DNA from: Terriglobia bacterium
Lineage (GTDB): Bacteria; Acidobacteriota; Terriglobia; Bryobacterales; Bryobacteraceae
Direction: 5' to 3'
NCBI GenBank assembly: GCA_025358575.1
Contig: JANYJA010000133.1
Span: 1 to 35,780 of the forward strand
Length of the DNA stretch: 35,780 bases
In this document: positions 1-35,780 of the stretch, piece by piece
How the letters are laid out: each line of letters opens with the position of its first letter
Position numbering within the stretch: the stretch's first letter is position 1
Notes under the pieces: model-generated
Database searches by the model: none
The model's input: the letters and a program-made list of their open reading frames with translations, nothing else
Told to the model about the DNA's origin: nothing
Made by a program: the position numbers and the translations under genes

Positions 1-210
1 TTGATTCTTGCCGATGGTGAGGTGCGTTTCATGAATTTCGATGGCCGGACGGCAGCCGAGGGCGAGCAAAAGCGCGGCGGTGAGGACGAAGAGCCCAGCG
101 GGAATGAACGCAGGGAGCCACTGGAGGCCCAGCCAGCCTGAAAACACGCCGAGAATCAGGGCGACAATACCGAACGAAACGTAATGGCGGGCGGGCAGGT
201 ACCGAGTCAT
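1..210 (-). CDS. small membrane protein, 3' part missing (cut by window edge)
   Basis: An open frame begins at an ATG (210-208) and runs without a stop for 70 codons to the left edge, so only the N-terminus is visible. It starts MTRYLPARHYVSF, followed by two hydrophobic stretches at about residues 13-30 and 34-53 separated by a short turn with two Trp. It then becomes hydrophilic with the motif IEIHETHLTIGKN at 57-69. Two N-terminal helices followed by an 'ItethL' strand resemble bacterial PH-domain (YdbT/DUF304-like) membrane proteins, but the domain is cut, so this is only a suggestion. It lies on the same strand as the DUF1501 gene upstream, about 96 bases after that gene's stop. Another frame across 29-259 is open but has an Arg/Pro-rich composition typical of a shadow. 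Confidence 0.6.
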   Translation of the reverse strand, partial: MTRYLPARHYVSFGIVALILGVFSGWLGLQWLPAFIPAGLFVLTAALLLALGCRPAIEIHETHLTIGKNQ

Positions 211-306
211 TGGAAACCGCGAACTCTTTAAGCGTACTCCCGGGGAATTCGGGCGTCAATTCCGGGGTGGAATTTGGAAAGCCGATTGCGACGGGGCGGG
301 GCTGCC

Positions 307-1725
307 TTACCCCACCAGCTGCGGAATTACGCGACCGTGAACTTCAGTAAGTCGCTCTTTTCTTCCTTGGTGCAAGAAGCTTAAGGCATCTTGGTCGAGG
401 CCGAGTTGGTGCAGCATCGTCGTGTGGATATCGCGCACATGACAGGGGTCTTCTGTGGCGCGCAGACCAATCGCGTCGGTCGCTCCGACGACTTGTCCGC
501 CTTTGATGCCGCCTCCGGCCATCCACATGGAGAAGCCGAGATTGTGATGGTCGCGGCCTTTGCTGCCTTGCGATTCTGGAGACCGGCCGAATTCCCCGCC
601 CCACACGACCAGCGTGGAATCGAGCAGTCCGCGCTGCTTCAGATCCTTTAAAAGAGCGGCGATGGGCTGATCGGTCTGCGAAGCCATGCGGATGTGGTTC
701 TCTTCAATGTCATCGTGAGCGTCCCATTGCAGGTTGCCGGTGCCGCCGCCGGAGACGGGGCAAATAAAGCGCACGCCCTTCTCGATGAGACGGCGGGCCA
801 TCAGGAGCCGGTGACCGTAGTCGTCCGTCGCGGGTTTCCCGACACCATACATTTCAAGAGTCTTCGGGGACTCGCCGGAAAGATCAAAAACGGCAGGCGC
901 TTCGGTCTGCATTTTAAACGCAAGATCGTAGGCGTTGAGGCGCGCGGCCAATTCAGTGTCGTCAGGTTGCATGTCAGCCTGATTAAGCCGCTTGATGAGA
1001 TCGAGAGTCCGGCGGCGTTCGGCGGTGGTGGTTGTCACGGGAAGATCGAGATTGAGCACGGGCTTGCTGCCGGGACGAAACATGGTGGGCTGGTAAATCG
1101 CGGGGAGAAAGCCGTTCGAGTACAAGGGCTGGCCGGCTTCCTGCGCTCCGTGGGGATCGGGCATAACGACATAGCCGGGAAGCGACTTGCTTTCCGAGCC
1201 GAGGCCGTAGATCACCCACGATCCCATGCTCGGGAAACCCGGGATGACGCGACCGGTAAAGAGCTGATACTGCGCCGCCGAGTGCACCACCATGTCGCCG
1301 TGGCACGAGCGAATAACGGCAACGTCGTCGATGCACTCGGCGAGGTGCGGCATGAGATCGGAGACTTCGATGCCGCTTTGCCCATACTTCCTGAAGGTTC
1401 GCTTGGTGCCGAGCAGTTTGGCGGTGCCTTCGATGAACTGGTATTTGGCTTCGCCGAATTCGGCGGGACGTTTCTGACCGTCGAGCTGATTCAGCAGCGG
1501 TTTGGGATCGAAGGTCTCCATGTGACTGGGGCCGCCGGACATGAACAGGAAGATGACAGACTTGGCCTTAGCGGGGAGGCCGGGCGTTTTGGCCGTGAGA
1601 GGGTTGCGAGCATCGCTGGCGGCGAGGAGGTCGGCAAAGGCGAGCATGCCGAAGCCGCAGAAAGCGTCGGTGAGAAATTCGCGGCGGTTTCGGGTGGGGC
1701 GGGAATGCGGCTTATCAATTGACAT
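307..1725 (-). CDS. DUF1501 domain protein with Tat signal
   Basis: The 472-residue protein belongs to the DUF1501 family, which has an alkaline-phosphatase/sulfatase-like fold and is abundant in Planctomycetes, Verrucomicrobia and Solibacter-type Acidobacteria. Its biochemical role is not established. A twin-arginine signal is visible at residues 12-18 (RNRREFL), followed by a hydrophobic stretch, predicting export in a folded state. Family signatures include FLFMSGGPSHMETFDPKP near residue 60, HGDMVVHSA in the middle and GRDHHNLGFSMWMAGGG near the C-terminus. The start codon lies inside the end of the upstream DUF1549/1553 gene (11-base overlap), which implies translational coupling. This gene pair is the usual arrangement in these phyla and suggests a joint periplasmic function, perhaps in breakdown of complex substrates. 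That function is inference. Confidence 0.93.
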   Translation of the reverse strand: MSIDKPHSRPTRNRREFLTDAFCGFGMLAFADLLAASDARNPLTAKTPGLPAKAKSVIFLFMSGGPSHMETFDPKPLLNQLDGQKRPAEFGEAKYQFIEGTAKLLGTKRTFRKYGQSGIEVSDLMPHLAECIDDVAVIRSCHGDMVVHSAAQYQLFTGRVIPGFPSMGSWVIYGLGSESKSLPGYVVMPDPHGAQEAGQPLYSNGFLPAIYQPTMFRPGSKPVLNLDLPVTTTTAERRRTLDLIKRLNQADMQPDDTELAARLNAYDLAFKMQTEAPAVFDLSGESPKTLEMYGVGKPATDDYGHRLLMARRLIEKGVRFICPVSGGGTGNLQWDAHDDIEENHIRMASQTDQPIAALLKDLKQRGLLDSTLVVWGGEFGRSPESQGSKGRDHHNLGFSMWMAGGGIKGGQVVGATDAIGLRATEDPCHVRDIHTTMLHQLGLDQDALSFLHQGRKERLTEVHGRVIPQLVG

Positions 1726-3724
1726 AGAGAAATCCGTTCAGATTGAACATGGCGAGGGCAAACTGGTCAAGAGCCGCCGCCGCGGGCTTCACTTTCAGGA
1801 ACCGCAGGGCTAGCTTCATCTCGCTGGGCTTGGGTGCGCGACCGGCAGCCAGCTTATAGGCAAGCTCCACCTGCTTGCGCGGGCGATGACCGGCTTCCTT
1901 GATGAGCCGCTCGGCGAAAGCTTTGGCAGCTTGGTTGGAAAGATCGCCGTTCAACATTTCGAGCGCTTGCGGAGCGTGCGTGCTCGATTCGCGGCGAGGG
2001 CAACTGACTTGGAGGTCGGGCGAGTCAAACACTTCCATGAAGGGTAAACGTAAATTTCGCTTGGCGAAAAGATAGACGCTGCGGCGATCAAACTCGGCGG
2101 GGTCCTTGGCTACTTCCCACTGAGAAGGTTTGTAGAGTGCTTTCACGAGCGCCGGTTCGATGGGCGTGATCACTCCAGGGCCGCCGGTTTGAGTATTTAG
2201 GCGGCCGGCGATGCTGAGCATGGAATCGCGAATCTCTTCGGCATCGAGGCGGCGGCGCGGAAATTGCGAGAGGAATTTGTGATCCGGATCTATTTCCTGG
2301 CTGGATGCAATCGGGGCGGAAGACTGCCGGTAGGTGTTGCTCATCAGAATCAGCCGGTGAATGTGTTTGACGCTGAAGCCGCTGGCGACGAATTCGTTGG
2401 CGAGGAAATCGAGCAGTTCCGGGTTGGAAGGACGCTCGCCCATGCGGCCGAAGTCGTTGGGGGTGGCTACGATGCCGCGGCCGAAGTGATATTGCCAGAT
2501 GCGGTTTACCATTACGCGAGCCGTGAGTGGATTGTCTGGATCGGTCACCCACTTTGCGAGTTCGACGCGCGGTTTCAAGGTATCTTCGGGTAAATCCGGA
2601 GTATCGGGCGGCAGCAGAACGCCGAGAGTTCGCATTCCGACGCGATCGCCGCGGTTCTGGTAATCGCCGCGTTGCAGAAGATGAATCTCGGTCTTCTTCG
2701 CGGGATCGTCCATCACGGAATATAAAGATGGCAGCGGTCGCGGGAGCGAATCCTCCGCGTCTTCAAGCTGCTTGGTTAATTCAGTGAGGCCTTCACCGGT
2801 CTTGTTCGCCTTGATGGCCTTTTGCAAGGCTGCGATCTCAGCCCGGATTGGCGCGGCCTTCAATCTCCAAGCGGTTTCTTCTTCCGCTGAGGCTTTGCTT
2901 ACATCGTTCGGATACACGGGCGCAAAAAACGCCTGAATGCGGTAGTAATCGCTCTGGCGAAAGGGATCGAACTTGTGGTCATGACACCGCGCACAGCCGA
3001 GCGTGACGCCCAAAAGCCCAGCCCCTACGATGTTGGTCATCTCGGTGAGCACTTCGTTGCGGCTGCTCGAAACTTCCTGATTGCCGGCGTTCTTGCGAAG
3101 CGGACCCAGGCGATTGAAGCCGGCGGCTATGAGCGTTTCGTCTTCTTTTGGGCCGATCTCGTCTCCAGCAAGCTGTTCGGCCACGAAATGGTCGTAAGGC
3201 TTGTCGTTATTAAATGCCCGGATCACGTAATCGCGATAACGCCAGGAGCTGGACCGGTGGGTGTCGTATTCGAAACCATCGGTGTCGGAGTAACGCACCA
3301 CGTCAAGCCAATGTTGTCCCCATCGCTCACCGTAGTGAGGACTCGAGAGCGTGCGTTCGACTAGGTGTTCCCAGGCTTGCCGGGAACGATCCGCTACGAA
3401 CGCGGCGATCTCAGCAGGGGTCGGCGGAAGGCCGGTCAAATCGAACGATAGGCGACGAATTAAAACGGAGCGATCCGCTTGGGGTGAAGGCGTCAACTTC
3501 TCCTTCTTCATGCGGGCAAGCACGAAGGCGTCGAGGGTGGATCGCGCCCACGCGCTGTCCTTTAAGTCGCTGAAGGCGGGAGTGGCGGGGTGGGAGCGGC
3601 TTTGGAAAGCCCAGTGGTGGCGTTCGGATGCTGTATATTTGCCAAGCGGAGCGACAGGCTGCGTAGCACCGAGCAGTGACGCCGCCGCCATGGCAACCGC
3701 GAGCCCTCGAAAATGTCTGAACAT
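1715..3724 (-). CDS. DUF1549 and DUF1553 domain secreted protein with CxxCH motif
   Basis: This 669-residue protein has an N-terminal signal peptide (hydrophobic residues about 7-21, Ala-rich). It then carries a DUF1549 region (about 60-265) and a DUF1553 region (about 390-645), the standard two-domain layout of this family. The DUF1549 part ends in the hallmark GCARCHDHKFDPF, with C244, C247 and H248 forming a CxxCH c-type haem-binding signature. Many relatives carry an additional N-terminal planctomycete cytochrome c domain; none is visible here, because the mature protein starts directly before DUF1549. DUF1553 begins around RVELAKWVTDPDNPLTARVMVNRIW. It is first of the pair with DUF1501, with an 11-base overlap. 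Function is unproven; a periplasmic redox or hydrolytic role is inferred from export and the haem motif. Confidence 0.92.
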   Translation of the reverse strand: MFRHFRGLAVAMAAASLLGATQPVAPLGKYTASERHHWAFQSRSHPATPAFSDLKDSAWARSTLDAFVLARMKKEKLTPSPQADRSVLIRRLSFDLTGLPPTPAEIAAFVADRSRQAWEHLVERTLSSPHYGERWGQHWLDVVRYSDTDGFEYDTHRSSSWRYRDYVIRAFNNDKPYDHFVAEQLAGDEIGPKEDETLIAAGFNRLGPLRKNAGNQEVSSSRNEVLTEMTNIVGAGLLGVTLGCARCHDHKFDPFRQSDYYRIQAFFAPVYPNDVSKASAEEETAWRLKAAPIRAEIAALQKAIKANKTGEGLTELTKQLEDAEDSLPRPLPSLYSVMDDPAKKTEIHLLQRGDYQNRGDRVGMRTLGVLLPPDTPDLPEDTLKPRVELAKWVTDPDNPLTARVMVNRIWQYHFGRGIVATPNDFGRMGERPSNPELLDFLANEFVASGFSVKHIHRLILMSNTYRQSSAPIASSQEIDPDHKFLSQFPRRRLDAEEIRDSMLSIAGRLNTQTGGPGVITPIEPALVKALYKPSQWEVAKDPAEFDRRSVYLFAKRNLRLPFMEVFDSPDLQVSCPRRESSTHAPQALEMLNGDLSNQAAKAFAERLIKEAGHRPRKQVELAYKLAAGRAPKPSEMKLALRFLKVKPAAAALDQFALAMFNLNGFLYVN

Positions 3725-3778
3725 AGCCTTCGGCTGGATGAAAAATCGATCTTATCAGAGGACTAGCGCGGCATGCAC

Positions 3779-4363
3779 TCAGCAGGTCGGACCGGAATGC
3801 GTCTGCAAGCGTCGGCGCGTGAAATAGGTGACGCCCCGCCAGGTATAGTGAACCGCGCTCCAAGCGGTGGCGACTGTTGAAACAATCAGGAGCACACGCC
3901 CTAGCAGGTGGAAGAATTCTAAACCGTACGCGTTGGCCGCGAGCATTGCAATGGCTGTCATGATCTGAAAAAGCGTGCTGAGTTTGCCCCAAATCGTAGG
4001 AGTGTAGTCGTTGTAAGTTGAAACGTGCATGGCAATGGCCGAAGCGACAAGGAGGGCGATATCGCGCGCGAAGATCATGATAACGAACCACCAGGGGATG
4101 CTTCCGATATATCCGAGGGCTAGGTACACCCCGGCCATGAGCACCTTATCCGCGATGGGATCGAGGTATTGGCCCACGCGTGTCGTGCTGCCGGTGAGCC
4201 TTGCGACCGCGCCATCGAGGATGTCCGTGGCGGCTGCCAAACCGAACAGCCAACCGCCCCAGAGATGCTGCCCGCGCACAATCAGGAGAACGATCACGGG
4301 CATCGCCAGCATACGAAGTGACGTGAATAGATTCGGCGTATTGAACCCGCGCGGAAACCTCAT
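3779..4363 (-). CDS. pgsA: CDP-alcohol phosphatidyltransferase (PgsA-like)
   Basis: This 194-residue integral membrane enzyme transfers a phosphatidyl group from CDP-diacylglycerol to an alcohol acceptor. In the PgsA subgroup the acceptor is glycerol-3-phosphate, in phosphatidylglycerol synthesis. The whole family signature is present: D47xxD50G51xxAR, then G64xxxD68xxxD72, with exact spacing, the aspartates holding the divalent metals. About five hydrophobic segments follow. I chose the ATG at 4363 because homologues start with a short basic segment and N-P/T-P-N-L-F-T-S-L-R, as here. An in-frame start at 4528 would run through the divergent DUF427 gene. Acceptor identity cannot be read from the sequence, so pgsA is the likeliest of several (pgsA, pssA, phosphatidylinositol-phosphate synthase). 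An inositol-phosphate synthase lies about 12 kb away, which keeps the last option open. Confidence 0.85.
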   Translation of the reverse strand: MRFPRGFNTPNLFTSLRMLAMPVIVLLIVRGQHLWGGWLFGLAAATDILDGAVARLTGSTTRVGQYLDPIADKVLMAGVYLALGYIGSIPWWFVIMIFARDIALLVASAIAMHVSTYNDYTPTIWGKLSTLFQIMTAIAMLAANAYGLEFFHLLGRVLLIVSTVATAWSAVHYTWRGVTYFTRRRLQTHSGPTC

Positions 4364-4379
4364 GGAGTAAAATTCGATT

Positions 4380-4664
4380 ATGGCAAAGGCGATGTGGGAC
4401 GGCGTGGTTTTGGCCGAAAGCGACAAGTGTGTTGAGGTTGAAGGGAACCAATACTTCCCCCCGGAATCGATCAATAAACAGTTTTTTGCCGCCAGCGGCA
4501 CTACCACCGTGTGCCCCTGGAAAGGCACCGCGAGCTATTATACGATCGAAGTGAATGGGAAGCAGAATAAGGATGCGGCTTGGTATTACGCGGCCCCCAA
4601 GCCCGCTGCGTCGCAGATCAAAAATCACGTTGCCTTTTGGCGCGGCGTGCGGGTGGCGGCGTGA
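4380..4664 (+). CDS. DUF427 family protein
   Basis: A 94-residue cytosolic protein matches the DUF427 family in length and in its conserved pattern: an N-terminal beta strand with 'A.W.G.VLAESD', a central Y-F-P-P-E-S-I segment, the CPWKGTASYY motif around residues 45-54, and a C-terminal AAWYYAAPKPAA...KNHVAFW segment. The family is widespread in bacteria and fungi and has no established biochemical function; some databases label it nucleotidyltransferase-like. It is divergent from the phosphatidyltransferase gene with only 16 bases between the two start codons, so the two promoters must overlap each other's coding sequence. A weak GGAG lies 12 bases before the start. Confidence 0.9.
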   Translation: MAKAMWDGVVLAESDKCVEVEGNQYFPPESINKQFFAASGTTTVCPWKGTASYYTIEVNGKQNKDAAWYYAAPKPAASQIKNHVAFWRGVRVAA

Positions 4665-4740
4665 ACCCTCGTACACTCATGGGTTAAATATTAGTTTCAT
4701 GGAACGTTGCGTGCATCTGAACGGGTGAGGAGCAACACAC

Positions 4741-5007
4741 ATGGTACAAGTGATGGACAGACCCGAAACCGCACCCCACGTAGAGCATCGCGAAGGCACG
4801 ATCGCGCGCACAATCGAACAGCAGACAGCAAAACTGCCGTCTGACACATTTCTTTGGACTGCACTCGGATCGATTGCACTATCGTTAACTTTACAGATTA
4901 TGGGTGAAGAGAAAAAAGCCAATTTCGTGGGTCATTGGGCGCCGACGATTTTGATTTTGGGACTTTACAACAAACTGGTGAAGCTGCAGGGTTCGGACGC
5001 GGCGTAA
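4741..5007 (+). CDS. small two-helix membrane protein, unknown function
   Basis: An 88-residue protein follows a good ribosome site (GGTGAGGAG, eight bases before the ATG). The first 35 residues are hydrophilic and charged (HVEHREGTIARTIEQQTAKLPSD), then come hydrophobic segments at about 38-57 and 65-81, separated by a charged turn (GEEKKANFVGHW). Such a protein probably sits in the inner membrane with the N-terminus in the cytoplasm. I recognise no named domain. It is on the same strand as DUF427, 76 bases downstream, so it may be co-transcribed, and it converges with glgE. Confidence 0.75.
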   Translation: MVQVMDRPETAPHVEHREGTIARTIEQQTAKLPSDTFLWTALGSIALSLTLQIMGEEKKANFVGHWAPTILILGLYNKLVKLQGSDAA

Positions 5008-5051
5008 GTGTCGCGGGGCTCGGTTGGAGCCGGGCCTGCACGTTGCAGACT

Positions 5052-7046
5052 CTAAAGAAAATAATCAAAGTCGGCTTCCGTGTGCGCGCTGCGTCGAAGA
5101 CAGAAAATGTGAGCCGGCATCCTGTCCGGATGAAGCTCTACATAATTTCGTTCGCCGTGCCAGAAATATTTGGCGTCGGTTAGCAAATCATGAACTTGAT
5201 AGGGTTGATTTCCATCGATCTTCAATTGGTCCAGCGGCAGCGTGACGAATCCCGAATGCGCATGGTGGGGATCAAGATTGATCAAAACTATAATTAAGTT
5301 AGCTTCGTCGACGGATTGCTTGCTGTAGCAGATCAGTTGGTCACTATCGATGTGGTGAAACTGAAGTGTCCAATCTAATTGCAACGCGGGATTTTCTCGA
5401 CGGATGCGATTGACTTGGGTAATTAAATCACGCAGGTTGCGTGAATTTTCGACATCCCACTCGCGGAGCTGGTATTTTTCGGAGTCGATATATTCCTCAC
5501 TCCCCGGCCTTACCGGACGCGATTCCAGCAGTTCAAAAGCAGGGCCGTAGATGCCGTAGTTGGCACCGAGGGTTGCGGCAAGCAGGAAACGAATTAAAAA
5601 GGAAGAACGCATTCCGGTTTGCAGAAACTCAGGCAAAATGTCTGGGGTGTTGGGCCAATGATTGGGACGAAAAAAATCCCGGACACCGGTTTGAGTTAGT
5701 TCCGATAAGTAAGAAGTTATTTCGTGTTTAACCGTGCGCCACGGGAAGTATGTATAGGATTGGCTGAACCCCAGCTTGCCTAGCCGGTACATAACTTTAG
5801 GGCGGGTGAATGCTTCGGAAAGAAATAACACAGCCGGAAATTCACCCTTGATCTCAGTGATCACCCACTCCCAGAATGGAAATGTTTTTGTGTGCGGGTT
5901 GTCGACGCGGAAAATGCGAACGCCCTGCTCAATCCAGTAGCGGAAAACGCTCTTCAATTCCCGCCAAAGCTCGAACCACTGCGGTGTTTCGAAGTCGAAA
6001 GGATAGATATCCTGATACTTCTTGGGCGGATTTTCGGCGTATTGGATGGTGCCGTCGGGTCTCTTCCGGAACCAATCTTCGTGATCTTTGACGTAGGGAT
6101 GGTCGGGCGAGGCCTGGAAGGCGATATCAAGCGCGATCTGGATGCCCAATTCCGAAGCGCGGCGCAATAGACGACGAAAATCTTCGAGTGTGCCAAGTTC
6201 AGCGTGAACGGACTTAAATCCCCCCTCGGCGGAGCCAATCGCCCATGGGCTTCCCACGTCGCCAGGGTCCGAGGCAGGCAAATTGTTAGGCCCTTTTCGG
6301 AAGTTGACACCGATGGGATGAATAGGCGGAAAATACACAACGTCGAAGCCCATATCGGCGGCATATTGAAGACGCGCTTCGCAATCGGCGAAAGTTCCGT
6401 GTTGGCCTTCAACGCCCGAGGTGGAACGGGGAAAAAATTCGTACCATGCGCTAAATCGCGCGCGCAGCGGATCGACCACGAGCACAATTTCCCGATCCGC
6501 GTCGGTTGAATAGCGCCGATTGGGATACTTGACCATCGCTTCGTTGAGGGCATGGCTGGTTGCGGATTCTCGCTTCCGGGTTAAGTCCTCTTCAGAACGC
6601 ATGATACTAACCTGTTCGCCTAAAAACGAGGCATCGGGTTCGACGGCACGAGAAGCGGCATCCTCGATTAATTGTGCGCCAATCAGATAATCTACAGCGG
6701 TATCGCCCTTTGCCGCGATGCGCTTGAGAAGATCCTTGCGCCAAGTCTCATAGTGATCGATCCAGGCTTGGATAGTATAGCGATATCGGCCCAGTTCCGT
6801 CACCGTGAATTCGGCGGACCAGCGGTCATTCCCCAGAGGCTGCATGGGCTCCTGAATCCAAAATTCGGAACCGTCGGGCCGGTAAAGGACCAGCGCGGAG
6901 ATGGAATCGTGGCCATCCACGAAAATGTCGGCTTCGACACGAACGCGATCGCCGATAGTGCGTTTTACGGGGAAGCGACCGCCATCCACTTCCGGGGAAA
7001 TGGCTTCAATGACGACCCTGCGGCGTCCTTCCTTTGGAGTGATCAT
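5052..7046 (-). CDS. glgE: alpha-1,4-glucan:maltose-1-phosphate maltosyltransferase
   Basis: GlgE (GH13 subfamily 3) adds the maltosyl unit of maltose-1-phosphate to the non-reducing end of a growing alpha-1,4-glucan in the cytosol. The 664-residue length is usual. An N-terminal beta-sandwich domain (about 10-110, beginning RRRVVIEAISPEVDGGRFPVKR) is followed by the catalytic barrel. There VVYFPPIHPIG (237-245), D382 in RVDNPHTK (nucleophile) and E411 in LSEAFTRPKVM (acid/base) are all intact. The C-terminal beta domain ends near DYFL. Its start overlaps the stop of the upstream glycosyltransferase by four bases (ATGA), so the two are translationally coupled. That partner is of the GlgM type, which makes the maltose-1-phosphate substrate, so the pair forms a complete minimal pathway. 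Confidence 0.95.
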   Translation of the reverse strand: MITPKEGRRRVVIEAISPEVDGGRFPVKRTIGDRVRVEADIFVDGHDSISALVLYRPDGSEFWIQEPMQPLGNDRWSAEFTVTELGRYRYTIQAWIDHYETWRKDLLKRIAAKGDTAVDYLIGAQLIEDAASRAVEPDASFLGEQVSIMRSEEDLTRKRESATSHALNEAMVKYPNRRYSTDADREIVLVVDPLRARFSAWYEFFPRSTSGVEGQHGTFADCEARLQYAADMGFDVVYFPPIHPIGVNFRKGPNNLPASDPGDVGSPWAIGSAEGGFKSVHAELGTLEDFRRLLRRASELGIQIALDIAFQASPDHPYVKDHEDWFRKRPDGTIQYAENPPKKYQDIYPFDFETPQWFELWRELKSVFRYWIEQGVRIFRVDNPHTKTFPFWEWVITEIKGEFPAVLFLSEAFTRPKVMYRLGKLGFSQSYTYFPWRTVKHEITSYLSELTQTGVRDFFRPNHWPNTPDILPEFLQTGMRSSFLIRFLLAATLGANYGIYGPAFELLESRPVRPGSEEYIDSEKYQLREWDVENSRNLRDLITQVNRIRRENPALQLDWTLQFHHIDSDQLICYSKQSVDEANLIIVLINLDPHHAHSGFVTLPLDQLKIDGNQPYQVHDLLTDAKYFWHGERNYVELHPDRMPAHIFCLRRSAHTEADFDYFL

Positions 7047-8254
7047 GCCTTCCGCTCGATGAGTTTGCGATAGAGATCAATCGTCTGGAGCGCGATGGAT
7101 TGCCAACTGAAGGTTTCTTCGACGCGCCTGCGGCCAGCGTCGCCAAAGCGCCCGCACTTTTCGGGATCGCGCAAAAGCTCGGTAACTTTGGCGGCGAGGT
7201 CGCGAGCAAACTGTTCGGGGTGAGTCGGGAACGAAGTCACGGGGTCTTGTTCGAAGGGGATAAGGTACCCGGTTTCGCCATCGACCACCACTTCCTTGAT
7301 GCCGCCCGTGGAACTGCCGACAACCGCGGTTCTGCAGGCCATGGCTTCCAGGTTGATGATGCCGAAGGGCTCATAGATGGAAGGGCAACAGAAAACTCGC
7401 GCGTGACTATAGAACTGGATAACCTCAGGCTTAGAGATCATTTTTTCAATCCAGACGATATTCGGGTTTAACATTCGCGCTTGGTCAACTTTTAGGCGCA
7501 TCTCGACGGCAATTTCGGGCGTGTCGGGAGCGCCAGCGCAAAGTACGACCTGCGTGTCAGGCGGCATATATTGAATGGCGTCGACTAAGTTGGTAACGCC
7601 TTTCTGACGAGTGATGCGGCCCACGAAAAGCACAAACGGTTTCGATGGATCGACGCCGTATTCAGTCAGCGCGCGGGTTTCGCTGGTCCGCTGATATTGG
7701 TTCAGATCAATGCCGTTGTAGATGACGTGAATGCGTTCTTCCGGAATTGGATAGGCGCGCAGAATATCTTGCTTGGTGCCGCTGGAAACGGCGATCACGG
7801 CGTCAGCGTCCATGATCGCGGTTCGCTCCATCCACGAACTCATGGCGTAGCCGCTGCCAAGCTGCTCCGCCTTCCAAGCGCGGAGAGGTTCTAGGCTATG
7901 CGTGGTCAGCACGAAGGGGGTTCCGTAGAGTTTTTTAGCGAGAAATCCGGCCATGGACACATACCAAGTGTGCGTGTGGACTACGTCAACATCGGAGAGC
8001 GCCTTAACTTGGCTGAGGTTCATCGAGAAGGCCTCCAGCGCACCCTTAAACTTTTCTTTGGTGCCTTCGGTGATTTCGTTCCAGGGCAAGGAGCCACGGA
8101 CGCGCAGATTTCCTTCATCGAGATGCTGCTCACCCCAGCAATAGACTTCAACCTTTATTCTCTTCGCCAGTTCCCGGCTCAAGTATTCAACATGAACACC
8201 GGCGCCGCCATAGACGTGAGGCGGGTATTCGCGCGTGAACAAACCTACTCGCAA
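7043..8254 (-). CDS. glgM: GT4 glycosyltransferase, alpha-maltose-1-phosphate synthase type
   Basis: This GT4 enzyme of about 403 residues resembles actinobacterial glycogen synthase, reassigned as GlgM, which joins ADP-glucose and glucose-1-phosphate to give maltose-1-phosphate. The N-terminus RVGLFTREYPPHVYGGAGVHVEYLSREL is characteristic. The GT4 sugar-nucleotide region carries EPFGIINLEAMACRTAVVGSSTGGIKEVV, with the E-x7-E motif, near residue 300. I chose a TTG start at 8254. It is preceded at eight bases by a strong GGAGG (8267-8263), and homologues begin with M-R-V-. The ATG at 8275 has no ribosome site, and seven extra residues would precede the conserved start. The gene overlaps glgE by four bases and is divergent from a LacI-type regulator 75 bases away. 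A true starch/glycogen synthase activity is the alternative. Confidence 0.9.
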   Translation of the reverse strand: MRVGLFTREYPPHVYGGAGVHVEYLSRELAKRIKVEVYCWGEQHLDEGNLRVRGSLPWNEITEGTKEKFKGALEAFSMNLSQVKALSDVDVVHTHTWYVSMAGFLAKKLYGTPFVLTTHSLEPLRAWKAEQLGSGYAMSSWMERTAIMDADAVIAVSSGTKQDILRAYPIPEERIHVIYNGIDLNQYQRTSETRALTEYGVDPSKPFVLFVGRITRQKGVTNLVDAIQYMPPDTQVVLCAGAPDTPEIAVEMRLKVDQARMLNPNIVWIEKMISKPEVIQFYSHARVFCCPSIYEPFGIINLEAMACRTAVVGSSTGGIKEVVVDGETGYLIPFEQDPVTSFPTHPEQFARDLAAKVTELLRDPEKCGRFGDAGRRRVEETFSWQSIALQTIDLYRKLIERKA

Positions 8255-8293
8255 TCCTTGTCCCTCCAACCACATGTGAGCCTATCATGGAGG

Positions 8294-8302
8294 CGATTAT
8301 CG
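8294..8302. promoter_or_regulatory. small palindrome in glgM-lacI intergenic region, possible operator half
   Basis: CGATTATCG is an odd palindrome with four-base arms in the 75-base gap between the divergent glgM and LacI-type genes. LacI regulators usually bind CG-centred palindromes of 14-18 bases, and this one is shorter and not CG-centred. It is only a candidate for the site by which the regulator might control itself and glgM-glgE. Confidence 0.25.
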
Positions 8303-8329
8303 ACACCAGTTATGGAGCAATAGTGCATA

Positions 8330-9373
8330 ATGGCGCTGATGAGTGCTCGGATGAAGGACATTGCTCGGGAACTCGGCGTTTCAGTCGTGACCGTGTCCAA
8401 GGTGCTCCGAAATCATGATGACATTAGTCCGGAGACTCGGGCACGCGTCCTGCAACGGATGAAGGAACTGAACTACCGACCGAATCTGGCGGCGCGAGCA
8501 CTGGTGACGGGGCGCACTCACATGGTGGGACTGGTAGTTCCCGATCTGCTCCATGCTTTTTTTGCCCAAGTAGCGAAAGGGCTTTCAAAAGTGCTTCGCG
8601 CGCAGGGGTACGGGCTCGTTATTTCGTCCTCCGAGGAAGATCCCGAGTTGGAGCAGCAAGAGATCGAGCAGATGCTGGCGCGGCGACTTGACGTTGTGAT
8701 AGTGGCTTCGGCTCAGTGGACTGTCGAAAGCTTCAGGCGTATCGAAGACCAAAAAACCCCCTACGTGCTGATCGACCGAAGATTTTTGGGGCTGACGGCA
8801 AATTTTGTCGGCACTGACGATGTTCTTGCGGGATCGATGGCGACTGAGCATCTAATCGAGAACGGATGCCGCTTGATTGCCCACATCGGCGGCCAAAATA
8901 CCAGCCCGCCGGTGGACCGCTTAGAGGGTTTCAGGATCGCGCTCGCTCGGAATGGTCTCGTTGTCCCTTCCGCGTACATTGTTTGCAAAACGCACGGCGA
9001 TGATGCGGGCGATAGCACCGGATACCTGGCGATGAAGGAGCTATTGCGTTTAAAACCTCTTCCCGATGGGGTGTTTTGTTATAACGACCCGACGGCCATG
9101 GGGGCGATGAAGGCCATTATCGAGGCAGGCTACCGCATCCCGGAGGATATCGCCATCGTTGGATCGGGCAATGTGCATTACGCCAATTTTCTGCGCGTGC
9201 CGCTGACGAGCATCGATCAGAACAGTGAACTGATTGGGGAACATGCCGCAAATCTTGCGCTCAATCTAGTGAAATGCAAGACGTCAACCCATTCGAGCAC
9301 ACTGCTGGTGGAACCGCGCCTGGTTTTTAGGCAATCCAGCGACAAAAGAAATGTTCTACAAATTTCAGGGTAA
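8330..9373 (+). CDS. LacI family transcriptional regulator
   Basis: This 347-residue regulator has an N-terminal helix-turn-helix (residues 8-33, MKDIARELGVSVVTVSKVLRNHDDIS), the hinge helix NYRPNLAARALVTGRTH and a periplasmic-binding-protein-like effector domain (from HMVGLVVPDLLHAFF, about 65-330). The conserved effector-domain pieces VLIDRRF, DGVFCYNDPTAMGAMKA and the dimer segment are present. ATGs also occur at 8339 and 8351; the one at 8330 is used because a GGAG lies 12 bases upstream, but 8351 is possible since the helix-turn-helix starts there. Divergent placement next to glgM-glgE makes those genes its most likely targets besides itself. The effector, presumably a sugar, cannot be inferred. 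An intrinsic terminator follows at 9396-9430. Confidence 0.93.
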   Translation: MALMSARMKDIARELGVSVVTVSKVLRNHDDISPETRARVLQRMKELNYRPNLAARALVTGRTHMVGLVVPDLLHAFFAQVAKGLSKVLRAQGYGLVISSSEEDPELEQQEIEQMLARRLDVVIVASAQWTVESFRRIEDQKTPYVLIDRRFLGLTANFVGTDDVLAGSMATEHLIENGCRLIAHIGGQNTSPPVDRLEGFRIALARNGLVVPSAYIVCKTHGDDAGDSTGYLAMKELLRLKPLPDGVFCYNDPTAMGAMKAIIEAGYRIPEDIAIVGSGNVHYANFLRVPLTSIDQNSELIGEHAANLALNLVKCKTSTHSSTLLVEPRLVFRQSSDKRNVLQISG

Positions 9374-9395
9374 TCGCTGCCCATTCAATTTGAAG

Positions 9396-9430
9396 CGGGC
9401 CGTTCCAAAGGAAACGGCCCGTTTGTTTTT
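9396..9430 (+). terminator. intrinsic terminator after the LacI-type gene
   Basis: The arms CGGGCCGTT (9396-9404) and AACGGCCCG (9413-9421) pair perfectly, with extra CC/GG pairing towards the loop. They are followed by TTTGTTTTT (9422-9430). It begins 23 bases after the regulator's stop codon. Confidence 0.85.
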
Positions 9431-9438
9431 AAAGGAAG

Positions 9439-9771
9439 TTACGAACGACCGTTATGTTTATAACGGTAAGTTCGGAGGCTTTGACGATTGACTTGACGTC
9501 CCACTTGACGCTCTTGCGAGTTTGTCAACTGACCACCGTTGGCAGCGCGCTCGCGCGCGACTTCGTGATTAATAGCTTCCCTGTGCGCAGACAGGTTGGC
9601 TTTCTCGCCCGGGGTAATCTGCCCGGACTTCACACCCTGCGCGACCCTGTCCCGTTGATTCTCAGCCCGGTTTGCGTACTTTTCCCCCTCTGGTTGGGTG
9701 GCTGGAACGGGAGTTTGCGCAATCAAGCCCGCCGGCAGCGAAAGAAGTGCAATCAAAATCAGTTTTTTCAT
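9439..9771 (-). CDS. small basic secreted protein, unknown function
   Basis: This 110-residue protein starts at the ATG at 9771, which follows AGAGGAGG at four bases. A longer frame to 9798 has no ribosome site. Residues 1-18 (MKKLILIALLSLPAGLIA) form a clear signal peptide, with cleavage after A-Q likely. The mature part is hydrophilic, helix-prone and rich in Arg, Gln, Asn and Glu, with the internal pattern 'SGQITPGEKANL' then 'GGQLTNSQERQV' about 35 residues later, a degenerate repeat, and ends in RTYRYKHNGRS. I know similar small exported proteins from Acidobacteriota and Proteobacteria but no function for them. It is an isolated gene, divergent from the HIT-like hydrolase, and converges on the terminator of the LacI-type gene. 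Confidence 0.8.
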   Translation of the reverse strand: MKKLILIALLSLPAGLIAQTPVPATQPEGEKYANRAENQRDRVAQGVKSGQITPGEKANLSAHREAINHEVARERAANGGQLTNSQERQVGRQVNRQSLRTYRYKHNGRS

Positions 9772-9782
9772 AATGCCTCCTC

Positions 9783-9797
9783 TGAGCGATTCGCTCA
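9783..9797. repeat. perfect palindrome upstream of the small secreted gene
   Basis: TGAGCGA-T-TCGCTCA has perfect seven-base arms around one central base. It lies immediately upstream of the ribosome site of the minus-strand secreted protein and would be in its 5' leader or at its promoter. It could be an operator or a short RNA hairpin. Confidence 0.5.
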
Positions 9798-9821
9798 TTC
9801 CCTACTCTTGCAACTGGGGTA

Positions 9822-9833
9822 CCAGTGCACTGG
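9822..9833. repeat. 12-base perfect palindrome CCAGTGCACTGG
   Basis: This is a fully symmetric 12-base site in the 83-base divergent intergenic region between the small secreted protein and the HIT-like gene, 24 bases from the neighbouring palindrome. A dimeric regulator site is the simplest reading. It also covers the GTG at 9825, arguing against that codon as the real start of the next gene. Confidence 0.45.
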
Positions 9834-9854
9834 GGAAGGCCTCCTTTTTATATA

Positions 9855-10403
9855 ATGTTGAACGTGCGGCTTCCCGTATTTTTCTTTACATTGCTTGTTA
9901 CGCTGGGCGCGGACGTTCGCAATTGCGCGTGTGATGTTGCCAAACCGGAAACCCTTGAGGCGCGGGAGTGCGGGTTGTGCAAAGTTGCCGAACTGCAGCC
10001 GGCGGATGTTTTCCTATTCTTATTGAAAGACAATAATCCGCGGAAGCCCAACCGCTGGCTAGCGTTACCGCGAGCCCACTATCCCGGCGACCACCCGCTC
10101 CGGGAAATGCCGCTGGAGCAGCGGACCAGACTCTGGACCGCCGCCATCGGAAAGGCGAATGAGCTTTGGGGCGATAGCTGGGGATTGGCTATTAACGGAG
10201 ACGAACAGCGGACGCAGTGCCACGCGCATATCCATATAGGCAAGCTTCTCGATAACGTGGAAACCGGGAATTTCGCCATCGTGACTTCGGCGGCGGAAAT
10301 TCCGCTTCCGGCTAATAATACCGGCCTTTGGGTGCACCCGGTTTTAGGCAAGCTGCATGTCCACACGGGTGAGCAGATTACTGAAAGCAATTTACTGAGG
10401 TAA
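9855..10403 (+). CDS. secreted HIT-like hydrolase (CDP-diacylglycerol pyrophosphatase-like)
   Basis: This 182-residue protein has an N-terminal hydrophobic segment (MLNVRLPVFFFTLLVTLGADV) that looks like a signal peptide, so the product is probably periplasmic. The hydrolase signature H123-A-H125-I-H127, in the context RTQCHAHIHIGK, is the histidine triad of the HIT superfamily. The exported location and the Q/N-H-x-H-I-H pattern recall CDP-diacylglycerol pyrophosphatase (Cdh). The earlier segment KPNRWLALPRAHYPGDHPL corresponds to the substrate pocket strand. I chose the ATG at 9855 because a signal peptide starts there; a GTG at 9825 is in frame but sits in a palindrome. The stop codon touches the start of uxaA with no gap, so the two genes are very likely one operon, although their activities are not obviously linked. 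Confidence 0.78.
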   Translation: MLNVRLPVFFFTLLVTLGADVRNCACDVAKPETLEARECGLCKVAELQPADVFLFLLKDNNPRKPNRWLALPRAHYPGDHPLREMPLEQRTRLWTAAIGKANELWGDSWGLAINGDEQRTQCHAHIHIGKLLDNVETGNFAIVTSAAEIPLPANNTGLWVHPVLGKLHVHTGEQITESNLLR

Positions 10404-11945
10404 ATGATGCAATTACTTGAAATCGCAAAGCTCCCCACGGCTGAAAATTCCGCGATCCATCTGCACGCGACGGACAACATCGCGGTCGCGCGGGTGCCCT
10501 TGAGTAAAGGAACCGAGTTGAACATCGGCGGGATAGCCGTCAGAGTTCGCGACGCGGTGCCCGCCGGACATAAAGTAGCCGTCCGCGACATCGCGGACGG
10601 TGAGGTGGTGCAGCGCTACGGCCAGCGCATTGGCCGGGCGCGGCAGACAATCGAGTCGGGACGGCATGTACATACGCACAACGTGGGATTCGAAGAGATG
10701 GAGTTCGCCTATGAGTTTCCGGTGAACGAAGTCCCGTTCCCTGCCCTGCCGGTGCATATGCCGACGTTTCAAGGCTTCGTCCGCGAAGACGGCCGAGTGG
10801 GCACGCGCAATTATGTGGCGGTAGTGGCGGCGAGCAACTGCGCGGCACATACGGCAGAACTAATCGCGGCGAGCTTCGATGGGGAAAGTCTTCCTGCAAA
10901 TATGGACGGTGTGGTCGCGTTTCCGCATGGTGAAGGTTGCGGGATGTCGATTGGGCCGGACACGGAACAATTGCAGCGGACGCTGGCGGGAGTTCTCGCG
11001 CACCCGAACGTCTCGGCGGCGGTGATTTTGGGACTTGGATGCGAGGTAAATCAGATCGAACATTATTTGGGGCCGAATGCGCCGCGGTCGACACGGCTGG
11101 TCGGCATGACGCTGCAAAACAGCGGCGGGACACGCGGGGCGCTGGCGCACGCCCGACGCGAGATTCAGCAATTGATGGAACAGGGGTCGGCGGAGAAACG
11201 GACGTCGGTCCCCGCTTCAAAAATCATGCTGGGGCTGAACTGTGGCGGCTCGGATTCTTTCTCCGGCATCACGGCGAATCCGGCACTGGGTGTATGTTCC
11301 GATATGCTCGCGGGCATTGGGGCGACATCCGTGCTGGCGGAGACCACGGAGATTTTCGGCGCGGAACATTTGCTGGTAAGGCGCGCGCGCAACCGCGCGG
11401 TTGCCGAGCGGCTGCTGAGTTTTGTCGCGGGCTACAAACAATATCTAAACCGGTTTGGCGGGAGTTTCGACGACAATCCATCGCCAGGCAACAAAGCAGG
11501 CGGCTTAACGAATATTTTAGAGAAATCGCTTGGAGCGGTCGCGAAAGCGGGCACTTCGCCTCTCACTGACGCCATTGATTATGCCGAGCGCATCCACACA
11601 CCGGGATTTAACTTTATGAACACTCCGGGATATGATCCGGTATCGCTGACCGGGCTCGCGGCAGGCGGATGTAACGTGATTGCATTCACTACCGGACGCG
11701 GCAGTGCGATTGGCTTTCCCTCGGTGCCGGTCATCAAAATCGCGAGCAACAGTTTCACCTACGGCCGCATGACGGACAACATGGACGTGAATGCCGGAAC
11801 GATCGCCGACGGCGAGAAGACGATCGCCGAGGTGGGCCGCCAGATTTTCGACATGGTTCTTCGTGTCGCGTCCGGCGAGAAGACTTGCGCCGAGCGCCTG
11901 GGGCACAAGGAGTTCGTGCCCTGGCGTATCGGACCGGTCATGTAA
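10404..11945 (+). CDS. uxaA: altronate dehydratase (UxaA family)
   Basis: This 513-residue cytosolic UxaA-family dehydratase would convert D-altronate to 2-keto-3-deoxygluconate in galacturonate breakdown. The SAF domain lies at about 15-100 ([21 protein letters not shown] ... GRHVHTHNV). The catalytic UxaA body begins at about 125 ([20 protein letters not shown]) and shows the family's conserved GCGMS-type, [30 protein letters not shown] and [21 protein letters not shown] segments. Being full length with both domains, it fits altronate rather than galactarate dehydratase (GarD), but closely related sugar-acid dehydratases cannot be excluded. It starts directly after the HIT-like gene; GAGG is nine bases before the first ATG and a second ATG follows at 10407. 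No other galacturonate gene is in view. Confidence 0.9.
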
Positions 11946-11953
11946 CCATTTCC

Positions 11954-12928
11954 ATGCTCAAAGCATCAACTCTTGCTATGTTTCGAATCCTCCTTTTGGT
12001 TTCAGCGACACTGTGTCTGCGAGGCGCCGAGACCAGACACACACAACCCGCGGTGAAGGCCGTGTCCATAAAGAATTCGGCATTCAACAGGCCGGTTTTT
12101 GAAGCTTACGTGCGCCATCTATTTGTATGGCCGCAGCCGATTCAGATTGAAATCGGGGATCCGAAACCATCCAAGATCCTGCCCGGATTTGAAGAAGTGA
12201 CGGTCCACGCCTTCCAAGGCAAGGCGAGTCAGGACGAGCGTTTTTTCATATCCAAAGACGGTCAGAAAATTATTCGCGGCAATGTTTTCGACGCGGCGCA
12301 AAACCCTTTCAAGCCGGATCTCGATAAATTGAAGACTGAATTTCAACCGAGCTTCGGCACGGCGGGCGCGCCTGTTGTCCTTGTGGAGTTTAGCGATTTC
12401 GAATGCAGTTTCTGCCGCGAAGAAGCCAAAATTCTGCGGTCGAATCTGTTGACGGAGTACCCCAAGCAGGTACGGCTCTATTTTATGGATTTCCCTTTGG
12501 AATCGGTGCATCCGTGGGCCAAGGCGGCGTCCATCGCCGGACGCTGCATCTTCCGGCAGAATCCAAATGCCTTTTGGGAATATCACGACTGGATTTTCGA
12601 GCATCAGAGTGAGATCACTTTAGAAAATCTGAAACCGAAAGTGCTCGAGTTCGCGAAGGGCAAAGATCTGGACGCGCTTCAGTTGACGCGCTGCATGGAC
12701 ACCAAGGCGACCGAAGACGAGGTCAACAAGACAACGGCGCTCGGTCAGGAGGTCGCAGTGGGTTCGACACCGACGCTTTACGTGAATGGCCGGCCGCTGG
12801 TAGGAGCAACGCCCTGGACGGAACTAAAGCGCATCATCGACTTCGAAATCGAGTATCAGAAAACGGCTAAGAATGCCGGCGAAGATTGCAGTTGCGACCT
12901 GAAGCTTTCCACGCCCGGGCTTAAATAA
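11954..12928 (+). CDS. DsbA-like thioredoxin-fold protein, secreted
   Basis: This protein of about 324 residues has a signal peptide (MFRILLLVSATLCLRG after a short lead), an N-terminal region of about 110 residues without a recognised domain, and a C-terminal DsbA/DSBA-like thioredoxin fold (about 125-305). The active site is C151-S-F-C154 in VEFSDFECSFCREEAK, and the cis-proline loop is VGSTPTLYVNG. This architecture is used by periplasmic disulfide oxidoreductases of the BdbD/DsbA type and by vitamin-K-epoxide-coupled ones. Two start codons are possible: ATG 11954 (used, eight bases after the uxaA stop) and ATG 11978 at the signal peptide proper. Neither has a good ribosome site. Its stop codon overlaps the next gene's start (TAATG), pointing to coupled expression with the M28 peptidase. 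The C-terminus has an extra Cys pair (CSCD). Confidence 0.87.
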   Translation: MLKASTLAMFRILLLVSATLCLRGAETRHTQPAVKAVSIKNSAFNRPVFEAYVRHLFVWPQPIQIEIGDPKPSKILPGFEEVTVHAFQGKASQDERFFISKDGQKIIRGNVFDAAQNPFKPDLDKLKTEFQPSFGTAGAPVVLVEFSDFECSFCREEAKILRSNLLTEYPKQVRLYFMDFPLESVHPWAKAASIAGRCIFRQNPNAFWEYHDWIFEHQSEITLENLKPKVLEFAKGKDLDALQLTRCMDTKATEDEVNKTTALGQEVAVGSTPTLYVNGRPLVGATPWTELKRIIDFEIEYQKTAKNAGEDCSCDLKLSTPGLK

Positions 12929-14751
12929 TGAAGGGCGGTGTAGCGGCCTGCATTCTTGGAATCGGGAGCCTTGCCGCCGCGACGCTCGCGACACCTTCGT
13001 TCGATCTGCTGAACTACTTGGCGCACATCAAATTTCTTTCCTCTGCTGAGATGAAGGGGCGCGCCACGGGATCGCCAGAGTTGGAGCAGGCGGCGAATTA
13101 TATTGAGAAACAGTTTCGGTCAGCGGGCCTGAAGCCGGTCAACGGCAGCTATCAGCAGGCTTTTCCGGTGACAACCAGCTCGCGTATGGGAGCTAAAAAT
13201 CGCTTTGAGTATGTGAACGGTCGGCGCAAGAAGAAACTAGAACTCGAAAGAGATTTCATTCCCCTTAATTTTTCGGCCGCGACGAAAGCTGCAGGAGCAG
13301 TGGTATTCGCCGGATACGGGATCACCGCGCCCGAATATCGCTATGACGACTATGCGGGCCTGGATGTCCACAACAAGTTCGTCCTGATTCTGCGCCACGA
13401 ACCCCAGGAATTCGATGAGAAGAGCGTGTTCGCCGGCAAGACTTATACGGAGCACTCGCAGCTTTTCAGCAAGGCGATCAATGCGCGGAATCACGGTGCG
13501 CTGGGAGTGATCCTGATCAACGACCGGGCCAACCATTCGGGCGACGCGGACACACTTGAAGTTTTCGGAACCACGGCGGGGCCGACGAATTGCGGCCTGC
13601 CGTTCGTTCAAGTGAAGGCCGCGGATGCCGAACCGTGGTTCGCGCTGGCTAACCGCAAGATGGATCGACTGGAAGCCGATATCGATCGCGAGCTGAAGCC
13701 GCGGTCATTCGCGTTTCCGGACTCGCTGCAGGTGCGCGAGAGCGTGGATGTGGAGCGCGTCGTGAAGACGGCCCACAACGTCAGCGGCTATATTCCGGGC
13801 GAGACGGACGAGTATGTGGTCATCGGAGCGCATTTCGATCATTTGGGATTGGGTGAGCAATTTTCGATGGCGCCTTCGCAGGCTGGGACCGTGCATCCGG
13901 GTGCCGACGACAACGCGTCGGGAACGGCCGGGGTGATCGAACTGGCGCGGTGGTTCGCAACACAGCCCAACTTGAAACGGGGCGTTTTGTTTCTAACTTT
14001 CGCCGGGGAGGAGTTGGGGCTTCTGGGATCCAGCTATTACGTGAACCATCCAGAGCTCCCGCTACGTAACGCGGTGGCGATGATCAATCTCGACATGATC
14101 GGGCGCGTGAGTGACGGAAAATTGTACATTGGCGGTGCCGGAACTGGAACCACGCTGCGACCTATTTTGGATCAGATTGCGCCGGGATCGACCCTGAAAG
14201 TGGATTTCTCGGATAGTGGCGGGTATGGATCAAGCGACCACACCTCATTCACCACGCGCGAGGTGCCGGTGCTGTTTTTCTTTTCCGGACTGCACGGCGA
14301 TTATCACAAGCCGAGCGATACCTGGGACAAGATCGACGCGCCGGATGCCGCCAAGGTGCTTCAACTGGCAGGCTCGGTGGCGTTTAAGCTGGCTTCGGAT
14401 GAAGGCCGCCCACAGTTTGTTCGGGTGAAGGAAGCGGATAATGCGAACGCGGGAGGGACTTCTGGAAAATCGTCGGGATCGGGCTACGGACCGTACTTTG
14501 GCAGCATTCCGGATTTTGCCGAGCCACCGAAAGGGGTGCGCTTTGCCGATGTGAAGGAAGGATCGCCGGCGGCCATGGCCGGATTGCGTCGAGGAGATAT
14601 TCTGGTGGAGTTTGCGGGTAAACCGATCCAGAATTTGTATGACTTCACATTTGCGTTGCGCGCCCAGAAGCCTGGCGATGCGATTGAAGTGAAGGTTTTG
14701 AGGGGGCTTGAATCGATATCGGCCAAAGTAGTACTTCGCGAGAGAAAATAA
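12928..14751 (+). CDS. M28 family zinc metallopeptidase with PA and PDZ domains
   Basis: This 607-residue secreted aminopeptidase-like enzyme has a signal sequence at 1-22. An M28 N-terminal part is interrupted by a protease-associated (PA) insert (about 110-250). The catalytic core shows the full co-catalytic zinc set: H302 in GAHFDH, D327/D328 in GADDNASG, E361-E362 in FAGEELG, D389 in INLDMIG and H438 in SSDHTSF. A C-terminal PDZ domain (about 525-605, VKEGSPAAMAGLRRGDILVEFAGKPI) should bind peptide termini or partners. M28 plus PA plus PDZ is a common arrangement in Acidobacteriota and Bacteroidota. Translation starts within the stop of the DsbA-like gene, and that protein might help form disulfides in exported enzymes such as this one (inference). 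Confidence 0.94.
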   Translation: MKGGVAACILGIGSLAAATLATPSFDLLNYLAHIKFLSSAEMKGRATGSPELEQAANYIEKQFRSAGLKPVNGSYQQAFPVTTSSRMGAKNRFEYVNGRRKKKLELERDFIPLNFSAATKAAGAVVFAGYGITAPEYRYDDYAGLDVHNKFVLILRHEPQEFDEKSVFAGKTYTEHSQLFSKAINARNHGALGVILINDRANHSGDADTLEVFGTTAGPTNCGLPFVQVKAADAEPWFALANRKMDRLEADIDRELKPRSFAFPDSLQVRESVDVERVVKTAHNVSGYIPGETDEYVVIGAHFDHLGLGEQFSMAPSQAGTVHPGADDNASGTAGVIELARWFATQPNLKRGVLFLTFAGEELGLLGSSYYVNHPELPLRNAVAMINLDMIGRVSDGKLYIGGAGTGTTLRPILDQIAPGSTLKVDFSDSGGYGSSDHTSFTTREVPVLFFFSGLHGDYHKPSDTWDKIDAPDAAKVLQLAGSVAFKLASDEGRPQFVRVKEADNANAGGTSGKSSGSGYGPYFGSIPDFAEPPKGVRFADVKEGSPAAMAGLRRGDILVEFAGKPIQNLYDFTFALRAQKPGDAIEVKVLRGLESISAKVVLRERK

Positions 14752-14805
14752 GGTGATAGGGCTGAAGTCTGGGAATGATTCTCCCGATAGAGATCAGTAA
14801 GAAGC

Positions 14806-15441
14806 ATGTCTCAAACTATTTCCCACCTAACTGGACTTTGGAAGTTGCCACCCCTGATTCTCCATCCATTTTCGGGAGAACAGGGTCCCGAATCACTGCT
14901 GGCTGGTTCTCGTGCGGCAATGATTCTGAATGGGATGGTCTCCCAACAGAGTGAAGATTATGAGGAACTTCAGAGGCTTGTCCTAAAAGGGCGAGTTCAG
15001 GAGCTGAAGATGCTGTACTTCCTAGGCAAAGATCTACTACGCTGGGCGGAACAGTGCGTGGAGTTTATTTCCGGCATTCCCGAACTGGGTCAAGCCGGCA
15101 TCCGCGAGCAGAGCTTTACAGCCATGCTGGTGGAAGGTCCCCCCAAGGGAGTGTTCGATAAGCTTACTTCGTGGGGAGTTCACGATCAGAAAGCCGTGTT
15201 TTCGCGGGCCATTGGAGTAAATAGCCTGCTGGCTCAACCGCCTTCCGCCGAGACTCTGGCAACCACGTTCCTGCTCAACTATCACCGTTTCTCCGATTAC
15301 CTTTACGTTTGCTACCAGAATTTGGTGCCGTTTGCGCCGATACGCCACGGCAACTTCCCGTTTGACCTGTTCGCGTCGGCTGAGTATTCGCAAATGCTAG
15401 AGGAGGAATGGGAAAAAGACGAACGGAGACCGGTGAGTTAA
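14806..15441 (+). CDS. conserved hypothetical protein, cytosolic
   Basis: This 211-residue protein has no signal peptide or membrane segment and no domain that I recognise. It is mostly helical in character, with a central segment rich in Leu and Glu (EDYEELQRLVLKGRVQELKM), aromatic residues towards the C-terminus (LLNYHRFSDYLYVCYQNLVPF) and an acidic tail (MLEEEWEKDERRPVS). Composition and codon use match its neighbours, and the frame is far longer than chance. It is 54 bases downstream of the M28 gene and converges on the response regulator, sharing the four bases TTAA with it, where each strand reads its own stop codon. Confidence 0.75.
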   Translation: MSQTISHLTGLWKLPPLILHPFSGEQGPESLLAGSRAAMILNGMVSQQSEDYEELQRLVLKGRVQELKMLYFLGKDLLRWAEQCVEFISGIPELGQAGIREQSFTAMLVEGPPKGVFDKLTSWGVHDQKAVFSRAIGVNSLLAQPPSAETLATTFLLNYHRFSDYLYVCYQNLVPFAPIRHGNFPFDLFASAEYSQMLEEEWEKDERRPVS

Positions 15442-16223
15442 AGTTTCAGCAGTTCGCGGAGACGCCGGGTTTGGACACGGCTCACGGGAATTTCGGTGCC
15501 CTTTTTGTCGTCCACTTTCACTTGGAAACTGGAGTTAAACCAGGGAACCACTTCGCGGATTTTGTTGATGTTCACGACGAAGGATCGGTGGGCCCGCCAG
15601 AAAAGACCCGGATCTAAATTGGCTTGCAATTCCTCTAGTGTTTTGTAACTGGATTGACCCTCCACAGTCGAAGTAACGAGCGTGATTACGCCGCTGTCGA
15701 TGGTGGCATAAACTAAATCCCGCGCATCCACAATGTGGTTGCGATTTCCATTCCGCACCATGAGTTTGGTTCGCTGCACGGATGAAGTCTTGGCCGATTC
15801 CTGGTTGCTCACGCCGGATTCATCGCTGGCCAATTCCTGGAAATGGCGGCGCGCTCTTTCGACGGTTTCAGCCAAGCGCGCCCGGTCCACGGGTTTTAAA
15901 AGATAATCCAGCGCGTCCAGCCGGAAGGCTTCGACGGCATATTGGTCGTAAGCGGTTGAAAGCACGAATTGCGGAAGAAACGCCTGTCGTTCGCGCAGCT
16001 TGCGAATCACACCCAGCCCGTCCAAACCGGGCATCTGCACGTCTAAAAAGGCTAAATCCGGCTCCAGCTTTTCGATGAGGTCCACGGCTTCCAAACCGTT
16101 TCGACCGGTGCCGATCACTTCGACATCGGCGAAATCCTTCAGAAGCCAGGCCAACTCGTCTGAAGCAAGCGGTTCATCGTCCACAATCACGGTGCTCAAA
16201 CTAGCAGTCGCACGTTCTCGCAT
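15438..16223 (-). CDS. LytTR family response regulator
   Basis: This 261-residue two-domain regulator has a receiver at residues 10-125 with D15/D16 for the metal, phospho-acceptor D61 in AFLDVQMPGLDG, T90 and K110 in LLKPVD. A linker of about 25 residues follows (ASDESGVSNQESAKTSSVQ). The LytTR DNA-binding domain (about 155-258) contains LEELQANLDPGLFWRAHRSFVVNINKIREV. It is of the AlgR/LytR type, in which phosphorylation by a membrane 5TM/LytS-like kinase changes DNA binding. No histidine kinase gene lies nearby, so it is an orphan in this window. A TATAAT (16238-16233) ends ten bases before the ATG, which would give a very short leader. Confidence 0.94.
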   Translation of the reverse strand: MRERATASLSTVIVDDEPLASDELAWLLKDFADVEVIGTGRNGLEAVDLIEKLEPDLAFLDVQMPGLDGLGVIRKLRERQAFLPQFVLSTAYDQYAVEAFRLDALDYLLKPVDRARLAETVERARRHFQELASDESGVSNQESAKTSSVQRTKLMVRNGNRNHIVDARDLVYATIDSGVITLVTSTVEGQSSYKTLEELQANLDPGLFWRAHRSFVVNINKIREVVPWFNSSFQVKVDDKKGTEIPVSRVQTRRLRELLKL

Positions 16224-16227
16224 GGAG

Positions 16228-16283
16228 TTGCTATTATAGCAAATTGGCCGATTTATAAAGGTTTTGGAGCACTTCCGGCTCCA
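16228..16283. promoter_or_regulatory. divergent intergenic region between response regulator and inositol-phosphate synthase
   Basis: It holds TTGCTATTATAGCAA (16228-16242), with six-base arms and a three-base centre. The minus strand of this site contains TATAAT close to the response-regulator ATG. A second inverted repeat, TGGAGC/GCTCCA (16265-16270 and 16278-16283), lies in the presumed leader of the plus-strand gene. Both are short, so a regulatory role is only possible. Confidence 0.35.
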
Positions 16284-16307
16284 GCGTACTCAAGGAGAGT
16301 AAAGCAT

Positions 16308-17642
16308 TTGCCCGTAAATGACAGTTCCAGCTCCGCCACGCCGAAAGTAGCACCTGCCGAAGGGAAACTCGGAGTTCTGATTCCGGGAATGGGCGCAGTG
16401 ACCACCACGATGATCGCTGGGGTTGAGGCAATCAAGCGAGGTCTCGCCCAACCGATCGGCTCAGTAACCCAGCTTTCCACCATTCGCCTCGGAAAAAGGA
16501 CGGACAACAACAGCCCCAAGATTAAAGATTTTCTGCCCCTCGCGGGATTGAACGATCTCACCTTTGGAACGTGGGATATCTACGAAGATAACTGTTACGA
16601 GGCAGCGATCCACGCCGGTGTTATCGAAAAAACGATGCTGGACCAGGTGAAAGAGCCATTGCAGGCAATCAAACCCATGAAAGCGGTATTCGATTCCGAG
16701 TACGTAAAGCGCATCACGGGCCCGAATCAAAAGCCAAAGGGTTCGAAGATGGATCACGCCGAAATGCTGATGGACGACATTCGCTCGTTTAAAGAGCGCA
16801 CCGGCTCCTCGCGACTTTCGATGATCTGGTGCGGTTCAACCGAAGTGTTTCACAGACCTGCCGCGGTGCACGCCACGCTGAAGGATTTCGAGTGCGGGCT
16901 GCAGAAGAACGATGCGGAAATTTCGCCCAGCCAGATTTATGCGTACGCAGCGCTCAAATCCGGCGTGCCGTACGCTAACGGCGCGCCACACCTTACAGTG
17001 GACGCGCCCGCGTTGATGGAGCTCGCGAGAGAGCGGCAGGTGCCGATTTGCGGCAAGGATTTTAAGACCGGGCAGACACTAATGAAAACCATTCTGGCGC
17101 CAGGCCTGAAGTCGCGCATGCTGGGAATTTCGGGCTGGTTCTCAACCAACATTCTGGGCAATCGCGACGGCGAAGTTCTGGACGATCCGGGATCGTTCAA
17201 GTCCAAGGAAGAGTCAAAGCTTTCCGCGCTGGACCAAATTTTGCAGCCTGAACTTTACCCGGATTTGTACAAAGACGTTTATCACAAGGTTCGGATCAAC
17301 TACTATCCCCCGCGCGGCGATTCGAAAGAAGGCTGGGACAACATCGATATCTTCGGCTGGATGGGCTACCCGATGCAGATCAAGATCGACTTTCTGTGCC
17401 GCGACTCCATTCTGGCGGCACCGCTGGTGCTGGACCTGATCCTGTTCATGGATTTGGCACAGCGAGCGGGCATGCGCGGGATTCAGGAGTGGTTGTCGTT
17501 CTACTTCAAAGCGCCGATGACGGCACCGGGGTTATATGCGGAACACGACCTCTTCATCCAGCTCATGAAGTTAAAGAACACGCTCCGGTGGATGAAAGGC
17601 GAACAACTAATTACCCATCTGGGCTTGGAATATTACGACTAA
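16308..17642 (+). CDS. ino1: myo-inositol-1-phosphate synthase
   Basis: This 444-residue enzyme isomerises glucose-6-phosphate to 1L-myo-inositol-1-phosphate using bound NAD, the entry step to inositol compounds. It has the family's Rossmann start LGVLIPGMGAVTTTMIAGVEA (21-41), then FGTWDIYEDNCYEAA, the catalytic-domain segment VPICGKDFKTGQTLMKTILAPGLKSR and WFSTNILGNRDGEVLDDP, plus the C-terminal DSILAAPLVLDLILFMDLA. All are typical of Inositol-1-P synthases. The start is TTG, chosen because GGAGAG sits eight bases upstream and no ATG precedes the conserved core. Inositol-1-phosphate is used for phosphatidylinositol or other inositol lipids and for osmolytes; which applies here is not shown. 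It is followed 52 bases later by an epimerase on the same strand. Confidence 0.93.
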   Translation: MPVNDSSSSATPKVAPAEGKLGVLIPGMGAVTTTMIAGVEAIKRGLAQPIGSVTQLSTIRLGKRTDNNSPKIKDFLPLAGLNDLTFGTWDIYEDNCYEAAIHAGVIEKTMLDQVKEPLQAIKPMKAVFDSEYVKRITGPNQKPKGSKMDHAEMLMDDIRSFKERTGSSRLSMIWCGSTEVFHRPAAVHATLKDFECGLQKNDAEISPSQIYAYAALKSGVPYANGAPHLTVDAPALMELARERQVPICGKDFKTGQTLMKTILAPGLKSRMLGISGWFSTNILGNRDGEVLDDPGSFKSKEESKLSALDQILQPELYPDLYKDVYHKVRINYYPPRGDSKEGWDNIDIFGWMGYPMQIKIDFLCRDSILAAPLVLDLILFMDLAQRAGMRGIQEWLSFYFKAPMTAPGLYAEHDLFIQLMKLKNTLRWMKGEQLITHLGLEYYD

Positions 17643-17694
17643 TCGCGATATGATGCGCGTTTATTCGCGTTAATAGAGTGATCGTTTTCTCGAC

Positions 17695-18693
17695 ATGAAA
17701 GTCCTCGTAATTGGTGGGACGATGTTCATCGGCCGCCGGCTTGTAGCGGAATTACTGCTGGCCGGGCACGATGTCACGATCCTCCATCGAAAACCGAAGC
17801 ACGACCTGGGACGACGGGTGGAAAACCTGCTCGCGGACCGGAACGACCCCGCGCAAGTCCGCGGCGCTCTGGAAGGCCGCCGCTTTGAAGCGGTGTTCGA
17901 CAACGTCTACGACTGGCAGCGCGGCACCACCGCCGCCCAAGTGGAAGCGACAGCGCAGGTCTGCGGCGACCGCCTGTCTCGTTATATTTTCATCTCTAGC
18001 GTGGCCGCTTATGGAGACGGGCTCAACCACTACGAAGACGACCCACTAGCGCCCGACGACCATGCCGACGCCTACGTGCGCAATAAGGCAATGACCGAAC
18101 GGCTGCTCTTTCGGCTGCACCAGAGGACGGGATTTCCGATCGTCACGTTCCGTCCGCCGTTCATTTATGGACCCGGGAATCCTTTCTACCGGGAACAATT
18201 TTTCTGGGACCGGATGCGCGCTAAGCGGCCGATTATCATTCCCGGAGACGGCAATCGCCTGATGCAGTTCGTTTATGTGAAAGATCTGGTTACGGCCTGT
18301 GTCAAAAGCCTCACCGACCCCGCGGCCGAGGGCGAAGCTTTCAACATCGGTAACGAGAAGCCGGTGACACAGCTCGACTTGGTGAAGATCCTGGGTACGG
18401 CGGCAGGCAAGGCGCCCGTGATTGCGCGCGTGCCCCGCGACCGCATCATCGAAGCCGGGGGGAATCCGATGGGCGACCCGGCCTATTTTGGCGTGTACTT
18501 CGACGTTCCGCCGATCACGGAGGCTATCGGCAAATTAAGACGATTGCTGAAACTCACTCCGACTCCGTTTGAGGCAGGGCTCAAGGAGACGTATAAGTGG
18601 TATGTCCGGAACCACAAAGGCCCCGTGCTCGATACTACGTTCGAAGATAATCTTCTGCAATACGCGAAAGCCGCCGGCGCTTCCGAAGATTAA
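17695..18693 (+). CDS. NAD(P)-dependent epimerase/dehydratase (extended SDR)
   Basis: This 332-residue extended short-chain dehydrogenase acts on nucleotide sugars or a similar substrate. The N-terminal nucleotide motif is GGTMFIGRRL (7-16), the atypical G-G-T-x-F-I-G form used by a subgroup close to plant CSP41 and chlorophyll-linked reductases. The SSVAAYGDG strand (101-109) and the Y127xxxK131 pair give the catalytic residues. RPPFIYGPG is the substrate-loop signature. The C-terminal half (about 190-330) fits substrate binding. The substrate is not readable from sequence. It overlaps the convergent membrane-protein gene by four bases (TTAA, shared as stop on both strands). It may be co-transcribed with ino1. 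Confidence 0.9.
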   Translation: MKVLVIGGTMFIGRRLVAELLLAGHDVTILHRKPKHDLGRRVENLLADRNDPAQVRGALEGRRFEAVFDNVYDWQRGTTAAQVEATAQVCGDRLSRYIFISSVAAYGDGLNHYEDDPLAPDDHADAYVRNKAMTERLLFRLHQRTGFPIVTFRPPFIYGPGNPFYREQFFWDRMRAKRPIIIPGDGNRLMQFVYVKDLVTACVKSLTDPAAEGEAFNIGNEKPVTQLDLVKILGTAAGKAPVIARVPRDRIIEAGGNPMGDPAYFGVYFDVPPITEAIGKLRRLLKLTPTPFEAGLKETYKWYVRNHKGPVLDTTFEDNLLQYAKAAGASED

Positions 18694-19718
18694 TCCTTTG
18701 CTGGAGGTGCCACGGGGGTAACCGGGAGCACGACGGGAGCCTGGGTCGTTTGGCGCTGGGAGCGCTGATCATCGTCTTTTTCGGCCACCAGTGAACGCAG
18801 TCGCAGCAAATTCTTCAGGGCGCTAAACCAGAACGGGGCTCCAAAACTGAGCAGCATGGTGGAAAGCAGAACACCCGGAATCTTGGACCATTTCCATTGC
18901 TTGAGCCATTCGGGACCCATAGTCGGGATGATGATGAGATCGTTGCTAGCGAGAATGCGGATTTGCTCGCGATCCCCATCGGTCAATTTCGAGACTGAAC
19001 CGTCGGGAGGCGCGATGGGCGCGGCATTGATTTGAACTGCCTTCTGCACCAGTGTGCTTCGCAAAGCGTCGTCCATGGATAATCGGCTAAAAAGCGCGAT
19101 GGCGTCGAGCTGCAAAAGTATCGCGATGAACAGCCCGCACCCAAAAGTAATGCGCCGGGTGCTGAGCGTGAATCGCGAAGACACCCGATCGATGGTCTGG
19201 TCGAACCAGCCATTGATCTTGCCCACGAAATCGCTCTTGCACTCCCGGAGGATTGCCAGGCTGTACCGGCGGGCGTTGGATAACGCGGGATTCTCCTGCT
19301 CGATAGTGAGGGCTTCACTTCGAATTCGCTCAATGGTTACGCTGGGGTTGGAGACGCCGTTGTTGGCAAGGGCCGTGAGCAACTGCGTCTGCATTGATCG
19401 CTCCAGGGGCTGCAGACCACCGCCAGCAGCGAACTCGAGCAGAATCTTCGTCAGCTCTTCGCGATGAATCACGTTTCCAAGCCCCCGTTTTCCGTCGCGA
19501 ATCAGAGGGTGACTCAACACCTGCCGGGCGATGGTGCTGGCGATTTCGTGAGTGAGGGCCGGATCGAGCTGTTCGAGCAGGGTAGTAAGACCAAGCCACA
19601 GGTACTTGCCCCGCGTGTCGCGGACACTCATCACGAACTGAGTGAGCACGGTCACGATCATGCTGACAACCAACATGACCATGGTGACGCCGACCAGAAT
19701 GTCAACGGATTTCAGCAT
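18690..19718 (-). CDS. membrane protein of unknown function
   Basis: This 342-residue protein has three hydrophobic segments: about 8-30 (VGVTMVMLVVSMIVTVLTQFVM), a middle one near 193-212 (ITFGCGLFIAILLQLDAIALF) and one near 288-305 (VLLSTMLLSFGAPFWFSAL). A cytosolic or periplasmic helical region of about 160 residues lies between the first two, with the run of charged helices ERIRSEALTIEQENPALS. The tail is Pro/Thr/Gln-rich (QTTQAPVVLPVTPVAPPAKD). Similar proteins in several phyla are annotated only as hypothetical membrane proteins, and no catalytic motif is visible. It stands alone on the minus strand, downstream of the next gene's terminator, so it should have its own promoter. Confidence 0.75.
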   Translation of the reverse strand: MLKSVDILVGVTMVMLVVSMIVTVLTQFVMSVRDTRGKYLWLGLTTLLEQLDPALTHEIASTIARQVLSHPLIRDGKRGLGNVIHREELTKILLEFAAGGGLQPLERSMQTQLLTALANNGVSNPSVTIERIRSEALTIEQENPALSNARRYSLAILRECKSDFVGKINGWFDQTIDRVSSRFTLSTRRITFGCGLFIAILLQLDAIALFSRLSMDDALRSTLVQKAVQINAAPIAPPDGSVSKLTDGDREQIRILASNDLIIIPTMGPEWLKQWKWSKIPGVLLSTMLLSFGAPFWFSALKNLLRLRSLVAEKDDDQRSQRQTTQAPVVLPVTPVAPPAKD

Positions 19719-19786
19719 TCATTTAGCTTGCAGCCGGCGGCAATTTGCAAAGGCGTGATCGGCATTCCCGCTAATTTTACTTCAAA

Positions 19787-19818
19787 TGAACCAGCCTTTA
19801 ATCCCACATTCTGGTTCA
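19787..19818. repeat. inverted repeat TGAACCAG / CTGGTTCA upstream of the membrane protein gene
   Basis: Perfect eight-base arms (19787-19794 and 19811-19818) with a 16-base spacer lie 69 bases upstream of the minus-strand ATG at 19718. TTCAAAT occurs next to both arms (19781-19787 and 19815-19821). There is no T-run of terminator type on the strand of interest, so an operator-like arrangement is more likely than a terminator. Confidence 0.4.
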
Positions 19819-19821
19819 AAT

Positions 19822-19854
19822 CAAAAAAAAAGGCGCTCCGGACCGGAGCGCCTT
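19822..19854 (-). terminator. intrinsic terminator of the secreted repeat-type protein gene
   Basis: Read on the minus strand, arms of 12 bases (19854-19843 and 19841-19830, AAGGCGCTCCGG and its complement) form a GC-rich hairpin followed by a run of T residues down to 19822. It starts 22 bases after the stop codon of the gene at 19877-21097. Confidence 0.9.
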
Positions 19855-19876
19855 CAGTGCGTGAATTGGAATCGCC

Positions 19877-21097
19877 CTAACGCCTGCGGCGTGCCACCGG
19901 CCGTTTGTGAACAGGGGCTGGTGCTGCCGCTCCCGGCCACCCCTTCAGATCCGTGCGTTCCACCTCGAACGTGATCATGTAAGGGTCTTTTGCGAATGCC
20001 GAGGGCGAGCCTTTGAAAGAAAGTTCCGTCCCCGGTTCCACCTTGCCGCGAAGGGGAGTTTCAAAATTGAGTGTTGCGTCCCCGCCCTGGTTTTCAATAG
20101 CTAGCACAATCTGTTTCGGATTCACGGCTGGCGTCAGCGAAACTACCTTACCCTTGAATTCCTGCGGCACCAGGGCACCTTTCATGTTCTTTTCGAAGTA
20201 CGAGGGGCCCTCGTCACCCGTGAGCGCGGCCTTCAGATTCTTCCACATGGCCATGTCAGGGTGCTGCTTGTTGTACTCTTCTTCGCTCCCGGCCTTCTCT
20301 TTTTCGATTTCAACAACGCTCTTCAGGACAAAGCCCTGCGGAGGCAGCGCCGATTTCGCGGCGGCGGCTTTCAGGTCATCCAAGCCCGTTTCGTCGCCGT
20401 GATAACCCACGTATGCCCGCTTCAAATACGCGTCGGTCGAGGCGCGTCCCGCATCGGTAAGCGCCCCGGGACCGGTAAGAGCGGACGCGCGCGCGAACGA
20501 GTAGAGCGCTTCCGGTGTTCTGGCCATCACCTTCTGAAGCGCAATCACAGTCCCCAGCCAGTACGATACTTGCGCATTCGCGTCATTCATCCCAAGCACC
20601 TTCTTGAACTCGGCTTCCGCGGTGGGGTTATCTTTACTCTGCATGGCAATCCATCCCAAAGTAGTGTGCGCTTGGACTTCGGTGGCGCTGCGAGCTTTCT
20701 GCCAATCGGCATCGCTGACAGTGTCTGGCTTCACCGCCGGCGCGAAATAGGTATCGAGGTTCGAGACGATTGTATTGGCAGCTTTCTGCCCCGCCGCCAA
20801 CGAGTCCGGAGTCGGCTTCGCTCCCAACGTCGCCGTCTCCATTTGACTGTAGCTCTGGAGTTCGATCAACACTCGATCGTTCTTGTAATCCGAGTCCGGA
20901 TATTTTTCCTTCCAGGTATTAATCAGGGCCAGACGCTTATTGGGATCGGTCTCTTTAGAAACACTGTTGTAGAGATCGTATTCCGCCTGATCCTTGACCG
21001 CCTTTTTCTTGGGAGCATCTTGCGCGAATGCCTGCGTCGCCCCCAAAGCCGCTATCACGGCCATCCCTAAAAACGCTTTCGCTACTCGATTGAGCAC
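19877..21097 (-). CDS. secreted protein with TPR-like helical region, unknown function
   Basis: This protein of about 406 residues is exported: VLNRVAKAFLGMAVIAALGATQAFA is a clear signal peptide with cleavage before QD. I chose the GTG at 21097 because GGGAGG lies six bases before it; the ATG eight codons upstream has no ribosome site. The mature N-terminal two thirds are helical and repeat-like: 'LINTWKEKYPDSDYKNDRVLIELQSY', 'TTLGWIAMQSKDNPTAEAEFKKVLGMNDANAQVSYWLGTVIAL' and 'PEALYSFARAS' look like degenerate TPR hairpins. The last about 110 residues are beta-rich (KGKVVSLTPAVNPKQIVLAIENQ) and end in an Arg-rich tail (KRPVARRRR). The family occurs in Acidobacteriota. A scaffold or envelope assembly role is possible but unproven. 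Confidence 0.82.
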   Translation of the reverse strand: MLNRVAKAFLGMAVIAALGATQAFAQDAPKKKAVKDQAEYDLYNSVSKETDPNKRLALINTWKEKYPDSDYKNDRVLIELQSYSQMETATLGAKPTPDSLAAGQKAANTIVSNLDTYFAPAVKPDTVSDADWQKARSATEVQAHTTLGWIAMQSKDNPTAEAEFKKVLGMNDANAQVSYWLGTVIALQKVMARTPEALYSFARASALTGPGALTDAGRASTDAYLKRAYVGYHGDETGLDDLKAAAAKSALPPQGFVLKSVVEIEKEKAGSEEEYNKQHPDMAMWKNLKAALTGDEGPSYFEKNMKGALVPQEFKGKVVSLTPAVNPKQIVLAIENQGGDATLNFETPLRGKVEPGTELSFKGSPSAFAKDPYMITFEVERTDLKGWPGAAAPAPVHKRPVARRRR

Positions 21098-21298
21098 TCG
21101 CCGCCTCCCGTTACTGATCATGTTTTATGTTGTCGCTTCGGCTTGAATGAGCCACATCTATTCTTGATAGGGGACTAGCCTGCCGTTGAAATCCCGAGTG
21201 GCAGGTACTTGCGGAGTATAGCCGAACCAAATAGACTCCCGCAACATAAAGACGCCGGCAGGTCAAAAACGGTTCCGGCACGGGCTTGCGCATCCATC

Positions 21299-22783
21299 AT
21301 GTTAGAATCACCAAACCCGATGCGCTTCATGGACCTGGGGGTCATTCTGGCCTACCTGCTCGCCGTAACTTGGTTTGGCGCTCGGTTCCGCGGAAGTCAG
21401 AAAAGCCTCAAAGACTACTTCCTGGGCGGGAGAAATGCGCCCTGGTGGGCCATCAGCCTATCCATTGTTTCGGCCGAGACCAGCACCCTCACCATTGTTG
21501 GAACTCCGGCGCTGGCATTCGCTGGAAACATGGCATTCCTCCAAGTGGTGATGGGTTACCTGGTGGCACGAATCGTAATTTCCGTCGTCTTCCTGCCTCA
21601 GTACTTCAAGGGACAGATGTACACGGCTTATGAGTTGATGCAGCGTCGGTTCGGGTCGCGCATTCGCAAACTGACCGCGACCATCTTCTTGATTACGCGG
21701 GCTCTTGCCGAGGGCGTCCGGGTCTTCGCGATTTCCATTGTGATTTCGATCATTCTTGGAACCGGAGAAACCGCCTCCATCATCCTGATCGTCTGCCTGA
21801 CGCTCTTTTACACTTTTGAAGGCGGCATGACCGCCGTGATTTGGACGGACGTGGTCCAAATGGGTATGTATGTGGCGGGGGCGCTGCTTAGCTTTTTCAT
21901 CATTTTGCACAAAATTCCCGGCGGGTGGTCTCATGTAGTCGATGTGGCCCAGGCCCAAGGGAAATTTGCGGTATTCGATTTCTCCTTTGCACCTACAGCG
22001 GCGTTCTTCGCGCGACCCTATACTTTTCTGGCTGGCGCACTGGGCGGCTGCTTCCTGACTACCGCCAGCCACGGCACGGATCAACTCATCGTGCAGCGCC
22101 TGCTGAGTGCGCGGACGCAGAACCAGAGCCGCGCGGCCCTGCTCTCCAGCTGGGTGGTGGTGTTCTTTCAGTTTGGGCTGTTCCTTTTGATTGGGGTGTT
22201 GTTAGCGGTTTACTACCAGGACGCGCACGTGGCGCCTCCGCACCCGCTTGATCGGCTTTACCCGAAGTTCATCTGGGACAACCTGCCAATTGGCGTCGCG
22301 GGGCTTGTGATGGCCGCTATTCTAGCCGCGGCCATGGCAAATTTGAGCGCCGCGCTGAATTCGCTAGCGTCCACAACCGTAATGGATTTCTACCGGCCTC
22401 TGGTTGCCGCCGAGACGCCGGCGAGCAACGTTCGCTTTCTGCGCCTGGCCCGTTGGGCCACGGTGGCGTGGGGCGGGCTGCTGGTGGTAATAGGTCTGGT
22501 CGCTTCTCACTGGGGGTCGGTGCTGGAGTCCGGGCTTTCCATCGCGTCAGTCACGCTAGGTATTCTATTGGGCGTGTTTTTGTTAGGTGTTTTGACTCGT
22601 CGCGTCGGAGAGCGGGCCGCGATTGCGGGCGTGCTGGCAGGCCTCTGCGCCATCCTTTACGTGAAACTGAGCACCCACATTGCTTTTACCTGGTGGGTTC
22701 TAATTGGCAGCACGGTGACGTTTGCAGCGGGGTACGCAGTCTCATTCTTAATTCGGGAGCCGACAGCATGGACAACGAACTAA
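21299..22783 (+). CDS. sodium:solute symporter (SSS family)
   Basis: This protein of about 494 residues has some 13 hydrophobic segments of the sodium/solute symporter family (SSS, TC 2.A.21). Typical pieces are DYFLGGRNAPWWAISLSIVSAETSTLTIVGTPALAF (TM1-2 with the Na-site region), the following TM with ALAEGVRVFA, SHGTDQLIVQRLLSARTQNQSR in mid-protein, and AILAAAMANLSAALNSLASTTVMDFYRPL near the C-terminus. It imports an unknown solute such as a sugar, nucleoside, proline-like compound or carboxylate together with Na+. Possible starts are 21299, 21320 and 21329; none has a strong ribosome site, so the longest plausible one is used. It overlaps the permease by 16 bases, and the divergent secreted protein shares the upstream intergenic region. 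Confidence 0.92.
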   Translation: MLESPNPMRFMDLGVILAYLLAVTWFGARFRGSQKSLKDYFLGGRNAPWWAISLSIVSAETSTLTIVGTPALAFAGNMAFLQVVMGYLVARIVISVVFLPQYFKGQMYTAYELMQRRFGSRIRKLTATIFLITRALAEGVRVFAISIVISIILGTGETASIILIVCLTLFYTFEGGMTAVIWTDVVQMGMYVAGALLSFFIILHKIPGGWSHVVDVAQAQGKFAVFDFSFAPTAAFFARPYTFLAGALGGCFLTTASHGTDQLIVQRLLSARTQNQSRAALLSSWVVVFFQFGLFLLIGVLLAVYYQDAHVAPPHPLDRLYPKFIWDNLPIGVAGLVMAAILAAAMANLSAALNSLASTTVMDFYRPLVAAETPASNVRFLRLARWATVAWGGLLVVIGLVASHWGSVLESGLSIASVTLGILLGVFLLGVLTRRVGERAAIAGVLAGLCAILYVKLSTHIAFTWWVLIGSTVTFAAGYAVSFLIREPTAWTTN

Positions 22784-24138
22784 AGCGCGATCTCGGCCTC
22801 TGGAGCGCAGTCGCGATCGTCATCGGCACCGTAATAGGGAGCGGTTTGTTCCGCGTGCCCCAGGCGATGATCCAAAACGTGGGGTCGGTGAGGTGGCTGT
22901 TTGTGGTCTGGATCGTCGGCGGAATCTTGTCGCTGGCTGGGGCTTTGAGCTATGCGGAACTCGCCGCCGCGATGCCCGGGGCCGGCGGAGAGTATGTTTA
23001 TTTGTCGGAAGCCTACGGCCCGGTGTGGGGTTATTTGTATGGCTGGACGCAAATGTGGGTCGCGAAAAGCGGATCTATTGCCACCCTGGCGACGGCATTC
23101 TTTGAATATTTAGCGCAATTTCGCCCCGAATTAGAGCAAGTATTTTATCGGGTGCCGCTTCCGCTGGGCGAACACGGCGGACCGCTTGAGTTGCGCTACG
23201 GACAACTGCTTGCCATGGTGCTCATCCTGGTTCTTGCGGGAATTAATTATTTCGGCGTTCGCGTCGGTGGCAACGTTCAGGTGGTGATGACCGGAGTCAA
23301 GGTGGCTCTGATCGCCTTTGTGATCCTGGCGGGACTTTTGCACGCGGTGACTCCCGAGGCGGCGGCACCCAGCGCCCCCCTGGTTCCTCTAACTGCCGCC
23401 GGCTTTTTTGCGGCTCTGGTTGCCGCGCTCTGGGCTTACGACGGCTGGAATAACGTGAGCTTGGTGGCATCGGAAATTCAACGCCCGCAACGCAACCTGC
23501 CGATCGCGTTAATTTGGGGCACGGTCGTCGTGATTGCCATCTATCTGGCCGCAAATGTCGCGTATTTCCATATTTTGAGCCCTGCCGAGGTAGCCGGACA
23601 TAAACGAGTCGCCGCGGAAATGATGCAACGAATATTCGGTGGGATGGGCGCCCAAGCGGTATCGGTTGCGGTCATGATATCCATCTTTGCGGCACTGAAT
23701 GGATCTATCCTTACCGGATCGCGCGTGCCCTACGCTATGGCGAAAGATCGGAGATTTTTCCCTGCAATGGCGCACGTTCATCCCGTGTATCGCACTCCAG
23801 GGGTCGCGATTTTAGGGCTCAGCGCATGGGCCGCCGTGCTCGTGTTTTCCGGCCGCTACGATCAATTGTTCACCTACGTTATTTTTGCCAGTTGGGCGCT
23901 CTACGGCATGACGACGGCCGCGGTGGTGGTGCTGCGCGTGCGACGGCGTGATATGAATCGGCCCTATCGAACGCTGGGTTATCCTGTGGTTCCAGTACTT
24001 TTTGTAATCGCGGCTCTTCTTTTGGAGGTTTTTACAATAAGAAACTCTCCCAGAGAATCTATCCTAGGCATTGGGATAGTATTATCCGGTTTGCCGTTCT
24101 ACTTTTACTGGAAAAAGCGGCATTATGATAAGATTTGA
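22768..24138 (+). CDS. amino acid permease (APC superfamily)
   Basis: This 456-residue inner-membrane transporter has about 12 hydrophobic segments and is of the LAT/APA amino-acid type. It begins MDNELKRDLGLWSAVAIVIGTVIGSGLFRVP, in which IGSGLFRVP is the unwound TM1 substrate motif. GALSYAELAAAMPGAGGEYVYLSEAYGP (TM2-3) and ALWAYDGWNNVSLVASEIQRPQRNLP (TM6-7) are hallmarks. The ATG at 22768 has GGGAG eight bases upstream and lies 16 bases inside the symporter gene; a much longer frame from 22453 is only an out-of-frame extension over that gene. The two transporters are therefore probably co-translated, perhaps taking up related nutrients. The substrate is not predictable from sequence. Confidence 0.93.
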   Translation: MDNELKRDLGLWSAVAIVIGTVIGSGLFRVPQAMIQNVGSVRWLFVVWIVGGILSLAGALSYAELAAAMPGAGGEYVYLSEAYGPVWGYLYGWTQMWVAKSGSIATLATAFFEYLAQFRPELEQVFYRVPLPLGEHGGPLELRYGQLLAMVLILVLAGINYFGVRVGGNVQVVMTGVKVALIAFVILAGLLHAVTPEAAAPSAPLVPLTAAGFFAALVAALWAYDGWNNVSLVASEIQRPQRNLPIALIWGTVVVIAIYLAANVAYFHILSPAEVAGHKRVAAEMMQRIFGGMGAQAVSVAVMISIFAALNGSILTGSRVPYAMAKDRRFFPAMAHVHPVYRTPGVAILGLSAWAAVLVFSGRYDQLFTYVIFASWALYGMTTAAVVVLRVRRRDMNRPYRTLGYPVVPVLFVIAALLLEVFTIRNSPRESILGIGIVLSGLPFYFYWKKRHYDKI

Positions 24139-24200
24139 GCATGGTGGCTGCCTTGTAAAGGCGCTTCCCACAGGGCAACAACACCGACTCTGGTTTTTTT

Positions 24201-24216
24201 GTTCTGATTTCAGAAC
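24201..24216. promoter_or_regulatory. palindrome, copy 1 (GTTCTGATTTCAGAAC)
   Basis: GTTCTGA/TCAGAAC arms of seven bases surround a central TT. An almost identical copy occurs 85 bases downstream, flanking a possible promoter (TTGCCT 24230-24235, 18 bases, TAATTA 24254-24259). Two such copies before one gene suggest binding of a dimeric regulator with looping or cooperative contacts. Confidence 0.6.
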
Positions 24217-24229
24217 AAAGTGCTTGCTA

Positions 24230-24259
24230 TTGCCTTAAACATGGAGTAAAACCTAATTA
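24230..24259 (+). promoter_or_regulatory. possible promoter between the two palindromes
   Basis: TTGCCT and TAATTA are separated by 18 bases. The fit to a sigma-70-type promoter is moderate, but it is the best candidate in the 200-base gap between the permease and the AT-hook gene, and the palindromes lie on both sides. Confidence 0.4.
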
Positions 24260-24285
24260 TAGGGGCGGTCTGTTCCCAAGGGTTT

Positions 24286-24301
24286 GTTCTGGTTTCAGAA
24301 C
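24286..24301. promoter_or_regulatory. palindrome, copy 2 (GTTCTGGTTTCAGAAC)
   Basis: It differs from copy 1 at one base, with arms GTTCTG/CAGAAC. The centres of the two copies are 85 bases apart, about eight turns of DNA. It ends 38 bases before the GTG start of the AT-hook protein, so it would lie in the 5' leader if transcription starts after the possible promoter. Confidence 0.6.
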
Positions 24302-24339
24302 GCCACCTGCCTGCCCCTGGGGCTTTTTTGGAGGCGCTC

Positions 24340-24549
24340 GTGGATGTATCAAAAATTTTAACGGAATTACGGCAGGAACGCGAACAATTAGAAGAGGCCA
24401 TTCTCAGTCTAGAGCGCTTGGCCAAGGGGCGTGGTCGCCGCCGTGGCAGACCGCCATCTTGGATGTCTGTTGCCAAAAAACGTGGCCGGCCGCCGGGCAG
24501 CAAGAACAAACCCGCGCCGCAGCTAGCAAAAGCGTTTGCCCAGGGATAA
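24340..24549 (+). CDS. small AT-hook-like DNA-binding protein
   Basis: This 69-residue protein starts at GTG 24340, with an ideal GGAGG five bases upstream; a TTG at 24328 in frame is not needed. The N-terminal half (MDVSKILTELRQEREQLEEAILSLERLAKG) is an amphipathic helix fit for coiled-coil dimerisation. The C-terminal half has two AT-hook-like motifs, RRRGRPPSW and KKRGRPPGSKNK, each with the core G-R-P flanked by basic residues that enters the minor groove of AT-rich DNA. Similar small proteins recur in Acidobacteriota genomes, where they are unnamed. It is probably a nucleoid-associated or accessory regulator. It stands alone behind a repeated palindrome and converges on the serine hydrolase-NamZ gene. 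Confidence 0.82.
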   Translation: MDVSKILTELRQEREQLEEAILSLERLAKGRGRRRGRPPSWMSVAKKRGRPPGSKNKPAPQLAKAFAQG

Positions 24550-24583
24550 GTTTTTAGCCCTGGGCCGCTGGCCGGTTTCGGCC
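24539..24583. repeat. inverted repeats at the convergent gene ends, possible weak terminator
   Basis: CCCAGGG/CCCTGGG (24539-24545 and 24558-24564) spans the AT-hook stop codon, and GGCCG-GTTT-CGGCC (24570-24583) follows. No clear T-run is seen after either stem, so termination by these alone is uncertain. Confidence 0.35.
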
Positions 24584-24606
24584 TTAATTCTCATTCATAA
24601 ACACAC

Positions 24607-26856
24607 TTACTTGTACAAAAGATACTTTGCTCGGAGCGGTGCAAACCCGGTCCAGTCTGGGGCGGGGGTGCCGCCCCTTTCCAACGCTCGAATTAGCTCC
24701 GAATTCCCAATCAAACTCTGGTTTACATCAAAGTCAACCTTCCCCGGATAGAGATGTTGCAGCGCGGAAGCAACCTCAATCCCCAACCGTGACGAATCGA
24801 AGATGTCGCGGTTTGTGATCAAGAACCGAACTCCGTCAACACTAACTCCAGTGAAGTGAGATGCCGTCGGCGTGAAACGCACCGGATAGCAGCGCACACC
24901 TGGAATTCCGCGCCCGTTTAAATACCCCGCAAGCTCAATCCCGCTTACAAAATCGGCCCCAATTATTTCGAATGGCGAATCGGTACCGCGTCCCACGGAG
25001 TAGTTCGTCGAGTACTCCAGCATGCCCACACCGGGATAGAGAATCGCCTCATTGAGATTCCGCATATTGGGAGACGGCGAGACCCAGGGCAGATTCGTTG
25101 AATCGAACCAATCCGTTCGCCGCCAGCCTTCTAGTCGAGTCACGGTTAAATCCGCGCCGATGCGATTCTCAGCATTAAACATTCCCGCCAATTCTCCTGC
25201 GGTCATACCGTGACGCAATGGAAGCGGGAAGTAGCCGACGAATGAGAGTTTGTCGCGGTCGAGCATGGGCCCTTCCACATGAATACCGGTGATAGGATTC
25301 GGTCGATCCAGCACCATGAAGGGGATGTGGGCTTTAGCGGCTTCCTCCATTGCGTAACCCATTGTCGAGATATAGGTGTAAAAACGGGTTCCAATATCCT
25401 GAATATCGAAGAGTAATATATCGACATTCTTCAGCATTCCGGGAGTGGGCCGTTTCGTTCTTCCGAACAAGCTATATATCTTGATCCCAGTGGCTTTATC
25501 AACGGCATTGGCAAGGTCTTCCCGATCTTCGGCGCCCGCGATCCCATGCTCCGGCGAAAATAGGGCGGTGATCTTCACGCCAGCCGCCGCCATCACGTCG
25601 ATATTGCGGCGACCTTGACGATCAATGCCGGTGTGATTCGTAATCAAGCCTACGCGACGCCCGGCAAGCGATCGAAAATTCTGTTCTTCAAGGACATCGA
25701 GGCCGGTGCGGACGACGCGGGTGTTCTCGCTGACCCGCGGCTCAATTCCAACTTGCGCGGCCGCGATGGTTGCGACTCGCGCTCGCAGGCTCGTGATCGA
25801 GTGACCGCGATCTGGATGCACGGAATTCGCGAGCAGGATCACGTAAGTCTGCGAGGGCGGATCGATCCAGATGGAAGTCCCCGTGAACCCGGTGTGGCCA
25901 TACGACAGGCCGGGAGGAAACAGCTCGCCGCGATTGCCAGAAAGCGGTGAATCGATATCCCAACCCAAACCACGCAACGCCGGCTGATCGATGGGACTTT
26001 GGGACGAGGTGAAGAAATCCAGGGCCACCGGACTGAAAACGCGGGTATCTTCCAGCCGGCCCTTGTTGAGCATCATCTGGCAGAAGCGCGAAAGATCGTC
26101 CGCCGTGGAAAACAGTCCGGCGTGACCCGCAACGCCACCCATGTAGCGCGCCGTATCGTCGTGAACCGAGCCGCGCAGCACTTCGCCGGATTTAAGGCGT
26201 TCCGTCGGCGCGATGCGCGATCGCCAGGCCAGCGGGGGCAGAAAGGCGGTCTCGGCCATGCCCAGAGGGGCAAAAACATTCTGCCTGGCATAATCGTTAA
26301 GCGGCTGCCCGCTGACGCGCCGCACAATTTCGCCCATCAGAATGAAGTTGATATCGCTATACACGAATTTGATGCGCGGCGGACCGGCTGGCGGGTCATG
26401 CAGCGCACGTTGGATTCCTGTATCGTAACCGCTCCAGGCGGGGATCAGGTCCAGATCCGGGCGCAGCCCGGAGAAGTGCGTCATCAAATCGCGAACCGTG
26501 ATGTCGCTGTTGCCATATTGAAATTCCGGCAGGTACTCGGTGACGCGATCGGCGATGCGGACCTTGCCTTGTTCGAAGAGTTTCATCACCGAGGACGTGG
26601 TCGCGATGACCTTGGTGAGGGACGCACAGTCGAAGATGGTGTCCGCGGTCATCTTCTCGACCTGCGGTATCAGGGCCCGATTGCCGTAGGCTTTACGATG
26701 AATGATCCGTCCCTGATGCCCAATCAGAAGTACGGCGCCGGGAAGGCGCTTTTCCTGGATGGCTTGGTTGATCGCGTCGTCTAAATAGGCGGATCCGGAA
26801 AAACTCTGAGCCTGAGCTCCCGCCGCAGCCAGAACGCACAGCAGAAGCAATTTCAT
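24607..26856 (-). CDS. secreted serine hydrolase (beta-lactamase family) fused to NamZ/DUF1343 domain
   Basis: This 749-residue secreted two-domain protein has a signal peptide MKLLLLCVLAAAGAQA. The first domain (about 20-370) is a class C beta-lactamase/esterase-type serine hydrolase with S79-L-T-K82, Y166-S-D (usually Y-x-N) and H321-T-G. The second domain (about 383-749) is DUF1343, the NamZ family of exo-beta-N-acetylmuramidases, with RVGLITNHTG (401-410) and LFSPEHGI (432-439). NamZ releases N-acetylmuramic acid from peptidoglycan fragments, while the serine hydrolase could act on the peptide or ester part, so the fusion suggests murein scavenging or recycling. It is the last gene on the minus strand after cimA (24-base gap) and could be read through from that operon. 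Confidence 0.93.
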   Translation of the reverse strand: MKLLLLCVLAAAGAQAQSFSGSAYLDDAINQAIQEKRLPGAVLLIGHQGRIIHRKAYGNRALIPQVEKMTADTIFDCASLTKVIATTSSVMKLFEQGKVRIADRVTEYLPEFQYGNSDITVRDLMTHFSGLRPDLDLIPAWSGYDTGIQRALHDPPAGPPRIKFVYSDINFILMGEIVRRVSGQPLNDYARQNVFAPLGMAETAFLPPLAWRSRIAPTERLKSGEVLRGSVHDDTARYMGGVAGHAGLFSTADDLSRFCQMMLNKGRLEDTRVFSPVALDFFTSSQSPIDQPALRGLGWDIDSPLSGNRGELFPPGLSYGHTGFTGTSIWIDPPSQTYVILLANSVHPDRGHSITSLRARVATIAAAQVGIEPRVSENTRVVRTGLDVLEEQNFRSLAGRRVGLITNHTGIDRQGRRNIDVMAAAGVKITALFSPEHGIAGAEDREDLANAVDKATGIKIYSLFGRTKRPTPGMLKNVDILLFDIQDIGTRFYTYISTMGYAMEEAAKAHIPFMVLDRPNPITGIHVEGPMLDRDKLSFVGYFPLPLRHGMTAGELAGMFNAENRIGADLTVTRLEGWRRTDWFDSTNLPWVSPSPNMRNLNEAILYPGVGMLEYSTNYSVGRGTDSPFEIIGADFVSGIELAGYLNGRGIPGVRCYPVRFTPTASHFTGVSVDGVRFLITNRDIFDSSRLGIEVASALQHLYPGKVDFDVNQSLIGNSELIRALERGGTPAPDWTGFAPLRAKYLLYK

Positions 26857-26880
26857 AGGCTCAGAGTAGCAAGCGCTTGA

Positions 26881-28491
26881 TCACACGCCCCAGCAATAGT
26901 CTTCGACCGCTTTATCGAGAGCCCCGTCTTCTTCAGTGATGCGCATCAATTCCAGACGAATCGCGTCGACCAGAGCGTTCCAGCTGGCTTCAATTACATC
27001 GTCTGACACGCCAACCGTGGACCAGCTTTTGCGATGATCGGACCACTCGACAAGGACGCGCACCTTTGCGGCCGTGCCTTTCTTCGGCTCAAGCACGCGG
27101 ACCTTATAATCCGTTAGTCGGACATCCGCAATCTGCGGATACAGTCCTGCCAGGCATTTGCGAAGACACAAATCCAGCGCGTGTACCGGGCCGTGCCCCG
27201 ACGCCGTAGCGGAGTGAACTCCGTCGAGCGCACTCAGATTCACGGTAGCGGTCGACCGCGTCGCCCCGCCCACACCGCTCTTCGTGACGACCTCATAATT
27301 TTCAACGGAAAAGAAGTGCTGTCCAGGCCGCAACGCTTCGCGGACCAGAAGCTCGAAAGTTCCCTCCGCGGCTTCCAGCTCGTAGCCGAGGTATTCCATC
27401 TCCTTAATGCGCTCTAGCAGTTCACGACGCGCTTCCTCGGTGAGACGATCGGCCAACCCGTGCTGACGAAGCTTGTATAGAACGTTGCCGCGACCGGATA
27501 GATCGCTCACCAGCACGCGCTGGCGATTGCCTACGGCTTCAGGCGAAATGTGCTCGTAGGTAGCCGAATCCTTCAACACCGCGCTGACGTGAATGCCGCC
27601 TTTGTGAGCAAAGGCGCTGTGACCCACGAAGGGCTGGTCACGCCTCAGCGGAAGATTCGCCAGCTCGGCAATGTAGCGGGTCACGCTCGCGAGCGTCGTC
27701 AGTTTTTCCGATCCGATGACCGTATGGCCCAGTTTCAATTCCAAATTGGCGATGATGGACGCGAGGTTCGCGTTGCCGCAGCGCTCGCCATATCCATTCA
27801 TGCAGCCCTGCACGTGCGTGGCGCCCTGCTCGATTGCGGCCAGCGCGTTCGCCACCGCGACATCGGAGTCATTATGCGGATGAATTCCGATCACTCCGTC
27901 AAAGCGCTTGCGGACCTCGCTCACAATTTCCGCCAGCCGCCCAGTCAGCGTGCCGCCGTTCGTATCGCAAAGACAAAGCACGTCGGCGCCAGCTTTTTGC
28001 GCCGCTTCGAGAGTGCGCAATGCAAAATCCGGATTGTCGATGTAACCATCGAAAAAATGCTCCGCGTCGTAAACTACTTCCCGGCCGTGATCTTTGATGA
28101 ACTGAACTGTCTCAAAAATCAGCGCCTGATTTTCAGCCTCCGTCACGCCTAGCGCGCGCGTGGTATGCAGTTCCCAGCTCTTCCCAAAAATGGAAACCAC
28201 CGGCGTATCGGCCTCAAGCAGCGCCGCGACATTGCGGTCTTCGTGCACCGGATTCTTGGCGAAACGAGTCGACCCGAAAGCCGTTAGCCGCGAGTGCTTA
28301 AGCCGCAGATCTTTCGCGCGGGAGAAAAATTCTTTGTCTTTCGGATTGGAACCGGGCCAGCCGCCTTCAATGTAATCGATGCCAAGCTCATCCAGTTTCT
28401 GCGCGATCAGCAGTTTGTCGTCAACTGAATAAGAGACAGACTCTCCCTGTGTTCCGTCCCGAAGCGTGGTATCGAACGTGGATATTCTCAT
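26881..28491 (-). CDS. cimA: citramalate synthase
   Basis: This 536-residue enzyme of the alpha-isopropylmalate/homocitrate synthase group matches CimA (TIGR00977-type). It condenses pyruvate and acetyl-CoA to (R)-citramalate, the route to 2-oxobutyrate and isoleucine that does not need threonine. The DRE-TIM barrel starts FDTTLRDGTQGE (6-17) and has the metal motif IHPHND, plus GYGERCGNANL. The C-terminal regulatory LeuA-type domain (about 395-520) is a known isoleucine-binding site in relatives. It belongs to the ilvBHC operon, 57 bases behind ilvC across a hairpin, which supports the CimA call over LeuA or homocitrate synthase. The start ATG (28491) is directly before MRISTFDTT, typical of the family. 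Confidence 0.94.
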   Translation of the reverse strand: MRISTFDTTLRDGTQGESVSYSVDDKLLIAQKLDELGIDYIEGGWPGSNPKDKEFFSRAKDLRLKHSRLTAFGSTRFAKNPVHEDRNVAALLEADTPVVSIFGKSWELHTTRALGVTEAENQALIFETVQFIKDHGREVVYDAEHFFDGYIDNPDFALRTLEAAQKAGADVLCLCDTNGGTLTGRLAEIVSEVRKRFDGVIGIHPHNDSDVAVANALAAIEQGATHVQGCMNGYGERCGNANLASIIANLELKLGHTVIGSEKLTTLASVTRYIAELANLPLRRDQPFVGHSAFAHKGGIHVSAVLKDSATYEHISPEAVGNRQRVLVSDLSGRGNVLYKLRQHGLADRLTEEARRELLERIKEMEYLGYELEAAEGTFELLVREALRPGQHFFSVENYEVVTKSGVGGATRSTATVNLSALDGVHSATASGHGPVHALDLCLRKCLAGLYPQIADVRLTDYKVRVLEPKKGTAAKVRVLVEWSDHRKSWSTVGVSDDVIEASWNALVDAIRLELMRITEEDGALDKAVEDYCWGV

Positions 28492-28509
28492 AAGGGCTCA
28501 CAAACGGAA

Positions 28510-28537
28510 AGGGCCGCGGGTTGCATCCCACGGCCCT
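28510..28537 (-). terminator. hairpin between ilvC and cimA, possible partial terminator
   Basis: On the minus strand AGGGCCGTGGG-ATGCAA-CCCGCGGCCCT forms a strong stem with one mismatch, starting 11 bases after the ilvC stop, and is followed by TTCCGTTTG. The T-run is imperfect, so it may lower rather than stop transcription into cimA, or protect the upstream mRNA. Confidence 0.5.
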
Positions 28538-28548
28538 CGATCTTCGAA

Positions 28549-29607
28549 CTAAATTTTGGCTGCCAGCGCGGGTTCGTGTGCAGATGGCGCATCCTGCGGT
28601 ACGCCCGCTTCCTTTTTCTTTTTGAGGAAAGGCATCATGGAACGGAGTTCCTGCCCTACCTGTTCCAGTTGTTGTTCGCGCGCACCCTCGCGCATCGCGA
28701 GAAACTTCCCGCGCCCGGCTTTATTTTCCGCGATCCATTGGCGCGCGAATTCACCCGACTGGACTTCCCCGAGGATCTTGCGCATCTCCGCGCGCGTCTG
28801 CTCGTTCACGATGCGAGGTCCGCGAGTGTAATCGCCATATTCGGCGGTATCCGAAACCGAATAGCGCATGTAAGCCAATCCGCCCTCCTGAATCAGGTCG
28901 ACGATCAGCTTCAACTCGTGTAGGCATTCGAAGTAGGCTATCTCCGGCGCATAGCCGGCTTCCACCAGAGTCTCGAAACCCGCGCGAATCAGTTCGCTCA
29001 CGCCACCGCAGAGCACGGCCTGCTCTCCAAAAAGATCGCTTTCGGTCTCTTCCTTGAAATTTGTTTCGATCACGCCAGCCTTAAGACAACCGAGCGCCAG
29101 CGCGTAAGCCAGCGCGCGTTCATGCGCCTGTCCCGAAGGATTCTGGTGAACCGCAACCAGGCCCGGAACGCCGACGCCTTCGGTAAAGAGTTCGCGCACG
29201 CGATGCCCTGGCGCTTTGGGCGCGATCATGGAAACGTCCACATTCGCCGGCGCGGTGATCTGCCCGAAGTGAATATTAAAGCCGTGCGCGAACATCAGCG
29301 TCTTGCCGGCCGTCATGTGCGGCGCAATCTCATTGTTGTAGAGATCCGCTTGGATGTGGTCGGAAACCAGGATCATAACGATATCGGCGGCTTTGGCGGC
29401 CTCGCTCGTAGTCATGACCTTCAGCCCTGCGTCCTGAGCTTTGCTCCAAGACTTGCTTCCTTTATATAGGCCGACGACTACGTCGACTCCGGAATCGCGC
29501 AGGTTCAAAGCGTGCGCATGTCCCTGACTGCCGTAGCCGATAATCGCCACCGTGCGGCCCTTCAGGTGCGAGAGATTTCCGTCTTTTTCGTAGAAACGTT
29601 TAGCCAT
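28549..29607 (-). CDS. ilvC: ketol-acid reductoisomerase
   Basis: This class I enzyme of 352 residues converts acetolactate or acetohydroxybutyrate, with Mg2+ and NADPH, to the dihydroxy acid; it is the second common step in Val/Ile/Leu synthesis. It has the N-terminal Rossmann motif [21 protein letters not shown], the loop LYKGSKSW that usually selects NADPH, and the knotted C-terminal domain with [16 protein letters not shown] and [18 protein letters not shown], whose acidic residues bind the two Mg ions. The C-terminus carries about 20 extra hydrophilic residues ([24 protein letters not shown]). It starts eight bases inside ilvH, with GGAG six bases before the ATG, indicating coupling. It has full length and intact motifs. 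Confidence 0.97.
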
Positions 29608-30154
29608 TCAGAACTCCATCCACTTCTTCTAGTTTGGCAGCCGCTCGCGTGAGCACGGGGGGCTGCAGTTTTAACTTCTTGCCTTCCAGGGACACGCCGA
29701 CAACGCCGGAGCGGCTGACTTCGATTTCGCCATAACTGCGCATCACGCCAATGAACTCATCCAGCTTTTCGGGGTCGCCTGTAACCTCTAAGGCAAACCC
29801 GTCAACCGAAGAATCCACCACGCGCGCGCCGAATATTTCGGCTTCTTTCAAAACTGCCGTGCGGGATTCCTGCGGTGATCGTACCCGCAGCAGCAGCAGC
29901 TCGCGATTGACGGCCGGCGCATCAGTCAGGTCCGTCGCCTGCAGCACGTTGACCAATTTGTTCATTTGCTTGATGACTTGTGCCCGCAGCCGGTCTTCGA
30001 TATCGCAAACGATGGTCATGCGCGAAAGCTCAGGGTCAAGCGTGCGCGCCACGGTCAAACTTTCAATGTTGTAACCGCGGGCTGAGAGCAAGCCCGTGAC
30101 CCGAAGAAGCGCGCCGGGTTTGTTTTCAAGGTGAACCGAAATAATCTGCAGCAT
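29600..30154 (-). CDS. ilvH: acetolactate synthase small (regulatory) subunit
   Basis: This 184-residue regulatory subunit activates IlvB and confers feedback inhibition by valine. The N-terminal ACT domain is clear ([36 protein letters not shown]), followed by a C-terminal domain of the same family ending near [18 protein letters not shown]. The ATG at 30154 is used: it starts exactly at the ACT domain and is ten bases after the ilvB stop. A frame reaching back to 30298 reads through ilvB in another phase and is spurious. It overlaps ilvC by eight bases. Together the spacing indicates one transcript with ilvB and ilvC, starting from the attenuated leader. Confidence 0.96.
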
Positions 30155-30164
30155 ATCGTTTCGC

Positions 30165-31889
30165 CTAGACCGCCACCGGCACGGGCGGACCCAGCACCAT
30201 CTCATTGATCGCGCCGCCCGATGGCACCATCGGGTAGACGTTCTCGAACTGTGTAACTTTGACGTTGAGCAGATACGGGCCGGGCTCTTTGATCGCAATG
30301 TCGAGAGCGTCGGCTAGTTCCGAGGGCTTTTCAATCGTGCGGCCCTTGAAGCCGTAAGCTCCCGCAAGCTTTTCAGCATCGGGGAAGCAATCGAGGCGCA
30401 CCGAGCTGAGGCGGTTGTTGTAAAACAACTCCTGCCACTGCCGGACCATGCCGAGATGGCCGTTGTTCATAACGATGATTTTGATGGGAAGCCCGTTGCT
30501 CGCGATGGTGCCCAGTTCGGGGATAGACATCTGAAAGCCGCCATCGCCCACAATCGCAAACACCAGTTTGTCGGGGCGCGCGAATTGTGCACCGATCGCC
30601 GCGGGCAGCCCGAACCCCATTGCGCCAAGACCACCCGAATTGATCCAAAGCCGGGGATGATTGAAGCGCACTAATTGCGCCGTCCACATTTGGTGCTGCC
30701 CTACGTCGGTGGTGACGATCGCTTCGCCCGCTGAAAGTCTGTCGATTTCAGAAATGAGATGCTGCGGTTTGATCTCCGTTTCGGAACGGCTCTTGTCATA
30801 CGGATGTTCTTTTGCCCAATCGCGCACCTGCTGCCGCCATGCAGCGCGAGGCGCGGTATTGCGCGAACCGTGCTCACCTTTCATTTCACCAAGATTGCGG
30901 TTCAACTTCTGCAGCACGCGCTTCACGTCTCCCACGATCGGGATATCGGGTATGCGATTCTTGGCAATTTCCGCCGGATCGATGTCCACGTGAATCACGC
31001 GCGCATTCGGCGCGAAAGCCGCTAAGCGTCCGGTTACGCGATCGTCAAATCGCACGCCCAGCGCGATCAGCAGATCGCAATTCGAAATCCCCATATTCGC
31101 CGCGTAACTGCCATGCATTCCGGGCATGCTGACGAAGTTCGGGTGATTGGAAGGCAGCGCGCCAAGACCCATCAGGGTGCAGACTGCCGGCATATCCACC
31201 ATTTCGACCAGTTCGCGCAGTTCGCCGTCAGCGCCCGAAGCGATTACGCCGCCGCCGGCGTAAACAAACGGCCTTTCCGCTTCCCAGATCATCTGCGCGG
31301 CTCTTCGAATCTGGCCCGCGTGCCCTTCCGTGAAAACCTTATAACCGGGAAGGTGAATGGTATCCACCGGCGTGTAGTGGCCCGTCGCTTGGAATACATC
31401 CTTCGGAATATCGATAAGCACCGGGCCCGGACGTCCGCTCGACGCGATATAAAAAGCTTCGTGCACGATTTTCGGAAGTTCCGCCAGCGTTTTCACAAGA
31501 TAGTTGTGCTTGGTGCAGGCGCGCGTGATGCCAAACGTGTCGGCTTCCTGAAACGCGTCGCTGCCGATGAGCTTGGTCGAAACCTGGCCGGTGATAGCAA
31601 CAATCGGGATCGAATCCATCATGGAATCGACCAGCCCGGTTACCAGGTTAGTCGCGCCGGGGCCTGAAGTCGCGCAGCACACTCCGACCTTGCCCGTAGC
31701 CCGGGCGTATCCTTCGGCGGCGAAGCAGGCGTTCTCTTCGTGGCGAACCAGCACATGCTTGATCGGATGATCGTAAAGCGCGTCATAGAGAGGGAGCGTG
31801 ACGCCGCCCGGATAGCCGAAAAAACAATCGACTTCTTCCCGAACCAGACATTCGAGCAGGATCTGGGCACCATTCATTAAGGTAGACAT
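30165..31889 (-). CDS. ilvB: acetolactate synthase large (catalytic) subunit
   Basis: This 574-residue thiamine-diphosphate enzyme makes acetolactate from two pyruvates, or acetohydroxybutyrate from pyruvate and 2-oxobutyrate. Domain order is TPP-binding N (about 5-170, with FGYPGG and catalytic E51 in VRHEENACFAAEGYARATG), a central FAD-binding domain (about 195-330), and TPP-binding C (about 380-530, VGDGGFQMSIPELGTIASNGLPIKIIVMNN with the GDG...NN pattern). I chose ATG 31889; 31877 is an alternative. A GTG at 31922 in frame lies inside the attenuator stem and would put extra residues before the family start. No strong ribosome site is seen. It is the first structural gene after the Ile/Val leader peptide. 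Confidence 0.97.
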   Translation of the reverse strand: MSTLMNGAQILLECLVREEVDCFFGYPGGVTLPLYDALYDHPIKHVLVRHEENACFAAEGYARATGKVGVCCATSGPGATNLVTGLVDSMMDSIPIVAITGQVSTKLIGSDAFQEADTFGITRACTKHNYLVKTLAELPKIVHEAFYIASSGRPGPVLIDIPKDVFQATGHYTPVDTIHLPGYKVFTEGHAGQIRRAAQMIWEAERPFVYAGGGVIASGADGELRELVEMVDMPAVCTLMGLGALPSNHPNFVSMPGMHGSYAANMGISNCDLLIALGVRFDDRVTGRLAAFAPNARVIHVDIDPAEIAKNRIPDIPIVGDVKRVLQKLNRNLGEMKGEHGSRNTAPRAAWRQQVRDWAKEHPYDKSRSETEIKPQHLISEIDRLSAGEAIVTTDVGQHQMWTAQLVRFNHPRLWINSGGLGAMGFGLPAAIGAQFARPDKLVFAIVGDGGFQMSIPELGTIASNGLPIKIIVMNNGHLGMVRQWQELFYNNRLSSVRLDCFPDAEKLAGAYGFKGRTIEKPSELADALDIAIKEPGPYLLNVKVTQFENVYPMVPSGGAINEMVLGPPVPVAV

Positions 31890-31910
31890 AGAATATTCGT
31901 TCGTATCAAC

Positions 31911-31953
31911 AAAAAAGGCCACCAGCCGGGTTAGTTGCTCCCCGCTGATGGCC
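31911..31953 (-). terminator. attenuator (intrinsic terminator) of the ilvBHC-cimA operon
   Basis: Minus-strand arms at 31953-31940 (GGCCATCAGCGGGG) and 31930-31917 (CCCGGCTGGTGGCC) pair with one G-T wobble and one mismatch over 14 bases, loop nine bases, followed by six T (31916-31911). It lies between the leader peptide and the ilvB start, so it is an attenuator and not the end of an upstream gene. Confidence 0.9.
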
Positions 31954-31981
31954 TCGGAAAATCCGAAGACCTCAAGCGGGG
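31940..31981 (-). promoter_or_regulatory. antiterminator structure of the ilv leader
   Basis: CCCCGCT (31981-31975), overlapping the end of the leader peptide just before its TGA, is complementary over seven bases to AGCGGGG (31946-31940), which is part of the terminator's left arm. The two pairings exclude each other. A nested hairpin CTTCGGA-TTT-TCCGAGG (31969-31952) fits inside the loop. A ribosome held at the Ile/Val codons frees CCCCGCT to pair and allows readthrough; one that reaches the stop covers it and lets the terminator form. Confidence 0.78.
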
Positions 31982-32058
31982 CCGGCTACGATGACCGTAA
32001 TAATGACAGAAATGAAGCTCTGCGCTGGATAACAACGAAATGTACGCGCGGAGATCAT
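31972..32058 (-). CDS. ilv operon leader peptide (attenuation peptide, Ile/Val-rich)
   Basis: This is a 28-residue open frame (ATG 32058, TGA 31974-31972). After MISARTFRCYPAQSF, residues 16-24 read ISVIITVIV, seven Ile/Val codons out of nine, with no Leu in the peptide. Only two residues lie between the Ile/Val run and AGPA plus stop. Together with the terminator and antiterminator that follow, this matches the classical ribosome-mediated attenuation scheme known for ilv operons of Enterobacteria: low charged tRNA-Ile or tRNA-Val stalls the ribosome and prevents termination. Its own start has no ribosome site; a promoter (TTGCAT-17-TACACT) predicts transcription beginning five bases before the ATG, so translation may be leaderless. 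It is too short to be called by usual gene finders. Confidence 0.85.
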   Translation of the reverse strand: MISARTFRCYPAQSFISVIITVIVAGPA

Positions 32059-32069
32059 CACTTGAAGAG

Positions 32070-32098
32070 AGTGTACATTGAAAGTTTTGGAAATGCAA
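32070..32098 (-). promoter_or_regulatory. promoter of the ilv leader/operon
   Basis: Minus-strand TTGCAT (32098-32093), 17-base spacer, TACACT (32075-32070). Expected transcription start is about 32063, five bases before the leader peptide ATG. Its -35 box touches that of the divergent promoter. Confidence 0.7.
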
Positions 32099-32115
32099 GA
32101 TAATCTTTGTATAAA
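32087..32115 (+). promoter_or_regulatory. promoter of the amidohydrolase gene
   Basis: TTGGAA (32087-32092), 17-base spacer, TATAAA (32110-32115), an almost standard sigma-70-type promoter, in a locally AT-rich stretch. Transcription would start near 32122, about 29 bases before the GTG start of the amidohydrolase. The -35 boxes of the two divergent promoters are adjacent, so RNA polymerase binding at one should hinder the other. Confidence 0.7.
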
Positions 32116-32150
32116 TATTTGTAATGTTCTCGGGTTGCTAATCTAAGCTC

Positions 32151-33407
32151 GTGCGCATCGCCCTCCTGTTTCTTGTACCTCCCCTCTTTTCTCAGACCCT
32201 CCTTCTCACCAACGCTCACGTGATTGATCCGAAAAATCACATTGACGCCATTGCCGACGTCGCCATCACGGACGGCAGAATCAGCGCTCTCGGACCGCCG
32301 CATCTCCCGCGGGTCGCCAAGACTATCGACCTGACGGGGCTTTATCTTACGCCCGGACTTGTTGACATCCACACGCATCTCTTCACCACCACCAACGTCC
32401 ATAACGCGTGGGCCGGTGACCAGAGCATCATGCCAGATAGCTTCAGCTTCCGCACGGGAGTGACGACTATGGTCGACGCGGGCTCCGCCGGCTGGCGCAA
32501 CTTCGAGGATTTCCGTGTAACCGTGATCGACCGGGTAAAGACCCGCGTGTTCGCCTTCATCAATATTGCCGGTCTCGGGATGATGACCAACGCGGCCGAG
32601 CAGCAGCCTTCCGAATTCAACCCGAAAGAAGTTGCGCGTCTCGCCCGTAAGCACCACGACGTCGTCGTCGGCATCAAAACGGCTCACTATGAAGCACCCG
32701 ATTGGACCTCCGTCGATCGGGCGGTGGAAGCCGGCACACTTGCCGACTTACCCGTGATGGTGGATTTCGGATTCTTCCGCGCGGAGCGACCCTATTGGCA
32801 GCTGGTCACTCAAAAACTCCGGCCCGGGGACATCAGCACGCACTTTTTTCGGGCCACGGTCCCGTTTGTCGACGCCAACGGGAAGCTCTACGACTATCTC
32901 GCGCAAGCTCGCGCGCGCGGCGTCCGGTTCGATGTCGGACACGGCGGCGGCAGCTTCGTTTTCCGCAACGCCGTCCCCGCGATCCAGCAAGGCTTCTACC
33001 CGGATTCCATCTCCAGCGATCTGCATGGCGGAAGCATGAATGCTGGTATGCAGGATATGCCCGCGCTCATCTCCAAAATGTTGGCGTGCGGACTCCCTTT
33101 GAATGACGCAATTCTTGAATCCACCTGGACGCCGGCGCAGATGATTCATCACCCGGAGCTAGGCCATCTCAGTGTCGGTGCTTCGGCCGATATCGCGGTC
33201 TGGAGCATCGCTTCGGGCGATTTTGGTTTTGAGGATTCAAGTGGCGGACGGTTGAAAGGCACGCGCCGTCTCACGTCCGAAATGACCCTGCACAATGGCG
33301 AAATCATGTGGGATCGCAACGCGCGCTCGGCAGTTGACTATAAAACTCTTGGCCCCGGTTACGGCAACCGGCCTGGCGTTGACATTGTCGTTGCGCCTCC
33401 CAAATAA
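32151..33407 (+). CDS. amidohydrolase/deacetylase family metallohydrolase, probably secreted
   Basis: This 418-residue amidohydrolase-superfamily enzyme starts at GTG and has a short hydrophobic lead (MRIALLFLVPPLFSQ), suggesting export. Metal-binding H74-T-H76 sits in TPGLVDIHTHLFTT; K176 in VVGIKTAHYEAP is the likely carboxylated lysine. FDVGHGGGSF holds a further histidine and SISSDLHGGSMN the Asp. The C-terminal beta part (STWTPAQMIHHPELGHLSVGASADIAVWSI) is the classical ending. The closest described group is the Atu3266/EF0837-type deacetylases and D-aminoacylase-like enzymes, acting on N-acyl amino acids or similar amides; the exact substrate is unknown. It is divergent from the ilv operon with abutting promoters and is followed 27 bases later by an M13 peptidase. 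Confidence 0.88.
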   Translation: MRIALLFLVPPLFSQTLLLTNAHVIDPKNHIDAIADVAITDGRISALGPPHLPRVAKTIDLTGLYLTPGLVDIHTHLFTTTNVHNAWAGDQSIMPDSFSFRTGVTTMVDAGSAGWRNFEDFRVTVIDRVKTRVFAFINIAGLGMMTNAAEQQPSEFNPKEVARLARKHHDVVVGIKTAHYEAPDWTSVDRAVEAGTLADLPVMVDFGFFRAERPYWQLVTQKLRPGDISTHFFRATVPFVDANGKLYDYLAQARARGVRFDVGHGGGSFVFRNAVPAIQQGFYPDSISSDLHGGSMNAGMQDMPALISKMLACGLPLNDAILESTWTPAQMIHHPELGHLSVGASADIAVWSIASGDFGFEDSSGGRLKGTRRLTSEMTLHNGEIMWDRNARSAVDYKTLGPGYGNRPGVDIVVAPPK

Positions 33408-33434
33408 ACGTATCCTGAAGAATCCACAAACTTC

Positions 33435-35465
33435 ATGCGCCTAAACATTCTCATCACGCTTTTTGCGGCCGCCGGCAGTTTAACGGCGCAGCCCATCACG
33501 CAACTGCCTTATTCGCCCAGTCTGGACACCACGTCGATGGATACGTCCGTCAGCGCCTGCGATGATTTCTACAAATATGCCTGCGGAGGCTGGAATAAGA
33601 AGAACCCGATTCCATCCGACCAGGCCTCATGGGATGTCTACGCGAAGTTGGCTTACGACAATCAGCGGTTCCTTTGGGGGGTGTTGGAAGAGTCCGCGAA
33701 GCCATCACCCACGCGAACCGCCGCGCAGGAGAAAATTGGCGACTTCTATCACGCTTGCATGGACGAAGCCGCGATTGAAAAAGCGGGCATCACGCCGATA
33801 CAGCCGTGGCTCTCGCAGATCGGCGCGCTGCGGAATTTGAATGATGTTGCCCGGTATATTGCGGATCAGCACCGGCTTGGCGTCGGATCGGATCTTCTTT
33901 ACGGCTTCTCATCGAACCAGGATTTTGAAGATTCGCAGAGCATCATTGCCTTCGCCGGACGCGGCTCACTCGGGCTTCCGGATCGCGATTATTACACCAA
34001 GTCCGACGCGAAGTCCGTCGAGATTCGCGCCAAGTACGTGGATCACATGAAGCAGATGTTTGCGATGTTCGGCGATGATCCCGCCGCGGCCACCGCCCAC
34101 GCGAATCAAGTGATGACCATCGAAACTGAGCTCGCCAAATCCATGCTCACGCGGGTCGAGTTAAGAAACCCCCACAACCTGGTTCATAAAATGACACCGG
34201 CTCAGATCGACGCGCTAGCGCCGTCGCTCCGCTGGCGTGACCTTTTTCATGCGCTTGCCTTGAAGGACGTTAAGACCATAAACGTTGTGGAACCGGCCTT
34301 CTTTCGCGTGCTGGAGCAGCAGCTCCACGAACATGGAATCGAGGAATGGAAGAGCTTCCTCCGATGGAACCACATCCGCGACGCTTCCGATTACCTTTCC
34401 TCGCCGTTCGCTAAAGCTCATTTTGCATTCTTCGGCGGTTATCTGCGCGGCGTTCCCGAGATGAAGCCGCGGTGGCGCAAGTGCGTTGAGCTGGTAGACC
34501 GCGATCTCGGCGAAGCTCTGGGCCAAGTGTTCGTCGCCAAAACATTCACGCCCGACACCAAAGCCCGCACCCTCGCCATGACCAAGGAAATCGAATTGGC
34601 CATGGAGAGCGAACTCAAAACACTTCCATGGATGAGCGACAAAACGCGCGAACAGGCATTACTGAAACTCCACTCCATTGTGAACAAGATTGGATATCCG
34701 GCGAGGTGGCGCGACTATAGCTCGGTTGTGATTAAGCCGAATGATTTCTTCGGCAACGTAGAGCGTGCGAATCGATTCGAATATAAGCGGCAGCTTGCTA
34801 AGATCGGCAAGCCCTTGGATCGCGATGAGTGGAGGATGACGCCGCCCACCGTGAATGCCTACTATGATGCGCAAATGAACGATATCAATTTCCCGGCGGG
34901 TGTGTTGCAGCCACCTCTGTTCGATCCGAAGATGGACGACGCCCCAAATTATGGGAACACTGGCGCGACGATTGGCCACGAGCTGACTCACGGGTTTGAC
35001 GATGAAGGCCGCCAGTTCGACGCCAAGGGGAATTTGAAAGACTGGTGGACTTCGAGGGACGCGACAGAGTTCGAGAGCCGCGCCAAGTGCGTATCGGACC
35101 AATACTCCGAATACACGATTGTCGATGACATCAAAATCAATGGGAAGCTGACGCTGGGGGAAGACGCGGCGGATCTTGGCGGCACGCTGATTGCGTACAT
35201 CGCGTGGAAACATGCGACCGGCGAGATGAAATTGGAGCCGGTCGGCGGCTTCACGCCCGATCAGAGATTTTTTATTGGAATGGCGCAGTGGGCGTGCGGC
35301 GACATGCGGCCGCAATTGAAGCGTGAACATGCGCTTACCAACCCGCACTCACCTGAGGAGTATCGGATCAACGGCGTGGTTGCGAATATGCCCGAGTTCG
35401 CGGCGGCGTTCGCATGCAAGGCAGGGCAGAATATGGTGCGACCGCGGGCGTGCCGCATCTGGTAA
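33435..35465 (+). CDS. M13 family (neprilysin-like) zinc metallopeptidase
   Basis: This 676-residue secreted endopeptidase has a signal peptide MRLNILITLFAAAGSLTAQ and then the M13 N-terminal domain beginning SVSACDDFYKYACGGWNKKNPIPSDQ. The catalytic domain has H515-E-L-T-H519 and the third ligand E576 in GEDAADLGG (E-x3-D580). The substrate-orienting N-x-Y-type segment VNAYYDAQMNDINFPAGVLQPPLFD precedes the zinc motif. The end RACRIW is the normal C-terminal signature (C-x-x-W). The length is normal, with no missing residue. Bacterial M13 enzymes degrade oligopeptides of limited size. It lies 27 bases after the amidohydrolase, so the two may be expressed together for use of peptides and acylated amino acids, which is inference. 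Its stop is one base from the convergent acyl-CoA synthetase gene. Confidence 0.95.
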   Translation: MRLNILITLFAAAGSLTAQPITQLPYSPSLDTTSMDTSVSACDDFYKYACGGWNKKNPIPSDQASWDVYAKLAYDNQRFLWGVLEESAKPSPTRTAAQEKIGDFYHACMDEAAIEKAGITPIQPWLSQIGALRNLNDVARYIADQHRLGVGSDLLYGFSSNQDFEDSQSIIAFAGRGSLGLPDRDYYTKSDAKSVEIRAKYVDHMKQMFAMFGDDPAAATAHANQVMTIETELAKSMLTRVELRNPHNLVHKMTPAQIDALAPSLRWRDLFHALALKDVKTINVVEPAFFRVLEQQLHEHGIEEWKSFLRWNHIRDASDYLSSPFAKAHFAFFGGYLRGVPEMKPRWRKCVELVDRDLGEALGQVFVAKTFTPDTKARTLAMTKEIELAMESELKTLPWMSDKTREQALLKLHSIVNKIGYPARWRDYSSVVIKPNDFFGNVERANRFEYKRQLAKIGKPLDRDEWRMTPPTVNAYYDAQMNDINFPAGVLQPPLFDPKMDDAPNYGNTGATIGHELTHGFDDEGRQFDAKGNLKDWWTSRDATEFESRAKCVSDQYSEYTIVDDIKINGKLTLGEDAADLGGTLIAYIAWKHATGEMKLEPVGGFTPDQRFFIGMAQWACGDMRPQLKREHALTNPHSPEEYRINGVVANMPEFAAAFACKAGQNMVRPRACRIW

Positions 35466-35466
35466 T

Positions 35467-35780
35467 TCAGCGCTCAAATTGATCGAGCGCTCCTGGATTA
35501 GCCACGGTAGATAAATCCCCAACCGATTCCCGTAAAAACTTCTGGCGAATTAAACGGCGCACAATCTTTCCGCTTTGCGTCTTCGGCAATTCTTCAACCG
35601 CATAGATTCCGCGCGGTCGAAACGTCGGGCCCAGGGTGTGGATCAGGTGACTAGTCAATTCGGCTTCAGTGGCCGGAGATGTCAAAACCACGAACACTAC
35701 GATAGTTTCGCCCGTAAGTTCATCTGGAACCCCGATCACCGCGGCTTCCGACACGGCAGCGTGCTCGATCAGCGCGTCCT
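35467..35780 (-). CDS. AMP-forming acyl-CoA synthetase, C-terminal part (cut by window edge)
   Basis: The frame is open to the right edge, giving the last about 104 residues of an ANL-superfamily (AMP-binding) enzyme. Visible are DALIEHAAVSEAAVIGVPDELTGE (the AMP-binding C-terminal domain), a 'LGPTFRPRGIYAVEELPKTQSGKIVRR' segment with the catalytic lysine in T-x-S-G-K, and the C-terminus LRQKFL...DLSTVANPGALDQFER-like tail, here IRQKFLRESVGDLSTV. The 'GDLSTVANP' ending is typical of acetyl/propionyl-CoA synthetases (Acs type), but the acid substrate is decided by the missing part. A GTG at 35754 is internal, not the start. Confidence 0.9.
   Translation of the reverse strand, partial: DALIEHAAVSEAAVIGVPDELTGETIVVFVVLTSPATEAELTSHLIHTLGPTFRPRGIYAVEELPKTQSGKIVRRLIRQKFLRESVGDLSTVANPGALDQFER

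Follow-up and report, generated by a model that had tools for sequence, protein, structure and literature searches.

In Escherichia coli, the ivbL–ilvBN and ilvL–ilvGMEDA attenuators share a plan consisting of a run of branched-chain codons, a stop codon near alternative stems, and a terminator with its U run. Comparable arrangements have been described before ilvB in other groups. The Corynebacterium ilvB-II motif (the ilvBNC leader) comprises a branched-chain-rich upstream open reading frame (uORF) and a terminator stem before ilvB, and for the ilvB-OMG and ilvB (Leptospira) motifs, also located before ilvB, the uORFs are putative ones in which branched-chain (and Thr) codons abound, ilvB-OMG being reported from “various bacterial phyla” (PMC10272879). 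Candidate attenuators before ilvB in Actinobacteria consist of short ORFs with Ile/Val/Leu runs that overlap terminators, and codon changes in a similar ilvB leader of Streptomyces coelicolor were reportedly without effect, a result that counts against the mechanism considered here (PMC1262725). Korolev et al. count Acidobacteria leader genes by distance, and their main text contains no “ilv” (PMC4833913).

The leader analyzed here lies in a 35,780-nucleotide stretch of DNA (hereafter, the window) from a Terriglobia bacterium of the order Bryobacterales. A sequence-only reading had proposed that a complete Ile/Val attenuator occupies 32058–31911, and every part that it named was found there, on the minus strand and ahead of ilvB–ilvH–ilvC–cimA (Table 1); its 14-base terminator stem does have 14 bases in each arm, but one internal G·G mismatch leaves 13 pairs. 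The same reading knew of no description of such a leader in Acidobacteriota. This agrees with searches of the open literature on attenuation and leader peptides in Acidobacteria, which listed no such attenuator, but that scope does not extend to subscription work, notably the survey by Lopatovskaya et al. (2010). Searches of the open literature on citramalate synthase and attenuation, and broader ones, likewise yielded no such description. Ribosome-mediated attenuation is itself already known; what lifts the present finding is a set of recoded copies of the module in relatives of the window's organism.

Table 1. Coordinates of the leader, its predicted promoter and the operon behind it, in window positions.
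Feature	Position	Strand	Basis or remark
−35 hexamer TTGCAT, predicted promoter	32093..32098	−	Sequence and motif in relatives
−10 hexamer TACACT, predicted	32070..32075	−	17-nt spacer to TTGCAT
Leader peptide ORF	31972..32058	−	28 codons + TGA, MISARTFRCYPAQSFISVIITVIVAGPA; frame conserved in relatives
Leader start and stop codons	ATG 32058-32056; TGA 31974-31972	−	Sequence
Ile/Val control codons ATT TCT GTC ATT ATT ACG GTC ATC GTA	31987..32013	−	Run reads ISVIITVIV
Antiterminator 5′ arm CCCCGCT	31975..31981	−	Last seven bases before TGA
Antiterminator 3′ arm AGCGGGG	31940..31946	−	Overlaps terminator 5′ arm, pairs with CCCCGCT
Terminator 5′ arm	31940..31953	−	Fold and covariation
Terminator 3′ arm	31917..31930	−	Fold and covariation
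U6 tract of intrinsic terminator	31911..31916	−	Sequence
ilvB, acetolactate synthase large subunit	30165..31889	−	TIGR00118; ATG 31889-31887
ilvH, acetolactate synthase small subunit	29600..30310	−	TIGR00119 / NF008864; start codon provisional
ilvC, ketol-acid reductoisomerase	28549..29607	−	NCBIfam
cimA, citramalate synthase (first step to Ile from pyruvate)	26881..28491	−	TIGR00977

The leader element in the window

We consider it very probable, from the sequence and its comparison with relatives, that ilvB–ilvH–ilvC–cimA is governed by this leader through ribosome-mediated transcription attenuation, with the charging of Ile- and Val-tRNA as the signal sensed. The four operon genes were named by NCBIfam. 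The four closest named relatives of IlvB (74–75% identity) come from Acidobacteria MAGs, two of them labelled Bryobacterales, and the next ones stand at 55%. An amidohydrolase gene (32151–33407, plus strand) runs divergently from the ilv operon, and the two have in common a short intergenic region that contains the predicted attenuator promoter.

The leader peptide ends in VIITVIVAGPA before its stop codon, and an in-frame GTG (32061–32059, minus strand) directly 5′ of the ATG is a possible alternative start. Compared with shuffled sequences, the whole leader has a fold z of −5.0, with 0 of 200 shuffles as stable, and for the 88-nt segment from 31990 by itself the excess is smaller (z −2.8, with 3 shuffles in 200 as stable). 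The antiterminator segment has a folding energy of −28.3 kcal/mol and the terminator segment one of −28.8 kcal/mol. A simple promoter and terminator scan, the rules of which admit terminator loops of 3–8 bases and near-consensus hexamers, reported neither the attenuator promoter nor its terminator; the sole terminator-like site that it returned, at 32261–32244, lies away from the attenuator.

Distribution among relatives

Regions upstream of ilvB were taken from relatives chosen by IlvB homology alone. From the 113 loci examined, 84 were kept because they have a short ORF rich in Ile and Val codons with a U tract behind it, and 29 were left out; L166, L181, L184, and L187, which belong to other families, were excluded by hand despite a passing score. 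The 84 leaders, made up of 83 of the 97 loci L081–L177 and the named locus L002, represent the window's family and two other families of its order. Alignment A1 holds 83 of them (L087 omitted), and training alignment A2 holds 46, with 38 irregular or near-duplicate leaders omitted. The covariance model R1, built from 46 leaders, begins 10 bases before the stop codon, so the codon run is not in the model.

R1 matches 86 of the 97 ilvB loci, and because it recurs at so many ilvB loci of relatives, the element is not a product of chance. No match was obtained at L084, L103, L118, L163, L164, L165, L166, L169, L175, L176, and L177, among which L165 and L166 come from other families of the class. 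At E values up to 0.01, the model matches 213 of 250 genomes of the order. In the organism's own genome the ilvB site is the sole significant match (E 1.5e-16), with four others at E 0.2–0.5. Among 396 genomes across the phylum, 23 are matched, 20 of them outside the family and all but one of these at E above 1e-4. Elsewhere in the class, 15 ilvB loci belonging to other families were scanned and none has a match better than E 0.03, and the named Bryobacterales locus L003 has no match. The attenuator is not essential to the ilv operon, given these 15 loci and the 11 of 97 that lack it.

The predicted promoter also has counterparts in relatives. The pattern TTG[CT]-N18-20-TANN[CA]T, which was defined after inspection of a scan and whose count is hence descriptive, occurs 5′ of the leader in 70 of the 84, against a shuffled mean of 2.7. 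When total sigma-70 scores were scanned instead, 18 of 84 leaders stood out against 13.6 in shuffles, which is not a clear enrichment. Transcription is predicted to start a few nucleotides 5′ of the leader start codon; in the window, the GTG and ATG follow TACACT by 8 and 11 nt, and in 28 of the 70 motif-bearing leaders the first in-frame start codon stands 6–7 nt past the −10 box, a spacing like that of leaderless messages; leader peptides translated from such messages are known from other systems. The sequence-only reading had regarded transcription starting downstream of 31911 as fatal to its proposal, and the upstream position of the motif speaks against such a start.

Two mutually exclusive stems

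Both hairpins form in 81 of the 84 leaders. In 83 of 84, pairing in the terminator takes in at least 7 of the 10 nucleotides that directly precede the U run (the mean z being −5.0), and so an intrinsic terminator with a U run, one of the marks of an attenuator, lies between the leader and the first gene. RNAalifold recovers this terminator from 83 leaders, with 7 of its 12 pairs changed on both sides, and in the 46 rows of A2, 97.8% of terminator cells are paired and 48 double changes are seen versus 12.5 in shuffles.

For the antiterminator, A2 gives 96.3% paired cells in the outer helix and 51.1% in the inner helix, or 80.4% in all, compared with at most 54.0% in controls with slid columns; its 11 double changes are more than the 5.0 of the shuffles and fewer than the 13 of a control slid by −3 columns. 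In a terminator-fitted alignment of 90 loci (the best match per locus, 90 of 105 rows, the rest being second or opposite-strand matches), 90.9% of antiterminator cells are paired versus 87.5% shuffled (maximum of 1000 shuffles, 88.9) and 19 double changes stand against 7.5 (maximum 15). Compensating arm pairs in relatives include CCTCGCC/GGCGAGG, GCCTGCT/AGCAGGC, and CCCCGGC/GCCGGGG. The relatives thus share with the window an antiterminator that excludes the terminator and whose 5′ arm would be covered by a ribosome at the stop codon.

Reading frame and control codons

The initial ORFs were picked by Ile/Val count, which biases the codon statistics of the 84 leaders, and a test anchored on R1 is free of that choice. 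A stop codon occurs at the R1-predicted place in 83 of 86 loci, and frames read back from this fixed stop contain at least four Ile or Val in codons −15 to −5 (11 codons) in 82 of 83, which is to say that an end-product codon run stands in a conserved frame. Across these codons, Ile and Val together account for 59.6% in the leader frame versus 1.2% and 2.3% in the other two, which hold 125 and 21 stops where the leader frame has none. The sequence-only reading had proposed, as a check, to look in related genomes for the Ile/Val frame, the position of the stop codon, and compensatory changes in both stems, and the relatives show all three.

In the 84 leaders, with the above bias in their codon statistics, Leu makes up 8.1% of codons −15 to −5 against 8.8% in ilvB, a background level on which a third, Leu-sensing input to operon-type leaders was rejected; the earlier proposal of control by Ile and Val only accordingly holds for cimA-containing operons. 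Neither is Thr enriched (2.8% vs. 4.3% in ilvB). The control positions use codons that are rare in ilvB: GTA constitutes 56% of leader Val codons versus 6% in ilvB, GTG 4% versus 47%, and ATT 62% of leader Ile codons versus 22%. Ile is most often used at codons −9 and −10, and Val is found at −7 in 75 of 84 leaders. The GTA at codon −5 (31989–31987 in the window) is near-invariant (66 of 84), although a stall there favors the terminator.

Ribosome geometry and proposed mechanism

Folding was computed with an imposed ribosome footprint that, counted from the first base of the A-site codon, reaches 17 nt upstream and 12 nt downstream. While the last strand has yet to emerge, the antiterminator forms in 77 of 84 leaders for a stall at −9 and in 74 of 84 for a stall at −7. 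For a ribosome at −5 or on the stop codon it forms in none, as the footprint at these positions masks the arm by construction, and the terminator forms in 79 of 84 when the stop codon is occupied. Once the whole leader is out and at equilibrium, a ribosome at −9 still leaves the terminator ahead of the antiterminator in 62 of 84 leaders, so the model needs co-transcriptional folding, that is, timing. In the whole window leader, the antiterminator wins with the ribosome at −9 (0.89) but not at −7 (0.33). It also forms in the window without a ribosome (0.93), a fold in which no protector hairpin was seen of the kind that brings about termination without translation in trp and his leaders, and an untranslated window leader would therefore give read-through. 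Without a ribosome and before strand 4, the antiterminator exceeds 0.5 in 55 of 84 leaders.

From this arrangement we infer the transcription start site, ribosome stalling, and termination as follows. RNA polymerase would start a few nucleotides before the leader ORF, with a ribosome following. When Ile or Val is short, the ribosome would stall in the ATT/GTC run, at least seven codons before the stop, leaving CCCCGCT to pair with AGCGGGG; the antiterminator so formed would hold the terminator 5′ arm, and transcription would continue into ilvB. With ample supplies of Ile and Val, the ribosome would instead reach the stop codon and cover the antiterminator arm, whereupon the terminator could form and RNA polymerase would stop at U6.

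Copied and recoded modules

A second search, followed by reading of the sites, covered the genomes with at least two R1 matches and four more; weaker matches (e.g., G041 C29, G075 C147, G607 C353, and G637 C306) lay outside this site reading. In 15 genomes, a copy of the module stands directly 5′ of a separate cimA, with leaders such as MLILVQGGIIISVAITGPA and MLTFLSIGIIIGAGITSPA. An ilvB leader was also read in 12 of these 15 split genomes (e.g., MNRLQPVVALVVVVLNGTA and MNLSRIVVALFVVVVVGTA), and in the other three no R1 match was seen at ilvB. With operon status assigned by hand, starts of typed leaders chosen by eye, and eight of the 84 leaders (cimA position unknown or off the contig) as well as L002 omitted, the 72 ilvB leaders with cimA in the operon contain, per 13 codons, 3.38 Ile, 3.76 Val, and 0.97 Leu; the 12 ilvB leaders of split genomes contain 0.42, 4.92, and 2.67; and the 15 cimA leaders contain 4.13, 0.80, and 2.07. 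The difference in Ile between operon-type and split ilvB leaders has a Mann–Whitney p of 2e-7, uncorrected for descent, and eight operon-type leaders have no more than one Ile. Base composition is not the cause of the codon contrast, because cimA and ilvB leaders of the same genome differ. Among the Val codons that remain in cimA leaders, 11 of 12 are GTG, probably one inherited codon, and in nine split ilvB leaders GTG is 4 of 41. The link drawn by the sequence-only reading between cimA and Ile codons is strengthened: in the split clade, the ilvB leader is almost free of Ile and cimA has an Ile leader of its own.

All four split loci with enough sequence (L118, L122, L124, and L129) have an ilvBHC cluster without cimA behind it. 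An IlvB tree groups the split genomes as a single clade within the family (11 rows, SH-aLRT 100), for which a single event suffices; on this sequence comparison, cimA within the operon appears the likelier older state. With a stall at −9, the antiterminator exceeds 0.7 in 13 of 15 cimA leaders and in 9 of 9 split ilvB leaders, and both stems are thus predicted still to form in the two kinds of copies.

Further copies precede other genes. A Leu-rich one stands before leuA in G643 (GILNLSLLALGLLTGPA), in this one genome only, which has a contamination estimate of 5%; G008 and G079 have copies before a small-subunit-like gene with about 40% identity to IlvH (IVIQNAAIIIAAPV); and G002 has one (VVLLLNNIAIPVITIRGPA) before a small ACT-domain-like protein, named by eye. 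An Ile-containing leader lies before cimA on another contig in G616, whose own ilvB leader still has Ile, and it neither supports nor refutes the split; the copy on G082 C305 ends at the contig end, with the downstream gene beyond it. A family-wide leuA attenuator was rejected, as 17 leuA loci gave a best R1 match of E 0.008 and no Leu-rich short ORF. Other second matches, at E 1e-5 to 5e-3, were set aside as chance terminators without leader or ilv context (two in G660; G674 C316, G635 C418, G578 C42, G543 C46, G544 C68, G651, G641 C128, G001 C35, G060 C26, and G662 C375).

The control codons correspond to the products of the controlled genes: Ile and Val for ilvB with cimA, Ile for cimA alone, Val/Leu for ilvB without cimA, and Leu for leuA (one genome). 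Such tracking of the controlled gene by codon identity would amount to a natural codon-swap experiment and is consistent with a single evolutionary event. We think it likely that in one clade the module was copied as cimA left the ilv operon, that selection then split the signal, so that the cimA copy retained Ile but shed most of its Val and the ilvB copy retained Val/Leu but shed Ile, and that further copies were taken up by leuA and small-subunit-like genes, making the module a portable switch whose input is rewritten by codons while its stems are kept. What appears to be new here is the cimA-specific copy of the module, with an Ile-rich, Val-poor leader, beside a Val/Leu-rich ilvB leader in one clade. 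With the recoded leaders, the part that codon identity and codon rarity play in setting an attenuator's input can be tested with no need to design mutants.

Alternative explanations

Could the leader be an arrest peptide, with ribosome stalling caused by the nascent chain and not by hungry codons? Its end, IVAGP, resembles that of SecM, which is IRAGP, and a Gly-Pro-Ala-stop ending is frequent (G in 53, P in 71, and A in 70 of 84). The conserved letters, however, are those of the antiterminator arm, which changes with its partner arm whatever peptide results: leaders with changed arms end in GLA, RPA, or SPG, those of the split clade in GTA, RTA, or STA among others, and GP is preceded in most cases by Ala, Pro, or Ser, and by Arg in 5 of 84. 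An arrest peptide is accordingly very improbable. A constitutive terminator with a short ORF and no regulation, acting in damping or with the ORF aiding re-initiation, would agree with the success of the terminator over the antiterminator at equilibrium in most relatives. It would leave unexplained why an antiterminator arm covaries with the terminator 5′ arm, why the Ile/Val codons are rare ones, and why the codons of cimA and ilvB leaders contrast within one genome, and we give it hardly any weight.

A conserved, structured RNA before ilvB could also be a ligand-binding riboswitch or a T-box that happens to carry an accidental ORF, and some ilvB genes elsewhere are under ppGpp riboswitches (PMC10272879). 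Yet no Rfam family reaches its gathering score in 17 loci, window positions 31700–32300 give only chance Rfam matches at E up to 10, and the T-box model (RF00230) has no match in the organism's own genome at E up to 0.001 and none in that stretch of the window; the T-box and the other Rfam families were rejected on these results. The reading frame, moreover, is conserved as much as the RNA, whose segment joining the two antiterminator arms differs among loci both in length and in sequence, which makes a riboswitch or T-box a most unlikely source of the element. For the attenuator, the parts and their conservation, covariation, and exclusivity, along with the link between leader codons and controlled gene, are established by sequence and comparison.

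Other leaders in the phylum and comparison with known systems

Leaders of similar plan and other sequence occur elsewhere in the phylum. A test of 40 ilvB loci from other families, one of the 40 being just 178 bases long, found such leaders before ilvB in 5; its antisense control gave 0 of 40 and its sensitivity was 67 of 84. These five, each with an Ile/Val/Leu-rich leader and a terminator, are L336 (f70), L343 (f31), L354 (f49), and L355 and L358 (f42). Read by eye, L203 (f34) likewise has an Ile/Val/Leu-rich leader and a terminator before ilvB, with another stem sequence. A different attenuator-like leader is found in f38, where L210 has LLPVIVGIVIIVNIAVLTGIPRFG, a stop, and then a terminator; the gene order there is leader, ilvH-like gene, then ilvC (L201) or an ilvB-like gene (L208 and L210), the leaders having been read by eye in L201 and L210 and that of L208 left out. 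About 110 nt before ilvB in L184 (f7), a Val-run ORF, RKIVVVVRPVCASWPGGRD, and its stop are followed by a strong terminator of other sequence with no R1 match, possibly an unrelated Val attenuator. L199 (f70) has an R1 match at E 1.5e-4, with a possible leader ending in VTIMISAMTPGGGDG and a good terminator, before an unassigned gene. Five of six loci of f6, another family of the class (L178, L179, L181, L182, and L183), and L038, from a named groundwater Acidobacteria bacterium, have in place of the attenuator a conserved palindrome like ACCGACTGGTCGGT before ilvB, which we take to resemble the operator of a TetR-type repressor.

The window leader follows the same plan as E. coli ivbL and ilvL. 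It differs from them in that its operon includes cimA, it shows no enrichment of Leu, its antiterminator arm runs as far as the stop codon, and no protector hairpin was found; in addition, 28 of the 70 motif-bearing leaders here have their first in-frame start codon 6–7 nt after the −10 box. The ilvB-OMG and Leptospira ilvB motifs are described with Thr codons (PMC10272879), which are not enriched here. The Actinobacteria ilvB candidates have a like plan, but their ORF is described as overlapping the terminator hairpin (PMC1262725). The Corynebacterium ilvB-II leader is described with a similar uORF and terminator plan (PMC10272879); the present element has conserved arms of its own.
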